From: a bacterium
GTDB lineage: Bacteria > Krumholzibacteriota > Krumholzibacteriia > LZORAL124-64-63
DNA: 64,000 bases
Direction: 5' to 3'
Assembly (NCBI GenBank): GCA_024231905.1
Contig: JAAEQC010000199.1
Coordinates: 124,001 to 188,000 of the forward strand
In this document: in pieces, positions 1-64,000 of the stretch
Layout of the letters: the number at the start of each line of letters is the position of its first letter
Position numbering within the stretch: position 1 is the first letter of the stretch
The notes under the pieces: model-generated
The model's input: only the letters and a program-made list of their open reading frames with translations
Told to the model about the DNA's origin: nothing
The model's database searches: none
Translations under genes and position numbers: made by a program

Positions 1-896
1 ATGTCAGTGACGAGGCGGCCTACAGGGCGGTGCGCGGGCTCCAGCACAAGTACCGCGACACGGCCCTCGTGCTCACGGCGGCCACATGCGCGGCGTATTG
101 CCGCTACTGTTTCCGCAAGCGCCTGTTCATGCGCCACAACGACGAGACTGCGCAGGACTTCGGGCCGGCCTCCGTGTACGTGGCGCAGCATCCGGAGATC
201 ACGGATGTCCTGCTTTCGGGCGGTGATCCGCTGGTGCTGAGCACCGCCCGCTTGGCGGCCATAGTGCGTCGCTTCGACCGTATTCCGCACGTGCGGACCA
301 TACGCATCGGTTCCAAGGTGCCGGCGTTCAATCCCTACCGTTTGCTCCGGGACGAAGCCCTATGGGATCTGGTTGCCCAGGTGACCGGGCGTGGGACCAC
401 CGTGTACTTGATGGCCCACTTCGACCATCCCCGTGAGCTCACCGATATGGCCCGCGCCGGTATCCGGGCCATGCAGCGTGCGGGAGCCCATGTCGTGAAC
501 CAGTGCCCCATCGTCCGGGGGGTGAACGACGACGCCGAACTGCTCGCCGAACTCTTCGAGACGACCACCGAACTGGGCATGCCCCAGTACTACGTGTTCC
601 AGGGGCGCCCCGCGATCGGCAACGAATCCTACGTGGTGCCGCTGGTCCGGGGGTGGCGGCTATTCGATGCTGCACGCCGCCGCTGTTCCGGTCTTTCACG
701 GCGAGTGCGGTTCGCTATGAGTCATGCCAGCGGAAAGATCGAGGTGCTGGGAGTGGATGATCAACACATCTACTTGCGCTACCACCGTGCCCGGAACGCG
801 GCTGACGAGAGCCGGATCATGGTGGCCCGTCGGGACGACCATGCCAACTGGTTCGACGATTTGGAGTTGCTCGAGCCCCCTGTCCCAATCGTGTGA
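1..896 (+). CDS. Lysine 2,3-aminomutase-family radical SAM protein (5' truncated)
   Basis: The gene is open from base 3, so its N-terminus lies outside the window; it ends with TGA at 894-896. The radical SAM cluster motif C-x3-C-x2-C (CAAYCRYC) is encoded from about base 87. It is followed by LLSGGDPL, the SAM-binding glycine region, and by KVPAFNPYRL at the place where KamA has its substrate-strand motif. The C-terminal part (YYVFQGRPAIGN, then MSHASGKIEVLG) fits the KamA family: PLP plus 4Fe-4S plus SAM enzymes that move an amino group on lysine or a related amino acid. About 80-100 residues seem to be missing. The divergent substrate strand and FQGRP (usually FQC-type) leave the true substrate open: lysine, glutamate or another amino acid. 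Confidence 0.85.
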   Translation, partial: VSDEAAYRAVRGLQHKYRDTALVLTAATCAAYCRYCFRKRLFMRHNDETAQDFGPASVYVAQHPEITDVLLSGGDPLVLSTARLAAIVRRFDRIPHVRTIRIGSKVPAFNPYRLLRDEALWDLVAQVTGRGTTVYLMAHFDHPRELTDMARAGIRAMQRAGAHVVNQCPIVRGVNDDAELLAELFETTTELGMPQYYVFQGRPAIGNESYVVPLVRGWRLFDAARRRCSGLSRRVRFAMSHASGKIEVLGVDDQHIYLRYHRARNAADESRIMVARRDDHANWFDDLELLEPPVPIV

Positions 897-1010
897 TCCA
901 TCCGGGGCTTGGTTGCCGCGTTGGGGCGTTTCTCCGTCAGCGCCGGGTCTCAGTTTCCAATACCCTTTCTGGTCCTACTTGAGGAGCCAGATCCATCACC
1001 CTCGATGTGC

Positions 1011-1016
1011 TATAAT
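1011..1016 (+). promoter_or_regulatory. Extended -10 promoter for the YWTD propeller gene
   Basis: TGC-TATAAT is a perfect -10 with the TGn extension, in a 306-base gap (897-1202) that otherwise holds no gene. No good -35 lies 16-18 bases upstream, which is tolerated by extended -10 promoters. It would give a leader of about 180 nt. Confidence 0.45.
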
Positions 1017-1202
1017 CCCTTCTCGTACGGAACACCGGCCGCGTCGGTCGTCCGTTACGGGGGAACACTCACGCCATCCTGGCACCTATCGCCCCAGGGC
1101 CCCGGCCCGCAGACAGCAACATCACCACCACGGACGAGGCTTTCGGTCCCGCCCGTGACCGCCGCGCATCCTGCAGGCATGGGCCCCGTCCGGGAGGTCA
1201 TC

Positions 1203-3134
1203 ATGCGCCGATGCACGACCGCGGCCCTCACGATCCTGTTGCTGGCCGCCTTCGCCACACCGCTTGCCGCCAACGCGCAGCCCCTCAAGCTGTACTGGGC
1301 CGACGAATTCGCCGGTCGGGTCTACAAGTCGGACCCCGACGGCGCGAACCTCGAGACCATCATCACGGGTGATTATCTCGACAGCGAGGAGATCGTCCTC
1401 GGCGCGGGGCGGCTCTACTGGTCCGACGCCGGTCGCGGCCTCATCCAGCGGGTGAACACGGACGGCACGGCGCTCGAGAATGTCGTCGTCACCCCCGAGC
1501 CCGGTGCCCTGGGCTTCGACGACACGGACGACCAACTGTACTGGATGGACACCTCCCTCGGCGAGATCCGCCGCGCGAACCCGGATGGCACATCGCCCGT
1601 GACGGTGATGAGCCTGACCAACCTGGGGACCTCTCTCGCGGTGGCGAACGCCGGCCGGTTCATCGTCTGGGCCGAGTTCGACGCCAGCCTCTTCACGTCG
1701 GTCATCTACCGGTTGAACATCACCGGCGGGACGCCGCTGCCGATCACGACCCTCCAGGGGACCGAGCGGGTGCGGGGCCTGGCCGTCAACGAGAACACCC
1801 ACAAGCTCTACTTCGGCCGCGGCGGTACGCTCTACGAGATGGACGTCGCCGGCAGCATCCCCCTCGTCCTGCACGCCGGCGGGGTCGACGTCGTCGCCGT
1901 CGCCTGCGACGCCGCCACCGGCAAGGTCTACTGGGGAGACGCGGGCAACCACGACGTCACCCGCTGCGACCAGGACGGCACGAACATCGAGGTCCTCGAA
2001 ACCTTCGCCCGCAACGTGGACGGCCTCGCCGTGGATGCGTCGGACATGAAGCTCTACTGGACCGAGGAGCGTTACGTGGTGCAGGCGAACCTCGACGGCA
2101 CCGGCCAGGTCAACATCGTGACCCGTCCGTCGTTCTTTGCCGTCGGTTTCCACGAATTGCTCGACCGGATCTACTACTCGGACATGCACGATCTCGTGAC
2201 CTACTACGCGAAATCGGACGGCACCGGCCGGACGGTATTCTGGTCCGGTGTGAGCGTTCCGACCGGCGGCGCCCTCGCCATCGAGGTGGACCACTACGCG
2301 GACAAGGTCTACTGGCTCGACGGCGGCGACCGCTGGCTGCGGCGGGCCGATCCCGACGGCACCGGGCGCGAGGATCTCCTCTACCTGACGGGCGACGCCT
2401 ACGACATCGCCCTGGATACGGCCGGCCAGCGCGTATACTGGTGCGGCCGCGGGACCGGCACGATCTACCGCCGCGCCATCGACGGCACCGGCGTGATCGA
2501 CACGCTGTACACCGGGCTCAATTCGCCCAGAGGCTTGGCACTCGATTACGAGTACGTCCGGGTCATCTGGGGAGAGGACGACCGGATCGCCTACGGCGAC
2601 ATCAACGGCGGCGGGCCCGTCGGCGTCGCCTACACCGATCCTTTCGCCGTGATCGGCGTCGTCTGGGACGAATCCGGCGACCGCCTGTACTGGGCGGACC
2701 AGCTGAACAGCCGCGTCCGCCGCGGGCAGTACATGTTCGCGGGCGACACCTGGCTTCCGGCCGATAACATCTTCAGCATGGGGTTTGAGCACTGGCCCGG
2801 GCGTCTGGTGCTCGAATACGGCGGGGTCAGTGGCGTGGATGATACGGCGGCTTTCCCGGCGCGTGAGCATTTCGCGGCCCCGAACCCGTTCAATCCGGCC
2901 ACGGTGATCAGCTTCCGGACGACCATGTCCGGTCCGGTCACCTGCGCCGTCTACGACACCGCCGGCCGACTCGTGCGCAAACTGTGGTGCGATGTCTGGC
3001 TGCCGGCGGGTCCGCAAAGCGTGTCCTGGAACGGGATCGACGAGATGGGCAGGGCTGTGGGGAGCGGGGTCTACATGTACCGGGTCGAGGCCGGCGCCGA
3101 GCGCTTCACCGGGAAACTGGTTCTGGTGAGGTGA
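1203..3134 (+). CDS. Secreted YWTD-repeat beta-propeller protein with C-terminal sorting-like domain
   Basis: The ATG at 1203 is chosen because GGGAGG lies just upstream and a clear signal peptide follows (MRRCTTAALTILLLAAFATP, cleaved near ANAQ). The 643-residue protein has many LDL-receptor class B type repeats, each with an L/V-Y-W-x-D core (LYWADEF, LYWSDAG, LYWMDTS, VYWGDAG, LYWTEE, VYWLDGG, VYWCGRG, LYWADQL), enough for two six-bladed propellers. The last 80 residues form a FlgD-Ig-like domain (APNPFNPATVISF ... VYMYRVEAG ... KLVLVR). Such proteins are exported and probably held at or released from the cell surface; the ligand is unknown. An in-frame open stretch reaches back to 909 but lacks a signal peptide or ribosome site there. 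Confidence 0.85.
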   Translation: MRRCTTAALTILLLAAFATPLAANAQPLKLYWADEFAGRVYKSDPDGANLETIITGDYLDSEEIVLGAGRLYWSDAGRGLIQRVNTDGTALENVVVTPEPGALGFDDTDDQLYWMDTSLGEIRRANPDGTSPVTVMSLTNLGTSLAVANAGRFIVWAEFDASLFTSVIYRLNITGGTPLPITTLQGTERVRGLAVNENTHKLYFGRGGTLYEMDVAGSIPLVLHAGGVDVVAVACDAATGKVYWGDAGNHDVTRCDQDGTNIEVLETFARNVDGLAVDASDMKLYWTEERYVVQANLDGTGQVNIVTRPSFFAVGFHELLDRIYYSDMHDLVTYYAKSDGTGRTVFWSGVSVPTGGALAIEVDHYADKVYWLDGGDRWLRRADPDGTGREDLLYLTGDAYDIALDTAGQRVYWCGRGTGTIYRRAIDGTGVIDTLYTGLNSPRGLALDYEYVRVIWGEDDRIAYGDINGGGPVGVAYTDPFAVIGVVWDESGDRLYWADQLNSRVRRGQYMFAGDTWLPADNIFSMGFEHWPGRLVLEYGGVSGVDDTAAFPAREHFAAPNPFNPATVISFRTTMSGPVTCAVYDTAGRLVRKLWCDVWLPAGPQSVSWNGIDEMGRAVGSGVYMYRVEAGAERFTGKLVLVR

Positions 3135-3207
3135 CGGGAGGGGTCCCGACCAGACGAGCCGGATCCATGGCGGGGACGAAGGCGCCGCCGCTCCGTGGCC
3201 ACGCGCC

Positions 3208-3541
3208 TCAGAGCAGGACCCGGATCTCGTCCCCGACGATCTCCAGCACCTCGATCCGGCTGCCGTAGTACTCGGCCATTACCGAATCGATGCACCATAC
3301 CCGTTCCCCACAGAGCGGGGCGATTCCGTCCTCCTGAACGGCGTGGCCGACGATCATGCGATCCGCGCCCAGGCTCTCGAGCACCTGGCCAGCGTCCGGC
3401 AGTCATCCTCCTCGACTTCGTCGGAGTAGGTGCGCGTCCAGATCGGGCTCTTGCCCGTATGGATGAAATCCGGGGCTTCTCCCACACCCAGCAGCCAGTC
3501 GCGCACCTCGGTGTTCAGCCGGTCCAGCCCGTACTCTACAT
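3208..3541 (-). pseudogene. Truncated metallophosphatase (calcineurin-like) fragment
   Basis: Reading from 3541 down, the translation NVEYGLDRLNTEVRDWLLG...SPIWTRTYSDE resembles the C-terminal half of bacterial calcineurin-like phosphatases. After a one-base frameshift near 3391-3402 it resumes as VLESLGADRMIVGHAVQ, then GIAPLCGERVWCIDSVM, ending LRVLL-type at the TGA at 3208. The metal-binding first half (the GDxxDRG region) is absent, because the fragment abuts the IS3-type remnant at about 3541. No matching N-terminal half is visible on the other side of the element, so the insertion was followed by a deletion. It is non-functional; the family call rests on the VGH and SPIWTR motifs. Confidence 0.6.
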
Positions 3542-4439
3542 TAGTCTTGAGCGCGATACGCTGAAGAAGCTGCTGCAAAAAAACTCCATTGCCGCTAGAC
3601 CGACGAGAAGCCGTGAGGCGTCTAGTGGCCGAAGAGACATTGTCCGTTCGTCGCGTCTGCAGCCTGGCGGGCCTGTGGCGGTCCGCGTGGTACAGTGGCA
3701 GTGAGGACCGTCTGTCACGCGATGGCGAGGTGATCGACGCCCTGTAGGCAGTGGCCAAGAAGCGCCCTCGCTGGGGCTTCTGGAAGTGCTTCCACCGTCT
3801 TCGCCTGGACGGCCAACCGTGGAACCACAAGCGAGTGTACCGGATCTACAAGGAGCTCGGGTTGAACTATCAACGGCGGACGAAGAGCGGTTGCCTCTGC
3901 GCCCGCGGGTGCCCCTGGAAGTACCGGCCCGCCCGAACGCAGTCTGGTCGATCGACTTCGTGCACGACACTCTGTACTCGGGGCGCCGGTTCCGGACGTT
4001 CAACGTCATCGACGAAGGCGTGCGCGAGGTGCTGGGGATCGAGATCGATACGTCGCTGACCGGCGCACGAATCAAGTGCGTCATGGAGCAGATGAAAGAG
4101 TGGTACGGCGTGCCTGAGGCTATCCGCTGCGACAATGGGCCCGAACTGCTGGGTACTCCGTTCGTGACCTGGTGCGAGGAGAACGGAGTCGAGCTCCGTT
4201 ATATCCAGCCGGGGAAGCCGAACCAGAACGCCTACATCGAACGGTTCAACCGGACGTACCGCAATGAGGTGCTCAGCGCGTACCTGTTCGGCGATCTCGA
4301 GCAGGTTCGGCAGATGACCTGGGGCTGGATGCAGGAGTACAACGAGGAGCGTCCTCACGAGTCGCGGGGGAACTTGCCCCCGGCTGTCTACAGGAGGAAG
4401 TTGGAAGCTGGAAACTCCGATATCAAACGGTCAGCTTGA
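3542..4439 (+). pseudogene. Decayed IS3-family transposase (orfA end plus broken orfB)
   Basis: The element starts with what looks like the end of orfA (SLERDTLKKLLQK). An A7 slippery run of the IS3 frameshift type follows, then orfB (EAVRRLVAEETLSVRRVCSL, WGFWKCFHRLRLDG, HKRVYRIYKELGL). The rve/DDE domain is intact in sequence (VWSIDFVHDTLYSG, CDNGPEL, RPHESRGNLPP). Two lesions kill it: an in-frame TAG at 3745-3747 before AVAKKRPRW, and a frameshift near 3880-3895. Most of orfA is gone and no terminal inverted repeats are recognisable. It marks the left border of the lower-GC island that follows. Confidence 0.85.
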
Positions 4440-4540
4440 CGGAGAAGGTTACGTTTGCATTTTGCCTCCTTTGGTTGTTGGAGGTAGAGAATACAAAGTA
4501 TTGAAATCTAAGGATAGATGCGGTTGCTTAGCCGCTTACG
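4440..4540. other. AT-richer junction between IS remnant and island
   Basis: A short stretch with markedly lower GC than the IS remnant before it. I see no gene, no clear terminal inverted repeat and no strong hairpin. It is the seam where the foreign-looking segment begins. Confidence 0.4.
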
Positions 4541-5983
4541 TTAAAACGGAGATTCCCGCTGCTCGGCGACGGATCTCAGGACAATCCCCGGGACATCGGT
4601 GCGCGGACACTTGAATTCGCAGATTCCACACCCGTTGCAGAGAGTCGAGTCGACAAAGATTCCGTTCACGCGGACCGGATCACCGCGATAATTCACCGTA
4701 TCGATCTCGCGGTACGAAATTGCGCGGGGTACGCAGGCGTCGGTGCAGATCGTGCAGTTCACGCCCTCGGCGAAGGGGCGGCAACGCGAACGGTCCACCT
4801 CGGCAGTTCCAATCTTGAAATACCGCTTCTCTGTAAGCGAAAGGCTCTCAATGGCACCGGTCGGACAGCCATCGGTGCAACGCCTACACTCATCTTCGCA
4901 GTAACCTGCCGAGGCGTTCACTACCGGTGTCCACAATCCCTCCACACCGGTTTCCAACCCCGCATGTTGAATGAAATTCGTTGGACACGTCTGTACACAC
5001 AGCCCACAGCGAATACAGCGATCAAGGAAGTCATTCTCGTTCACCGAACCCGGTGGCCGCGCGAACAAGCGCCGGGACGCCTTCTTGCTGTACGAAACCA
5101 TCGGCACCATCAGCATGAGCGCCCCGGCACCGATCGAACCGAACAATCCGCGCCGGCCGAGATCGATCCGCTGCTGGGGCACGAGCCTGGGAGAACTGAA
5201 ACCGACACTATTCCTGTCGCATTCGGTCACGCAATTGAAACACACCGTACAGTCCTGCTTCGAGTACTCACCTGCGAGACTGCCGCCGTAGGTGCAGTGC
5301 CGAGCGCAGGCATCACAACCGTTGCATTCCTGTTCGCTACGGAAACTCAACAGGCTGAAGCGCGCCAACAGACCGTAGAACGCGCCCAAAGGACAGACGT
5401 AGTTGCAGTAGAAGCGTCTCTTGAAGAAATTCAGCGCCAGAATCAACAGGAAGAACACACCGACAACTTCTGCCTGCAGGCGAATCGCGCCCGGCAGGGC
5501 CTCAGTGAGCAGGTTTTTCGAGCCGGGAATCATGAGTACTGCGCTTGTACGTCCGAGCAGGGAAAACGGATCAAGGACCATCCCCATGTTGCCGGCGAAT
5601 GCAGCTGAGATCAGGATCAGTATCAGGACCATGTACTTGGTCTTCAGCAGGCCGGTCGCGACGTTTTCCCGTTTCCTGCCCAGCCTGATCGAAAAGTGGG
5701 ACAGAAACTGGTTAATCGCCCCCATGGGACATATCCAACCGCAGAAGAAGCGACCGATGATCAGGGTCAGCAATACCGGGATCAGCGCCAAAACAAAGAG
5801 TATTTCCGCCGAGCCATCAGCCAGCAGCCTGGAAACCAGTACCAAGGGATCGAGATAGAAGGGGATCTTGCCTGGATTGAGGGCTCCTTCGCTTTGCACT
5901 CCTGATCTTGCGAACAGGATGAAGAAGCCAGCCAGACAGATCAGTTGGGTCACGACCCTGACTCTCTTGATGGACTTGTACAC
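4541..5983 (-). CDS. NapH-NapG-like fusion: membrane 4Fe-4S electron-transfer protein
   Basis: This 480-residue protein probably carries electrons from membrane quinol to an exported partner. The N-terminal half (1-215) has four to five hydrophobic segments and the two C-x3-CP motifs of NapH/NosR-type proteins (CGWICP at 81-86, CNYVCP at 193-198). Two ferredoxin clusters follow (C220-C230 and C245-C255). A hydrophobic stretch after RRGLFGSIGAGAL (278-296) comes next, then a MauM/NapG-like ferredoxin with further cysteine groups at 323-333, 362-373, 401-417 and 449-459. NapH and NapG are normally separate proteins, so the fusion is unusual. GTG start at 5983 with AAAGGA six bases upstream. It lies 37 bases after the Tat-exported Fe-S gene, in one operon. 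Composition is clearly less GC-rich than the rest of the window. Confidence 0.8.
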   Translation of the reverse strand: MYKSIKRVRVVTQLICLAGFFILFARSGVQSEGALNPGKIPFYLDPLVLVSRLLADGSAEILFVLALIPVLLTLIIGRFFCGWICPMGAINQFLSHFSIRLGRKRENVATGLLKTKYMVLILILISAAFAGNMGMVLDPFSLLGRTSAVLMIPGSKNLLTEALPGAIRLQAEVVGVFFLLILALNFFKRRFYCNYVCPLGAFYGLLARFSLLSFRSEQECNGCDACARHCTYGGSLAGEYSKQDCTVCFNCVTECDRNSVGFSSPRLVPQQRIDLGRRGLFGSIGAGALMLMVPMVSYSKKASRRLFARPPGSVNENDFLDRCIRCGLCVQTCPTNFIQHAGLETGVEGLWTPVVNASAGYCEDECRRCTDGCPTGAIESLSLTEKRYFKIGTAEVDRSRCRPFAEGVNCTICTDACVPRAISYREIDTVNYRGDPVRVNGIFVDSTLCNGCGICEFKCPRTDVPGIVLRSVAEQRESPF

Positions 5984-6020
5984 TTCTGGTCCTTTACCGG
6001 TTGTCTGGTTCCTGCATCAG

Positions 6021-7025
6021 TTATCGCTCGAGCAGTAGTCTCAGGTTTCGCGAAAGATGGGTGAAATCAGCCGTTAACCCGATGCGGCCGATTTTTTCGA
6101 CGATGGATGCCTTCAATTCCTCGTTCTGTTCACCGGAGAGGATCATGTCGGTTTCCGCTTCGGTGATATCATCCATGATGTCCAGATCAGCCAGGCGATG
6201 GGCGTTAGCGGGACACTTGATGGTGCAGAGCAGACAGCCGACAAGTGCATTGTGGATTGTGGGGTCCATCCACTCGGGCATGTCTTCGTTTTCCTCGTTG
6301 TAGAGGGTCACGCAGCGCCCGGCGTCGATCACGAAGTTTTCAGGTGTTATGCATTTGTTCGGGCAACTCTCATAACAGATATTGCACCCTTCACATTCAC
6401 GTAGCATTTGCGGGTTGCGCCACGGTTGGGGCTCGAACTCATGATCGGTAACATAGGTCAACAGAGCGTGGTAACTGCCAAACTCCGGAATGAAAATGAC
6501 GTTGTTGCGCCCATAGACACCCAGGCCGCTTCGCGCTGCCAGAAGCTTCTGCGGGATGAACGGCCCATACTCGAGTTTGGCCTCCTTGTCGCCGATGATG
6601 TGTTCCTTGATATGGTCGAGGATTCCGTCCCAGCGTCCTCCGGAAGAAGTGTATCCCGGAGCCACTTTGACGCGCTTTTTCTCTCCCTTGTGGTGAAAAT
6701 CCACCTGTACGATCTTGTTGGGTATCGCGACGTTGATAAACGACTTGCCCCACAACTGCTCTTCGGGCAGTTCAGTGGCGAACGCTCCAACATATTCTCT
6801 TATGGTTGCGTGTTTGGTGACCTTGTTCTGTTCAAGCAACCGATCCATATCGGCCTTCAGTTTCGGCAGGCAATCTACCGACGAGATGGTGTACCGGAAC
6901 CCCATCTCGGTGATTCTGTGGTGTGGCGCCGTTCTGGCTAACCCCATCCCGGATCCCAGGTACAGCACGGCGCCGACGGCCCCGAATTGTTTGAGGAAGG
7001 TTCGCCTGGATTCTCTGGAATTCAT
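6021..7025 (-). CDS. Tat-exported double-[4Fe-4S] protein related to QueG / reductive dehalogenases
   Basis: The start is the ATG at 7025: AAAGGAG precedes it and the N-terminus SRRTFLKQFGAVGAV is a textbook twin-arginine signal, so the folded cofactor-bearing protein is exported. The body shows the QueG/RdhA landmark KLLAARSGLGVYGRNNVIFI (160-179). Two 4Fe-4S sites follow: C211/C214/C217/C221 (CEGCNICYESCP) and C238 with C264/C267/C271 (CLLCTIKCP). The family uses cobalamin to reduce epoxyqueuosine (QueG, cytosolic) or organohalides (RdhA, Tat-exported). At 334 residues it is shorter than typical RdhA. The VD-x-x-P stretch carrying the QueG catalytic aspartate reads YGPFIPQKL here, so tRNA modification is unlikely. 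The substrate is unknown; the downstream NapHG-like protein is the likely electron donor. Confidence 0.75.
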   Translation of the reverse strand: MNSRESRRTFLKQFGAVGAVLYLGSGMGLARTAPHHRITEMGFRYTISSVDCLPKLKADMDRLLEQNKVTKHATIREYVGAFATELPEEQLWGKSFINVAIPNKIVQVDFHHKGEKKRVKVAPGYTSSGGRWDGILDHIKEHIIGDKEAKLEYGPFIPQKLLAARSGLGVYGRNNVIFIPEFGSYHALLTYVTDHEFEPQPWRNPQMLRECEGCNICYESCPNKCITPENFVIDAGRCVTLYNEENEDMPEWMDPTIHNALVGCLLCTIKCPANAHRLADLDIMDDITEAETDMILSGEQNEELKASIVEKIGRIGLTADFTHLSRNLRLLLER

Positions 7026-7078
7026 TCCTAGCTCCTTTGTTTCATGAAAACCAACAGTGTGAGAAGAAGACGGCTGAA

Positions 7079-7717
7079 CTAGCCGACCCTCGGTCCCCGG
7101 TTTAAAAGTCGTGTTACCCCGTCGATGTGGTCTTCGAGCGGGGTCCAGGGAAATCCGGGTTGGTGAATTCGCAGGGAGATCGTTCCGATTACCGTAGTCC
7201 ACAACAATTCAAAGACGGCATGGGTTTCCATCTCGTCGAACAAACCGGCTGATTGGCACTCCCGAATAAGCATCAGCCAGGTTTCGTACACCTGGAAGAG
7301 CGTCTCGCCGTGCCGCATATGCAGTTTGCCGTCGATGACCTCGATCTTTCCACTGGCCAGCCACAGTTCAAAATGCCTCGGCTGCTCCAGACAGTAATCG
7401 ATGTAGGTTCGGATGATTCTGTTAAGTGCGTCCAGGGGTGAATCGAAAGGTACGGCAAGAATCTGCCGATACATATCTTCTACTCCCCGATATCCGCTCG
7501 TGATAAGGCAATTCATGATTTCGGCCTTGTTTTTGAAGATGCGATAGATCGTTGTCGGGGAGTACTCGATCCTATCAGCGATCTTTCGCATTGAGACATT
7601 TTCGTAGCCGTCAGCAACGAACATACTTTCGGCAGCAGCCAGGATATCGCTCCTTAGCTCCTTCCTGAGCCTTTGTTTACGCTCTAAAGTGCCCAATGAT
7701 TCCACCTTGGGTAACAT
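7079..7717 (-). CDS. TetR/AcrR-family transcriptional regulator
   Basis: A 212-residue regulator with a TetR N-terminal helix-turn-helix (ILAAAESMFVADGYENVSMRKIADRI, then SPTTIYRIFKNKAEI at about 53-67). The larger helical ligand domain contains the HFELWLAS stretch seen in WHG-type TetR C-termini. It is the first gene of the island operon, 53 bases before the exported Fe-S gene. A sigma70-type promoter with a perfect 12-bp palindrome in its spacer lies upstream, so autorepression is likely. No Shine-Dalgarno sequence is visible before the ATG at 7717. Composition is lower in GC than the flanks, which agrees with horizontal arrival of the whole operon. Confidence 0.85.
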   Translation of the reverse strand: MLPKVESLGTLERKQRLRKELRSDILAAAESMFVADGYENVSMRKIADRIEYSPTTIYRIFKNKAEIMNCLITSGYRGVEDMYRQILAVPFDSPLDALNRIIRTYIDYCLEQPRHFELWLASGKIEVIDGKLHMRHGETLFQVYETWLMLIRECQSAGLFDEMETHAVFELLWTTVIGTISLRIHQPGFPWTPLEDHIDGVTRLLNRGPRVG

Positions 7718-7749
7718 TGTTCATAAAAATAACACCGTTACGAATTCTA

Positions 7750-7778
7750 AGTATAGGGATTAATCCCCTCCTGATCAA
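7750..7778 (-). promoter_or_regulatory. tetR-operon promoter with palindromic operator in the spacer
   Basis: On the minus strand, -35 TTGATC (7773-7778), a 17-base spacer and -10 TATACT (7750-7755). The part of the spacer next to the -10 is GGGATTAATCCC (7756-7767), a perfect 12-bp palindrome. Position and symmetry are what an autorepressing TetR needs; the binding itself is inference. Confidence 0.6.
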
Positions 7779-7795
7779 GCGGGCTCCGTTGTTTT

Positions 7796-7820
7796 GGGAG
7801 GCCTCGTTGGGGAGGCTCCC
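7796..7820. repeat. Hairpin with one bulge between the two divergent compositional regions
   Basis: GGGAG-g-CCTC pairs with GAGG-CTCCC across a six-base loop. It lies in the gene-free stretch 7756-7867 and marks the right edge of the low-GC island. No T-run follows on either strand. Its minus strand looks faintly tRNA-like (GTGGTCTAGCGC) but does not fold as a tRNA. Confidence 0.4.
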
Positions 7821-7867
7821 GTTATGCGCTAGACCACTCCGCATTGGCCCAGACCTAAACCATATGC

Positions 7868-7908
7868 AAAAAAACCGGCCGCCAAACCTCCCTGGGCTTG
7901 GCGGCCGG
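7868..7908 (-). terminator. Rho-independent terminator of the BNR-repeat gene
   Basis: CCGGCCGCCAA (7875-7885) pairs perfectly with TTGGCGGCCGG (7898-7908). On the minus strand it is followed by a T7 run (7874-7868). It sits 30 bases after the stop of the gene ending at 7938. Confidence 0.85.
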
Positions 7909-7937
7909 ACAGCATGAAGACCGAATAGTGACGCGAT

Positions 7938-10900
7938 CTATTTTACTAGCGTCATCTTTTCCTGCCGCACCTCGTCCCCGGCGCGCAGCTGGTACAGGTA
8001 CACCCCCGCCGCCGCTCCACGACCACGGCTGTCCTTCCCGTCCCAGATCACCGCGTGAGGCCCGACTTCCCGGTTGCCGTCGACCAGCGTCCGCACCAAG
8101 TGCCCCCGCGCATCGAACACCCGCAGCTTCACCTTCCCCTTCTGCTGCAGCTCGAACGCGATCGTCGTCTGCGGATTGAACGGGTTCGGGTAGTTCTGGT
8201 GCAGGGCCACCGGCCGCGGCGTGTCGTCCACGCCGGAGATGCCCGTGGAGACCACGTTGATGTTGTCGATGGCCCAGCCCCAGCCGTTGACCACCTGGTC
8301 GGCGAAGAGGCGGAAGCGCAGGAGGACGATGTCGTCCCGGGCGTAGGTCTGGTTCAGGTCGATGCTGCGCGTGCGGTACATGGAGGCGTCGCCGTCGGCG
8401 GAGGAGTTGTAGGCGCTCTCCCAGGCGGCGTCGGACCGGCAGTCCAGGCCGTCGGACACGGGGGTCCAGGTGGCGCCGTCCAGGGAGCCCTCCACCACGG
8501 CGTAGTCCCAGAAGCCCGAGTCGCCGAAGACCGTGCCCGGGTCGCCGGGCTCGACGATGACGACCTCGTCGAAGCTGAGCTGGGTCTGGTCGGAGATCTT
8601 CACCGGGACCGTCAGCATGGCCAGGCCCGTGTCCGCGTCGGGGTACGGGTGGTTGGAGTGGAGCGCACCGTTGGCGAACCCCGTGGGTTGGGCCCAGACG
8701 AACCCGTAGCGGGAGAGGTCGTCGGCCTGGATGTCGTTGGTGAAGTCGTTGGCGTACTCGTAGACCGGCGTGGCGAAAGCGTACACGTTCAACTGCTTGG
8801 TCACTGACTGGTAGGGCGTGCCGTCCAGCCAGCCGGTCACGTGTACCGTGCGGGTGCCCGGGGCCAGGACCGGTACGTTGAGATTCTCCATCTGGCGGCG
8901 CGTGTTGGGGCCGTAGGTGGTGGCCACGGCGCCGTCGATCCACACCTGGGTGGAGTCGTAGACCGAGCGCAGGTTCGTGTCGATGACCATGTCGCCGGCG
9001 GGGATCTGCACCAGGCCCTCGATGAGGGGCTTGAACGTGAGGCCCGTTTCCAGGTCCGGGTCCGTGTAGGACCAGATGCCGCGGCCGTGGGTGGCGACGA
9101 CGATCTCGTCCTCCACCGCCGTGAGCATCCACACGCCCACGCGCGGCAGGCCGCCCGTGATGAGGGCCCAGCTGACGCCGCCGTCCAGGGACTCCACCAG
9201 GCCGATCTCGGTGCCCACCCAGATGTGGTCTGTGTCGTTGGGCCAGACCAGCAGGTCGTACACGGCCACGTCGGGGAAGCCCGAGGTGCTGACGGTGCCG
9301 GTGCCGAAGCCGCTGAGGTCGCTCCAGCTGGAGCCGCCGTCCACCGTGCGCAGGATCTTGGGGCGCTCGGCGAAGGAGAAGAGCGCGTAGGCAGTCTGGT
9401 CATTGGTGGGGTGGGTGGCCAGGCCGGAGATGCCGCCCATGGTGACGGTGGTGTAGGTGGTGGCGGGGTTGAAGTTCAGACCGCCGTCGGTGGACACGAA
9501 GATGTCGCCCGAACCGTCCATGCGGGCGCCGGCCCACACCACGTCCGCGTTGGCGCGGGAGACGCGCACGTCGTGGAAGGAGCTGAGGCCGCCCCAGTTC
9601 CCCGAGACGAGGGTCGACGCGTTCCAGGTGCCGCCGAAGTCGGTGGACCGCCACACCCCCGAGGCGCCCACGGCGAAGAGCAGGTCCGGGTCCAGGTTGC
9701 TCTTGCCGATCTTGGTGATGAAGGGCGCGTTGCCCGAACCCGTGTCCGTCAGGCCGCTGGTGGCGCTGACCCAGGTGTTGCCGCCGTCCAGGGACCGCTG
9801 CAGGCCGTTGAACTGGAAGCCGCCGATGATCTTCAGGGGGTCGTCGAAGTGCCAGGACGTCTCGTAGCCGTCGCCGCCGATCTGGTCGAACCACAGGTCC
9901 AGCTGCCCCGAACCGATGGGCGAGCGCCAGGTCCCGTTGTCCTGCATGCCGCCCACGTAGGCACTGGCGCCGGGGCGCTTGTCCACGCCGTAGAACTGGG
10001 TGGTGGTCATGCCCAGGTTCATGGTGGAGAAGGTGGAGACGCCGCTGGCGGTGCGCGTGACGCCGCCGTCGTTGGTGCCCAGCAGGAACCAGTCGCCGAC
10101 CGACGGCTGGACGATCTGCAGTTCATGATGATCCGGGTGGGGGAACCAGTAGCTGGCCAGGGGTGCGGTCGTGCGGGACGTGGAGCCCACGCTCGCCAGG
10201 GTGATCTGATAAAGCTGGGGACCGCCTACGAATACGATGGTCGGGTCGGTGGGGTGGCAGACGATGGTGTTGTCGTACCAGCCCTGACTGCCCAGCCAGT
10301 TGGGCTCGGAGCCGCTCTCGACGGTCTCGTTCCAGGTGGCGCCGGCGTCCCAGCTCACCCACAGCTCCGAGTGGGACGAGCCTTCGGCCGAGGCGTAGAG
10401 GTAGTCCGTGTTCACGGACGAGACCGCCAGTTCGAAGCGGCCCGAGAAATCTGTGATGCCGGTGTTGATGTAGCCCCAGGTCAGACCCGTGTCGGTGGAC
10501 TTGAGGATGCCGCCCGTATCCACGGTCCCGTACTGGACCGAGAAGTCCGAGGGGTCGGCCACGAGCTGGGTGACGCGCGGCACGTTGTAGCCGCTGGTGC
10601 CGGTCTCGTTGTGGACCTGGGTCCAGATGGTGCCGCCGTCGGTGGAGCGGAAGATGCTCGACGACGGGTAGAGGTCGCCCTTGTAGCGGCCGGTGGTGGT
10701 GGAAACGATGACCAGATCTGGGTCCGTGGGCGAGACCAGGATGCGGGAGACGTTGTTGAAGTCCGGGTCGTCCAGGGTGCTCGGCACCTGGAACCAGGTG
10801 GCGCCCCGGTCGGTGGACTTGAGGAGGCCGTTGCCGTTGAGGGTGTCCACGTTGTAGAAGCTCTCGCCGGTGCCGGCGTAGAGGACGTCCTGGTTGGACA

Positions 10901-11459
10901 TGGCCATGGCGATGCTCTGGATCGCGAGGTTGGGCAGGTCGTCCGTGAGCACGGACCAGGTGACGCCGCCGTCGTCGGTCCACCAGACGCCGCCGCCCAC
11001 GGCGGCGATGAACCAGGTCAGGCCCGTGGGATCGGCCGGGTCGACGACGATGCCGCGTGCCCGTCCGGCCACGTTGCCGGGACCGCGCTGGGCCCAGGTG
11101 CCGGCCTTGTCCAGGTTCCTGCTGATTGGCGCGCGTTCGATCTCCCGCTTGCGGTAGCCCGTGGCGTACTCTGGCACGGTCCGGTCCGCCGGGATGCGCA
11201 TCTCATGTAGCACACGGGCGAACTCGTCCGGGAAACCGGGCTGGGGCTGGTCCTGCCGCCAGGCCTCGAGCCGGTCCAGCTTGGTCTGGAGCTTGAAAGC
11301 CCGGGGCGAACCCGGCTCGGCGTGCAGCAAGGCCGTCTCGAGCTGGGCCTGTTCGGCCACGGTCCAGTCGTCGGTATCGGGGGTCCCATGGGGAGAAACG
11401 GCGAACAGTACAGCTCCGGCCACGGCGGCCAGGGCGCAGGCGGCGAACAGGCGAATCAT
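7938..11459 (-). CDS. Giant secreted BNR/Asp-box propeller protein with MAM-like and FlgD-Ig domains
   Basis: This 1173-residue exported protein starts with a signal peptide (MIRLFAACALAAVAGAVLF); AAGGA lies 12-16 bases before the ATG. Residues 110-780 carry many sialidase/VPS10-type Asp-box repeats, S-T-D-G-G-x-T-W or variants (STDRGATW, STDGGTIW, STDTGLTW, SWDAGATW, SLDGGNTW, TVDGGSSW, SLDGGVSW), implying one or two large propellers. A MAM/immune-inhibitor-A-like jelly roll follows (about 920-1075, ending NGWGWAIDNINVV), then the sorting-like domain (NYPNPFNPQTTIAFEL ... GVYLYQLRAGDE ... KMTLVK). Asp-box propellers of this type occur in glycosidases and sortilin-like binding proteins. I see no catalytic sialidase FRIP motif, so binding or structure is more likely than hydrolysis. 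Confidence 0.85.
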   Translation of the reverse strand: MIRLFAACALAAVAGAVLFAVSPHGTPDTDDWTVAEQAQLETALLHAEPGSPRAFKLQTKLDRLEAWRQDQPQPGFPDEFARVLHEMRIPADRTVPEYATGYRKREIERAPISRNLDKAGTWAQRGPGNVAGRARGIVVDPADPTGLTWFIAAVGGGVWWTDDGGVTWSVLTDDLPNLAIQSIAMAMSNQDVLYAGTGESFYNVDTLNGNGLLKSTDRGATWFQVPSTLDDPDFNNVSRILVSPTDPDLVIVSTTTGRYKGDLYPSSSIFRSTDGGTIWTQVHNETGTSGYNVPRVTQLVADPSDFSVQYGTVDTGGILKSTDTGLTWGYINTGITDFSGRFELAVSSVNTDYLYASAEGSSHSELWVSWDAGATWNETVESGSEPNWLGSQGWYDNTIVCHPTDPTIVFVGGPQLYQITLASVGSTSRTTAPLASYWFPHPDHHELQIVQPSVGDWFLLGTNDGGVTRTASGVSTFSTMNLGMTTTQFYGVDKRPGASAYVGGMQDNGTWRSPIGSGQLDLWFDQIGGDGYETSWHFDDPLKIIGGFQFNGLQRSLDGGNTWVSATSGLTDTGSGNAPFITKIGKSNLDPDLLFAVGASGVWRSTDFGGTWNASTLVSGNWGGLSSFHDVRVSRANADVVWAGARMDGSGDIFVSTDGGLNFNPATTYTTVTMGGISGLATHPTNDQTAYALFSFAERPKILRTVDGGSSWSDLSGFGTGTVSTSGFPDVAVYDLLVWPNDTDHIWVGTEIGLVESLDGGVSWALITGGLPRVGVWMLTAVEDEIVVATHGRGIWSYTDPDLETGLTFKPLIEGLVQIPAGDMVIDTNLRSVYDSTQVWIDGAVATTYGPNTRRQMENLNVPVLAPGTRTVHVTGWLDGTPYQSVTKQLNVYAFATPVYEYANDFTNDIQADDLSRYGFVWAQPTGFANGALHSNHPYPDADTGLAMLTVPVKISDQTQLSFDEVVIVEPGDPGTVFGDSGFWDYAVVEGSLDGATWTPVSDGLDCRSDAAWESAYNSSADGDASMYRTRSIDLNQTYARDDIVLLRFRLFADQVVNGWGWAIDNINVVSTGISGVDDTPRPVALHQNYPNPFNPQTTIAFELQQKGKVKLRVFDARGHLVRTLVDGNREVGPHAVIWDGKDSRGRGAAAGVYLYQLRAGDEVRQEKMTLVK

Positions 11460-11528
11460 GGGGGCAACGTCCTTGCGAGTAGGGCAGGCGCTCCCGGAGG
11501 AAGCGCCGATGATGGGAACTGCCCCTCC

Positions 11529-11534
11529 ATTATA
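11529..11534 (-). promoter_or_regulatory. -10 element for the BNR-repeat gene
   Basis: A perfect TATAAT on the minus strand about 70 bases before the ATG at 11459. The matching -35 (TACTCT at 17 bases) is poor, so an activator may be needed. Confidence 0.35.
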
Positions 11535-11565
11535 GTCGATTTATTGTCGCGAGAGTATACGCAGG

Positions 11566-12768
11566 TCAGAGCCGGAGCCGGCGCAACTTCAGCGCCGCGT
11601 CGGGGTCGTCGGGATCGCGCGCCAGGGACTCGCCGTAGCTGGCGGCGGCCTGCACCGTATCACCCAGGGTGACGTAGGCGTCGCCGAGGCCGTTGCAGGC
11701 GGCGGCGGACCCGGGGTAGGCCGTGACGTTGCGGCGGAAGACCGTGATGGCGTCCTCCGTCCGCCCGTCGGCCAGCAGCGCGTGGGCGAACCCGTTGACG
11801 ACGGACTCCGTGTAGTCACGACCGAAGGTGGCCAGACCCAATCCCTGGAGCTCGTCCAGGTCTTCGATCATCTCCTCCACCGGTTTGCGGCCGGCGAGAT
11901 CCTGCAGCAGCATATCCAGCCGGCGTGGCGCGTCCAGGTGCAGGGCGTGGGTGAGGTGCGGAAAGAGCGAGGGCAGCGGGCGGTAGGCCTCTCCGTTGGC
12001 CAGTTCTTCAGCCACGTCGAGCAGGACATCGCTCTCGAAGTCGTGGAAGTTGTAGATGCGGATCGTGCCCGCACCGAGATCGCAGACGTACGAGTACAGG
12101 GTCGTCGTCTCGTCGTCCTCGAAGCTCGTAGCCGACAGGATGCTGCGCATCAGGTCCAGGGAGTGGTTCTCCGCCTCCACGAGCATGGATTCGGCCGTCA
12201 GGTAGCGGTGACCGGGTTCGGAGCCGCGGTCAGGGTCCGATTGCCGGAAGTTCGTCGAGACCAGGAAGCCGTCGTCGGGGCGGATGATCTGCAGCGCTCC
12301 CTGCGACCATTCGACCACGGCGGACGCCCCCGATCGGTCCGCCAGGAGGAATTTGCCCCGGGCGAGCACCGCCACATTGGTGGTCCGGAACCAGGTGAGG
12401 GCTTCATCGACCGTGGCGAACCGGGCCAGGACGTGGGACTCGACGATGCCCGCGTGGGTCTCGTGCCCCGCCTCGGGTTGCCAATCGGTCGCGCCGACCG
12501 CATTGCCGTCCACGAACAGGCCCCGCTCGTTGACTCCGCCGAGGGTCGCGAGCCGGTTGCCCCCGATGTTGAATCCAAAGCAGATCCTGCCGTACTCGGT
12601 GTCCGTCGCCGGCAGGATCTGGATCGCGGTGAACGGATAGGCGCCGTCCTCGTTGTTGCCGACCAGGACCTGGTCGTCCCGGGCCGTGGCGACGATGGTG
12701 CAGGCGGTTGCGCCGGACGGCAGGGAAGTTACGGCGATCAGGACCAGAATCATGGCGATACGGAGCAT
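11566..12768 (-). CDS. Exported Ntn-type linear amide hydrolase (C45/choloylglycine-like) with TPR tail
   Basis: The ATG at 12768 (GAGGG upstream) gives a 400-residue protein with a signal peptide that ends AxA just before Cys23 (GATA-CTIVATARDD). In choloylglycine hydrolase / penicillin V acylase / C45 peptidases this cysteine becomes the N-terminal nucleophile after processing. VLVGNNEDG, GGVNERGLFVDGNA and FLVSTNFRQSDP match the family pattern. The last 80 residues form two TPR-like helical pairs (AITVFRRNVTAYPGSAAACNGLGDAY, then AAASYGESLARDPDDPDAA). Expected reaction: hydrolysis of a linear C-N amide in a periplasmic or secreted peptide, bile-salt-like or lactam substrate. The TPR fusion is uncommon. 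An upstream in-frame ATG (12843) lacks signal-peptide logic. Confidence 0.7.
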   Translation of the reverse strand: MLRIAMILVLIAVTSLPSGATACTIVATARDDQVLVGNNEDGAYPFTAIQILPATDTEYGRICFGFNIGGNRLATLGGVNERGLFVDGNAVGATDWQPEAGHETHAGIVESHVLARFATVDEALTWFRTTNVAVLARGKFLLADRSGASAVVEWSQGALQIIRPDDGFLVSTNFRQSDPDRGSEPGHRYLTAESMLVEAENHSLDLMRSILSATSFEDDETTTLYSYVCDLGAGTIRIYNFHDFESDVLLDVAEELANGEAYRPLPSLFPHLTHALHLDAPRRLDMLLQDLAGRKPVEEMIEDLDELQGLGLATFGRDYTESVVNGFAHALLADGRTEDAITVFRRNVTAYPGSAAACNGLGDAYVTLGDTVQAAASYGESLARDPDDPDAALKLRRLRL

Positions 12769-12986
12769 GGCACCCTCGAACTCTTCGCTGGTCGGTGTCG
12801 GGTACAGGGAGGTCGTTTGGATAGACGGTTCATCCTGCGCCATGGTTTCCACCCTCGGTGCGGATCGCGCGTTCGAAGCTAAACGCCTTAAACCAGACAA
12901 GTTCCATCCGTTGCTGATATTCTAAAAAGCTTGAATTAGGTCGCGTGGCTCTCCATTCTTGGCCCATACCCTCCAAAGGAGCAGCC

Positions 12987-14168
12987 ATGGACCAGATCAT
13001 CTACCTGGACAACGCCGCCACCAGCTTCCCCAAGCCTGACGTGGTGCATGAATCGGTGCACGAATTCTACAGCACCACCGGCGTGAATCCCGGCCGCTCG
13101 GGCTGCGACCTGGGCCTGGCCGCCGAGGAGATGATCCACGGGACCCGCAAGGAGCTCTCCGCCTTCTTCAACCCGAGCCTGATCGAGGCCGGCGGCAAGA
13201 AGGATCCCAACCGGCTGGTTTTCACGGCCAACGCCACTGCGAGCCTGAACCTCATCATCAACGGCATGGTGAACGCGGGCGACCACGTGGTCACCACCCA
13301 CCTGGAGCACAACTCGGTGATCCGCCCGGTGAACCATCGGGTGAAGGCCGGGGCCGAGGCCACCTACGTCAAGCCCGACGACGAGGGCTACCTGGATCCC
13401 GAGGAGATCCGCAAGGCCATCCGGCCCAACACCAAGCTGGTCATGGTCAACCACGCCTCCAACGTCACCGGCGTGGTGCAGGACATCGCCGCCATCGGCG
13501 CCGTGTGCCGCGATGAGGGCGTGCCCCTGGCTGTGGACTCGGCCCAGACCGCCGGCGTGCTGGACATCGACATGCACCGGGACGGTATCGCCTTCCTGGC
13601 CTTCACCGGGCACAAGTGCCTTTTCGGTCCCACGGGCACCGGCGGCATTTGTGTGGCCGACGACGCCGAGATCGCCGGCACCGTCTACGGCGGCACGGGC
13701 GTCAAGAGCGCCTACCCCTACCACCTGGAGGAGTACCCCTACCGTCTGGAAGCGGGCACCCAGAACCTGGCCGGCATCGCCGGTCTGCGCGCCGGCCTGA
13801 ACTGGATCAAGGAGCAGGGCCGCGAGAAGATGTACCACCACGAGATGGAACTCTTCGGCCTGCTCCAGGCCGGTCTCGACGACATCGACGGAATCCACCT
13901 GGTGGGGACGCGGAAGCTTCAGCAGCGAGTCGCCACCCTGTCGATCATCGTGGACAATTACGATCCGTCGGACGTGGGCACTCTCCTGGATGTGGACCAC
14001 GATATCCTGACCCGCACGGGACTCCAGTGCGCGCCCCTGATCCACGAGCACCACGGCACGGCGCCGCGCGGTACGGTCCGCTTCTCCATGGGACCGTTCA
14101 GCGTGCGCGAACACGTGGACGTGGCCATCAAAGCCATGCAGGAGATCGTGGCGGCGCGGCCGGCCTAG
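12987..14168 (+). CDS. Cysteine desulfurase-family aminotransferase class V
   Basis: A 393-residue PLP enzyme with the family start IYLDNAATSFPKP, preceded by a strong AAAGGAG site. The PLP-binding lysine is K210 (FTGHKCLFGPTG) with VDSAQTAG before it. The reactive-loop cysteine is C348 (RTGLQCAPLIHE), as in SufS-type cysteine desulfurases. The likely reaction is cysteine to alanine plus an enzyme persulfide, feeding Fe-S cluster, thio-cofactor or possibly selenium metabolism. No suf or isc partners adjoin it. It is divergent from the Ntn-hydrolase gene across a 218-base region with AT-rich sequence (12910-12945) where both promoters should lie. The exact sulfur acceptor cannot be told from the sequence. 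Confidence 0.88.
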   Translation: MDQIIYLDNAATSFPKPDVVHESVHEFYSTTGVNPGRSGCDLGLAAEEMIHGTRKELSAFFNPSLIEAGGKKDPNRLVFTANATASLNLIINGMVNAGDHVVTTHLEHNSVIRPVNHRVKAGAEATYVKPDDEGYLDPEEIRKAIRPNTKLVMVNHASNVTGVVQDIAAIGAVCRDEGVPLAVDSAQTAGVLDIDMHRDGIAFLAFTGHKCLFGPTGTGGICVADDAEIAGTVYGGTGVKSAYPYHLEEYPYRLEAGTQNLAGIAGLRAGLNWIKEQGREKMYHHEMELFGLLQAGLDDIDGIHLVGTRKLQQRVATLSIIVDNYDPSDVGTLLDVDHDILTRTGLQCAPLIHEHHGTAPRGTVRFSMGPFSVREHVDVAIKAMQEIVAARPA

Positions 14169-14235
14169 TCTTTTGCCCTGAAGCCGGTTCTGGACGTGCC
14201 GCGGCTTGGTGTCGTGTGATAGTCTCCTTTCAAGA

Positions 14236-14250
14236 AGATTTTCTGTGATT
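14236..14250 (+). repeat. 15-bp repeat copy 1, upstream of the ECF sigma gene
   Basis: AGATTTTCTGTGATT. An identical, same-orientation copy lies at 18301-18315; the pair brackets the sigma/anti-sigma/CHAT locus. It is AT-rich against a very GC-rich background. Confidence 0.6.
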
Positions 14251-14276
14251 CCCGTCCTCCCCAGGTGTCAGGACCG

Positions 14277-14888
14277 ATGGAAGCCCATTTCGACCAGGCC
14301 TCGGATCAGGAACTGCTGTCCTTGTGGCAGCAGGCGCCCGGCACCCCGGGCGCGCGACCGGCGGCTGCCGAACTCCTGGGCCGGTACCGGCAGCGCATCT
14401 ACCGCTGGTGCCGTCGCTACGTGCGGGAGCCCGACGAGGCCCTCGACCTGGCCCAGGACGTCCTGCTGACGGCCTTCGAGCAACTGGAGACCCTGCCGGC
14501 CGGGATCCGCTTCGGCGCCTGGATGTATACGGTCACCCGCAATCGTTGCCTGGCGGAGATCCGGCGGCAGCGCGTGCGGATCGTGGCGCCGGTGGCTCCG
14601 GAGGCCATGCCGGCGGCGACCAGGGATCCGGAGGTGCAACTCCTGGACGACCTGGCCGAGGACCGGTTCCTGGAACTCATCCACCGGGTGCTGGACGCCC
14701 AGGAGCAGGAGGCGGTCAGCCTGCGCTGCTTCGAGAGGCTGCCCGTGGACCAGGTGACCGCTTTGCTGGGACTGACTTCGGCCACCGGCGCGCGCGGTGT
14801 CCTGCAGCGGGCCCGGCGCAAACTGAAGGTGGCCATGGAGCAGGAGGAGCGGCGGGAGCGCCGCGACGGAGGGAAGGTCGGACCATGA
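14277..14888 (+). CDS. ECF-type RNA polymerase sigma factor
   Basis: A 203-residue sigma70-family protein. Region 2 runs from about 25 to 100 (IYRWCRRYVREPDEALDLAQDVLLTAFEQL, then RFGAWMYTVTRNRCLAEIRRQR). Region 4 is at 140-190 (QEAVSLRCFERLPVDQVTALLGL ... GVLQRARRKLKVA). Regions 1 and 3 are missing, as usual for extracytoplasmic-function factors. The ATG at 14277 fits an AGGTG site; a GTG at 14265 is an alternative. The stop overlaps the next gene's start (ATGA at 14885-14888), so sigma and anti-sigma are translationally coupled. Likely role: switching on a surface-stress or secretion regulon when the membrane anti-sigma lets go. Confidence 0.9.
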   Translation: MEAHFDQASDQELLSLWQQAPGTPGARPAAAELLGRYRQRIYRWCRRYVREPDEALDLAQDVLLTAFEQLETLPAGIRFGAWMYTVTRNRCLAEIRRQRVRIVAPVAPEAMPAATRDPEVQLLDDLAEDRFLELIHRVLDAQEQEAVSLRCFERLPVDQVTALLGLTSATGARGVLQRARRKLKVAMEQEERRERRDGGKVGP

Positions 14889-15526
14889 GATCGTGTCCGG
14901 ACATCACCGAACTGGTCGGAGCGGAGCATCTGTCGGAGGATCACCCCTTGCGGCAGCACTTGCGGGCGTGCGGCCGTTGCCGCGCCTCGTTGAGGGCCTA
15001 CGAGGCCTTCCGCGACGAGGCGCCGGGCAGGGACGTGACCGACGCCGAAGTGGCGCGGGCCGATGGCAGGCTCGCCGAGTACATCGAAACCCGAATGCGC
15101 GCCCGGGAAGACGCGCCGCCGGCCCAGGACTGGTCACGGGGTTGGATGGCCATGGCTGCCGTGCTCCTGGTCGCGGTGGGCCTCTGGGCCGTCGGCCCCC
15201 ACCTGACCGGCACGGCCCTGGATACCGGAGACCGGTTGCGTGGGGATGCAATGGAGGCCGCGCCCGCCGCGGCGCCGGTGACGGCGACCGTGGTCGCTCC
15301 GGGAGAAGTGCTCATTCGCTGGGACCCCGTGGCGGGCGCCGAGGATTACGAAATCATCCTCTGGACCGCCGCCCTCGAGGAATTCGCGCGCGTGGGGCCC
15401 TTGACCGGTACCGAAGGGCCGGCCGCCTGGGACGCCGAGGCGGAGCCGGGACCCGTCTTCTTCTCTGTCGTGTCCCGCCAGGCAGGCCGGGAGATCGCCC
15501 GTTCCGATCTGATCAGCCTGCCCTGA
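14885..15526 (+). CDS. Membrane anti-sigma factor with zinc-finger-like motif and FN3-like exterior
   Basis: A 213-residue protein coupled to the ECF sigma by ATGA overlap. The N-terminus has HxxxCxxC (HLRACGRC), the zinc-binding anti-sigma (ZAS) signature that grips the sigma factor in the cytoplasm. One transmembrane helix follows (GWMAMAAVLLVAVGLWAVG). Outside it is an Ala-rich linker and a single fibronectin type III-like sheet (EVLIRWDPVAGAEDYEIILW ... FFSVVSRQ). The signal is presumably sensed outside. Its last 14 bases overlap the convergent CHAT gene's end (15513-15526), so the two transcripts are antisense at their 3' ends. Confidence 0.82.
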   Translation: MRSCPDITELVGAEHLSEDHPLRQHLRACGRCRASLRAYEAFRDEAPGRDVTDAEVARADGRLAEYIETRMRAREDAPPAQDWSRGWMAMAAVLLVAVGLWAVGPHLTGTALDTGDRLRGDAMEAAPAAAPVTATVVAPGEVLIRWDPVAGAEDYEIILWTAALEEFARVGPLTGTEGPAAWDAEAEPGPVFFSVVSRQAGREIARSDLISLP

Positions 15527-18275
15527 TCCTCAGGGACACGATCACGCCGGCGACCAGCGCGCCGGCCATGACCAGCCACCACCCACCCAGTCCGCCTGCC
15601 CGTTTTTGCAGAGGGAAATGCGTATCGCCTTCACCCGCGAGGACGAAGCTCGCCCACGCGCCGGGGTGGGCCGAGTCCGCGGCTCCGCGCAGGACCGACT
15701 GGGCCGATTGCAGGGCTTGCGCCGTGGTCAATCCCTCGGCCAAGGCGGCGTAGAAGGCGCCGGAGAAGGCGGTGGCGGTGCGGTCCGTCACCGGCCACAG
15801 GGTGGCGACCACGGCGGGCACGCCGGCGCCCAGGAAGGCGCTGGACAGTCCGAGTTGACCCTCGCCGACCAGGGCTTGGCTTCCCACCGATTCGCAACTG
15901 GCCAGGACCGCCAGCCGGTAGGGCAGCTGCTCGCGGGCGACGGCGCCGGCGCGGAGCAGATTCTCCACCGGGTCGTCGCCCAGGACGAAGGCCGAACGCC
16001 AGGGATGGAGCGGATCGATCAGGGCGTGGGCGGCCAGATGGAGAATGTCCTCCGGCTGTCCGGCGAGCAACCGGTCGGGTTCCGGGTCGATCATGATCCG
16101 CACCGCGGCGTAGGCATGCTGCAGGTCCTCTGCCTCACGGCGGGGTCCTGCCAGCGCGGTCCCGTCCGCGCCACGTGTGCCGGCCACCGCGAGGATCGAC
16201 GGCAACTCCGCCGTCGGGACTCCAGCGGGCTGGCCGCGCTGGTGTAACAGGGCGCTCGCAGAGGGCACGCGCGTGATGGTGTGGGTCGTGGCCAGCAGGG
16301 CGCCCGCACGAGGGCCGCCGGGGGAGGGCAGAGTAGCCAGCGGGATCCGGTGGAGTGGACCATCCGGCGCCCAGATGATCGCTGTCGCGGTCCCCACGAG
16401 ATCCTCGATCCCGGCGAAGAGGACCTGCGCGACCCGCTGCGCAGCTGCGGATCCGTCGTTGCCTCCCGGCCGGTCGGTGGCCAGGACCGCGCGGTAGTTG
16501 GCGAACAGGTCCGCCACTTGGGGCAGCGCCGCCAGCCGCGCCGCCCGTACGGTCCCGGTGGTGACGGCGAAGACGAAGGAACCCTCCGGGCCCAGATAGT
16601 AGTCCAGGAAGATCTCTCCGGGCCGCAGTGCGTTTCTCTGCAGTTCGGACAGGCAACCGGCCTCGGTCGCCGCTGTGGGTTGCACCGGCGCACCGTAGGC
16701 GCCGGGGCCGAGCATGGTTTCCGACAGGGTGCGGGCCTTGAAGGCGTGGACCGCGTCGTGGGCTACGCCGGGATCGTCCTCGCGTAGCAGCAGGTCTGCC
16801 AGCCGGGGATAGATCTGCTGGGCGTTGGTCCCCCGCTGCTCGCGCCACCGCGGGTCCAGGGGCAAGCCCCGTTCCGTCTCCCAGGCCGCGGCCGCCAACC
16901 GGAACCAGGCCAGGGCGCTGTCCGGCCGATCCTCGGCCAGGTGGATGCTGCCGCCCCGGGTGCGGGCGGCCACCCGGTATCCAGTCAGGCCGGAGGCGGC
17001 TGCCTCGCCGGCGACGGCGTCGAGCGCCGCCAACGCCCGGGCCGAACGTCCGACGTCCGCCAGGCGCTGACCGTAGGCCAACTCCAGCATGAGCCGCTCG
17101 CTGCCGGCGGTCCGTTCCAGGTATTCGCGCCGGGCCCGCTCTACGGTCATCAGGCCTGCCGCCGTGCTGTCCATCTCGGCCTGGACCCGGGCCAGTCCGG
17201 TCAGATGGCGGACTCGGGAGCCCACGGGCAGCTCCGCATCCATGGTGACGATGCGCCGGTGCAGCGCCGCGGCCTCGGTAAAACGGTTCTGGAGCTCTCG
17301 CGCCCGCGCCAGCTCGTAGATCACGTTGGCCCGCAGGTCGGGGAAACCCTCGTCCGTGCATCGCTGGTCCAGTTCGTGGAGCAACTCGGCTGCCTCTGCG
17401 GGCCGGCCCTGGTTGATGAGGCAGACGGCGATATTCAGGGACGGGATCACCGCCTCGCGGGGCTGGTGCAGGGCCAGTTGCAGGTCACGGGATCGCTCGT
17501 AGTGGGGGACGGCTGCTCCGGGGTCGCCCAGCTTCTGCAACAGGGACCCCGTGTTGTTGTGGGCCATGGCTTCCACGAAGGCGTATCCGGTGCGCCCGGC
17601 CACGTCCATCAGTTCCCGGTAGATGGCCAGGGCTGTCTGGTAGTCGCCCTGACGCTGGAGCACCAGGGCGTAACCGTTGCGGGCCCAGATCTCGGCGTCG
17701 TGGTCACCGATCCCCGCGAAGAGGGAGACGGACCGGCCGTAATGGGTGCGGGCGTCGGCCAGGTGTCCACGGTTCAGGGCATCCCAGCCCAGACCGACCA
17801 GGGCCCATCCCTCGTGCAGGCTGTCGCCACGGGCCACCGCCAGGTTGCGCAGGCGCCGGTAGAGGACGCAGGCCCGTTCGGACTGGCCCTGGAGGCTCTC
17901 GGCCAGGCTCAGCCAGCGTACGGAGCGGGTCAGGTTCAGGGAGTCGCCACGGGCCTCGGCCAGGGCCGTCGACCGGGTCAGGACCTCGACGCCCTCGGCG
18001 GACCGACCGAAGGAGGTGTAGAGCCGCCCCCGGCGAACCAGGAGTTCCAGTTCATAGGCGCCGCCGTCGTCGACCGGTTCGGCGGACGCCGTATCGAGCA
18101 AGGAGTCGACGGCAGCCACCTGCCGGGCCGCGTGCAGGGAATCGACCGCCGCCAGGAGCCGGATCTGCGGTGGCGAGAAGGAGGGGGAGGGATCCGCCGC
18201 GAGGGCACCCGGCGCCGCGACCGCACCGGCCAGCAAGAGGATGAGCGTCAAGGCTGTCGGCCCGCGGTGCTCCAT
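15513..18275 (-). CDS. Membrane-anchored TPR-CHAT protease
   Basis: A 920-residue protein: signal peptide (ALTLILLLAGAVAAPGALA), then about a dozen TPR-like helical repeats (60-450). A CHAT (caspase-like) domain occupies about 520-880, and a C-terminal transmembrane helix runs 897-915. The catalytic pair is visible: His750 in ILHLAAHAL and Cys794 in LAVLASCES, with VVATLWPVTD completing the CHAT core. CHAT proteases cut after sensing a partner bound to the TPRs, as in TPR-CHAT of type III-E CRISPR. Here export and membrane anchoring argue for an envelope role, perhaps with the convergent sigma/anti-sigma pair. A -10 sits seven bases before the ATG and there is no ribosome site, so the mRNA may be leaderless. 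Confidence 0.85.
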   Translation of the reverse strand: MEHRGPTALTLILLLAGAVAAPGALAADPSPSFSPPQIRLLAAVDSLHAARQVAAVDSLLDTASAEPVDDGGAYELELLVRRGRLYTSFGRSAEGVEVLTRSTALAEARGDSLNLTRSVRWLSLAESLQGQSERACVLYRRLRNLAVARGDSLHEGWALVGLGWDALNRGHLADARTHYGRSVSLFAGIGDHDAEIWARNGYALVLQRQGDYQTALAIYRELMDVAGRTGYAFVEAMAHNNTGSLLQKLGDPGAAVPHYERSRDLQLALHQPREAVIPSLNIAVCLINQGRPAEAAELLHELDQRCTDEGFPDLRANVIYELARARELQNRFTEAAALHRRIVTMDAELPVGSRVRHLTGLARVQAEMDSTAAGLMTVERARREYLERTAGSERLMLELAYGQRLADVGRSARALAALDAVAGEAAASGLTGYRVAARTRGGSIHLAEDRPDSALAWFRLAAAAWETERGLPLDPRWREQRGTNAQQIYPRLADLLLREDDPGVAHDAVHAFKARTLSETMLGPGAYGAPVQPTAATEAGCLSELQRNALRPGEIFLDYYLGPEGSFVFAVTTGTVRAARLAALPQVADLFANYRAVLATDRPGGNDGSAAAQRVAQVLFAGIEDLVGTATAIIWAPDGPLHRIPLATLPSPGGPRAGALLATTHTITRVPSASALLHQRGQPAGVPTAELPSILAVAGTRGADGTALAGPRREAEDLQHAYAAVRIMIDPEPDRLLAGQPEDILHLAAHALIDPLHPWRSAFVLGDDPVENLLRAGAVAREQLPYRLAVLASCESVGSQALVGEGQLGLSSAFLGAGVPAVVATLWPVTDRTATAFSGAFYAALAEGLTTAQALQSAQSVLRGAADSAHPGAWASFVLAGEGDTHFPLQKRAGGLGGWWLVMAGALVAGVIVSLRIRAG

Positions 18276-18282
18276 GGCCGCG

Positions 18283-18288
18283 AATATA
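18283..18288 (-). promoter_or_regulatory. Extended -10 placing the CHAT transcript start at its ATG
   Basis: On the minus strand TGG-TATATT is followed by seven bases and then the ATG at 18275. Transcription would begin at or next to the start codon. No Shine-Dalgarno sequence is present. The 15-bp repeat copy 2 occupies the -35 neighbourhood. Confidence 0.45.
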
Positions 18289-18300
18289 CCACGCCGGTCG

Positions 18301-18315
18301 AGATTTTCTGTGATT
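18301..18315 (+). repeat. 15-bp repeat copy 2, upstream of the CHAT gene
   Basis: AGATTTTCTGTGATT, identical to 14236-14250 and in the same strand orientation. Relative to its gene it is inverted, because CHAT is on the minus strand. The rest of 18316-18481 shows no gene. Confidence 0.6.
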
Positions 18316-18481
18316 TTCGGATCGTTCGCGCATCTACACGTATGCAGGACGCCGGGGGACGACCGCGCCGCGTGCTTGGGATCACTTCCACCCTCTGGAG
18401 TCCCACGACCCGCGGCCGGCCGGGAAGATGGCGCACCTGCGACCAGATCCCGCTTCGCTACTGAGGGAGGGTGAATGCGGG

Positions 18482-18522
18482 AAAAAGGACCGGCCGGTAC
18501 CGCCTAGGCGACCGGCCGGTCC
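18482..18522 (-). terminator. Rho-independent terminator of the putative selenoprotein gene
   Basis: GGACCGGCCGGT (18487-18498) pairs perfectly with ACCGGCCGGTCC (18511-18522). On the minus strand a T5 run follows. It lies 21 bases past the stop at 18544. Confidence 0.8.
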
Positions 18523-18543
18523 GTCTCTATACAGGATCGCTGG

Positions 18544-19752
18544 CTAGCCCTGCTTCTCCTTGATGGCTTCCTCGAACTTGGCCAGCTGCTGCTGGAAGTA
18601 TTCCTTCTCCGGATCCAGGGCGAGGGCCTGCTTGATGCGCTCCACGGCTTCCTCGCAGTTGCCGCGGGCGTTGCAGATCTCCGCCGCGGTGTCCAGGATG
18701 TTGGCCCGCTGGCCGTCGGAAGAGGCCAGTTCCACGCCGCGCAGGGCGAAGTCCTCGGCTTCCGCGAGATTCGCGTCGTTCTCGAAGCACCACCAGGCGA
18801 AGTTGTTGAGCTGGTCGGGATCGTCCTGCCAGCCTTCGGGCATGGACTTACGCTTCAGCTCGATGGCCGCCGCCTTGTCCTTCTTCACCAGCAGCGCGTG
18901 ATCGACCGCCAGATTGGACCAGGTGCCGAGCACTTCGGGCTCGTCCGAGTCCACGGCTACCTCGTGGGCCTGCTCCAGGTAGGGGATAGCCTTTTCCGGC
19001 TGGCCGGTGGACTTGGCCAGAGCGGTCATCATCATGGCCACGCCCAGCTTGCCCTCGGCCGTGGCCAGGGGTTGGGCGATGATGGTCTTGGCCTCAGCGT
19101 CCACCTCGGCGAACTCGAACTGCTCCATGCGCGTGCCGTAGAACATGTTCGTGAGGATGCCCTCGGAGTACGCCGCCGCCGCCTCGGGACCCGGGTCCAG
19201 CTCGCGGGCCTTCTTGAAGTAGGCCACCGCGCCCTTGAAGTCGTATTCGGTGGAGGCGGCGTTGGCCAGGGTTTTGGCCAGGGCCAGCGTCGGCTCGTCC
19301 TCGTAGGCCTCGGCCTTGTGGGCCAGGGTCCGCTGATCGGCCAGGCCGGCGCGGGCATACTCGGCCCACTTCTCGGGTCCCTCGTAACCGATCCAGCGTT
19401 CGATTTCCTTGCCGTTGCTGTCGACCATCTTGAAGGTCGGGTAGCCGCGCACGTTGTATCGCTTGGCGACCTCGATCCCCTCACCCTTCTCGCAGTCGAC
19501 CGGGTAGAGGATGGCGTCCTCGACCACGGCCAGGATGTTCTCGTCACTCTCCGCCGCACGGGCGAACACCTTGCAGCCGGGTCACCAATCCGTGAAGAAG
19601 TCCAGGATGAGCGGCTTGTTCTCCTCGGCGGCGCGTTTCAGGGCCGCGTCGAACTCGGGGGTCTCGGCCAGGGCCGAGCCCGCCAGTCCGGCGACCAGGA
19701 CCAGCAATGTTCCGCACAGGAACAGCCGGTGGCGCAGGTTGCGAGCGTTCAT
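18544..19752 (-). CDS. Exported thioredoxin-like/TPR protein, probable selenoprotein (in-frame TGA = Sec57)
   Basis: The ATG at 19752 (GAGG six bases upstream) starts a signal peptide ending near ALAETPEF. The thioredoxin strand PLILDFFTDW is followed by TGA (19582-19584) and then P-G-C-K-V-F-A-R in the same frame. The normal W-C-x-x-C-K redox motif therefore reads W-U-P-G-C-K with selenocysteine at position 57. The fold continues unbroken: YPVDCEKGEG, VRGYPTFKMVDSNG with the cis-proline YPTF. TPR-like repeats follow to residue 402. A bSECIS-like hairpin starts 15 bases after the TGA. If Sec is inserted, this is an envelope thiol/selenol oxidoreductase or peroxide-handling protein. If not, the gene is split by a nonsense codon exactly at its catalytic residue, which is a less likely coincidence. 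Confidence 0.8.
19550..19566 (-). promoter_or_regulatory. bSECIS-like stem-loop downstream of the in-frame TGA
   Basis: In the mRNA, UUCGCC pairs with GGCGGA (six pairs, one G-U) around loop CGUGC. The loop begins 21 nt after the UGA. The published bacterial SECIS consensus asks for a loop 16-37 nt downstream, a short stem and a G in the first two loop positions; all are met. It is a short element that could arise by chance in GC-rich DNA. Confidence 0.55.
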
Positions 19753-19921
19753 GGTCGACCTCACTCGGGGGTATGCCGGCGGAAGGCCGGCGATGGAGCT
19801 GCGCGGTCAACCGGGGAACAGCCGCGCGGCTACGACGTGGTTTCATACTCCAGGAGTATGACAATACGTCGAATCCGCACGGCTGTTCCAGCGAAAACCG
19901 CACCTGGATTGCCGCCACCGG

Positions 19922-22405
19922 CTACTTCAGAAGCGTCATGCGCTGCAGGGCCGTTTCGCCGTCCGCCTCCAGCCGGGCCACGTACACGCCCGAGGGCAGG
20001 CGTCGCGGACGCCAATTCACTTGGTGGGGACCGGCGGCGAGCCTGCGGTCCACCAGGGTGGCCACCTTCCGGCCCGCCGTGTCGAAGACCTCCAGGCGCG
20101 CGCGGGCGGCCCGGGGCAGTTCGAAGGTGATCACCGTGCTGGGGTTGAACGGGTTCGGGCGGCTGCCCAGGCGTAGCGGCGTAGTGGGGACGTCCCGCAC
20201 GGGCGAGGGGTCTCCGGTCAGGGCCCAGATCTCGACGTCGTCGATGTTCCAGCCGCAGTAGTGCCACTTGTCGTCGGTCGTACCCATGGTCCAGCGGACG
20301 AACACCAGGGGCTGGCCGTCGGCCACGGCGCTGATGTCGATGTCCATCGGGGTCCAGTCCAGGTCCGTAACGGTGTCCTGGTTCTCCCAGACCGTGACCC
20401 AGGTGGTCCCGCCGGCGCTGACCTGGATGCTGGCGTGGTCGTAGTCGGGGGATTCCACGCCGAGCCAGCGCTGGAACCGCAGGGAGACCGCCTGGAGACC
20501 CGTGCAATCGTAGGGCGTGGCCATGAGGTACCGCTCGGGCAGGTCGCTCTCGTAATCGCCGTCCAGATTATAGCCGTACACGTTGAGACCGGTGGCGCCG
20601 GACGTGGGATCCGGTTCGCCGTAGGCCCCGCCGCCGCCAGTGGGCTGGCCGAAGGCCCACAGGCCCGAGGTGAACCACCCGGGGTTCGTGTCGAAGGATT
20701 CGGTGTAGACGGGTTCGCGTTCGCCCACCAGCAGAGTGGCGCGCCGGCTGGTGTCGCCGTCGCCGTCGGTGAGGTTGACGAAGTCCAGGGTTCCCGAGTG
20801 GAGCGCGACGCCGAGGCTGTTGGCGGCGGCGCCGATCGTCACGGTCACCTGGACGCTGGCGGCGGCGGCCAGGGTGCCGCCGGTCGGGGACACGTCCAGC
20901 CAGGTCGCGTTGGTGGCGGCGGACCAGTCCACGGTGCTCGTGTTGGAGCGATTGGTCACGGTGTAGACGATCTGGTCCGGGGCGAAGGGTCCGCCGGGGA
21001 TCCCCAGGGAGGCGAAACTGTCGGCGGGCGTGACCGCCATGCCGGTGGACCAAGGGGCCACCGTGTCGACGGTCAGGGCGCCGGTGTCACCCGGATCGAG
21101 CCAGTCCCGGAGCCGGGTGGCGGCCGAGCCCTGTCCGTTCCAGGAGACCGAGAAACGACCGTACCAATCGGATTCGTTGTTGCCGCAGGCGGCGTAACCG
21201 CCGTAGAGCTGGCCGACCACGCGATGGTCCGGGTCGAAGAGCGGTGCGCCGCTGGAACCGTCCTCTGTGGTGCCCAGATCCCAGTCTGCCACGCGGATGT
21301 ACAGGCCGTCACCCGGCGACGTGTAGCCGGAGCGACTCGTGGTGGTCGTGGGGTCGTCTTCGAAGCTGATGCTCTTCTCGTCCGCACTGGGGTGGTGGAC
21401 GCTCACGGCGCTGGCGAAGTCGCCAGTGGCTCGGTTCCAGCCCGCCCAGCTCACCTGGTGGGCCGGATCCGGGGCGTCGTCCAGTTCCAGGAGCGTGAAG
21501 TCGGTCAACGAGGAGTTGGCCCGGCGGACGGCGCCGGTCTGGAAATCGGTCAAGGGGCCGCCGGCCTGGTCACCGCAAGCAGGGCTCTGGAAGTTCCAGT
21601 AAACCACCAGCGAGGCGGCGTTGAGGTCGGTGATGCCGCAGTGGTTGGCGGTCTGGAAGTAGGGGGTCAGGTCCTCGGAGGTGTTGTTCACCATGAAACC
21701 GGTGCAGTACAGCGAACCGCCTCTGGAGTACACGGCCACCGAGTTGATCTCCCGCCGCCAGTCGTCACCCTCGGGGCAGATCACGTCGATGTTGCAGGCG
21801 CCGGCCTTGGCCGGGTCCTCGCCGAAGAGGCGGTAGCCCTGGTTGATGGACGTGAGGGCCAGTTCGTAGTCGTGGCGTGATTCCCGGGGCAGGATCAGTT
21901 CGATGACCACGTCGTCGGCCACCACCACCGGGGTCCACAACTGGCCGTGCTCCTCGTTGTCCCGGTCGGTAAAGACGCGGACGCCGCGGGGGTCGTCGGT
22001 CACCAGGTCGCGGGCCGGATGGATGGTCAAGCGGCCGCCCTTGGGCAGGCGGTAGGCGGTGAAGCCGAAGTTCACGGACAGGGCGCCTGGGGTCTGCACG
22101 CGCAGGCGCCACAGGTCGAAGTTGCGGTCGAGCTGTTCCCATACGCCATCCGTAGCGGGAGTCATGAAGACGTCCTCGGGCACGGCGAAGCGCGGGGGCA
22201 GACCTTCTTCCCGGCGCAGCAGGTCCTCCTGGCGCAGGGCCTCGAGGTCCAGGGGGGCGGCGGCCATGGTGGGTAGGGCGTCCACCTGGCGCACGGCGTA
22301 GTGGGGGGCGGCGGGACCGTCGAACGCCAGGGGCGAGGCGCCGGCTGCCGCGGCGACCAGGGCCGAGATCCCCAGGACGAGAGTGCAGAGAGTGGGTCGA
22401 TTCAC
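19922..22405 (-). CDS. Secreted lysyl-endopeptidase-like serine protease (copy 1)
   Basis: The GTG at 22405 (AAAGGA nine bases before) gives a signal peptide (PTLCTLVLGISALVAAAAG) and an 827-residue preproprotein. A propeptide runs to about 203; the mature start CNIDVICPEGDDW matches Achromobacter protease I. The triad is His255 (QTANHCG), Asp302 (TDFTLLELDD) and Ser385 (EDGSSGAPLF), a trypsin-fold S1 family. After the protease come an immunoglobulin-like segment (about 480-580), a MAM-like jelly roll ending HYCGWNIDDVEIW and the sorting-like domain (SRPNPFNPSTVITFELP ... KMTLLK-type end RMTLLK). Expected role: extracellular protein digestion after lysine or a related residue. It is the downstream twin of the next gene. 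Confidence 0.88.
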   Translation of the reverse strand: MNRPTLCTLVLGISALVAAAAGASPLAFDGPAAPHYAVRQVDALPTMAAAPLDLEALRQEDLLRREEGLPPRFAVPEDVFMTPATDGVWEQLDRNFDLWRLRVQTPGALSVNFGFTAYRLPKGGRLTIHPARDLVTDDPRGVRVFTDRDNEEHGQLWTPVVVADDVVIELILPRESRHDYELALTSINQGYRLFGEDPAKAGACNIDVICPEGDDWRREINSVAVYSRGGSLYCTGFMVNNTSEDLTPYFQTANHCGITDLNAASLVVYWNFQSPACGDQAGGPLTDFQTGAVRRANSSLTDFTLLELDDAPDPAHQVSWAGWNRATGDFASAVSVHHPSADEKSISFEDDPTTTTSRSGYTSPGDGLYIRVADWDLGTTEDGSSGAPLFDPDHRVVGQLYGGYAACGNNESDWYGRFSVSWNGQGSAATRLRDWLDPGDTGALTVDTVAPWSTGMAVTPADSFASLGIPGGPFAPDQIVYTVTNRSNTSTVDWSAATNATWLDVSPTGGTLAAAASVQVTVTIGAAANSLGVALHSGTLDFVNLTDGDGDTSRRATLLVGEREPVYTESFDTNPGWFTSGLWAFGQPTGGGGAYGEPDPTSGATGLNVYGYNLDGDYESDLPERYLMATPYDCTGLQAVSLRFQRWLGVESPDYDHASIQVSAGGTTWVTVWENQDTVTDLDWTPMDIDISAVADGQPLVFVRWTMGTTDDKWHYCGWNIDDVEIWALTGDPSPVRDVPTTPLRLGSRPNPFNPSTVITFELPRAARARLEVFDTAGRKVATLVDRRLAAGPHQVNWRPRRLPSGVYVARLEADGETALQRMTLLK

Positions 22406-22516
22406 GTGGGCATTCCTTTCAGCGACGTTCGGGCCCGCGATCAACCTATAATAATACATCAATTAGGGAGTGAATTCCTCACGAAGTCACGAACTGGCCG
22501 TGATGAACTAGCGCCA

Positions 22517-22554
22517 ACGCGAATCCCCCCGGCTGCAACCGGGGGGATTCGCGT
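22517..22554 (-). terminator. Stem-loop between the tandem proteases
   Basis: A perfect 16-bp stem (22517-22532 with 22539-22554) around loop CTGCAA, 22 bases after the stop of the upstream protease. There is no T-run on the minus strand, so termination may be partial or the hairpin may protect the 3' end. Confidence 0.6.
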
Positions 22555-22575
22555 GTCTGTCGTGCGGGGCGAGCC

Positions 22576-25056
22576 CTACTTCAGCAAGGTCATCCTCTGC
22601 AGGGCCGTCTCTCCGCCGGCCCGGAGCCGGATCACGTACATGCCCGAGGAGAGTCGGCGGGGGGCCCATGTCACCTCGTGGGGGCCGGCGCCGAGCCTGC
22701 GGTCCACCAGGGTGGCGACCTTCCGGCCCGCCGCGTCGAAGGCCTCCAGGTGCACGTGGCCGCTGCGGGGCAATTCGAAGGTGAAGGTCGTGCTGGGATT
22801 GAAGGGGTTCGGGCGCCCGCCCAGGCGCAGGGGTGCCGCCGGCACGCCCTCGGCGGACGAGACGTCGTCCACCAGGCCCCAGATCTCCACGTCGTCGATG
22901 TTCCAGCCGCAGTACTGCCAGCTGCTGTCGGTGGTGCCCATGGTCCAGCGGATGTACACCGTGGCCTGGCCGTCGGCCACGGCGCTGATGTCGATCTCCA
23001 CCGGGGTCCAGGCGGCGTCTTCGACGGCGCCGCCATTGGCCCAGACGGTGGTGAAGACGCTGCCGTCGTTGCTGACGGCGACGGATGCGTGATCGTAGGT
23101 GGAGGACTCCACACCGAGCCAGCGCTGGAAACGCAGGGACGTGCCCTGGATGTCCGAACAGTCGAATGCCGTCGAGATGAGGTGGCGCTGGGTCAAGAGG
23201 TTCTCGTAGTCCCCGGCCAGGTTGTAGCCGTAGACGTTGGTGCCGGTGGCCCCGGAGGTGGGGTCGGCCTCGCCGTACTGCCCGCCGCCGCCGGAGGGCT
23301 GACCGAAGGCCCAGAGGCCGGAGGTGGTCCAGCCGGGATCCGTATCCAGGGGTTCGCTGTGGACGACTTCGGGGAGGCCCACCTGCAGATTGGCCACGCG
23401 GACCGTGTTTCCTTCACCGTCGGTGACGTTGATGAACGAGACCGTTCCCATGTAGGTCCCGATGCCCAAGGCGTTGGCGGCGGAGTTGACGGTCACGGTC
23501 ACGGTCGCCGTGGCGCCGGCGACCAGGGTGCCGGACGTGGGGGTGAGGTCGAGCCAGGCCACGTCGGCCGCGGCTGACCAGTCGAGGGAAGCGGTCCCGT
23601 TGTTGTTCTCGAGGGTGTAGATGATCTCGTCGGGAACGAAGGGGCCGCCCTGCGGTCCCGCCGGGGCGAGGCTGCCGCTCGGCGTGACGGACAGACCCGA
23701 GGCCCAGGGAGCCAAGGTGTCGAGGGTCATGGCGCTCGTTCCCGTCGGGTCGAGCCAATCCCGCAGGCGCGAGGCCGCGGCGCCCCCGCCCTCCCAGGAC
23801 ACCGACACCCGACCGTACCAGTCGGAATCGTCATTGCCGCAAGCGGCGTAGCCGCCGTGAAGCTGTCCAACGACCCGATGATCCATGTCGAACAGCGGCG
23901 AGCCGCTGGAGCCGCCCTCGGTGGTGCCCAGGTCCCAGTCGATGACCCGGATGTGGGTGGCGTCGCCGGGCACGGTGTTGTTCAGATAGCTGGTGGTGGT
24001 CGTCGCGTCGTCCTCGAAGCTGATGCTCTTCTCGTCCGTGTTCGGGTGATGGATGCCCACGACGCCGGTGAAGTTCCCGGTAACGCGGTTCCACCCGGCC
24101 CAGCTCACGTTCCAGGACGGATCCGGGCTCTCGTCCAACTCGAGCAGTGTGAAGTCGGTGGGCTGGCTGGCGGCCCGGAAGAAGGCGCCCGTCTGGACGT
24201 CGGCCAAGGAGCCCCCGCCCTGCTGTCCGCAGGTGGGGCTCTGGAAGTTCCAGTACACCACCAGGGATGCGGCATTGGACGACGTGATTCCGCAGTGGTA
24301 GGCCGTCTGGAAATAGGGGGTCTGGTCCTGGGCGGTGTTGTTCACCATGTAGCCGGTGCAGAAGGTGGAACCGCCGGTGGAATAGACGGCCACCGAATTG
24401 ATCTCTTCGCGCCAGTCGTCGCCCTCGGGGCAGATCACGTCGATGTTGCAGGTGCCCGACTTGTCCGGGTCCTCGCCGAAGAGTCGGTAGCCCCTGTTGA
24501 CGGACGTGAGGGCCAATTCGTAATCATGGCGCGATTCGCGGGGCAGGACCAGCTCGACGACCACGTCGTCAGCCACCACCACCGGGGTCCACAGCTGGCC
24601 GTGGTCCTCGTTGTCCCGGTCGGTGAAGGTGCGCACGCCGCGGGGGTCGTCCCCGTCCACGGCCCCGGCCGGATGGACCGTCAGACGGCCGCCCTTGGGC
24701 AGGCGGTAGGCGGTGAAGCCAAAGTTCACCGAGAGGGCGCCGGGTGCCTGGACCCGCAGCCGCCACACATCGAAGTTGCGGTCGATCTGCTCCCAGACAC
24801 CGTCGGTGGCCGGGGTGATGAAGACGTCCTCGGTGAGGGCGAAGCGCTCGGGCAGCCCCTCGTCGCGTCGCAGGAGATCCTCCCGGCGCAGGGCTTCGCG
24901 GTCGAAGGGCGTGGCCGCCAGGGTGGGCAGGGCGTCCACGTGGCGGACCGCGAAGTGGGGGGCCACGGGGCCGTCCGTCGCCAGGGGAGTGGCGCCGAAC
25001 GCGGTGCTGGCGAGCAGGGTCGAGAGAACGAGCACCAGCAGGGTCATGCGCTTCAC
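22576..25056 (-). CDS. Secreted lysyl-endopeptidase-like serine protease (copy 2)
   Basis: A tandem paralogue of the downstream gene with the same architecture over 826 residues. The GTG start at 25056 is preceded by AAAGGA and followed by a signal peptide (RMTLLVLVLSTLLASTAFG). After the propeptide the mature start is again CNIDVICPEGDDW. The triad lies near His254 (QTAYHCG), Asp301 (TDFTLLELDE) and Ser384 (EGGSSGSPLFD). Ig-like, MAM-like (QYCGWNIDDVEIW) and NPFNP sorting-like domains follow (GRPNPFNPSTTFTFELP ... RMTLLK). Long stretches are identical to copy 1 (VNFGFTAYRLPKGGRLT, LPRESRHDYELALTS), so duplication was fairly recent. Differences cluster in the insert after SISFEDD and in the Ig-like part, which could tune substrate choice. 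Confidence 0.88.
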   Translation of the reverse strand: MKRMTLLVLVLSTLLASTAFGATPLATDGPVAPHFAVRHVDALPTLAATPFDREALRREDLLRRDEGLPERFALTEDVFITPATDGVWEQIDRNFDVWRLRVQAPGALSVNFGFTAYRLPKGGRLTVHPAGAVDGDDPRGVRTFTDRDNEDHGQLWTPVVVADDVVVELVLPRESRHDYELALTSVNRGYRLFGEDPDKSGTCNIDVICPEGDDWREEINSVAVYSTGGSTFCTGYMVNNTAQDQTPYFQTAYHCGITSSNAASLVVYWNFQSPTCGQQGGGSLADVQTGAFFRAASQPTDFTLLELDESPDPSWNVSWAGWNRVTGNFTGVVGIHHPNTDEKSISFEDDATTTTSYLNNTVPGDATHIRVIDWDLGTTEGGSSGSPLFDMDHRVVGQLHGGYAACGNDDSDWYGRVSVSWEGGGAAASRLRDWLDPTGTSAMTLDTLAPWASGLSVTPSGSLAPAGPQGGPFVPDEIIYTLENNNGTASLDWSAAADVAWLDLTPTSGTLVAGATATVTVTVNSAANALGIGTYMGTVSFINVTDGEGNTVRVANLQVGLPEVVHSEPLDTDPGWTTSGLWAFGQPSGGGGQYGEADPTSGATGTNVYGYNLAGDYENLLTQRHLISTAFDCSDIQGTSLRFQRWLGVESSTYDHASVAVSNDGSVFTTVWANGGAVEDAAWTPVEIDISAVADGQATVYIRWTMGTTDSSWQYCGWNIDDVEIWGLVDDVSSAEGVPAAPLRLGGRPNPFNPSTTFTFELPRSGHVHLEAFDAAGRKVATLVDRRLGAGPHEVTWAPRRLSSGMYVIRLRAGGETALQRMTLLK

Positions 25057-25129
25057 GATTGAGGTCCTTTCGGCGCGAGGAGTTCCGTCGATCACCCATG
25101 GATTCTAAGACAAAACTGTTACGATTCTC

Positions 25130-26818
25130 TCACGGCGCCGGCGATTCCAGGGCCGGGTTCTCGTAGCGGACCTCCCCATCCACCACCGTCATGAGCACCT
25201 GCATGTCCAGCAGATCGGCCGGTTCGCAGGCCACCGGATCCCCATCCAGCACCGTCAGGTCGGCCCGGTAGCCCGGGATGATGCGGCCCAGTTCGTTCTC
25301 GGCGAAGGCGGCATAGGCCGAACCCGCCGTGTACAACTCCAGGGCCGTGAGGCCGTCGAGCTTCTCCTGGGGCTGCCAGCCGCCCAGGGGCGAACCGTCG
25401 GGATGAGTGCGGGTGCGGGAGGCGTACAAGCCGGCCAGGGCGCTGACCCGCTCCACCGGGAAGTCGGTCCCCGAGCAGACGTGGGCGTCCGCTTCCAGCA
25501 GGCTGCGCCAGGCGTAGGCACCGGCCAGGCGCTCGGCGCCCAGGCGTTCGTGGGCCCAGTCCATGTCGCTGGTGCAGTGGACCGGCTGCATGGCGGCGAT
25601 GACGCCCAGTTCGGCGAAACGGGGGATGTCCGCCGGGCCGAGGATCTGGGCGTGCTCCACGCGCCAGCGGCGGTCGGCCGCGCCCAGTTCGGCGAAGACT
25701 TCCGCGTAGATGTCCAGGACCAGACGGTTGGCGGCGTCCCCGATGGCGTGGGTGCCAACCTGGAAGCCGCCGGCGGCGGCCCGGCGGCACATGGAGTCCA
25801 TGTGGGCCCGCGCGGTGACGGCCAGGCCGCGGCTGCCCGGTTCGTCCGAGTAGTCGGCCAGGAGCAGAGCGCCACGACTGCCCAGGGCGCCGTCGGCGTA
25901 GAGCTTGATAGTGCGCACGGTGAGCATGCCGTCTGCTTCGGCGACGGGGCCGGCGGCGAAACCCGATTCGAGGGTCTCGGGTTCGTCGTTGAGCATGCCG
26001 TAGTACCTGAGCCCCAGCTCGCCTGTGGCGGCCATCTCCCGGTACAGGCCGACGCTCTCCCAGGAGATGCCAGCGTCGTGGACGGCGGTGATGCCGTGGG
26101 CCAGGCAATGCTCCACCGCCATGCGAACCCGCCGGCGCCGTTCCGTGAGGGTGGGTTCGGGTACCACGTCGCGCACCAGGTCGACGGCGTTGTCCACGAG
26201 GATGCCCGTGGGCTCGCCGGCCTCGTCGCGCATGATCAGTCCGCCGGCCGGGTCGACGGTGGCGGCGGTGATGCCCGCCGCCGCCAGGGTCGCGGAACTC
26301 ACCCAGGCCGCGTGACCGTCCACCCGACGCAGGTAGACGGGCCGCCCGCCGCCCGCGGCATCGAGCAACGCGCGGTCCGGCCAGGCCGCCTCGGGCCAGT
26401 CGTTCTGGTCCCAGCCCCGGCCTTCGAGCCAGGTGCCGGGGGTGGCCTCCGCCGCCGCAGCGGCCACCAATTCGGCGCAGGCGGTGGCCGATCCGATCCC
26501 CCTCAGGTCGATCTGCACCAGGGACTTACCGAGCCCATAGAGGTGGCAGTGACTGTCCGCCAGGCCGGGCACCACCACAGCGCCGTCCAGGTCGACTTTC
26601 CGGTCTACGGCGCGGGAGGCGGCAAGCACCTCTGCATCCTGACCCACGATCTCGACGCGCCCGCCGCGGACCAGGACGGCCGTGGCGTCGTCGGGCTCGG
26701 CCGCGTCGAGGGTGATCACACGGCCGCCGTGCAGCACGAGTCCGGGCTCCACCGTGTCCCGGCAACCGGTGGCGATTCCGGCGAGAACGAGCACGAGAGC
26801 GAAGGCGATGCGGCGCAC
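25130..26818 (-). CDS. Amidohydrolase family 3 (YtcJ-like) lipoprotein
   Basis: A 562-residue metal-dependent hydrolase. The N-terminus has a short signal and a lipobox-like IATGC (Cys19), so it is probably lipid-anchored outside the inner membrane. Metal ligands of the TIM barrel are visible: HCH in VVPGLADSHCHLYG, the lysine region RTIKLYADGALGSRGALLL, HAIGDAANR, RVEHAQIL and the aspartate of VCSGTDFPVER. The C-terminus closes the beta-sandwich (IIPGYRADLTVLDGDP). YtcJ-type enzymes cleave N-acyl or formamide-like bonds, but the substrate range is wide and cannot be named here. It stands alone on the minus strand, divergent from the DinB gene by 85 bases. Confidence 0.85.
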   Translation of the reverse strand: MRRIAFALVLVLAGIATGCRDTVEPGLVLHGGRVITLDAAEPDDATAVLVRGGRVEIVGQDAEVLAASRAVDRKVDLDGAVVVPGLADSHCHLYGLGKSLVQIDLRGIGSATACAELVAAAAAEATPGTWLEGRGWDQNDWPEAAWPDRALLDAAGGGRPVYLRRVDGHAAWVSSATLAAAGITAATVDPAGGLIMRDEAGEPTGILVDNAVDLVRDVVPEPTLTERRRRVRMAVEHCLAHGITAVHDAGISWESVGLYREMAATGELGLRYYGMLNDEPETLESGFAAGPVAEADGMLTVRTIKLYADGALGSRGALLLADYSDEPGSRGLAVTARAHMDSMCRRAAAGGFQVGTHAIGDAANRLVLDIYAEVFAELGAADRRWRVEHAQILGPADIPRFAELGVIAAMQPVHCTSDMDWAHERLGAERLAGAYAWRSLLEADAHVCSGTDFPVERVSALAGLYASRTRTHPDGSPLGGWQPQEKLDGLTALELYTAGSAYAAFAENELGRIIPGYRADLTVLDGDPVACEPADLLDMQVLMTVVDGEVRYENPALESPAP

Positions 26819-26903
26819 GGGCCACCTCCGGGGGAAAGGACGGGACAGGCCGGGCGGACGCCATTACACTACCCGACATGCCCCCAGGGGAAAAGGAGAG
26901 GCC

Positions 26904-27419
26904 ATGAATCTTCTGCAGGATTCCATCCGCGATCTGTCCGGCACGCCGGCGGCCGTGTCGGCCCTGGTGGTCGGCGTGAGCGACGAGGACTGGCGCCGGC
27001 GCCCCACCGACGGCAGCTGGTCCCTGCTGGAGATCGTCCACCACTTGACGGACGAGGAGCACGAGGACTTTCCCCTGCGTCTGCGACTGACCCTCCAAGA
27101 TCCGGCACAGCCCTGGCCGCCCATTGATCCGCCTGCATGGGTCACCGAGCGGGCTTACAACGAGGCTGATCCCGCCACGGTCCTGCACGACTTCGTCGCC
27201 ACCCGTGAGGCCAACCTGGCCTGGCTGCGCGACCTGGTGGAACCCGCCTGGGACAACACCTACAACCACCCCCTGGCCGGACCCCTGAGCGCCCGTCGCC
27301 TGGTGCGCAGCTGGCGCGCCCACGACCTGCTCCACCTGCGCCAGTTGCTGCGCCGCCGCTGGCAACTGCTGGAGACAACGAGCGAGCCCGGCGATCTCGA
27401 CTACGCCGGCAGCTGGTAG
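26904..27419 (+). CDS. DinB-family four-helix protein
   Basis: A 171-residue DinB_2-type protein preceded by AAAAGGAGAG. The family folds as a four-helix bundle with a three-histidine metal site. Candidate ligands are H in EIVHHLTDEEHE (about 45-56) and in AHDLLHLRQLL (about 140-150). Some members use bacillithiol or mycothiol as co-substrate, others are of unknown role. It is followed 11 bases later by the SMUG1-type glycosylase, so both may belong to one stress or repair transcript. The reaction is unknown. Confidence 0.75.
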   Translation: MNLLQDSIRDLSGTPAAVSALVVGVSDEDWRRRPTDGSWSLLEIVHHLTDEEHEDFPLRLRLTLQDPAQPWPPIDPPAWVTERAYNEADPATVLHDFVATREANLAWLRDLVEPAWDNTYNHPLAGPLSARRLVRSWRAHDLLHLRQLLRRRWQLLETTSEPGDLDYAGSW

Positions 27420-27430
27420 GAGCGAGGACC

Positions 27431-28189
27431 ATGCCGCGCGCAATCGTTTCCCTCGCCGACGACATCCTGGCCGCCGCCGCCGCCCTGCGGGACGAGATCT
27501 CCCCCCTCCGCTTCGCCGCGCCGGTCACCCACGTCACCAACCCCCTCGACTACGCCTGGGAACTCCACGAAGCGTGGGTGCGCACCTGGGGCGACACCCG
27601 GCGGCGGGTGCTCCTGATGGGCATGAATCCCGGTCCCTGGGGCATGGCCCAGACCGGCGTGCCCTTCGGGGAAGTGGCTGCCGTGCGGAATTGGCTCGGT
27701 CTGCACGGCCAGGTGGCCGTTCCGGCCGGCGCCCACCCCAAGCGCCCCGTGGAAGGAATGGACTGCGCCCGCTCCGAAGTGAGCGGTCGCCGCCTGTGGG
27801 GGTACTTCGCCGAACGCTTCGGCACACCGCGTGCATTCTTCGTCGAGCATTTCGTGGTGAACTACTGCCCCCTGGTTTTCTGCGAGGAAACCGGGCGCAA
27901 CCGGACACCGGACAAGCTGCCCGCGGCCGAGTCCCGGCCCCTGTTCGAGGCCTGCGACCGCCGACTGCTCCGGGTCATCGAGCTCTACGCGCCCGAGTGG
28001 GTAGTCGGAGTGGGGGGCTTCGCCCGCAAGAAGCTCGAGGCGGTGCTGAAGGACCATCCCCAACCGCCCCGGATCGGCTGGATCCTGCACCCGAGTCCGG
28101 CCAGCCCCGCGGCCAACCGCGGCTGGGCGCCCGCCGCCGCGAAGCAGTTCCTGGAGCAGGGGATATGGCCTTCACAGGCGGCTGATTGA
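27431..28189 (+). CDS. SMUG1-type single-strand-selective uracil-DNA glycosylase
   Basis: A 252-residue DNA-repair enzyme with the diagnostic SMUG1 motif 1 GMNPGPWGMAQTGVPFGE (about 63-80) and motif 2 HPSPASPAANRGW near 220. The family removes uracil and oxidised pyrimidines from DNA as the first step of base-excision repair. The catalytic asparagine is the N of GMNPGP. It starts 11 bases after the DinB gene and is likely co-transcribed. SMUG1 is scattered in bacteria, mostly in a few lineages. Confidence 0.9.
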   Translation: MPRAIVSLADDILAAAAALRDEISPLRFAAPVTHVTNPLDYAWELHEAWVRTWGDTRRRVLLMGMNPGPWGMAQTGVPFGEVAAVRNWLGLHGQVAVPAGAHPKRPVEGMDCARSEVSGRRLWGYFAERFGTPRAFFVEHFVVNYCPLVFCEETGRNRTPDKLPAAESRPLFEACDRRLLRVIELYAPEWVVGVGGFARKKLEAVLKDHPQPPRIGWILHPSPASPAANRGWAPAAAKQFLEQGIWPSQAAD

Positions 28190-28518
28190 CCCATACGGGG
28201 ATTGACGGATCCCTGGACGTGTCCTACATTCCGGGGGTTCCAGCGCCCGTCTACGAAATCCCGTGGACCATTCAAGGCCGGGTGGGTGTACGCCGCATCG
28301 TCGGTGTGCTTCCGTGTACGGGCGAAGGATCATGCGAGCGGTCTTTCAAATGGACCGCCTCGTGCAGTCGAAATCGATGGTGGATATCTCCCCGGAGGTC
28401 GGGGGATGAGGTTCGGCGAGCTGCCGGGCCATTGGGAAGCGCTGAGGGTCGGGCCGGAGATAGCCGGCGACTCCGGGCGCTCGATTCAGCCGGAAAGCCG
28501 GCATTTGGAGAGAAGAAC
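28190..28518 (+). promoter_or_regulatory. Structured 329-base leader region of the RRM gene
   Basis: No convincing gene lies here. The strand upstream of the RRM start has a long imperfect hairpin (GCGGTC ... GACCGC with flanking TGCGAG/CTCGTGCA, about 28332-28367) and a small one (CCCCG-GAGGT-CGGGG, about 28390-28405). Bacterial RRM and cold-shock mRNAs often have long structured leaders that control translation by temperature, so this may be one. Confidence 0.35.
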
Positions 28519-28830
28519 GTGAAGAAACTGTACGTGGGCAACCTGCCTTTCAGCGCGACCGAGGACGAGATTACCGAACTGTTCGGCCAGCACGGCACGG
28601 TGCACTCCGTAGCGCTGATCAACGACCGTGAGACCGGTCGGCCCCGGGGCTTCGGCTTCGTGGAGGTCGACGACGACGCCATGCCGAACATGATCCAGGC
28701 CCTGGACGGCCAGGACATGGGCGGCCGTCCCCTGCGCGTGAACGAAGCCCAGCCCCGCCCCCGTGGCGGCGGCGGCGGCGGCGGTTACGGCGGCGGCGGC
28801 GGTGGCGGTGGCGGCAACCGCGGTTGGTAG
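28519..28830 (+). CDS. Glycine-rich RRM RNA-binding protein
   Basis: GTG start with GGAGAG nine bases upstream; 103 residues. A single RNA-recognition motif has RNP2 (KLYVGNLPF) at the start and RNP1 (RGFGFVEV) near 45. A tail of almost pure glycine with Tyr and Arg follows. This matches the small bacterial Rbp proteins (cyanobacterial RbpA type), single-strand RNA binders often induced by cold. The open frame continues upstream to 28186 but that part looks non-coding. Confidence 0.9.
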   Translation: MKKLYVGNLPFSATEDEITELFGQHGTVHSVALINDRETGRPRGFGFVEVDDDAMPNMIQALDGQDMGGRPLRVNEAQPRPRGGGGGGGYGGGGGGGGGNRGW

Positions 28831-28863
28831 TTGCGGGTCAGCCCTCGACGGCATGAGCCGATG

Positions 28864-28895
28864 CGGACCCCGCTTCCCAGGTGAGGCGGGGTCCG
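28864..28895 (+). terminator. GC-rich hairpin after the RRM gene
   Basis: CGGACCCCGC (28864-28873) pairs with GCGGGGTCCG (28886-28895). It lies 34 bases past the RRM stop and just before the next gene. No T-run follows, so it may be a processing or partial termination site. Confidence 0.5.
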
Positions 28896-28928
28896 TAACT
28901 TCAAGAAACTGAACGAAGGGACGGAGTC

Positions 28929-29186
28929 TTGGCGCGATCCCATTTCTCCTACGAGAAACGACGCAAGGAACTCGAGAAGAAGAAGAAGAAGGAAGCCAAG
29001 CGGCAGGCCAAGGCCGACCGCAAGGCGGCCCGGGAGGCCGGCGAGGAGATCGTCGAGCCCAGGGTCGAGATCGACGAGTACGGCAATGTGAGAGAGATCT
29101 GGCCCGAAGGCTATGACAGCTACGGTAACCGTATCGTCACCGACGACGAGCTCGAAGACGACGAATCCGAGACCGATCCCGCCTGA
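28929..29186 (+). CDS. Small charged hypothetical protein (KEKK-rich N-terminus)
   Basis: An 85-residue protein starting at TTG 28929 after a weak GGACGGAG. The first 40 residues are a basic helix ([20 protein letters not shown]); the rest is acidic ([20 protein letters not shown] ... [14 protein letters not shown]). Similar Lys-rich small proteins occur widely without known function; nucleic-acid or ribosome association is a guess. Its last 50 bases overlap the 3' end of carB on the opposite strand. Confidence 0.6.
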
Positions 29187-32100
29187 GACCGCCCGTGACC
29201 ACCGGCTTTGCCCGGTTGCCGGTGGTCTTCCCGGGAGTTCTATCCCCGCGCCTCTGCTCGATTGCGAAACCCTGCATCTCGGCCCTGATTCCATCCACGG
29301 CTGCCCGAGCCCCCGACAAGGTCGTGATGCAGGGTATGTCCCGCGCCCGGGCCTCCCGCCGGATGGCCGCCTCGTCGTAGCGACTCCGTTTACCCAGGGG
29401 CGTGTTCACCACCATCTGCACCCGGCCTTCGGTGATGGCGTCGCCCACGTGAGGCGATCCCTCGCCCACTTTGGCCACCGTGGCGGCCGCCAGGCCGCGG
29501 TCACCCAGGAAGCGGGCCGTGCCACGGGTGGCCAGCAGGTCGAAGCCCAGGTCGGCCAGGTCGCGGGCGATGGGTAGCAGGCCCTCCCGGTCGCGGGCGT
29601 TGACGCTGAGGAAGGCGGTCCCGGCCGTGGGCAACCCCTCACCCGCCGCCAGATGCGCCCGCGCAAACGCCTCCCCGAAGTCCCGCCCCACACCCATGAC
29701 CTCGCCGGTGCTTTTCATCTCCGGCCCCAGGATGTGATCCGTACGCGGGAAGCGCCGGAAGGGAAAGACCGGCGCCTTCACGTAGACGCGATCCAAATCC
29801 AAGCGCTCGGCCACGCCCTGCTCCGCGAGGGGGATCCCCAGCATGCACCGCGTCGCGATCCGCGCCAGGTCCAGCCCCGTGGCCTTCTCCAGGAACGGCA
29901 CCGTCCGCGAGGCCCGCGGGTTGATCTCCAGCACGTGGATTCGTCCTCGGTAGCTGGCGAACTGGATGTTCATGAGGCCAATCACGCCCAGGGCTCGGGC
30001 GATGGCCCCGGTGTGACGCGTGATGGCCGCCAGTTCCGCGGCGTCGGCCTTCACCGGCGGCAGCACCGCGAAGCTGTCCCCCGAGTGGATCCCCGCCTCC
30101 TCGATGTGCTGCAGGATGCCGCCCATGAGCACGTCGGAGCCGTCGCACACGGCGTCCACGTCGAACTCCACCGCATCCTCGAGGAACTGGTCGATGAGGA
30201 CCGGATGGCGGCCGCTCACCCGGGCAGCTTCGGCGAAGTACTGCCGCAGGCTGTCCGTATCGTAGACCACGCGCATGGCGCGCCCGCCCAGGACGTAGCT
30301 GGGCCGCACCATGACCGGGAAGCCGATCTCTGCGGCCACTGTCACCGCCTCGTGGACCGAGCGCGCGCTGCCGCCTCGGGGGAAGGGGATGCCCAGTTCC
30401 GTGAGCAGGGCGCCGCAGCGGTCCCGGTCCTCGGCCTGGTCGATGGCGTCGACCCCCGTGCCGAGGATGGGCACACCGGCGGCTTCCAGTTCGTGGGCCA
30501 GGTTCAAGGGGGTCTGGCCGCCCAGGGTGACAATCACGCCTTCCGGCCGTTCCACCTCGACGATGTGGAGCACTTCCTCCAGACGCAGGGGCTCGAAGTA
30601 CAGGCGGTCCGACAGGTCGTAGTCGGTGCTCACGGTCTCGGGATTGCAGTTCACGAGGATGGCTTCGACGCCTTCGGCCCGGATCGCCTGCACCGCGTGG
30701 CAGCAGCAGGTGTCGAACTCGATGCCCTGCCCGATGCGATTGGGACCGCCGCCCAGGACCATGACCTTGCGCCGGTCCGTGGGCCGGGCCTCGCAGGGAC
30801 CGTCCTCCCAGGTGGAGTAGAGGTAGGGGGTCGTACTGGCGAACTCGGCGGCGCAGGTGTCCACCCGGCGGAAGACCGGACGCAGGTCGAAGGCCTCTCG
30901 CCGCGCCTTCACGTCCGCCGCGGTGGCGTCCCCGCTGCGGCTGAGGATGGCGATGCGCCGGTCGCTGAAGCCTTCGCGTTTGGCCTCCCACAATACCTCG
31001 GCCGGCAGCTCGTCGAGACTGTAGCCCTGGAGTCGTCCTTCGACCTCGGCCAGCATGGCCAGGTTGTCCAGGAACCAGGGGTCGATGCCTGTGATCCCGT
31101 GGAGTTCCTCCGGTTGCAGCCCCCGGCGGAAGGCCTCGTGCAGGTCCGTCAGGCGGCGGGGACTCGGCTCGGCCAGGGCGTCCCGCAACTGGGCCGATGT
31201 GCGTCCGGTGGCGCGGCTCTCCCACCCGGAGAATCCCAGTTCCAGGGACCGCAGCGCCTTCTGCAGCGCCTCCCGGAACGTCCGCCCCATGGCCATGACT
31301 TCGCCCACCGATTGCATGGACGTGCCCAGCCGGTCCGGCGTGCCGGGGAATTTCTCGAAGGACCAACGCGGCACCTTCACCACCGTGTAGTCGATGCTCG
31401 GCTCGAAACAAGCACTACTCGTGCCGGTGATCTCGTTGGGCAGTTCGTCCAAGGTGTAGCCCACCGCCAGCAGGGCGGCGATCTTCGCAATCGGGTAGCC
31501 GGTGGCCTTGCTGGCCAGGGCGCTGCTCCGGCTCACGCGGGGGTTCATCTCGATGACGATGACGCGGCCGCTTTCGGGATCCACGGCGAACTGGACGTTG
31601 CTGCCGCCGGTGGCCACGCCCACTGCATCGAGCACAGCCAACGACTGGTCGCGCAGCTCCTGGTACTCGCGGTCGGTGAGCGTCTGGGCCGGGGCCACTG
31701 TTATGCTGTCGCCCGTGTGCACGCCCATGGCGTCGAAATTCTCGATGGAGCAGACAATGATGCCGTTGCCGGCGTGGTCCCGAATGACCTCGAGCTCGTA
31801 CTCCTTCCAGCCCAGGACCGACTCCTCCACCAGTACGCTGGTCACCGGCGAGGCCAGCAGACCTTCGCCGAGCAGGGCCAGGAACTCGTCCCGGTCGTAG
31901 GCCACGCCGCTGCCGGCACCACCCAGGGTGAAGCTGGCCCGCAGGATCATGGGGAAGGGGATCTCGGCCATGGCCGCGTCGGCCTGGGCCAGGTCCGTCA
32001 CGAGCATGCTCAGGGGCGTGTCGAGACCGATCCTCGCCATGCACTCCTTGAAGCGCTGGCGGTCCTCGGCCAGTTGCACGGCCTGCACGTCGGCGCCGAT

Positions 32101-32445
32101 GAGCTCGACCCCGTGCGCCTCCAGCACGCCCGCTTCGGCCAGTTCGATGGCCAGGTTCAGTCCCGTCTGTCCTCCCACTGTGGGCAGAACGGCGCAGGGT
32201 TTCTCCCTGGCGATGACCCGGGCCACCATGTCGCAGGTCAGCGGCTCGATGTAGGTGGCGTGGGCCACTTCCGGGTCGGTCATGATGGTCGCCGGGTTGC
32301 TGTTGACCAGCACCACCCGGTAGCCCTCGGCCTTCAGCGCCTTCACCGCTTGAGTGCCCGAGTAGTCGAATTCACTAGCCTGGCCGATGACGATGGGGCC
32401 GGAGCCGAGCACGAGAATGGTCTTGAGGTCATCCCTGCGCGGCAT
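29137..32445 (-). CDS. carB: Carbamoyl-phosphate synthase large subunit
   Basis: 1102 residues from ATG 32445 ([22 protein letters not shown]). It is the classic two-fold repeated ATP-grasp protein that makes carbamoyl phosphate from bicarbonate, ammonia delivered by CarA, and two ATP, for arginine and pyrimidines. Both halves are present ([15 protein letters not shown] and [26 protein letters not shown]-type sites at [13 protein letters not shown] and [12 protein letters not shown]). A C-terminal MGS regulatory domain begins near [15 protein letters not shown]. The start overlaps carA's stop by 17 bases. The end carries about 35 unusual basic residues ([20 protein letters not shown]), because the frame runs on into the antisense of the convergent small gene. 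This tail is probably not conserved. Confidence 0.95.
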
Positions 32446-33547
32446 GGGCGGCACCTCCCTTGCGGCGCGCCAGCATCTCCTCGCGGAAGCGGGCGAAGAG
32501 GTACTTGCTGTCGCTGGGACCGGGCGCGGCCTCCGGGTGGTACTGCACCGAGTAGGCGGGTGCGGCCACCGCTGCGAGTCCCTCCACCGAGTCGTCGTTG
32601 AGGCTGACGTGGGTGATGCGGGCCACGGACGGATCGAGGCTCTCCGCCGGCACGGCGTAGTTGTGGTTCTGGCTGGTGATCTCCACCCGGCCCGTGGACG
32701 CCCGTCGCACCGGATGGTTGGCCCCGTGGTGGCCGAAGGGGAGCTTCACCGTGTCGGCGCCCAGGGCCCGGGCCAGGAGCTGGTGTCCCAGGCAGATGCC
32801 GAAGACGGGCACCCGGGCGGCGAGCAACGCGCGCACCGTGGCCACCAGCGTCGGCTGGGAGGCCGGATCGCCGGGGCCGTTGCTCAGGAAGACGCCCTCG
32901 GTGGGGGCGGCCAGCAGCGTCGCGGCGGGCGTGTCGGCCGGGAAGACCCGCACCCGGCAGCCCCGGGCCACCAGCTGGCCGAGGATGCTCGTCTTCACGC
33001 CGCAGTCCAGCACCGCCACTTCCAGGGGCCGGGGATCGGCGGGCTGCCGGGGGAACTCCCAGGGTTCGTCGCAACTCACCCGGCGCACCCAGTCAACTTC
33101 GCCCATGGGTGGCAGGGCGCGGGCCTTGGCCACCAGGGCGTCCGGATCGCCGGCTCCCAGCCAGGCCCGGCAGGTGCCTTCGTCGCGGATGACCGTGGTC
33201 AGGGCCCGGGTATCAACATCCGCCAGGGCGGGCACGCCGGCCCGGCGCAGGGCCTCGTCGAGGCTCGTCTCGCGGCGGCGGTGGAAGGTGCGGCGGCAGA
33301 AGTCGCGCACCACCACGGCGGCCGGGTGGACGGCGCCCGATTCGTGATCCGACTCGTGGATGCCGTAGTTGCCGATGTGGCTGGCGGTGAAGACGACGAT
33401 CTGGCCGGCGTAGCTCGGGTCCGAGACGATCTCCTGATAGCCGGTCATGCCCGTGTGGAAGACCAGTTCACCGCCGGCGCCTACGGGCGCGCCGAGGAGG
33501 CGGCCGCGGAACATGCGTCCGGTCTCCAGAGCGATATGGGCCTGCAT
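32429..33547 (-). CDS. carA: Carbamoyl-phosphate synthase small (glutaminase) subunit
   Basis: 372 residues from ATG 33547, whose A overlaps the stop of the AsnRS-like gene (ATGA). The N-terminal domain ([20 protein letters not shown]) and class I glutamine amidotransferase domain are complete. The nucleophile cysteine is in [16 protein letters not shown], with His/Glu in [13 protein letters not shown]. It hydrolyses glutamine and channels ammonia to CarB. Tight overlaps on both sides show one operon under the leader at 34730-34873. Confidence 0.95.
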
Positions 33548-34689
33548 CAGGCTGACCCGGCGTCCTCGGCGGACGTCGCCGCGGCGGGTGGGGCGGCGCC
33601 GGCGAAGGCGGTGCGATCCCGGGGGGCGACCACAGCGTCCTTGATGGAGTCCAGGCCTTGCAGGTACTGGAGCAGGCGCGCCACACCCAGGGCGAAGCCG
33701 CTCCGCGGCAACTCGCGGCGGCCGAAGGGTTCGAGGTGCTCCCGCCAGGCCCGGCGGATGGCGGAGCGGTGGCCGGCGGCCAGTTCCTCGGCGCCGGGAC
33801 CGTCCTCGCCCAGCGGGCGGGCGGCCGCCTGCTGCCGGCCGAAGATCTCGGCGCGTTCCAGTTGCTGACCCAGGGCGGGACTCCGCTCCAGGCGCTCGGC
33901 CATGGCCGCGGCGTCGGTCTCGCGCACGCCCCCGTCCATGGTCTCGCCCGCGTAGGGAAGGATGTACTCCACGGACAGGCACTGCTCCGCGTCGTCCGGA
34001 TCGCCCTGGAGATTGAAGGGTTTCAGCGCCGCCGGCAGGTGGGTCACGAAGAAGGGCAGGTGGCCGAAGTAGCGGCTCAGGGTGGCCTCGGCGTCCCGGT
34101 GCAGGTCCTCGCCGAAGGGCATGGACCAGCCGCGGTCGTTGAGGATGGCCAGGGCCTCGCGGTAGGTGACGCGGGGGTGTTCCAGGGTGAGCATGCGGTC
34201 CAGGCGGGTCACATGCCGGCCGCCCAGGAGTTCGGCGCCCAGGTCAGCGGCCACGGCCTTGACCAGGTGCTCCTGCAGATCGCACAGGCCGGCCAGGTCC
34301 AGGTTCTCCCGCTCGGCCTCGATGAGCTTGAAGGCCGTCAGGTGGCGTTCGTCCACCTTCCACTCCCGGCGCAGCCCCTCGCTTTCGCACCACACGGCGG
34401 GAAAGCCCTGGGCGACCATGCTCTCCAGGGCCAGCTGGCCACCCTGCCCGGCAAAGGCCAGGGCGCCAAAGTGGTCCAGGGTGAAGGACGTGTCCATGGC
34501 CTCGCAGGAGGTGGCCACCGGGGCCACCGAGGCCACCGGAATCTCGTTGTAGCCCTGCTCATCGAGGAAGCGCCGCACGCGCTGCACGACCCGGTTGTGG
34601 ATGGCGAGCCGGCGGGCCAGGGGGCGGGGTCGGCCCGGGGCCAGGAAACGGGCGGCTTGGTAGGGGGGCTCCGGCGCGGCGGTCATCAT
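33547..34689 (-). CDS. AsnRS-core paralogue, probable archaeal-type asparagine synthetase
   Basis: 380 residues from the first of two ATGs after GGAAGGAG. It is a class II aminoacyl-tRNA synthetase catalytic core without the N-terminal anticodon-binding OB domain. Landmarks: VQRVRRFLDEQGYNEIPVAS (motif 1), FPAVWCESEGLRREWKVDERHLTAFKLIEAE (motif 2 region) and GFALGVARLLQYLQGLDSIKDA (motif 3 with its arginine). The true AsnS is at 50582. Proteins of this build in archaea (Pyrococcus type) make asparagine from aspartate, ATP and ammonia. First gene of the operon with carAB, which also handles glutamine-derived nitrogen. Motif 2 keeps the arginine but is looser than AsnS (CESEG replaces FRAEN), so another aminoacyl-adenylate-forming role cannot be excluded. 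Confidence 0.7.
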   Translation of the reverse strand: MMTAAPEPPYQAARFLAPGRPRPLARRLAIHNRVVQRVRRFLDEQGYNEIPVASVAPVATSCEAMDTSFTLDHFGALAFAGQGGQLALESMVAQGFPAVWCESEGLRREWKVDERHLTAFKLIEAERENLDLAGLCDLQEHLVKAVAADLGAELLGGRHVTRLDRMLTLEHPRVTYREALAILNDRGWSMPFGEDLHRDAEATLSRYFGHLPFFVTHLPAALKPFNLQGDPDDAEQCLSVEYILPYAGETMDGGVRETDAAAMAERLERSPALGQQLERAEIFGRQQAAARPLGEDGPGAEELAAGHRSAIRRAWREHLEPFGRRELPRSGFALGVARLLQYLQGLDSIKDAVVAPRDRTAFAGAAPPAAATSAEDAGSA

Positions 34690-34729
34690 GGTTTGCTCCT
34701 TCCGGCGCTCACGGACGCCGATTAAAGGC

Positions 34730-34765
34730 AAAAAAACTCCCCGTCCACCTATTCAGGCGGCGGGG
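34730..34765 (-). terminator. Attenuator-like intrinsic terminator upstream of the asparagine-synthetase-like/carAB operon
   Basis: On the minus strand CCCCG-CCGCC pairs with GGTGG-a-CGGGG (ten pairs, one bulged A) across loop TGAATA, then AG and T7. It lies 41 bases before the first structural gene and after a promoter, so it is positioned to abort transcription. The stop codon of the leader ORF is in the loop, and its last codons form the 5' arm. Confidence 0.8.
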
Positions 34766-34797
34766 CGGTTGGTCTCGGCGTGCTTACGATCGGTCAC
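34753..34797 (-). CDS. Leader peptide ORF, 14 codons, of the operon
   Basis: GTG at 34797, with AAGGAG exactly five bases upstream (34803-34808), encodes MTDRKHAETNRPAA and ends with TGA inside the terminator loop. A ribosome finishing here would cover the 5' arm of the hairpin. One Asn and two Arg codons are present, the amino acids of the downstream pathways, but there is no run of them. Confidence 0.6.
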   Translation of the reverse strand: MTDRKHAETNRPAA

Positions 34798-34844
34798 GGT
34801 CGCTCCTTGCGGGCTCACTGGCCTCGGTTAAAGGATCGAACCGG

Positions 34845-34873
34845 AGAATAGCCGACAGCCCCGCGAGTGTCAA
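34845..34873 (-). promoter_or_regulatory. Sigma70-type promoter of the operon
   Basis: Minus-strand TTGACA (34868-34873), 17-base spacer, TATTCT (34845-34850). The -35 is a perfect consensus. Start of RNA would be near 34838, giving a leader of about 150 nt containing the leader ORF and terminator. Confidence 0.75.
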
Positions 34874-34973
34874 GCGCCCGCGGCCCAGGGTTTGCAGATT
34901 TCCACTATCAGAGCGCAAATTCATCGTTATTAGCCGTTTCCTGGCCGATTTCCGGCCGGAAAGGGATGATTCC

Positions 34974-36986
34974 ATGCCGGACAGCACCGCCCCGGATCGC
35001 CTGGACGTGTCCATCGTCATTCCGGTCTACGACAAGCTGGACTTCACCAAGGCCTGCGTGGCGTCGATCCACGCCGAGCCGTGCCACGCCTCCTGGGAGA
35101 TCGTCGTGGTGGACAACGGTTCCACCGACGGCACGGTCGAGTGGTTGGCCGCCGAGGAGGCCGCCGGCCGTCTGCGCGTGGTCTCACCGGGACAGAACCT
35201 GGGTTTCGCCGCCGGTTGCAACGCGGGGGCGGAGGCGGCGACCGGCCGCCACTTGGTCTTCCTGAACAACGACACCGAAGTCACCGCCGGTTGGCTCGAC
35301 CCCCTGGTGACGACCCTCGATCGTGATCCCCAGGTCCACGCCGTGGGCGCGCGGCTGCTCTACCCGGACCGGACGATTCAGCACGCCGGCGTGGTGCTGG
35401 TGGAATCCCGGCGCAATCTGGGCACGCCCCTGGGCGGCGTCCACGTCCACGAGAAGAAGCCCTGGAACGACCCGGCCGTCCGCCATCCCCAGCGCATGCA
35501 GGCGGTGACTGCGGCGTTGATGGCCGTCCGCCCCGAGGTCTTCGCCCGACTCGGTGGCTTCGATACGGCCTACTGGAACGGCAACGAGGACGTGGACTTC
35601 TGCCTGCGTCTGGGCGAGACCGGCGGCCTGGTGGTCTACCGGCCCGAGTGCGTGGTCTTCCATCACGAGTCCCAGAGCGGTCCGGAACGCTGGGCGCAGA
35701 CGCGCCGGAACATCGAGATCTTCACCGAACGCTGGCAGGATCGCGCCCGGCCGGACTACATCGGCGAGACCGACGGTCAGACCTACGACGCAGGCGCCGG
35801 CCGCATCGGCATGTACGCATCGCCGTCGATCGCCTGGGACCGTCCCTTCGGGCCGGAGACCGCCAGCGTCGTGGTGCTCACCTGGAACGCCCCGGACTAC
35901 GTGCGCCGGTGTGCCGAGTCCCTGGTCCGCCACACCGATCCCCGCCACGAGATCCTCTTCGTCGACAACGGTTCCGACCGCGAGACCCTGGACATCCTGG
36001 CCGAGTTCGAGTCCGCCCATGATCAAGTGCGGGTGATCCGCAACGGCCGCAACCTGGGCTACCCCGCCGGCAACAACGTGGGCATCGCCGCCGCCCGCGG
36101 CGAACACGTCTGCCTGCTCAACAGCGACACGGTGGTGACCGACGGGTGGCTCGAGCGCCTGCTGGCCAAGTTCGCGGACGGGGATGTGGGCCTCGTCGGC
36201 GCGGTCACCAACAGCATCGCCGGGGTCCAGAAGCTGCCTGCGGTGGATTACGACCAACGCACCCTCGAAGGCCTCGACGATTTCGCCGGCCGGCGCGTCG
36301 CGGCCGAGACGGGCAACACCACGCCCGCGTTCCTGCTCACCGGATTCTGCCTGCTGCTGCACCGCGGCCTCCTGGCGCGCATCGGCGGCCTGGACGAGCG
36401 CTTCGGCCAGGGCAACTACGAGGACACCGACTACTGCCTGCGCGCCTTCCTGGCCGGTTGGCGGGCCGTGGCCGCCCAGGACTGCTTCGTCCATCACTTC
36501 GGCAGCCGCAGCTTCGCGGCCGGCAACGTGGACTACATGAAGCAGATCGCCGCGCGCTGGGAGATCTTCCGGCGCAAGTGGAACCTGCCGCCCGAGGCCC
36601 GCGAGACGGGCGACCTGGAGCTGGAGCGCCTGGTGGTAGAAGGCTTTTCGCCGCTCCTGCACACGGAACCGCTGCCGCCGGCCGACGGCGCAGTGCGGCT
36701 GCCTCTGTCCGACTGGGAGATCGAGTCGGGTCTCGAGCGGGGGGAAGGGCTCTTCGCCGCCGGCCGTTTGGCCGAGGCCGAGCAGGTCTTCCGGTCGGTC
36801 CTGCGTGAGGATCCCGCATCCGACCGGGCGGCCGGCGACCTGGCCTGCACCCTGTGGCAGGACGATCCCGCGGTGAATCTGCCCGAAGCCGTGTCCCTGC
36901 TGGAGGGCGTGCTGGAGCGGGACCCGGACAACGAGGACGCGCGGTGGAATCTGCAGGAGATGCAAGGCGTGGCGGTGGCTGACTGA
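34974..36986 (+). CDS. Two-domain family 2 glycosyltransferase with TPR-like tail
   Basis: 670 residues from ATG 34974 (AAAGGG nearby). Two GT-A domains follow each other. The first (10-255) starts DVSIVIPVYDKLDFTKACVASI and has the D-x-D-like LNNDTEV. The second (295-545) starts TASVVVLTWNAPDYVRRCAESL and has LLNSDTVV and the acceptor-side motif GNYEDTDYCLRA. A TPR-like pair is at 580-665 (GLFAAGRLAEAEQVFRSVLREDP). Such proteins add sugars from nucleotide-sugar donors to surface glycans or glycoproteins in the cytoplasm. No other glycan genes adjoin. It is divergent from the operon promoter by about 100 bases. Confidence 0.88.
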   Translation: MPDSTAPDRLDVSIVIPVYDKLDFTKACVASIHAEPCHASWEIVVVDNGSTDGTVEWLAAEEAAGRLRVVSPGQNLGFAAGCNAGAEAATGRHLVFLNNDTEVTAGWLDPLVTTLDRDPQVHAVGARLLYPDRTIQHAGVVLVESRRNLGTPLGGVHVHEKKPWNDPAVRHPQRMQAVTAALMAVRPEVFARLGGFDTAYWNGNEDVDFCLRLGETGGLVVYRPECVVFHHESQSGPERWAQTRRNIEIFTERWQDRARPDYIGETDGQTYDAGAGRIGMYASPSIAWDRPFGPETASVVVLTWNAPDYVRRCAESLVRHTDPRHEILFVDNGSDRETLDILAEFESAHDQVRVIRNGRNLGYPAGNNVGIAAARGEHVCLLNSDTVVTDGWLERLLAKFADGDVGLVGAVTNSIAGVQKLPAVDYDQRTLEGLDDFAGRRVAAETGNTTPAFLLTGFCLLLHRGLLARIGGLDERFGQGNYEDTDYCLRAFLAGWRAVAAQDCFVHHFGSRSFAAGNVDYMKQIAARWEIFRRKWNLPPEARETGDLELERLVVEGFSPLLHTEPLPPADGAVRLPLSDWEIESGLERGEGLFAAGRLAEAEQVFRSVLREDPASDRAAGDLACTLWQDDPAVNLPEAVSLLEGVLERDPDNEDARWNLQEMQGVAVAD

Positions 36987-37397
36987 TCAGCCGGACCGCT
37001 CAGGGAAGACGTAGCAGAGCGACTTCAGATATGCCTGTCCCTTTGCCCAATCCTCACCTGAAAACTCGATACCGACGCGACATTCACCGCGGATCAATTC
37101 CATCATGCGCTCGAAGTCCTTGAGGCGTGCATTGAAAATAATGATGGGACTGTCTCCCGGAGTATCGACGCGATCTTCGGGGAGCTTGCCCTTGCCGTGG
37201 AACAAGAGACGTCCCACTTCGACACTCTCCGCGTCGATCAGCTCGAACAGCTTGACGCTGATCACGACCGAATCCTTGCGAGAAGCGCGCAATGTCGCAA
37301 GGTGATAGCCATCGACATTTGCCCTGCGGAAACACTGCGCTTCCTGGCTGGGGCCGTCCTCTTCCGGCACAACCTCGCATCTATTCAGTGAATTCAT
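36987..37397 (-). CDS. Hypothetical protein, 136 residues
   Basis: I do not recognise this gene. The ATG at 37397 has AGAGGA six bases upstream; the open frame continues to 37766 but that extension is low-quality. It is a soluble mixed alpha/beta protein without signal peptide. It has a hydrophobic strand (SVVISVKLFELID), SPIIIFNARLKDFERMMELI and a C-terminal YLKSLCYVFPERSG. Three of its cysteines lie before or at the core. It is convergent with the glycosyltransferase gene with no gap, sharing its 3' end. Confidence 0.55.
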   Translation of the reverse strand: MNSLNRCEVVPEEDGPSQEAQCFRRANVDGYHLATLRASRKDSVVISVKLFELIDAESVEVGRLLFHGKGKLPEDRVDTPGDSPIIIFNARLKDFERMMELIRGECRVGIEFSGEDWAKGQAYLKSLCYVFPERSG

Positions 37398-37752
37398 GGA
37401 GATCCTCTCATATTCGTCAGCCTGACCCTTATGGGGCGGCTCTTCCCGTGCGTTTGTTTGCTCGAAGCCCTCGTTCGCGTCGTCGATCTCGCCGCCAGCT
37501 ACGCACAAGCAAGACACAGCTTCGACTTTTGCCAACGACTTCGGCCGGATGCCGGGCCACGAGCACTGCACATCGGGTCGTGATGATGAGGATCCCGATA
37601 TCGATATCTGGATAGGCTGCGCTAAAAGGCCCCCGGGGACCCAGGCGCATTCCGTTTCCGAATGTCGGGATGCCCATTTTTTGACCTGACGGGACGACCG
37701 GTCTACGCGATCTTTCCAGCAAGCCCGAATCCAAGCTCGAAGGAGGACCGCC
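37398..37752. other. Gene-free stretch before the methyltransferase
   Basis: I see no convincing gene. A GATATCGATATC palindrome lies near 37592 and a C/G-rich run near 37630. Divergent promoters for 37397 (minus) and 37753 (plus) must lie here but none is clear. Confidence 0.4.
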
Positions 37753-38481
37753 ATGGAATTCCGCAACGACTACGAGGACGCCCGCCGCGCCGCCGCCTAC
37801 GACGAACTGGAGTTCGGCGGCACCTACCACCTGGCCTTCCGCGATTTGCCCGCCCTGCTGGGCGACCATGTTTCCGGCGCCCGCGCCGCGGACTTCGGTT
37901 GCGGCACCGGCCGCACGGCCCGGCTCCTGAAGAGCCTCGGTTTCGACCCGGTGGGCCTGGACATCTCCGCCGAGATGGTGGCTGTGGCCCGGGATCGCGA
38001 CCCGGGCGGCGACTACCGGGTCATCGCCGACGGCGATTTCTCGTCGATCCCGCCGGGCAGCCGCGACCTGGTCCTGTCCGCCTTCACCTTCGACAACATC
38101 CCGGGCCAGGATCGCAAAATCAGCCTCTTCCGTGGCCTGCGCGAGTTGCTGGCTCCGGGCGGCAAGCTCGTCAGCATCGTCTCCACCCCGGAGATCTACC
38201 TGCACGAGTGGGTGACCTTCACCACCCGCGACTACCCGGAGAACCGCAACGCTGGGCCCGGGGACGTGGTGCGGATCATCACCACCGACTATTCCGACGG
38301 CCGTCCGGTGGATGACATTCTCTGGCCCGATCCCGAATACCGTCAGGTGTACCGGGAGGCGGGGCTGGAGGTGGTGGCCTACGAGTTGCCCCTGGCCCGG
38401 GGCGACGAAGAGGAGGACTGGCGGAGCGAGACCGAGGTGGCTCCCTGGGCGATCTACGTGCTGGAGCGCGCCACGGGCTGA
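37753..38481 (+). CDS. Class I SAM-dependent methyltransferase
   Basis: 242 residues after a strong AAGGAGG. SAM motif I is AADFGCGTGRTARLL (45-59), with acidic VGLDIS after it, then LVLSAFTFDNIPGQD and LRELLAPGGKLVSIVS as motifs post-I and III. It looks like a small-molecule methyltransferase of the Methyltransf_25/11 kind. The substrate is unknown and nothing in the neighbourhood points to one. Confidence 0.85.
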   Translation: MEFRNDYEDARRAAAYDELEFGGTYHLAFRDLPALLGDHVSGARAADFGCGTGRTARLLKSLGFDPVGLDISAEMVAVARDRDPGGDYRVIADGDFSSIPPGSRDLVLSAFTFDNIPGQDRKISLFRGLRELLAPGGKLVSIVSTPEIYLHEWVTFTTRDYPENRNAGPGDVVRIITTDYSDGRPVDDILWPDPEYRQVYREAGLEVVAYELPLARGDEEEDWRSETEVAPWAIYVLERATG

Positions 38482-38499
38482 GGCCGGGCGGCGAAAAGA

Positions 38500-38536
38500 A
38501 GGAGCCGGGACGCTCCCTGGGGGTGTCCCGGCTCCT
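38500..38536 (-). terminator. Shared terminator of the methyltransferase and mscL genes
   Basis: GGAGCCGGGAC (38501-38511) pairs with GTCCCGGCTCC (38525-38535), extended by one A-T pair. On the minus strand TTCTTTTC follows. Works best for mscL but lies between convergent genes. Confidence 0.7.
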
Positions 38537-38557
38537 CGATATTCCGCGAGCGGCGAA

Positions 38558-38959
38558 CTACTTGTTGGCCAGGATGTCGCGGATCTCGCCCAGCAGCGTC
38601 TCTTCCTTGGACGGGGCCGGTGGAGCGGCAGGCTTCGCCTCTTCCTTCTTCTTCATGGAATTCATGCCCTTGATGACCATGAAGATGGCGAAGGCGATGA
38701 TGACGAAGTCGAAGATGGTCTGGATGAACTTGCCGTAGTTCAGGGTCACCGCAGCGGTCTCGCCCACGGCTTCCTGCAGGGTGAAGGCCAGCTCGCTGAA
38801 ATCGACCTCGCCCAGCAGCATGCCCAGAGGCGGCATGAGGACGTCCGCCACGAAGGACGAGACGATCTTGCCGAAGGCGGCGCCGATGACGATACCGATG
38901 GCCATGTCCATCACGTTGCCACGCATGGCAAATGCCTTGAATTCCTTCATCATGCTCAT
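38558..38959 (-). CDS. mscL: Large-conductance mechanosensitive channel
   Basis: 133 residues from ATG 38959; GGAGG lies nine bases upstream of it, whereas the ATG at 38968 sits too close. N-terminal [29 protein letters not shown] is the MscL signature and first helix. The second helix is [18 protein letters not shown]. The C-terminal coiled-coil is LLGEIRDIL. It forms a pentameric pore that opens on membrane tension during osmotic downshock. Confidence 0.97.
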
Positions 38960-39254
38960 GTGATCCATCCTCCGTTTCTGACCTTCCGGTCAACGCGGGT
39001 CGGGCGACGAGCGGATGGACTACCGGTAGCCCTGGAGGCAACCTTACCCTGCCGCTTCACGCTCTCGTGACATTTGCTTGTCGTGCAGTTGATGATGCGG
39101 GACCCCCAGATTCGTCATATCCCGCGCCGAGAATATTCGAATATCGGCGCTCGAGAATCAAGAAGAAAATGTGGACTGAATTAGTACACGATATTAACAA
39201 GGCCGGGGAATGATGTTTTACGAATATAATATTATGTAAAACATAAAAATATGC
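38960..39254. other. AT-rich intergenic region
   Basis: About 300 bases without a gene; the last part (39170-39250) is far richer in A/T than its surroundings and resembles an UP element in front of the promoter at 39255. mscL's own promoter must lie at its start. Confidence 0.5.
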
Positions 39255-39283
39255 TTGACTAACATAATGCCGCTGCCTATAAT
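39255..39283 (+). promoter_or_regulatory. Strong promoter giving a leaderless HTH transcript
   Basis: TTGACT, 17-base spacer, TATAAT. The -10 ends six bases before the ATG at 39290, so the expected RNA start coincides with the start codon. No ribosome-binding sequence precedes it. Confidence 0.7.
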
Positions 39284-39289
39284 GGTGCC

Positions 39290-39502
39290 ATGGCTATCCA
39301 AGTGAACCTCGATCTCATGCTGGTGCGGCGCAAGATGACGCTCACCGAACTCTCGGAGCGCATCGGCATCTCCGTGACCAATCTTTCCCTGCTGAAGACG
39401 GGGAAGGTCAAGGGCATGCGTTTCTCCACCCTCGACGCCATCTGCCGCGAGCTGGACTGCCAGCCCGGCGACATCCTCGAGCATCTGCCGCTGTCCGTGT
39501 GA
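39290..39502 (+). CDS. Small Cro/XRE-type helix-turn-helix regulator (YozG-like)
   Basis: A 70-residue single-domain DNA-binding protein: LMLVRRKMTLTELSERIGISVTNLSLLKTGKVKGM contains the helix-turn-helix, and FSTLDAICRELDCQPGDILEH the closing helices. This is the YozG/HTH_26 type, commonly paired with a small membrane protein, as here (next gene 26 bases on). The putative leaderless mRNA would let it be made even when Shine-Dalgarno initiation is poor. Confidence 0.85.
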   Translation: MAIQVNLDLMLVRRKMTLTELSERIGISVTNLSLLKTGKVKGMRFSTLDAICRELDCQPGDILEHLPLSV

Positions 39503-39528
39503 CCGGTGTTGCCGAAGGGAGGCTCTCC

Positions 39529-39759
39529 ATGGCTCTCAAGCTGAATCCGGGCATCGTGACCGCGGCTTTCCTCAACGTGGTTCTGCTCTGCGGTGTACCG
39601 ATCTTCAAGGACACGGATATCGAGCACTTCCGGCCGCTCCTGGGCATGGCCCTCGTCTTCCCCTGGCTGCTGTACTACGTGATCAGCCGTGTCGTCGCCG
39701 CTGTCCGGAAGGATGCCCGGGAGAAACGTGACCGGGATGATCCCGCGGATTTTGTCTAG
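39529..39759 (+). CDS. Small membrane protein paired with the HTH gene
   Basis: 76 residues from ATG 39529 with GGGAGG upstream. Two hydrophobic segments (GIVTAAFLNVVLLCGVPIF and FRPLLGMALVFPWLLYYVIS) are followed by a charged tail (KDAREKRDRDD). I do not recognise a family. By analogy to YozG plus DUF2975 pairs it may hold or release the regulator; this is inference. Confidence 0.6.
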   Translation: MALKLNPGIVTAAFLNVVLLCGVPIFKDTDIEHFRPLLGMALVFPWLLYYVISRVVAAVRKDAREKRDRDDPADFV

Positions 39760-39947
39760 TCTGCCGAGGGTCTGGCGGCCGCGACGGGTACCCAAGCTCG
39801 CACTCGTCGAGATCTAACCCATTGTAAATAATGCTATAACGTGCCGTATTAAAAATGCAGTATTGTTATCCTATTTGCGGTATATTTCACAAGACGTATC
39901 CATTGGGGGGATACCCATTCGACACAACTCAACGGAGGGAGATGACC

Positions 39948-40469
39948 ATGCGACGAGCATGTGTCGTGGCCGTGCTGTTCCTTTTGGCGACAGCACCGGC
40001 CTTGGCCCAGAACCAGCTGACCGAATCGGTGGTGTCCGGAGGCGGAGCCGAGATGACCGGCAGCCACCGTCTGCGAGGCACCCTGGCCCAGTCGGCGGCG
40101 GGACGGACGGTGGGGCTGAACTACGAACTGAAGATCGGCTACTGGCGGAGCTACGGCGAGTCGGTTTCGGCCGCGCCGGACGTTCCGCACCATGTCTGGG
40201 ATTTCCGGGGGAATCACCCGAATCCCTTCAATCCCATGACCACCATCAGCTTTTCCCTGCCTGCACCGGGTCAGGTCAAGCTCCTGGTCTACAACCTGCG
40301 CGGCGAACTGGTGCGAACGCTCGCGAACACGAACTACGAGGCCGGCGCCCACGAGATCGCCTGGAACGGACGGAACGATGCGGGCGCCGAAGTGGCGTCC
40401 GGTATCTACTTCGCCCGCCTCGCTTCGGACCACGGCATCCTGACCCGCAAGATGGCGCTGACGCGCTAG
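39948..40469 (+). CDS. Short secreted protein with sorting-like FlgD-Ig domain
   Basis: 173 residues; the ATG at 39948 fits GGAGGG nine bases upstream and starts a signal peptide (RRACVVAVLFLLATAPALAQ). Only about 50 residues (LTESVVSGGGAEMTGSHRL ... YELKIGYWRSY) precede the C-terminal domain ([17 protein letters not shown] ... GIYFARLASDH ... KMALTR). Proteins of this small type typically precede larger surface proteins in this group. The next gene starts 49 bases later and may be a partner. Confidence 0.8.
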   Translation: MRRACVVAVLFLLATAPALAQNQLTESVVSGGGAEMTGSHRLRGTLAQSAAGRTVGLNYELKIGYWRSYGESVSAAPDVPHHVWDFRGNHPNPFNPMTTISFSLPAPGQVKLLVYNLRGELVRTLANTNYEAGAHEIAWNGRNDAGAEVASGIYFARLASDHGILTRKMALTR

Positions 40470-40518
40470 GGGAATCGCGGGGGATGCCCCGCCCACACGA
40501 CTCTGGAGGGAGACCAAG

Positions 40519-42084
40519 GTGAAGAGAATCACGATCATCCTGCTGCTGTGCCTGGCGTCGGCCGCCGTCGCCCAGGCACCGCGTACCATGAATTTCCAGG
40601 GCACGCTGGCCGACGGTGGCGGTACGACCCTGCCCGACGCCAGCTACAACCTGACCTTCCGCCTGTGGGACGCGGACGTCGGCGGCTCGATCCTGTGGAC
40701 CGAGGCCCGGGTCGTGACCGTGGACGCCGGTATATTCACCGTCGTGCTCGGCGAGACGACGCCGTTGCTGCTGCCCTTCGACCAGCCCTACTGGTTGGGC
40801 GTCCAGGTGGGCGGCGACGCCGAGCTCTCGCCCCGTTCGCCCCTGACCGCCATGCCCTACGCCATGAACGTCGCGGACGGCGCCGTGGTGCAGAGTCTCA
40901 ACGGCCGGGTGGACGACCTGAGCATCGTCGGCGGCGCCAACATCACGGTGAACACCGTGGGCAACGACATCATCATCAACGGAACCGGCGCCCTGACCGA
41001 CGCCGACTGGAACGTCGTGGGCAACGACATGACGAGCATCCCCGTGGGCAACGTGGGCATCGGCGCGGCGGTACCGATCAGCAAGCTGCAGGTCGTCGGG
41101 GACGTGACCGCCGGGGACGACGCCACCGCGGGCGGGTTCCTGGCCGAGACCGGTTTCGGGCCGCAGTCCATCATCGGTGGCGCCTACTTCTCCGCGGGAT
41201 CCGAGATCCAGTTGCGAGAGGAAACAGGGTTTACGCACTTGTATGCCCAGCCCGACTTCGACGGCACCGGCGGGTTCTTCCAGGTCACGGCCGGCCCCGC
41301 CGGACAGGGATTCGTGGTCGACGGCAACTACAACAGTACCGGGAGCGCCCGCATTTCGATGTCCGGAGCCTCATCCGGCGCGTTCTTCCGGACCGATCTG
41401 GCCGGTAACGACGCGGTGGTGCTGCCGGTCGACGCCGTCTACGCGAACGAAATCCTCGATGAGCCCGGCGTGGCCAGCAATCTTGCCACTGGCCCCATCA
41501 AACTGAGTACGAGTTACGGGGCGCTTGTCAGCCAGACCATCGTCTGCCCCACAGCCGGCTACGTTTATGTGCAGGCAACCGCCGAGGTCGATATCCTCCA
41601 CACGAATGGAACTTCCTCCTTCTCCACCATGGGAGTCTCGGAGAACGCTACCACCTTGCCCAGCAACCAGGATCAGAGCTTCTATCTACCTTCCAACGCG
41701 GTGTCGGGAACCTACCTCACATCACACTCGCCTAGCGGCATGTTCGAAGTCACGGCGGGTGCGCACACCTTCTACCTGGTGGCCAGGTCGAGCAATGCCA
41801 GCGTGGACATCGATATCTGGGACATGCAACTCAACTGCATCTTCTTCCCCACCGCCTACGGCGGGGTGACCAGCACGAAGTCGGGCCAGGCGGACGTGGA
41901 CCAGTTCTCCGGCAAGATCGCACCGGCGCCGGCACCCAGCGCAGCCGATCTCGCGGCCGAGCGGGCCGATTCGGAAGCCTTCGCCCGCGACCGGGTCGAT
42001 CGGGAACTGGCGGCCATGCGTCGGCAGTTGGAGCAATTGCAGAGCGAAGTCGATCAGATGAACGGGGCGGACGGGAGCCGCTAG
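40519..42084 (+). CDS. Secreted tail-fibre-like protein
   Basis: 521 residues from GTG 40519 (GGAGGGAG upstream) with signal peptide ITIILLLCLASAAVAQ. The N-terminal domain (MNFQGTLADGGGTTLPDASYNLTFRLWD ... LWTEARVVTVDAGIFTVVLG) is the fold found at the start of many bacterial fibre-like surface proteins. Repetitive beta regions follow (GNVGIGAAVPISKLQVVGDV, a phage-fibre-like phrase), then a jelly-roll-like part and a C-terminal coiled coil (AMRRQLEQLQSEVDQM), suggesting a trimer. Probably an adhesin or fibre subunit. Confidence 0.75.
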   Translation: MKRITIILLLCLASAAVAQAPRTMNFQGTLADGGGTTLPDASYNLTFRLWDADVGGSILWTEARVVTVDAGIFTVVLGETTPLLLPFDQPYWLGVQVGGDAELSPRSPLTAMPYAMNVADGAVVQSLNGRVDDLSIVGGANITVNTVGNDIIINGTGALTDADWNVVGNDMTSIPVGNVGIGAAVPISKLQVVGDVTAGDDATAGGFLAETGFGPQSIIGGAYFSAGSEIQLREETGFTHLYAQPDFDGTGGFFQVTAGPAGQGFVVDGNYNSTGSARISMSGASSGAFFRTDLAGNDAVVLPVDAVYANEILDEPGVASNLATGPIKLSTSYGALVSQTIVCPTAGYVYVQATAEVDILHTNGTSSFSTMGVSENATTLPSNQDQSFYLPSNAVSGTYLTSHSPSGMFEVTAGAHTFYLVARSSNASVDIDIWDMQLNCIFFPTAYGGVTSTKSGQADVDQFSGKIAPAPAPSAADLAAERADSEAFARDRVDRELAAMRRQLEQLQSEVDQMNGADGSR

Positions 42085-42107
42085 CAATCGACTGCGGACA
42101 ATGAGAG

Positions 42108-42141
42108 ACGCCCCGGGGCAGGTGCTCCGGGGCGTTCTTTT
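42108..42141 (+). terminator. Intrinsic terminator of the fibre-like gene
   Basis: ACGCCCCGG (42108-42116) pairs with CCGGGGCGT (42127-42135), followed by TCTTTTA. It lies 24 bases after the stop. Confidence 0.85.
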
Positions 42142-42156
42142 AGGAGCGGACAGGTA

Positions 42157-43095
42157 CTAGCGCACCAATTCGAACCCCTCGACTCCCACATGCACCGAGA
42201 ACACGAATCCCGCCCGCATGGTCGTGCCGTAGATGGCCTCGTGGTCGAACTCGCCCCGCCCGAAGGCCAGGCTGGCCACCCCGTCGACGCCCTCGCAGAT
42301 GACCACGATCTCGCCGTTGGAAGGGTCGATGCGCAGGATCTGGTTGGTGTGGTTGGAGGCGGTGTAGACCCGGCCGTGGACGTCCATGGCCAGGCCGTCG
42401 TGGCCCTCGCCCGTTGCGGCCAGGAGTTCCGGTGGTCCGGCGGGCCATCCGGACTCGTCCAGGGGGAGCTTCCAGATGCGGTCGTCCCAGACGATGGGGT
42501 CGATGCCGTCGAAGATCTGGGCCACGTAGAGGGTGCGGCCGTCTGGGGAGACGACCATGCCGTTGGGGCAGTTGACGGCGTCCGAGAAGAGGGTCAGCTC
42601 GCCGGCGGTGGACACGTGCCAGATTTCGTTGGTCGAGTCGTCCGAGACGAGGAACGAGCCGTCGGGCCGCACGACGATGAAGTTGGGATCGGTGATGCCC
42701 TTCTTCACCAGCCGCGTGCGCTTGCCCTCGGGGGTGACGCGCCAGACGATGCCGTCGCGGCGGGGATTGCCGTTGAAGGCGCTGGTCCGGCCGAAGTCGG
42801 CGAAGAGGATGTCTCGCTCGCCGATGGCCGCCAGGCCGAGGTTGGAGAAATAGGTGCCGAGGCGTTCGACCGAGCCGTCCAGCGCCACCCGCCACAGGGC
42901 TTTGTCGCCGCTCACGTAGAGGTCGCCCTGGCCGTTGAAGGCGATACCCTCGCAGCGGGCGAACTCGTCGGCCACGAGGGTGTCCACCGGGGCGGGGAAG
43001 GCGACCGGCTCGGGGATGTCCGGGATCGGGGGGCCGGAGGAGGCGCAGGCCGTCAACATCACGAACAGGGGCAGGGCGCAGACGAATCGGATCAC
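42157..43095 (-). CDS. SMP-30/gluconolactonase-like lipoprotein
   Basis: 312 residues from GTG 43095, seven bases after GGAGG. Lipobox LTAC (Cys at about 17) marks a lipoprotein. The rest is a six-bladed propeller of the SGL family: CEGIAFNGQGDLYVSG, FIVVRPDGSFLVSDDSTNEIW, NCPNGMVVSPDGRTLYVA, HDGLAMDVHGRVYTASN. Metal ligands fit E (CEG), N (CPNG) and D (GHDG). Typical substrates are sugar lactones or other esters; exact activity unknown. Confidence 0.85.
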   Translation of the reverse strand: MIRFVCALPLFVMLTACASSGPPIPDIPEPVAFPAPVDTLVADEFARCEGIAFNGQGDLYVSGDKALWRVALDGSVERLGTYFSNLGLAAIGERDILFADFGRTSAFNGNPRRDGIVWRVTPEGKRTRLVKKGITDPNFIVVRPDGSFLVSDDSTNEIWHVSTAGELTLFSDAVNCPNGMVVSPDGRTLYVAQIFDGIDPIVWDDRIWKLPLDESGWPAGPPELLAATGEGHDGLAMDVHGRVYTASNHTNQILRIDPSNGEIVVICEGVDGVASLAFGRGEFDHEAIYGTTMRAGFVFSVHVGVEGFELVR

Positions 43096-43172
43096 GACCG
43101 GACCTCCGGAAGGGTGCGAGTGGGGGCCGTGTCCTCTACGGTCGCCGGAAGAAATGGTTGTGGCCGGCCCGC

Positions 43173-43877
43173 CTACTGGAACGGATTCGTGGCGAACACC
43201 GAGAACTCGGGGATGAAGCCCCGGTCGTCGATCTCCAGGGCTCCTACCACCGCGTCGGCGATCTCGCGGGGGCGCAGCTTCCAATCCTTCAGTTCCTGCT
43301 CGTGACCCACCTTGCCGAAGAAGGGCGTCTGCACCTCGCTGGGGTTGACCAGCATGACCCGCACGTTGTGGGGACGCAACTCGGCGCGCCAGCACTCGGT
43401 CATGCCGCGCAGGGCGAACTTGGAGCCGGAGTAAGCGCTGCTTGTCTTGCCGCCGGCGAGCCCGCTGGTGGAGGAGACGTTGACGATGCAGCCCTTGTTC
43501 TGGGTCACGAAGCGGCGGGCGGCGGCCCGGCCCATGAGCATGGCGCCGGTGACGTTCACGGCGAAGACCCGTTCGAAGGCGGCCTGGTCCAGTTCGATCA
43601 GGGGGGCGAAGTAGCCGATGCCGGCGTTGTTCACGAGGATGTCGAGGCCGCCGAACTCCTTTTCGACCGTGGCTACGGCGCGCTCGGCGTCGTCCGCGTC
43701 GGCCACGTCGCCGGCGATGGCCAGGGCGCCGATCTCCGCGGCGGCGACGGCCAGTTTCTGTTCGTCGCGGGCCATGATCGCTACCTGGGCGCCTTTGGCG
43801 ATCAACGCCGTGGCGATGCCCTTGCCGATGCCTTCGCTGCCGCCGGTGACGAGGGCGCGTGCTCCTGACAGATCCAT
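43173..43877 (-). CDS. Short-chain dehydrogenase/reductase
   Basis: 234 residues from ATG 43877 (GGGAG upstream). NAD(P)-binding TGGSEGIGKG, NNAG at INVTGAMLMG context, and the catalytic Ser-Tyr-Lys triad as NVSSTSGLAG ... SAYSGSKFAL. It looks closest to 3-oxoacyl-ACP-reductase-like SDRs. The substrate cannot be told. It lies 77 bases downstream of the lipoprotein gene's start and is on the same strand. Confidence 0.9.
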   Translation of the reverse strand: MDLSGARALVTGGSEGIGKGIATALIAKGAQVAIMARDEQKLAVAAAEIGALAIAGDVADADDAERAVATVEKEFGGLDILVNNAGIGYFAPLIELDQAAFERVFAVNVTGAMLMGRAAARRFVTQNKGCIVNVSSTSGLAGGKTSSAYSGSKFALRGMTECWRAELRPHNVRVMLVNPSEVQTPFFGKVGHEQELKDWKLRPREIADAVVGALEIDDRGFIPEFSVFATNPFQ

Positions 43878-43903
43878 GTGCTGCTCCCGGGTCGGATGAG
43901 AAA

Positions 43904-43928
43904 GAGGGAGGCCTTGGCGGCCTCCCTC
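43904..43928 (-). terminator. Terminator of the propeller gene ending at 43959
   Basis: GAGGGAGGCC (43904-43913) pairs with GGCCTCCCTC (43919-43928); TTTCTC follows on the minus strand. Confidence 0.7.
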
Positions 43929-43958
43929 CATGCTAGTTCCGCAGCGCGGAGCCGCAAC

Positions 43959-45188
43959 TCAGCGAACGATGCGGTAGTAGATCATCTCCATGGGATCCGC
44001 CTCCTCGCCCTCTTCCTCCACCGCGGCACCGCCGCCGCCGAACATGGTGGCGGTGGCGTCCACGTAACCCTTGATGACCATGGCGCGGTCCTCGCCCAGG
44101 ATGAAGATGCCGTCCTCGGTGCCGTCACCCTCGCATACGGCCTGCACCTGGTGGTCGAACTTCCCGTCCGGGGTGAAGACGTCGTAGGTGGCGAACACGC
44201 CCTCGGGCTGATCGACGGTGCCGTCGCTGGGCAGGATCCACAGGTTGCCCGCCCCGTCGACCTGCACGCCGCGGTTCAGCCAGTTGATGTCAGGCTCGGT
44301 GTCGGACAGTTCCAGTTCCACGGGGAAGGGCACCTGGGCGAAGGCCGCCTCCAGCAGGCCCCGCAGCCAGGCCGTGCTGTCGGCCGTGCGCTTGACGGTG
44401 GTGTACTCGCGCTCGATGACCCGCTCGAGGGTGAGGTCGGGCGCCCAGACGTTGATGCGGTAGGCGTTGCGCTCGGCGGACGAGTAGATGCGGCCGTCCG
44501 GTCCGACGGCGCTCGACCAGATGAACGCGGGCAGGTTCTCCACCTCGCGGTAGGTGAAATTGGTGAAATCCCAGTGAGCGTTCATGGTGATCAGGGGCTC
44601 GTTGACCCGGTGCTCATCGTTGAGCGTCGACAGGTAGAGGACGCGGTTCTGGGAGGCGGGAGTGTCGCCGGGCTTGATCTCCACGCTGGCGATCAGGAAC
44701 GTACCTCCGCGCTGCTCGGCCATGTTCATGGCCACGAAGCCGCCATCGGCAGCGTCGCCCAGGCGGGGCTCGATGGAGGGCAGGGGATTTCCGTCCGCGT
44801 CCACCCGCACGATCTTGCCGGGGAATTCCTGCACGAGGCCCACGCTGCCGTCGGGCATGATGACCATGTCCCGCGGCTGGCGGATCTCGCCCGGGCCGTC
44901 GCCCTGGCGGAAGAGGGTCTTCACCAGGGTGCCCTCCTCGTCGTAGACGAAGACCTGGCAGAGCTGGACGTCCATGACGTAGACCAGACCGTCGGGGCCC
45001 ATCTCGGCGAGGGTGACGAGGCCGAAGAAATTCTCCTCGTCGTCGGCGCCACCCACGCGCCACAGCTCTTCCATCTCGATTTGCTTCACGCCGTGGGCCG
45101 GTTCGGCGCCGTTCTTCACGACAACCGGCTCGGCGAGGGCGGTGCCGGCGGCCAGGACCAGGATCAGGATCAGATTGAGTGTGCGCAT
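43959..45188 (-). CDS. Exported six-bladed beta-propeller (NHL-like) protein
   Basis: 409 residues from ATG 45188, seven bases after GGAGG, with signal peptide LNLILILVLAAGTALA. NHL-type blades are visible (MGPDGLVYVMDVQLCQVFVYDEEGTLV, PRDMVIMPDGSVGLVQ, SSAVGPDGRIYSSAERN, VQVDGAGNLWILPSDG). The ending is acidic with EEEGEEADPMEMIYYRIVR. Such 6-bladed propellers are common in FCB-related bacteria; function unknown. Confidence 0.8.
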   Translation of the reverse strand: MRTLNLILILVLAAGTALAEPVVVKNGAEPAHGVKQIEMEELWRVGGADDEENFFGLVTLAEMGPDGLVYVMDVQLCQVFVYDEEGTLVKTLFRQGDGPGEIRQPRDMVIMPDGSVGLVQEFPGKIVRVDADGNPLPSIEPRLGDAADGGFVAMNMAEQRGGTFLIASVEIKPGDTPASQNRVLYLSTLNDEHRVNEPLITMNAHWDFTNFTYREVENLPAFIWSSAVGPDGRIYSSAERNAYRINVWAPDLTLERVIEREYTTVKRTADSTAWLRGLLEAAFAQVPFPVELELSDTEPDINWLNRGVQVDGAGNLWILPSDGTVDQPEGVFATYDVFTPDGKFDHQVQAVCEGDGTEDGIFILGEDRAMVIKGYVDATATMFGGGGAAVEEEGEEADPMEMIYYRIVR

Positions 45189-45270
45189 GGGCATGCCTCC
45201 ACGTCGGGGGTGAGCGGGTTGTCCCGCCGCACCCAGACGCAGAAACGTCCGGTAGGGTTGCAATCCCTGT

Positions 45271-45585
45271 TCAGCCGCAGCAGCCGAATTGGGTCAGGTC
45301 GATGCGGCCGGAGGACCGGACACTCACACCCTCGTCCTCGAGCAGGACCGCCTGGAGCCACTCTCCATCGGGCCCCCGGGGGGTGCGGATGCGGCCGCCG
45401 GTGCCGACCACCCGGTACCAGGGCACGGCGCTGCGTTCGGGCAGGGAAGCCAGGGCTTTGCCCACCAGGCGTGCACGTCCCGGCAGGCCCGCGGCGCCGG
45501 CAATCTGTCCGTAAGTGGCGACGCGACCGAGCGGAATCGTGGCCACAACGGCGTAAATGGCTTCATAACGCCAGATATCGGTCAT
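45271..45585 (-). CDS. Alkyltransferase-like (ATL) MGMT-family protein
   Basis: 104 residues from ATG 45585 with GAGG nearby. The fold of O6-alkylguanine transferase C-terminal domain is clear (VATIPLGRVATYGQIAGAAGLPGRARLVGKAL). The PCHRV active site reads PWYRV: the acceptor Cys is replaced by Trp. ATL proteins bind alkylated guanine without repair and flag it for nucleotide excision repair. The Tyr in place of the His is an extra departure. Confidence 0.88.
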   Translation of the reverse strand: MTDIWRYEAIYAVVATIPLGRVATYGQIAGAAGLPGRARLVGKALASLPERSAVPWYRVVGTGGRIRTPRGPDGEWLQAVLLEDEGVSVRSSGRIDLTQFGCCG

Positions 45586-45966
45586 GGATAGACCTCGTCT
45601 AAGCAATGAGTCCCATCGAGTCGCAGTGAACCGAGTCGCGGTGGGCCGTCCGGTTGGCTGGAACCGGGCCCGCGTGGGGCGCGGGGCCGGGCGGCTGGGG
45701 CAAGATAGCCGGTCGGCTCCTCCATGACGCACCCGCCGCCCGATTGTTTCACGCCGATACGTCGTTTTTTTGTGCAACGCGAGTTTCCGGATGCCGTATA
45801 CTCCGCCATCACGCCAACCGGAGGTGCCTGACGATGGTGAACATCAATCCTGCCAGGGTGAGCGGCTAGACCGTAACCCGCCTCCATCATCCCGAACAAC
45901 CTGGATCGAGAGTTCCACGGACGCCGCCGAGGCGTCGTGCCGTCACCGTCGTCAGGAGTCCGCACC
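45586..45966 (+). promoter_or_regulatory. Leader region of the MATE gene with a short uORF
   Basis: Within this 381-base gap a TATACT (45797-45802) is followed by GGAGG and an 11-codon ORF at 45834-45869 (MVNINPARVSG). A GACGCC-GCCGA-GGCGTC hairpin lies near 45919-45935, before the real start. It could be a drug-responsive leader; the promoter has no clear -35. Confidence 0.35.
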
Positions 45967-47379
45967 ATGTCTGAAACCAGGAGCGTAGCCCGCCGCACGG
46001 GCCTCTTCGCCACCGTCCGCGAATCCCTCGCCGGCGGCGAACGCGATTACACTACCGAGACCATCGGCCGGGCGGTGACCCTGCTGGCCATCCCCATGGT
46101 CCTCGAGATGCTCATGGAATCGGTCTTCGCCGTGGTCGATGTCTACTTCGTCGCCCGCCTGGGCGTGGATGCGGTGGCGGCCGTAGGCCAGACCGAGGCC
46201 ATGGTCTCCATCATCTATGCCGTAGCCGTGGGCCTGAGCATGTCGACCACGGCCATGGTCGCCCGGCGGATCGGCGAGAAGAACCGGGAAGGGGCGTCCG
46301 ACGCCACGGTCCAGGCCATGGGCCTGGGCGTCATCGTCGCCGCGTGCATTGCCGTGCCCGGCGCGATCTTCGCTCCGGACCTGCTGCGTCTCATGGGCGG
46401 TTCGACGGAGCTGGTGACCGGCGGCCAGGGCTACACCCGCATGATGCTCGGCGGCAACGTGACCATTGTGCTGCTCTTCCTGTTGAATGCGGTCTTCCGC
46501 GGCGCCGGCGACGCGGCCCTGGCCATGCGCGTCCTGTGGCTGGCCAACGGCATCAACATCGTCCTGGACCCGTGTCTGATCTTCGGCTGGGGACCGTTCC
46601 CCGAGCTGGGCCTCACCGGCGCCGCCGTGGCCACGAACATCGGTCGCGGCGTTGGCGTGTGTTTCCAGCTGGTGCTGCTCTTCCGGGGCCGGGGTACGGT
46701 GAAGTTGGGCCGTGGGCACCTGCGCCTGCGCGGAGCGGTCATGTTGCGCCTCATGCGCGTCTCCATGGGCGGCATCGGCCAGTTCCTCATCTCCACGTCG
46801 AGTTGGGTCGTGCTCGTGCGCCTGGTGAGCGGCTTCGGCGCCGTGGCCGTGGCGGGCTACACCATCGCCATCCGCATCTTCGTGGTGGCGCTCATGCCGG
46901 CCTGGGGAATCGCCAATGCCGCGCCGACCCTGGTGGGCCAGAATCTGGGGGCAGGACGGCCGGACCGGGCCGAGGCCTCGGTGTGGCGCGTGGGCGTCTA
47001 CAACGCGGTCTTCCTGGTGCTGGTGGCGATCGTGTTCATCACCTGGGCCGGACGACTCGTAGGGATCTTCACCGACGACCCGGACGTGATCGCCGCGGGC
47101 CGCACCTGTCTGCGGACCATCTCCTACGGCTACGGCGCGTACGCTTTCGGCATGGTCATGATCCAGGCCTTCAACGGGGCCGGGGACACGCGGACCCCCA
47201 CGGTCATCAACTTCTTCTGCTACTGGTGTTTCCAGATTCCGCTGGCCTGGCTGCTGTCCTACCGGGCGGGGCTGGAGTCCACGGGCGTGTTCGTGGCCAT
47301 CCTGGCGGCCGAGGTGGTCATGACCGTGGCCGGGGTGCTCGTCTTCCGGCGCGGCGGCTGGAAGACGCAGGAGATCTAG
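45967..47379 (+). CDS. MATE-family multidrug/Na+ antiporter
   Basis: 470 residues from ATG 45967 with AGGAG eight bases upstream. Twelve transmembrane helices in two MatE repeats: TLLAIPMVLEMLMESVFAVVDVYFVARLG ... and the second half beginning MLRLMRVSMGGIGQFLISTSSWVVLVRL. It pumps cationic drugs or dyes out using Na+ or H+. Long antisense open frames here are composition artefacts. Confidence 0.92.
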   Translation: MSETRSVARRTGLFATVRESLAGGERDYTTETIGRAVTLLAIPMVLEMLMESVFAVVDVYFVARLGVDAVAAVGQTEAMVSIIYAVAVGLSMSTTAMVARRIGEKNREGASDATVQAMGLGVIVAACIAVPGAIFAPDLLRLMGGSTELVTGGQGYTRMMLGGNVTIVLLFLLNAVFRGAGDAALAMRVLWLANGINIVLDPCLIFGWGPFPELGLTGAAVATNIGRGVGVCFQLVLLFRGRGTVKLGRGHLRLRGAVMLRLMRVSMGGIGQFLISTSSWVVLVRLVSGFGAVAVAGYTIAIRIFVVALMPAWGIANAAPTLVGQNLGAGRPDRAEASVWRVGVYNAVFLVLVAIVFITWAGRLVGIFTDDPDVIAAGRTCLRTISYGYGAYAFGMVMIQAFNGAGDTRTPTVINFFCYWCFQIPLAWLLSYRAGLESTGVFVAILAAEVVMTVAGVLVFRRGGWKTQEI

Positions 47380-47444
47380 GAAGGCAACGGCCGGAAGATC
47401 CACGTTTCGTGATCTACCATGTGTAGCGGTCGCCAAGGTACGAG

Positions 47445-47499
47445 ATCCGACCTCCGAAGCCGGTGCCGGCCGAAAGTAGGTGCCGGCGGGAGGTCGGAT
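47445..47499 (+). terminator. Long hairpin after the MATE gene
   Basis: ATCCGACCTCC (47445-47455) pairs with GGAGGTCGGAT (47489-47499). Between them GTGCCGGC occurs twice, allowing an inner structure. No T-run follows. Confidence 0.6.
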
Positions 47500-47631
47500 T
47501 CGTAATTCGTGTTAGTTTGTGCGTATAGATCAACACATCAGATTTCTACATCCATTGTGGGCGTTGCCCGATCGCATCGGAAGTTCTTCCTCGTCATATC
47601 ATTGAGTCTCGAATTCCCCGGAGGTTTCGCC

Positions 47632-49383
47632 ATGAGAAGAACTCCACGCGCTGTCGTCGCGCATGTCGGTCTGCCGCTCGTCCTGCTTGCGCTATGGAGC
47701 ACTGCGGTTTGCGCGCAGTCCCTCAGCGCCTGGTTGGGTGTGGGTCGTCCGGACACCAGCGACGGTGTCTTCGAAGGTACGTTGACGGACATCACGCCGG
47801 GATCGGGGGAATGGGGAAATTTCCTCTTCCTCGACTATGAAGCGGCGGATCCGGCCATCACGCTCGCGGATGTTCGTGTCGACTTCGGTCCATCCGTCGA
47901 CGCGGATCTGGAGAGCCGGGGCGCCGTCTTCGCCGACAATCTCGACGGCGCCGCCATCAGCAACGAGAATGTCGCCAACAACGTGTACACGGGCGAATTC
48001 GTCGGATTCGACGACGATGTGGATCTCTTCTTCATCGGTTTCGACTTCGACAAGCGGAGTTACTCCGGCGGCGGCACGCCCTTGGGTGCCGATTACGTGA
48101 ACGCCACCATCGTCGCGACGCTCAGCAACGGTGTCGAACTCACAGGCACCTTCGATGTGGTGGACTTCTTCATCGCGGTGGCCCAGATCGGTGTACCGGG
48201 TGGTGGCGATATCGATGTCTGGATCCGGGATTGCGCGGCTGATGTCGGCGACGTTCCGTCCAATGGTGTCTGTCCCCAGTGGTACACGAGCCCGGACATC
48301 TTCATCGACAACAATCTGGACGGCCTGCTCGATGCCCCGGTCTACGGAGAGGACAACATCCTGCGAGCCCTGGTTCGCAATCGGGGTTCGGGCTTCGCCC
48401 AGGACGTCACCGTCGATTTCTATTACCGCAACAACAATACCGGCCTAGTGTTTCCCGACGGCGCCACGCTCATCGGCAGCACCAGCGTGGATGTTCCTCC
48501 CAACGGCCTGGCCCTGTGTTCGGTGGACTGGCTCGGTCTGGCCGAAGCTCCGTCGTCCGGACATTGGTGCATCGGTGTCGTCCTGACCCACGGGGAGGAT
48601 CCACCCATCACTCCGCCTGTCATTCCGTACGAGGACAACAATGTGGGCATCGCCAATATCTGGTTCATCGCCGGCCGTGCAGGCGAACGGATGAGCCTGA
48701 GTTTCGATGCCGGTACGGGCGGCAGATCAGGCTTCGGGCTGGCGCCGTGGCCACGCCAGTTCCGGTTAGCGATCGTCGATTCGCTTCCGGACGGTTGGCG
48801 CTGGGAGTTGGAGGGCGCTGCCGCCGATACGCCGTTCGCGCTCAAACTCGGCGAGGTGCGGCCGGTCACGTTGACGGTGGAGCCTCCCGCGGATGCAGCG
48901 CCGCACACCGGTGGTGTGGTCGAGGTGCGGCAGGTGGACGTGATCACCGGCCGGGTGGTCGGCGGCGTCACCTACAACGTCTACGAGGATCACCGTCCGC
49001 CGGAGCCGGTGAAGGGTGTATTCGCGGAGTTGAGTTCACGAGGACTCGTGCTCAACTGGGACCCGGTCTTGCGAGAAGCCGGGACGGGACTTCCGGAAAG
49101 ATTGGCGTACTATGAGGTCGCGGTCGACGGCAAGGCCGTCGGGAAGGCTTTCAGGGATGCGGATCCGGCGCGACCGGGATTCCAATGGCGACCGCGCGTG
49201 GACGCGGCCGAGGACGCGCGTTACACCATCGTCGCCGTGGACGAAGGCGGTAACAGGTCGGAGCGATCGGAGGCCGTGGGCCGTCCTATCGTGGACCGCG
49301 AATGCCCGTTGTTGAACTGGCTGGTCTGGGTCCTTATCGTGCTGATCGTCCTCCTGATTCTCATTTGCTTGCGGCGGCGATGA
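47632..49383 (+). CDS. Secreted protein with CARDB/FN3-like domains and C-terminal TM-RRR anchor
   Basis: 583 residues from ATG 47632, seven bases after GGAGG, with a signal peptide ([22 protein letters not shown]). A beta-rich domain with acidic [15 protein letters not shown] is followed by a CARDB-like Ig domain ([23 protein letters not shown]). An FN3-like module follows ([19 protein letters not shown] ... [18 protein letters not shown]). The protein ends [23 protein letters not shown]: a single hydrophobic helix and three arginines at the very C-terminus. This resembles a sorting or tail anchor and is different from the NPFNP domain of its neighbours. The function is unknown. Confidence 0.7.
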
Positions 49384-49432
49384 CGTCCCGGTGCGAGCGG
49401 CCAGGACGTTCAAGGATCATGGGTGGATGCGA

Positions 49433-49464
49433 GCGGCCCCGGGATCAGATGATCCCGGGGCCGC
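49433..49464. terminator. Perfect bidirectional hairpin between convergent genes
   Basis: GCGGCCCCGGGATCA and its reverse complement are separated by only two bases. Termination is plausible for both the secreted protein and the broken protease. Confidence 0.65.
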
Positions 49465-49486
49465 TTCTCGTCACCGGCGGATTAGG

Positions 49487-50431
49487 TCACTTCAGCAGGG
49501 TCATCTTCCGCGTCTCGACCGTGTCAACGCTCTTCAGCTGGCAGAACTAGATGCCGCTGGGACGGTCCACGGCGTGCCAGGTGATGGCGTGGAAGCCGCT
49601 GGTCAACGTGCCGGCGACCGGCGTGTCGGCCAGATGGCCGCGGGCGTTGTAGATCCGCACCAGGACCTCGGAGTCCTTGGCCAGGTTGAACTCGATCACC
49701 GTCATGGGATTGAACGGGTTCGGGTTGTTCCGGAAGGCGAGGACCGGGGAGGCGATCTCGCCGCCGCGGAACACGTCGCCGCTCTCGCAGGCCTTGGTCA
49801 CGGCGTTGGCGCCCGCGTCGTAGCCCAGCGAAGCATGGGTGACGCCGGTGACCTCGAAGCAGAACTCGTTGGTTCCCGTGTACTTCTTGCCGGTCCGGAT
49901 GGCCACCGTGCCGCCGGTGCCGGTCACGCCGCTGGCGGATACGGTGGCATCGCCGGTGAAGACCCCGGATACGGTGGCGCCGGAGACGGCGGCCCCGCCG
50001 TCGTTCACGATGGTGACCAAGGCGTTGCCGTAGTACTTGCGACCGCTCTGGGTGCGGGTAACGACAATGTCCGCCATATGCATGTCACTGCCGCCGGTGC
50101 CCGGCTCGGTGACGTTGATGCAGCTGCTGCGGGACGGCGTATCGAAGCCGTCGATGTTGGCGGGCCGGATGTTGAAGGTGGTGGTCGAGTCGATGGACGT
50201 GGCTTCCTTCATCCGGGAGGCCTGGCGGCTGCCGTAGCGCGCCGACGACCACTTGCTATTGTAGGTGCGGTCGATGCCGGCCAGGGTGAAGCTGAATCCC
50301 GTGCCCTGGTAGGCGGCGTTCAGCACGTCCATCTGGTCGTAGATCTGGGTGTCGGATACATCGCAGGAGCCGTCATCCATGGCGACCACGAGGATGGACA
50401 CGGGGATGACCACGACGGCCTTCTCAGCCAA
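49487..50431 (-). pseudogene. Decayed M43 (pappalysin-like) metalloprotease
   Basis: The remaining sequence begins with the M43 entry strand ([13 protein letters not shown] ... [35 protein letters not shown]). It then jumps past the zinc-binding HExxHxxGH region, which is absent, straight into Ig-like material ([21 protein letters not shown]) and the sorting-like domain ([16 protein letters not shown]). An in-frame TAG (49547-49549) interrupts the domain after AVDRPSG-I, and [19 protein letters not shown] continues in frame to the TGA at 49487; a Tyr codon (TAC/TAT) turned to TAG is the simple explanation. The signal peptide is missing too and a TAA lies just upstream. It is therefore non-functional. 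Confidence 0.75.
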
Positions 50432-50581
50432 ACGGGTTTACCCGCCGGCCCGCTGCCAGGCGTCCACTTCGCATCCTTTTCCTGGGACTATCGGGCAGGA
50501 CCCTGGTTGAGTGCCGCCCCCGGATCGACTATCTTGATCCCTTCCTGTCGACGCTGTCCGCTTCACCGGGAGAACTGGCCC

Positions 50582-51982
<1,401 letters not shown>

Positions 51983-52009
51983 AACTGCTGAGTTCCAGGA
52001 GAAACGCAC

Positions 52010-52435
52010 ATGGAGTGGACCAAAGGCCCCTACCGCATCAGCGACGACCAGTCCGAGCTGGACCTGTTCTTCATAGCTTCGGCCCTACAGCGATCCTACT
52101 GGGCCGCCGATCGGCCGCGGGAGATCGTCGAGCAGTCCATCCGCAATTCCCTCTGCTTCGGCCTCTACCAGGGCGACCGCCAACTCGGCTTCGCCCGCGT
52201 GGTGACCGACAAGTGCACCTTCGCCTGGATCTGCGACGTGGTCGTGGACGAGGACCAGCGTGGCGCCGGCCTGGGCAAGTGGCTCATGGAGGTCCTGGAG
52301 GAGCACCCGGACGTGAGCGGTGTCGGCCAGCAGTTGTTGCGCACCCGCGACGCCCACGGGTTGTACGAGCAGTTCGGATACGCCGTGTGTGACGCCATGG
52401 CCAAGCGGCCCAAGGGGGAGCCGGACCTGTTCTAG
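52010..52435 (+). CDS. GNAT-family acetyltransferase
   Basis: 141 residues, 27 bases after asnS. Acetyl-CoA loop is VVVDEDQRGAGLGKWLME (about 76-93), with a C-terminal LLRTRDAHGLYEQFGYAV. The small-molecule or protein acceptor is unknown. Confidence 0.88.
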   Translation: MEWTKGPYRISDDQSELDLFFIASALQRSYWAADRPREIVEQSIRNSLCFGLYQGDRQLGFARVVTDKCTFAWICDVVVDEDQRGAGLGKWLMEVLEEHPDVSGVGQQLLRTRDAHGLYEQFGYAVCDAMAKRPKGEPDLF

Positions 52436-52450
52436 GCCGACCCTGGAGAC

Positions 52451-52492
52451 ACGACGGCCCGGTCTCCCGAGTGGGGCCGGGCCGTCGTTCTT
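52451..52492 (+). terminator. Terminator after the GNAT gene
   Basis: ACGACGGCCCGG (52451-52462) pairs with CCGGGCCGTCGT (52477-52488), followed by TCTTCC. It also faces the STAS gene's end. Confidence 0.8.
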
Positions 52493-52508
52493 CCTGCAGT
52501 TCGCGCCG

Positions 52509-52847
52509 TTACTCGCAGCTGGCGACGGCCGCCTCGCGCGTCTCGTGGACCTCGAAGATCTTCTCGAGCTGAGAGATGTAGAAGATGCTCAGCACGCGCT
52601 CCTTCACGGCGCAGATCTTCAGACAGCCGTCGGCGGCCTTCACCGAGTGGTAGCCGGAGATGAGGATGCCCAGGCCCGTGGAGTTGATCCAGGGCACCCC
52701 GGCGAAGTCGAGCACGATGTTCTTGTGCCCTGCCTCGAGGATCTCCTTGATCTCATCCTTGAACTTGTCGTGGCTGGGGCCGCCCATGATCTTGCCGGAC
52801 ACTTCCAGCACCATGATGTCGCCGCTCGGGACACGTTTCATCTTCAT
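52509..52847 (-). CDS. STAS-domain anti-anti-sigma-type protein
   Basis: 112 residues forming one STAS domain: strand DIMVLEVSGKIMGGPSHDKF, the helix after the phosphorylatable serine (WINSTGLGILISG, Ser of NST) and KIFEVHETREAAVASC. Kinase/phosphatase cycling on that serine would control a partner (anti-sigma or other). It follows the acyl-CoA ligase by 36 bases in one transcript. No cognate HPK-like anti-sigma kinase is in the window. Confidence 0.88.
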   Translation of the reverse strand: MKMKRVPSGDIMVLEVSGKIMGGPSHDKFKDEIKEILEAGHKNIVLDFAGVPWINSTGLGILISGYHSVKAADGCLKICAVKERVLSIFYISQLEKIFEVHETREAAVASCE

Positions 52848-52883
52848 CGGGGGACTCTCTTTCCGCGGCCTGTGCCGCGCGGG

Positions 52884-54545
52884 CTACACCAAGGCGCTGT
52901 AGAGGCGCCGCTTGATCTTCTTGGTGGGTGTCTTCTCGAATTCTTCGTAAAGGACCTTCAAGCGTGCCACCTGGCTGTAGCCCGGCAGGCGCTGGTTCAG
53001 CTCCTTGCGATTCTCTTCCATGCGTTCCTCGACCTGCAGGCCGCGCAGGCAGGCGCGGTCCACCGACTCCAGGTCGGGGTAGACCAGGGCCACGAGCTTG
53101 CCGTCCTGCTCGAGGATCAACGACTCCTCCACGCAGGGCATGTTGTTGAGCTGGGACTCGATCTCTTCCGGGTAGACGTTCTGCCCCGAGGCGGTGAGGA
53201 TCATGTTCTTGGAGCGGCCGGTCAGATAGAGGTAGCCTTCCTCGTCCAGGCGGCCGATGTCGCCCGTGTGGAGCCAGCCGTCGGCGTCGATGGTCTCGCT
53301 GGTGGCCTCCTCGTCCTGGTAGTAGCCGTCCATGCGGTTCTCGCCCCGCACCAGCACCTCGCCCACGCCGGTTTCCGGGTCCGGGTCGCTGATGCGGCAC
53401 TCCAGGTAGGGGATGATCTTGCCCACGCTGCCGTTGGGCGGATTGCCGGCGTTCACCGTGTAGCTGATGAGCGGTCCGAACTCGGTCATGCCGTAGCCGC
53501 AGGTGATGTTCAGCCCGATCTCGCGGAAGAAGCCCTCGATGTCCCGGTTCAGGGCCGCGCCGCCGATGACCAGTTCCTTGTAGTTGCCGCCGAAGACCTC
53601 GTAGATCTGGTCGCGGATCTTGCGCTGGATCACGTTCTTCAGTCCCGGCACCTTGAGCATGACCTGCATCTTCTTCGTCTCGAGGACAGGCTTGATGCGG
53701 TTGCGGTAGATCTTCTCGATGATCAGGGGTACGGACATGACCACCACCGGCTTCATGTCCTGGAAGCAGGCCACCAGCACCTTGGGCGTGGGGATCTTCT
53801 CGATGAAGGTGATGTGGCAGCCCGAGATGAAGGGCGACAGATAGTCGAAGGCGCAGCCGAAGGCGTGGGCCAAGGGCAGGAAGGAGACGATGTTGTCGCC
53901 CGGGTTCAACTCCACGCACTCGGTGAAGTACGCCACGTTGGCCATGAGCGAATTGTGGCTGAGCATGACGCCCTTGGAGAAACCCGTGGTGCCGGAGGTG
54001 TAGACGATGGCCGCCAGACGGTCGTTCTCGATGCGATCGAAGACGACGCCGCCCCGGTTCAGGCGCGAGGCGAACTGCTCCACGTAGGCCGTGCCCGAGC
54101 GGCCGACGATCTCCTTCAGCTTCTCGTCCCTGCTCCAGAAGAGTCTGAAGTCGGCCAGCCGGAAGATGCCCTTGACCGAGGGCATCTTCTCCTCGGTGAG
54201 GCGGTCGTGGATGGCGTCGGCCACGAAGAGCAGCTTGGCTTCGCTGTGGCGGACGATGTGCTCGATCTCAGCGCTGGTGAAATCCGGCAGGATGGGCACG
54301 ATGACGGCGCCGTAGGTGATCGCCGCCAGGTAGGTGACGGCCCAGTTGGACGAGTTCCTGCCCACCACGGCGATGCGGTCGCCCCGTTCGATGCCCTGTT
54401 CGGAGAAGATGTTGTGCAGCTTGTAGATACGGTGCGCGGCCTCGCCGTAGGTGAGGGTCTCTCCGTCCAGATCGCTGAAGCACTTCACCTCCCAGTGGTC
54501 GCGCAGGGAGGCAGCGATGGTTTCGACAAAATTCTGACTGAGCAT
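52884..54545 (-). CDS. AMP-dependent acyl-CoA synthetase (long-chain type)
   Basis: 553 residues from ATG 54545. ANL-family motifs are clear: P-loop YTSGTTGFSKGVMLSHN, CGYGMTEFGPLISYT and DGWLHTGDIGRLDEEGYLYLTGR, with the C-terminal lysine region KKIKRRLYSAL. It activates a fatty acid to acyl-AMP and then acyl-CoA, for lipid breakdown or membrane synthesis. Followed by the STAS gene, suggesting linked regulation. Confidence 0.92.
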   Translation of the reverse strand: MLSQNFVETIAASLRDHWEVKCFSDLDGETLTYGEAAHRIYKLHNIFSEQGIERGDRIAVVGRNSSNWAVTYLAAITYGAVIVPILPDFTSAEIEHIVRHSEAKLLFVADAIHDRLTEEKMPSVKGIFRLADFRLFWSRDEKLKEIVGRSGTAYVEQFASRLNRGGVVFDRIENDRLAAIVYTSGTTGFSKGVMLSHNSLMANVAYFTECVELNPGDNIVSFLPLAHAFGCAFDYLSPFISGCHITFIEKIPTPKVLVACFQDMKPVVVMSVPLIIEKIYRNRIKPVLETKKMQVMLKVPGLKNVIQRKIRDQIYEVFGGNYKELVIGGAALNRDIEGFFREIGLNITCGYGMTEFGPLISYTVNAGNPPNGSVGKIIPYLECRISDPDPETGVGEVLVRGENRMDGYYQDEEATSETIDADGWLHTGDIGRLDEEGYLYLTGRSKNMILTASGQNVYPEEIESQLNNMPCVEESLILEQDGKLVALVYPDLESVDRACLRGLQVEERMEENRKELNQRLPGYSQVARLKVLYEEFEKTPTKKIKRRLYSALV

Positions 54546-54731
54546 GGTAATCCCGACCCTTGTCCGTGGAAGTGACGACTGGCGCATGATACCCCTTTCG
54601 GCCCCGGGGGACAAGCGGTGCCGAAGAGTGGGGGTCTTGCCCGGGGATCCCGCCAGTCCGTATGCTGAGAACGGTGCGGTCGCGACCAGCCGTGCCCTGC
54701 TCCGTTCTGCCAGCCGTCGAGGGGGATGATT

Positions 54732-56684
54732 ATGCCGAGGATATACCGGTTCCTTCTGTTCCTGTCCGTCGTCCTGTTACACGGTGTTACCCACGCCTGG
54801 GAGGTGCCGGAGCACTGGGCCGAACTGGGGACCGTGGGGGAGTGGCGGCACCGCGACGACCAGATCTACCGCAGCCAGGGCAACGCGCCCTTCGTGAACC
54901 GGTCCCAGGACAGAGTCGACCTGCGCAAGGTCTACGCCGAGACGTGGACCTACCTGGGTTCCCTGGACGAGATCTCCCTGGCGGATTTCCTGGCCCTGGA
55001 CGAGGCCGGGCAGCAGCAGCGCATCGACGCGGCCCGGCGCCATCGGACCTACGTGCTGCGCTTCCGTGATCGCATGGACGAATTCGTCAACCAGGTACGG
55101 TCCAATCTCGACCCCACCTGGGGTCTGGATGTGGCCGACGTGACGGCCGTGGGCGAGTGTCTCAAGCACCTGCGGGCGGCCGTGGCCATGGATCCGGCCA
55201 ACGCCCACGCCTGGCACCTCTACGCCATGTTCGCCGGAATCGCCGGCGACACGGATCGCGCCCTGGACGCCCTGGCAGGAGCCGAGGCGGCCTTGGACCA
55301 GGTGCCCGCCGGGGAATTGACAGGCATGCGCGCCGCCGTGGCCCTGAACCGGGCGTGGACGCTTCGAAACCAGGGCGCCATGACCCGTGCCCTGGCGGCC
55401 CTGGACGAGGCCGCCGCTCACGGCGCTTCCGGGCGGGAAGCGGTCCTGCTGCGCGGACTCCTGGCGGCCCAGACCGGGGACATCCAGACCGCCGTCGAGC
55501 AGGCGAGCCGGCTACGCGACACCGAGATCAAGGTCTTCCCATCCCGGCTCCAGGACCCGGGTCTGTGGGGCCCCGCCCGTACGAACATGGGCGCCTGGCG
55601 CACCGTCGACTCCGATTATCTGCAGACCTGGATCATGGCCCAGGTCTGGCTCGCGGAGGGCGAGGTCGACATGGCGCGCAAGGCCTTGCACAGGTATGCG
55701 GAGAAGAACTTCTATCCCTTCGCCTGGCGATTCTGGAACGACGCCGGTCGCATATACGAGGTCACCGGCCGTCCCGAACTGGCGCGCGAGGCCTGGACGA
55801 ATGCCCGCGTCTGGGCGCCCTACGCACCGTTCTTCCCGGTGAAGAGCTACGGTACGGATGTGAGTCGCTTGACCGGTCGCCCGGGTGTGCACGCGGTGCA
55901 CATGGCCTACGACCGGTTCTATCGGGGAGGCCACCGGCTCGTTCGCGGCGCCTTGCTGGCCCATGGGGTGTCCAGGGCCAAGGACGAGATGAAGCGCCTC
56001 GAACTGGCGGGCCGGGCCATGGACGAACTGGCGACCTGCCGCGATGCCGGCACCTACCCGGCCCAGGCCTCCCTGCTCCTGGGAGCGGTCTACAACCATA
56101 TGGGCGACGTGCAGTCGGCGGTCCTGGAGGTGGAGCGGGCGCTGGATATCATCGAGACCGAGGGTGACACCCCGGGGCATGCCGCCCTCCTCGAGGAGTT
56201 GGCCCAGGTGCGCGCCAATCGTTCGGCCACGGGAGTCGAGGCATTCTACAGCCAGAGCGGCACCGCCCGTTCGCGGTGGGATCCCGTGATCGATCCGGAA
56301 GCCGAGCGCGCCGCCCTGCAGGCCGCCTACGAGGCCGAGGCGGTCGACGCCAACCGCCGGGCCCTGGCTCGCTACCTGGTCCGCCACGATGAGGCCGAGA
56401 CCGGCCGTGACCTGGTCGGCGAACACGCAGCCGAACACGCTGAGGACATGGCGATCCTCCTGGAAGCCGAACGCAATCTGGGCGAGACCGCCCAGGCCCA
56501 GGCCCTGGTGGCCGGGCTGCGCGCCGGCGACGATCCCTTCGCCGACGCGGAGGTGTGGACCCTGGCCGGATTCATCTGCCTGGACGCCGGTCTGGCGGCC
56601 GAAGCGCGGGTCGCCCTGGAGCGGGCCCTCGAGCTGGATCCGGGCAACCACGCGTTGCGGACGCAGATGCGGTTGTTGGGCTGA
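54732..56684 (+). CDS. Secreted TPR-repeat protein
   Basis: 650 residues; ATG 54732 is six bases after GAGGGGG (ATG 54726 is too close). Signal peptide RFLLFLSVVLLHGVTHAW. Helical repeats throughout (KHLRAAVAMDPANAHAWHLYAMFAGIAG, ALDALAGAEAALDQV, ARVALERALELDPGNHAL). No catalytic motif; likely a scaffold or binding protein in the envelope. Confidence 0.82.
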   Translation: MPRIYRFLLFLSVVLLHGVTHAWEVPEHWAELGTVGEWRHRDDQIYRSQGNAPFVNRSQDRVDLRKVYAETWTYLGSLDEISLADFLALDEAGQQQRIDAARRHRTYVLRFRDRMDEFVNQVRSNLDPTWGLDVADVTAVGECLKHLRAAVAMDPANAHAWHLYAMFAGIAGDTDRALDALAGAEAALDQVPAGELTGMRAAVALNRAWTLRNQGAMTRALAALDEAAAHGASGREAVLLRGLLAAQTGDIQTAVEQASRLRDTEIKVFPSRLQDPGLWGPARTNMGAWRTVDSDYLQTWIMAQVWLAEGEVDMARKALHRYAEKNFYPFAWRFWNDAGRIYEVTGRPELAREAWTNARVWAPYAPFFPVKSYGTDVSRLTGRPGVHAVHMAYDRFYRGGHRLVRGALLAHGVSRAKDEMKRLELAGRAMDELATCRDAGTYPAQASLLLGAVYNHMGDVQSAVLEVERALDIIETEGDTPGHAALLEELAQVRANRSATGVEAFYSQSGTARSRWDPVIDPEAERAALQAAYEAEAVDANRRALARYLVRHDEAETGRDLVGEHAAEHAEDMAILLEAERNLGETAQAQALVAGLRAGDDPFADAEVWTLAGFICLDAGLAAEARVALERALELDPGNHALRTQMRLLG

Positions 56685-56791
56685 CGCCGTCCGCGGCTGC
56701 GGGGCCGGCGCACCCTACACTGGTGCGCGCGGCCGGCGGTTGGTACAATGGGGACCGATACGACCCTTAATCTGGGCGAAAGGTCCCCACC

Positions 56792-57079
56792 GTGTGCCTC
56801 GGCATCCCCGGCAAGATCACCGACCTGCTCGCGGGCGGCCTCCTGCGCATGGGGACCGTGGATTTCGAGGGCGTCAGCCAGGAAGTGTGCCTGTCCTACG
56901 TGCCCGAGGCGGGCCCCGGCGACTACGTCCTGGTCCACGCGGGCTTCGCCCTGGCCGAACTCGACGAGGACGAAGCCCGCGAGACCCTGGCCGCCCTCCA
57001 TCGCTTGGCCGAACTCCAGCAGTTGAGCGACGAGGAGCTGGCGAACTACGAACCGGACGGGGCGGGGGAGACCCCATGA
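56792..57079 (+). CDS. hypC: HypC/HypG-family hydrogenase maturation chaperone
   Basis: 95 residues from GTG 56792 (AAAGG upstream). Starts MCLGIPGKITDLL with the essential Cys2, as HypC; the core EVCLSYVPEAGPGDYVLVHAGFALAELDEDEA is typical. HypC works with HypD to build the Fe(CN)2CO centre of [NiFe]-hydrogenase. No hypD or hypE adjoins; the stop overlaps the start of a short unknown ORF. Confidence 0.9.
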   Translation: MCLGIPGKITDLLAGGLLRMGTVDFEGVSQEVCLSYVPEAGPGDYVLVHAGFALAELDEDEARETLAALHRLAELQQLSDEELANYEPDGAGETP

Positions 57080-57237
57080 ACCCCTTCGTACGTCGCGCCT
57101 TGGTTGCGCTCCCGGAGGCGGTGCCGTGGGCGGGCCGCCTCGCTGTGATTGATCTTGGCCGAAGTGGCGGAGATTACTTGAGCATCACCATGCGCCTGAC
57201 CGCCGTATCGCCGTCACTGATCACCCGGGCGAAGTAG
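57076..57237 (+). CDS. Short ORF coupled to hypC, possibly a remnant
   Basis: ATG 57076 overlaps hypC's stop (ATGA) and has GGGGGAG upstream. 53 residues (MNPFVRRALVALPEAVPWAG ...). I do not recognise it as HypD; its second half is antisense to a convergent fragment. Probably the cut-off beginning of a downstream gene. Confidence 0.35.
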   Translation: MNPFVRRALVALPEAVPWAGRLAVIDLGRSGGDYLSITMRLTAVSPSLITRAK

Positions 57238-57896
57238 ACTCCGGCGGCGGCGAGAGGACCGTCGTCGCCACGGCCCTCCCAGGTCACGACGTGTCGTCCG
57301 TGGGAGCGGCTCTCGTCCAGGAGGGTTGCCACGACACGGCCGGCCAGATCATGCACGACCACGACCATCCGACCGTTGCGCGCCTCGCCCGTCTGCGGCA
57401 CGTTGGAGACCGTGGTGCCGGTGGCCAGCAGGTAGTCTTCCATCTCCCCGAAATCGTACACGCCGTCGCCTGTCCAGTTCTGCGGCAGGTTCGTTTTCGT
57501 GATGGTGAAGCGGAACCAGACCAGCTTGTTGCCCGTGACGATCGTGAAGTCCGGTGGCGAGAGCAGGGATAGCGGTCCGCTGAATCCGTCGGGAACCACG
57601 AAGTTCTCCAACACGCGCTCGCTGCCGATCATGCCGATGCCACAGGCGGCCGAAGCACCTCCCCAGGTGCCGTCGTCGCCCCAATCGGCCAGAACGTCGA
57701 CTAAAGCATCCTCGCCCAGGCTGTTGTTCACGACGATATCGATGTCGGATCCCCAGACAGCTGTCGTGCAGGAAGGGCCGAGAGGCTGGCCGCTGCTGTT
57801 CGCACAGAGCACGAGTCCACCATGGGATGTGAGGGTGTAGGGACCCGCCAGCATGAGGTCGGCCCCGCGGCCGGTGCGATCAGCGGTGTTCATCAA
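57174..57896 (-). pseudogene. 5'-truncated secreted GEVED-type protein
   Basis: The 240-residue frame has no signal peptide or ribosome site. It starts mid-domain (DRTGRGADLMLAGPYTLTSHGG) and includes DVLADWGDDGTWGG and FGEMEDYLLATG, as in GEVED domains. It ends in the sorting-like tail (VVVVHDLAGRVVATLL ... GVYFARVISDG ... RMVMLK) without its NPFNP part. It starts only 18 bases after the Rrf2 stop. It looks like a gene fragment brought in by rearrangement. Confidence 0.6.
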
Positions 57897-57914
57897 CGTA
57901 GGCAGGAGAGGTCT

Positions 57915-58337
57915 TCAGAGTTCACACAGCGGAGGTGATCCGCTCTCGTCGGCGAGCAGCTCGGCGATGCTCGACTGGGCGAAGGCGGACTCGACCTGGG
58001 CCATGGCGTCGTCGAGGCGCCGGTGCAGGGGGCACAGGTTCATGCCGTGGCTTTCCAGCTCGAGGGGGCAGGTCCGGATGCGTTGCACGGGTTCCACGGC
58101 GTTGACCACGTCCAGGACCGAGATCTCCTCCGGTGCCCGGGCCAGACGGAATCCGCCGCCGCGCCCGGGGGTGGAGACGACCAGTTCGGCGCGGGCCAAT
58201 TTCTGCAGGACCTTGGACAGGTAGCCCGCCGGCACCCGCGCAGCCTGGGATATCTGCTTCGTCCCCACATGTTCGTCCGGATGGGAACCGAGCCAGATCA
58301 CGGCCCGGAGCGCGTATTCTGCGGTTTGCGAGATCAT
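57915..58337 (-). CDS. Rrf2-family regulator, NsrR-like
   Basis: 140 residues from ATG 58337 (GGAGG 11 bases upstream). Winged helix: ISQTAEYALRAVIWL, IPAGYLSKVLQ-like VPAGYLSKVLQKL, and the RGGGFRLAR wing. Cys90 and Cys102 (TCPLE ... LCPLHRRL) lie where NsrR binds a [Fe-S] cluster, though the middle cysteine of NsrR is absent. It is divergent from ric and a NO reductase, so NO sensing is likely. Confidence 0.85.
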   Translation of the reverse strand: MISQTAEYALRAVIWLGSHPDEHVGTKQISQAARVPAGYLSKVLQKLARAELVVSTPGRGGGFRLARAPEEISVLDVVNAVEPVQRIRTCPLELESHGMNLCPLHRRLDDAMAQVESAFAQSSIAELLADESGSPPLCEL

Positions 58338-58384
58338 CACGTCATGCACCTCCGTGATCAGTATGGATAAATTAGACATTGACG

Positions 58385-58431
58385 TCCAGGTATAATATAC
58401 TACTTTAAATCAAACCTGGAGGTACAGGTTT
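58385..58431. promoter_or_regulatory. Candidate Rrf2 operator region
   Basis: Perfect inverted repeat AAACCTG-N6-CAGGTTT (58412-58431). A third half-site TCCAGGT (58385-58391) mirrors ACCTGGA (58414-58420). It lies in the AT-rich gap between the divergent rrf2-type gene and ric. Confidence 0.55.
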
Positions 58432-58464
58432 AAATTTAAGTCAAAAAGGCTGGGAGGAAATAAC

Positions 58465-59205
58465 ATGTCCGTCACCCCGGAAACGACTGTGGGCCAGCTG
58501 GCCGCCGAGCGCCTGGGCCGGATCAGGGTCTTCGAGAGTTTCGGCATCGACTACTGCTGCGGGGGCCAGGCTACCCTGGTCGAGGCCGCCCGCCAGGCCG
58601 GTTGCGACGTGGAAGCCGTGATGGCCAAGCTTGCCGCCCACGACGAGGAAGCGGTGGATCATCCCCGCGAACGGGTGGACTGGCGTGAGCAGACTCTCAC
58701 GGCCCTCACCGACCACGTCGTCGCGACTCACCACGAGTTCATGAAGAGTACGTTGCCGGAGCTTGGTGCCCTCATGGCGAAGGTCCTGAACGCACATGGG
58801 CCCAACCATCCGGAACTGGCCGAGGTGGCGCAGGTCTACGGGGACCTGCGGGCGGAGATCGAGGACCACCTGGGCAAGGAGGAGCAGATCCTGTTCCCGC
58901 TGATCCAGAAGATGGAATCCACGCGGACGGCGGGCAACGCCCACTGCGGCACCGTCAACAACCCCATCCGGGTGATGGAGCACGAACACGACAACGCGGG
59001 GGAGGCCCTGCGCCGGCTCCGCGAACTCACTGGCGGTTACGCCGTTCCCGGGGACGCGTGTCCTACCTACCAGGCGCTCATGGCCGGCCTGGCCGCCATG
59101 GAGCGCGATCTCCACGAGCACATCCACAAGGAAAACAACATCCTGCACCCGCGCGCGACGGCCCTCGAAGCCTCCCTGCTCGCGGCGGCGCAGGGTGAAT
59201 CCTGA
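58465..59205 (+). CDS. ric: Iron-sulfur cluster repair di-iron protein (RIC)
   Basis: 246 residues after GGGAGGAAATAAC. N-terminal DUF542 with FGIDYCCGG. Hemerythrin-like di-iron domain with His/Glu ligands: HHEFMKSTLPEL, EDHLGKEEQILFP, EHEHDNAGEALRRL, LHEHIHKENNILHPRA. It donates iron to NO- or oxidant-damaged Fe-S clusters. First gene of an operon with the NO reductase. Confidence 0.95.
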   Translation: MSVTPETTVGQLAAERLGRIRVFESFGIDYCCGGQATLVEAARQAGCDVEAVMAKLAAHDEEAVDHPRERVDWREQTLTALTDHVVATHHEFMKSTLPELGALMAKVLNAHGPNHPELAEVAQVYGDLRAEIEDHLGKEEQILFPLIQKMESTRTAGNAHCGTVNNPIRVMEHEHDNAGEALRRLRELTGGYAVPGDACPTYQALMAGLAAMERDLHEHIHKENNILHPRATALEASLLAAAQGES

Positions 59206-59229
59206 CCTCGAGACGAAAGGGTCCGAATC

Positions 59230-61518
59230 ATGGGATACCGCAAGCTCTGGCTGACGTTCGCCATCGTGGTGGTGGTGTCGTTCTCGGTGCTGGGGTTCTT
59301 TGGCCGGGAGATCTATCGGCAGGCGCCGCCCGTGCCCGAGCGCGTCGTGACCACCGACGGCCGGACGGTCTTCACCGGCCAGCAGATCCTCGACGGCCAG
59401 AACGTCTGGCAGTCCACCGGCGGGCAGGAGCTCGGCTCGGTGTGGGGCCACGGCGCCTACGTGGCGCCGGACTGGTCGGCCGACTGGCTGCACCGTGAGG
59501 CGATCCACCTGCGCGACCAGTGGGCGCAGCGCGAGTTCGGCCTCGGAGCCGATCAGCTGAGCGCCGAACAGACGGCCATGGTCGAGTCGCTGCTCCAACA
59601 GGCCATGCGGGAGAATACCTACGATCCGCAGACGAGGGTCCTGGAAGTGTCCGCCGACCGGGCCGCGGCCATCGCCTCGGTGGCGGCTTACTACGCAGAT
59701 CTCTTCGGCGACGCACCGTCCCAGGCGGCCGCCCGCGAGGACTACGCCATGCGGGAGAGCACTGTGGCGGACCCGGAACTGCGCGACGAACTGGCCGCGT
59801 TCTTCTTCTGGGCATCCTGGGCCTGCGTCACCGAACGCCCCGGCTCGGACGTCACCTACTCCAACAACTGGCCCCCCGATGACCTGGTGGGTAACCGCCC
59901 CACCGGCAGTCTCATCCTCTGGACCGGGTTCTCGGTCATCCTGCTCCTGGCGGGCGTGGCGGCCCTGAGCTGGTACTACGCCGCCAACCGTGACGACGGG
60001 CTGGATCCGGCCACCCTGCCGGGGGACGATCCCCTGACGGCCCTGGCGCCCACGGCGTCCATGTCGGCTACCCTCAAGTATTTCTGGGTCGTCTGCGCCC
60101 TGCTGGTGGTGCAGGTGATCCTGGGCGCGGTGACCGCCCATTACGGTGTGGAGGGTTCGGGCTTCTACGGACTCGACCTGTCGACCATCCTGCCCTACAG
60201 CGCGTCCCGCACCTGGCACGTGCAGCTGGGCATCTTCTGGATCGCCACCTCGTGGCTGGCCACGGGCCTGTTCATCGGCCCGGCGGTCTCGGGTCACGAA
60301 CCCAAGTTCCAGCGCCTCGGCGTGAACGTGCTCTTCGGCGCCCTGATCGTCGTGGTGGGCGGCTCCCTCACGGGCGAGTGGCTGGGCATCATGCAGAAGC
60401 TCGACCTGGTGTCCAACTTCTGGTTCGGCCACCAGGGCTACGAGTACGTGGACCTGGGACGGCTCTGGCAGATCCTGCTGCTGGTCGGACTGCTGTTGTG
60501 GCTCGTACTCATGGTGCGGGCCCTGCTGCCGGCCCTGAGGCGCAATGACGACAACCGGTCCCTGTTGACCATGCTGGTGATCTCCTGCGTGGCCATCGCC
60601 GGCTTCTACGGCGCGGGTCTCATGTGGGGCCGCCAGACCAATCTGGCCATGGCCGAGTACTGGCGCTGGTGGGTGGTCCACCTGTGGGTGGAGGGCTTCT
60701 TCGAGGTCTTCGCCACGGTGGTCATCGCCTTCCTGTTCGTGCGGCTGGGCCTGATCAAGGTGAAGCTGGCCACGACGGCGGCGCTGTTCTCCACCAACAT
60801 CTTCCTGGCCGGTGGTATCATCGGCACTTTCCACCACCTCTACTTCACGGGCACGCCCACGGCGGTGCTGGCCCTGGGCGCCACGTTCTCGGCCCTCGAA
60901 GTGGTGCCGCTGGTGCTGCTGGGCTTCGAGGTTTACCACAACCTCAAGATCAGCAAGGCCACCGAGTGGCTGTCCGCCTACAAGTGGCCCATCTACTGCT
61001 TCGTGGCCGTGGCCTTCTGGAATCTGGTGGGGGCCGGCATCTTCGGCTTCCTCATCAACCCGCCCATCGCCCTCTACTACATGCAGGGCCTGAACACCAC
61101 CGCGGTCCACGGCCACACGGCACTCTTCGGGGTGTACGGCATGCTGGGCATCGGTCTCATGCTCTTCGTCCTGAAGGGACTGGCCGCGCGCCGGGTCTGG
61201 AAGGAAGGCGTGATCCGCTTCGCCTTCTGGGCCATCAATGTGGGCCTGCTGCTCATGGTGCTGATCAGCGTGCTGCCGGTGGGTATGGCCCAGACCCTGG
61301 CCAGTGTGAAGGACGGCCTGTGGTACGCACGCTCGTCCGAGTTCATGCAGCAGGACTACCTGCAGACCCTGCGCTGGCTGCGGGTGATCGGCGACACGAT
61401 CTTCGCCGTGGGCGTGCTGGCCCTGGGCTGGTTCGTGGTGGGGCTGAAGACCGGTTGGTCGGTGCGGCAGGAGTTCGATCTCCCGGCGCGTGGTACCGAC
61501 GAGGCGGCGGTTCGCTGA
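59230..61518 (+). CDS. norZ: Single-subunit quinol-type nitric oxide reductase (qNor)
   Basis: 762 residues, 24 bases after ric. The extended N-terminal part (GQNVWQSTGGQELGSVWGHGAYVAPDW; YSNNWPPDDLVGNRPTG) is fused to the NorB-like core of 12 helices, as in qNor. Histidine ligands for the low-spin heme, heme b3 and FeB sit in TWHVQLGIFW, VVHLWVEGFFEVF, TFHHLYFTG and AVHGHTALFG. It reduces 2 NO to N2O at the membrane with quinol, detoxifying NO. Confidence 0.93.
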   Translation: MGYRKLWLTFAIVVVVSFSVLGFFGREIYRQAPPVPERVVTTDGRTVFTGQQILDGQNVWQSTGGQELGSVWGHGAYVAPDWSADWLHREAIHLRDQWAQREFGLGADQLSAEQTAMVESLLQQAMRENTYDPQTRVLEVSADRAAAIASVAAYYADLFGDAPSQAAAREDYAMRESTVADPELRDELAAFFFWASWACVTERPGSDVTYSNNWPPDDLVGNRPTGSLILWTGFSVILLLAGVAALSWYYAANRDDGLDPATLPGDDPLTALAPTASMSATLKYFWVVCALLVVQVILGAVTAHYGVEGSGFYGLDLSTILPYSASRTWHVQLGIFWIATSWLATGLFIGPAVSGHEPKFQRLGVNVLFGALIVVVGGSLTGEWLGIMQKLDLVSNFWFGHQGYEYVDLGRLWQILLLVGLLLWLVLMVRALLPALRRNDDNRSLLTMLVISCVAIAGFYGAGLMWGRQTNLAMAEYWRWWVVHLWVEGFFEVFATVVIAFLFVRLGLIKVKLATTAALFSTNIFLAGGIIGTFHHLYFTGTPTAVLALGATFSALEVVPLVLLGFEVYHNLKISKATEWLSAYKWPIYCFVAVAFWNLVGAGIFGFLINPPIALYYMQGLNTTAVHGHTALFGVYGMLGIGLMLFVLKGLAARRVWKEGVIRFAFWAINVGLLLMVLISVLPVGMAQTLASVKDGLWYARSSEFMQQDYLQTLRWLRVIGDTIFAVGVLALGWFVVGLKTGWSVRQEFDLPARGTDEAAVR

Positions 61519-61524
61519 TACGAT

Positions 61525-61559
61525 GGGCACGGGGCTCGAAAGGGTCCCGTGCCCCGTTT
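61525..61559 (+). terminator. Terminator of the ric-norZ operon
   Basis: GGGCACGGG (61525-61533) pairs with CCCGTGCCC (61546-61554), followed by CGTTT. Confidence 0.75.
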
Positions 61560-61703
61560 CAGGCTGTGCCAATCCCGGGCCGGATCGTGCGGGCGGCGTA
61601 ATCGGATCGAAATCTCTCCCCGGTTCCGTGATTCTGGGTTTTCAGCGGCGTCCCAGGGGATGACCGCGACCTGCGAGCACGATGCCAACCGAGGAGACCG
61701 CCC

Positions 61704-63578
61704 ATGTCCGGTCGTATCCCGGCGGCTGTCGCCGCCTTCGCCCTGATCCTGGCCGCCTGTGGCGGCGACGATTCCTCCCCGACCAATCCTAATCCCGATC
61801 CTGATCCTACCGGCACCGTCACGGTCGTGCTGCGCACCGGTATGTGGCCGGCGCCGTCGGGCGAGGGCCTGGTGCCCGAAATGCCGGCGGTCGACCAGGT
61901 GGACTTCGCCGTGGCCACGGCCGATTCCAGCTTCGAGGCGAGCTATCGCACCGGCATGGATACCTACGCCCAGGTGCAACTGGACCTGCCCGAAGCGGTC
62001 ATGGCCCGCATCGACTGCGAGGCCCTGGATGCCGGTGGGATGCCTCTATTTCGCAGCGTGACCTACCGGGTGTTGCCGGCGGACGACGATACCTTGGTGG
62101 CGAACATGGCCGACGCCGCCGACCAGACGCCGCCGGAACACGGTGGCGCCTTGACCGCCACGGTGCTCGGTGCCACGGAGGTCGAACTCTCCTGGCCGAT
62201 GGCCACCGACGGCGCCGGTCCCGATCCGGCGGTCGCTTACCTCGTATGGGCCCAACCGGCTGCGGTCGTGGCCAAGGATCTGAACGCGCCCACCGTGGCT
62301 ATCCCGGCCGGCCAGACGAGCGTGGTCGTGGGCGGGCTCGCGGCGGGCGAACGCCACGAGTTCGCGTTGGCGGCCATCGACCCTGCGGGTAACGTGAGCA
62401 ACCAGACAGTCGTCGCCGGGGCCAACCTGCTCGCCACGAGCGCGTGCGTGTGGGTCGACGTGGCCACGGGCAGCGACGGGCCGGGCCGGGGCACATACGA
62501 ACAGCCCTGCAAGACCATCACCTACGCCCTGTCCATCAGTTCGGGCGAGCCCGTCTACGTCGAGGCCGGCACCTACAGCGCCGCCACGGGCGAGGTGTTC
62601 CCGTTGGTGCTGAAGGACGGCACACGTCTCGCCGGCGACATCCACTGGCCCACCGGCCGCCCCCAGGCGGTCATCGAGGTGGGGACGACCGATGCAGCGA
62701 TCACAGTGCCGGTCAACGGCACGATCTCGGGCTTCGTCATCCGGAATCCCGCCGGCGGCATGAACTACGGCATCGACGCCTTCACGGGCAACGTGCGCGT
62801 GGACCACGTACGCATCGAGGGCCAGAACGCCACCTCGGGCATCCGGGCCGGGGCCCGGGCCCACGTCAGCTACTGCACGGTGCGCGGCCTATATGCGGGC
62901 CGCGGCATCTCCTTCTACGGGAACGAGCCCAAGACCGCCTGGAGTTGCCTGGTCGAGGACTGCGCCACGGGCATCAATATCGACGGTCGCGACGCCTTCG
63001 TGCACCTGAGTCTCGTGCGCGATTGCACCATGGGCATCGTCATGGGAGGCCTGGAGATCGGTGACACTCGCGACATCCTGGTCTCCCGCACCTTCGTGCG
63101 AAGCTGCGCCAACGGCTTCGACATCCAGAAGGTCCAGGATCTGATCCTGGCGAACGTCACGGCCTATCAGTGCACCCAGACAGGCATCAACATGAGCGTC
63201 GTCGACGAGACCGTGCTGGTTGTTTCCTGCCATATCGACGGCAGCCCTGTCGGTATCTCTGTGAGGTCGGGGAATCCGGTCATCGAGAAAACGAACCTGG
63301 TCTGCAACCGGGTGAATCTCTACGTGGGTGGGGACGGTCTGGTGGACGCGACGGGCAATCGTTGGGATCACGGTTCGCTCGTTTTGTACGAACTGGAGGA
63401 CGAATACGATATCTGCCCTGACAGCGACATCTGCTACGACGGCTCGTACTCGCTCACGCCTCTGCCGCTGTACACGCCGACTCGCGGCACGACCGGTTGT
63501 CTGAACATCGGGATCATGCCTCGCGCGCCCAAGGCATTGCCCGCGTTCCTGGAACGGGTCACGCCGCGGACGGACTAG
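61704..63578 (+). CDS. Lipoprotein with FN3-like and right-handed beta-helix domains
   Basis: 624 residues, seven bases after GAGGAG. Lipobox LAAC (Cys19), then a low-complexity linker (SSPTNPNPDPDP). An FN3-like domain (ALTATVLGATEVELSWPMATD ... NVSNQTVVAG) precedes a DUF1565/pectate-lyase-like parallel beta-helix (WVDVATGSDGPGRGTYEQPCKTITYAL ... many V-x-I/N turns). Beta-helix surface proteins often bind or cleave polysaccharides; no catalytic residues can be assigned. Confidence 0.83.
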   Translation: MSGRIPAAVAAFALILAACGGDDSSPTNPNPDPDPTGTVTVVLRTGMWPAPSGEGLVPEMPAVDQVDFAVATADSSFEASYRTGMDTYAQVQLDLPEAVMARIDCEALDAGGMPLFRSVTYRVLPADDDTLVANMADAADQTPPEHGGALTATVLGATEVELSWPMATDGAGPDPAVAYLVWAQPAAVVAKDLNAPTVAIPAGQTSVVVGGLAAGERHEFALAAIDPAGNVSNQTVVAGANLLATSACVWVDVATGSDGPGRGTYEQPCKTITYALSISSGEPVYVEAGTYSAATGEVFPLVLKDGTRLAGDIHWPTGRPQAVIEVGTTDAAITVPVNGTISGFVIRNPAGGMNYGIDAFTGNVRVDHVRIEGQNATSGIRAGARAHVSYCTVRGLYAGRGISFYGNEPKTAWSCLVEDCATGINIDGRDAFVHLSLVRDCTMGIVMGGLEIGDTRDILVSRTFVRSCANGFDIQKVQDLILANVTAYQCTQTGINMSVVDETVLVVSCHIDGSPVGISVRSGNPVIEKTNLVCNRVNLYVGGDGLVDATGNRWDHGSLVLYELEDEYDICPDSDICYDGSYSLTPLPLYTPTRGTTGCLNIGIMPRAPKALPAFLERVTPRTD

Positions 63579-64000
63579 TAGGTGAGAAGGTAGATGTCCC
63601 CGGCCACGGGCCGACCGTTGGCGAAGGCCGTGCCGCCCGGGTGGAAGTCCACCGCTCGGGCGCCGTTCTCGTGGAGGTGGCTGCCCACGCCTACGATCCA
63701 GGCGGTGGGCTCGAGGATCTCCACCGTCAGCAGCAGGTGGCGCCCCGCGGTACCGGCCATGGGGGCGAAGGGGAACTCGGCGTAGGTCAGGTCGCCTTCG
63801 AGGCGCACCGTACTGACGATTTCGCCCAGGGGACGGTCGTAGTGGTCGAAATTCGTGGGGGCGGGGCCGTCACCCGCGCTGGAGGTGGTCCGCAGCCGCA
63901 CCCGCACCGGAACCTCCACGGGCTGGTCGCCGCCCATGGCCAGGCGCAGGACCAGTCCCGCCAGGTCACTCCCGCCGACGGTGAAGGTCTGTCCCACCAC
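63575..64000 (-). CDS. Partial protein with extracellular beta-sandwich (5' end outside window)
   Basis: The gene ends at 63575 (overlapping the beta-helix gene's stop by four bases, convergent) and continues beyond 64000. The visible 141 residues (GQTFTVGGSDLAGLVLRLAM ... LTYAEFPFAPMAGTAGRHLLLTVEI) look like an accessory sugar-binding or glycosyltransferase-associated beta-sandwich. Identity cannot be set without the rest. Confidence 0.5.
   Translation of the reverse strand: MVGQTFTVGGSDLAGLVLRLAMGGDQPVEVPVRVRLRTTSSAGDGPAPTNFDHYDRPLGEIVSTVRLEGDLTYAEFPFAPMAGTAGRHLLLTVEILEPTAWIVGVGSHLHENGARAVDFHPGGTAFANGRPVAGDIYLLTY

Follow-up and report, generated by a model that had tools for sequence, protein, structure and literature searches.

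A probable family of exported thioredoxin-TPR selenoproteins with a U-x-x-C active site in Krumholzibacteriota and other bacteria

Introduction

Thioredoxin-fold proteins with selenocysteine (Sec) in a UxxC motif are the commonest kind of selenoprotein. An inventory published in 2026 comprises 119 prokaryotic selenoprotein families or subfamilies, and its Table 1 contains thioredoxin and thiol:disulfide interchange UxxC entries under PF00085 and PF13098 (PMC13188914). The same work gives rules for the bacterial SECIS (bSECIS) hairpin: a stem of 4-16 bp, a loop of 3-9 nt, a distance of 16-37 nt from the UGA, and a loop with a G in its first two positions followed by G or U (PMC13188914). An N-terminal thioredoxin domain followed by TPR repeats is known from the CnoX chaperedoxins, which exist as a CxxC reductase form and an SxxC non-reductase form (PMC6282202).

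Here we describe a gene in a window of 64,000 nucleotides (the whole stretch of DNA analysed) from a genome of the class Krumholzibacteriia, whose product would combine a UxxC thioredoxin domain with a TPR solenoid and a signal peptide. This thioredoxin-TPR architecture has no entry among the 119 inventoried families (PMC13188914), and none of the curated selenoprotein models of NCBIfam 20.0 reaches its cut-off with the window protein. The best of these matches is TsoB (NF045694), with 43.8 bits against a cut-off of 805, and the VPGUxxT type 2 model scores 15.6 against 275. The first-pass annotation of this DNA had suspected a new selenoprotein. Measured against NCBIfam 20.0 and the 2026 inventory, the family and its architecture are indeed new, but UxxC thioredoxin-fold selenoproteins as such have long been known. 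In open-licence full texts, we found no study of Krumholzibacteriota selenoproteins beyond a passing mention in a bioreactor community, and an earlier sighting is possible.

Results

A single gene read through one TGA

The features of the locus are collected in Table 1. The first-pass annotation gave exact coordinates for the gene and left its strand unsaid; the strand is minus, and a plus-strand reading of the same interval was rejected, as its translation is an unrelated frame with no meaningful protein. Translated in the minus frame with TGA as Sec, the gene yields 402 residues with only one TGA, at residue 57 within FTDW-U-PGCK, and the D-W-U-P-G-C-K motif seen there has the TGA in place of the first cysteine of the thioredoxin motif, as had been annotated. 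The continuous frame, the ribosome site and the signal peptide claimed at the same time were all found again. The GAGG before the ATG has counterparts (GGAG or AGGAG) at the matching position before the start of the relatives' genes, and the signal peptide, recognized by eye, reads MNARNLRHRLFLCGTLLVLVAGLAGSALA and would be cleaved before the following E. Two Acidobacteriota orthologues carry a lipoprotein-type signal (LAGC) instead. GC content by codon position is 0.68/0.43/0.89 upstream of the TGA versus 0.66/0.40/0.90 downstream, and the similar third-position values indicate that both sides are coding and belong to one frame. A scan of the gene region for consensus promoters and terminators reported none; the arms of the terminator-like repeat noticed by eye (18511-18522 and 18487-18498) enclose a loop of 12 nt, which is beyond the loop limit of the scanner.

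Table 1. Features of the selenoprotein locus and neighbouring genes (positions in the window)
Feature	Coordinates	Strand	Remarks
Selenoprotein gene, 402 codons	18544..19752	-	ATG at 19752, Sec codon 57, stop TAG 18546-18544
GAGG, ribosome-binding-site-like	19759..19762	-	6 nt upstream of ATG
Signal peptide, residues 1-29	19666..19752	-	By eye; cleavage between ALA and E; low-confidence N-terminal helix in AlphaFold model
Thioredoxin-fold domain, residues 41-131	19360..19632	-	Pfam Thioredoxin_2; Pro105 at cis-Pro place
In-frame TGA, predicted Sec57	19582..19584	-	First position of U-x-x-C motif
Cys60, putative resolving cysteine	19573..19575	-	Invariant across 33-row alignment
Bacterial SECIS hairpin	19550..19566	-	6-bp stem TTCGCC/GGCGGA, loop CGUGC
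TPR-like all-helical solenoid, residues 143-401	18550..19326	-	Pfam, alignment, AlphaFold model, Foldseek
Terminator-like 12-bp inverted repeat + TTTTT	18482..18522	-	Just 3' of stop codon; by eye
Trypsin-like (protease-like) exported protein	19922..22462	-	Tandem with, and related to, the next
Trypsin-like (protease-like) exported protein	22576..25095	-	
Amidohydrolase (Amidohydro_3)	25130..26818	-	Lipoprotein-like signal
CHAT-domain protein with TPR repeats	15513..18275	-	
Sigma-factor-like gene	14265..14888		By eye
Cysteine desulfurase family protein	12945..14168	+	TIGR01977
C45-type acyltransferase/hydrolase-like protein	11566..12900	-	Below cut-off

Selenocysteine machinery

The source genome (4.6 Mb, 95% complete) encodes SelA (466 bits), SelB (350.9 bits against a cut-off of 242), SelD (358 bits) and a tRNA-Sec that scores above the Rfam gathering threshold and has the anticodon UCA (TCA in the DNA). 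The first-pass annotation had advised a search for exactly these four genes and had regarded a genome without selB or tRNA-Sec as the main argument against its reading; with the complete machinery present, that argument falls away. The SelD gene (L018) lies on the window's own contig (C199, 4387-5304) and carries one in-frame TGA, followed by the hairpin GTCCAGG-GGA-CCTGGAC with GGA as its loop, so that SelD is itself a predicted Sec protein. TGA is also in use as an ordinary stop: it ends seven of the 12 window genes checked, as well as some orthologues of the selenoprotein gene.

We also noticed a cysteine desulfurase family gene (400 bits against a cut-off of 377), some 4.4 kb away from the gene for the selenoprotein. 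The second-best model for its product, which scores below its cut-off, is the selenocysteine lyase SclA, and the enzyme is possibly involved in selenium delivery.

Orthologues and exchange of Sec, Cys and Ser

Orthologues were searched for in 98 relatives and then more widely outside the class; all named members derive from metagenome-assembled genomes, and no cultured host came to light. In the window's own family, the TGA form is present in 26 of 38 genomes, one more genome contains a fragment whose first residues lie beyond the site, and no Cys orthologue of this family was found among the 38. Orthologues with exactly one TGA have about 32-57% protein identity, and all aligned same-family orthologues that extend across the site have their TGA at one and the same codon. 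The named records of the TGA form belong to Candidatus Krumholzibacteriia/Krumholzibacteriota, and TGA is also found in Candidatus Polarisedimenticola svalbardensis and another Acidobacteriota bin. The wider searches added two families outside the class, with TGA in three (f73) and five (f106) genomes, respectively.

The exchange of Cys and Sec anticipated from the window is borne out by homologues that align with Cys at the TGA codon, such as the one in an Eisenbacteria bin, and by one (L057) with Ser. Among the genomes added by the wider searches, three combine a TGA copy with a Cys copy (G390, L105/L111; G392, L107/L110; G393, L106/L112), and G285 combines a TGA copy with a Ser copy (L099/L104; codon TCG, motif SxxC). 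The window's own genome contains a distant Cys-form paralogue with the motif KCGSC (L089, G000:C102:400-2400). A gene tree of 46 rows requires four changes between Sec and other states, versus 12.2 with shuffled labels, and at least two of the four are forced by well-supported branches. The state at this site has thus been inherited, and it has been swapped more than once. Loss of the Sec machinery was considered as the reason for the Cys form and rejected: SelB scores above its cut-off in four Cys-form genomes of the same class (G041, G045, G049 and G053), so machinery loss is not the cause of the exchange. One sequence from a Caldisericaceae bin (L062, 1686-2628), excluded from the tree, has the TGA and the hairpin in a broken frame, possibly through a binning or assembly error.

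A conserved SECIS-like hairpin accompanies the TGA

In the window gene, the letters TTCGCC-CGTGC-GGCGGA form a hairpin whose loop begins 21 nt after UGA57; as the first-pass annotation had claimed, it agrees with the published bSECIS rules for stem, loop and distance. A hairpin of 6-7 bp, always equally far downstream of the TGA and with the loop CGUGN (once CGGGC), is present in all 41 TGA-type sequences and in none of the 19 rows with Cys or Ser (at most 2 bp). These 19 include distant paralogues and, in L107 and L061, what looks like one record entered twice. In a first set, all 29 TGA rows had 6-7 contiguous pairs in columns 18-24/30-36 counted from the T of the TGA, with CGTGC or CGTGA as the loop, and none of seven non-TGA rows exceeded one pair.

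Synonymous recoding of these 29 rows with the genes' own codons gave a mean stem of 1.8 bp versus 6.9 bp observed, and the set mean never exceeded 3.6 bp; the hairpin is therefore not forced by the amino acids alone. CGT serves as the loop codon in 40 of the 41 TGA rows, whereas it makes up 8% of the other Arg codons of these genes. Compensatory pairs occur (C-G/U-A, G-C/A-U and G-C/C-G/U-A). Such changes were detected at three of the seven pairs in one alignment (A2), in which 98% of the cells are paired (35-57% in slid controls) and covariation reaches 0.26 (at most 0.16 in slid controls), also exceeding shuffles. In the larger set, the loop-closing pair changes from C-G to U-A in five rows.

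When the 42 bases following the window's TGA are folded whole, a competing structure is preferred (-13.3 kcal/mol). Once the first six of these bases are omitted, the SECIS hairpin becomes the minimum (-8.7, pair probability 0.99); a ribosome stalled at the UGA would cover those six bases. In a 30-nt stretch around the element, the hairpin is the minimum in all 41 TGA rows, and two non-TGA rows also passed this loose energy test, in a different register. An Rfam scan of the region gave no match, a result of little weight because bacterial SECIS elements are too variable for one general model. Taken together, the sequence data strongly support Sec insertion at UGA57 via SelB and the hairpin.

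Domain architecture and predicted structure

The Pfam Thioredoxin_2 match (49.4 bits, cut-off 27) spans the TGA, and Thioredoxin_2, Thioredoxin, Thioredoxin_7 and TPR models all fall on one continuous protein, most of them above their cut-offs. The thioredoxin and TPR homology initially noted downstream of the TGA is thereby recovered, with the thioredoxin domain crossing the codon and the TPR repeats lying toward the C-terminus. The AlphaFold2 model built on the 33-row alignment (mean pLDDT 93.9) shows a thioredoxin fold that leads into a helical solenoid. In Foldseek comparisons with the PDB, it matches consensus TPR superhelices and DsbD gamma (2FWH/1VRS; target-normalized TM-score about 0.7). 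Among solved chains, the putative disulfide isomerase 2KUC is closest in sequence (E 4.6e-16). The protein has the hallmarks of the thioredoxin superfamily, namely the fold, the W-[CU]-x-x-C motif and a proline at the cis-Pro place. Its TPR part contains a conserved motif, N-x-F-A-W-W-C-F-E-N, of which N316, A319, W321 and C322 are invariant in the 33-row alignment.

Genomic neighbourhood

In 14 related genomes, an Amidohydro_3 homologue lies directly upstream of the selenoprotein gene on the same strand, often divergent from a uracil-DNA-glycosylase-like gene, and in these relatives the amidohydrolase and selenoprotein genes may be carried on one transcript. The window keeps the order of amidohydrolase and selenoprotein gene, with the two trypsin-like genes interposed; this tandem is absent at the corresponding place in the relatives examined. 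The C-terminal parts of the trypsin-like paralogues are BACON-like and T9SS/FlgD-like. The CHAT-domain gene adjoins the selenoprotein gene, and the sigma-factor-like gene lies beyond it. The C45-type protein also ends in TPR repeats.

Discussion

The interpretation as a selenoprotein is upheld by the Sec machinery, the retention of the TGA in orthologues, the exchange of Sec with Cys (and Ser) and the co-occurrence of hairpin and TGA, and the gene very probably reads one UGA as selenocysteine. We consider it highly probable that the product is an exported Sec57-x-x-Cys60 thiol-disulfide oxidoreductase, composed of a DsbD-gamma-like thioredoxin domain and a TPR solenoid, with its UGA decoded by SelB. 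SelB loaded with Sec-tRNA(Sec) would bind the hairpin and insert selenocysteine at UGA57, and the 402-residue protein would be exported and lose its signal peptide, the feature that points to a periplasmic or other extracytoplasmic location. From the oxidoreductase function that we infer, the selenolate of Sec57 would attack an oxidized thiol or disulfide of the client, Cys60 would resolve the selenenyl-sulfide, and a membrane electron carrier of the DsbD/CcdA type would re-reduce the Sec57/Cys60 site, while the TPR part would hold the client or a partner. Two DsbD_TM genes are present in the source genome, and their products could supply the electrons.

It is also possible, if rather doubtful, that the protein is mainly a client-protecting chaperone outside the cytoplasm and not a general disulfide reductase, that is, a CnoX-like seleno-chaperedoxin whose Sec-x-x-Cys protects or reduces client cysteines under oxidative stress. 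The order of the domains, thioredoxin then TPR, is that of CnoX (PMC6282202), and the Ser homologue L057 is reminiscent of the SxxC form of those proteins. However, CnoX works in the cytoplasm with GroEL and DnaK, neither of which is exported, no CnoX-specific family model matched the selenoprotein, and the CnoX structure 3QOU is not among the structural matches listed by Foldseek. We regard as unlikely the more far-reaching proposal of a dedicated extracytoplasmic seleno-chaperedoxin system, in which a Sec redox site joined to a TPR client scaffold would share an operon with the gene of an exported amidohydrolase and would have been retained in Krumholzibacteriota, Acidobacteriota and other lineages, with a Cys paralogue dividing the work in some genomes.

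A genuine stop at the UGA, with a second gene downstream that starts at an internal codon such as the GTG at 19569, is very improbable. A 341-aa ORF (18544-19569) does exist, but a product starting there would split the thioredoxin fold behind its active site and lack the signal peptide; moreover, the 56 codons upstream and their frame are kept in orthologues, and the hairpin is kept only with the TGA. A sequencing error or a dead gene, which the single base separating TGA from TGC or TGT might suggest, is ruled out in practice: 41 sequences, drawn from some 40 genomes that were assembled separately, share this TGA at 32-57% protein identity, and none has a further internal stop. Reading of the TGA as another amino acid, by a reassigned code or plain readthrough, has a negligible chance of being correct: the frame is open under codes in which TGA is sense, but TGA terminates ordinary window genes and some orthologues, the genome has the complete Sec machinery, and homologues have a redox Cys at this position. 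All three of these readings were rejected.

The reading of a UGA-decoded selenoprotein adds a well-supported family, set apart by its architecture, its lineages and its presumed location in the cell. Standard gene-finding programs will break or shorten the genes of this family at the UGA. Its Sec, Cys and Ser versions form a natural series, in which some genomes have both Sec and Cys (or Ser) copies and others decode Sec and use the Cys form. This series makes the reason for keeping Sec at one site directly testable. The set of 41 hairpins, with fixed spacing and a near-invariant loop, also provides clean natural data on what SelB needs in these lineages.

Comparison with known systems

These exported redox selenoproteins form an apparently uncatalogued family, although their general type is well known. 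With the Sec-thioredoxins (PF00085/PF13098 UxxC) the family shares the thioredoxin fold, Sec in place of the first Cys of CxxC and a bSECIS element directly after the UGA, and a classification by domain only could lump it under these headings. In contrast to them, the window protein is predicted to be exported and carries a fused TPR solenoid some 260 residues long, a fusion absent from Table 1 of the inventory (PMC13188914). TsoB (NF045694), a rhodanese/DsbD fusion-like selenoprotein, has a DsbD-gamma-like thioredoxin stretch in common with it (E 9.5e-12), but differs in architecture and contains two Sec residues. The thioredoxin domain is most similar, in sequence and in fold, to DsbD gamma and to disulfide-isomerase-like proteins of the 2KUC type (Thioredoxin_7); these have Cys instead of Sec and no TPR part, and DsbD gamma is a domain within a membrane protein. 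The CnoX chaperedoxins resemble the family in their N-terminal thioredoxin and C-terminal TPR domains and in the Cys/Ser variants at the first active-site position (PMC6282202). However, CnoX is cytoplasmic and not a selenoprotein, whereas the signal peptide found in the window gene and in the orthologues whose start was read speaks for export.
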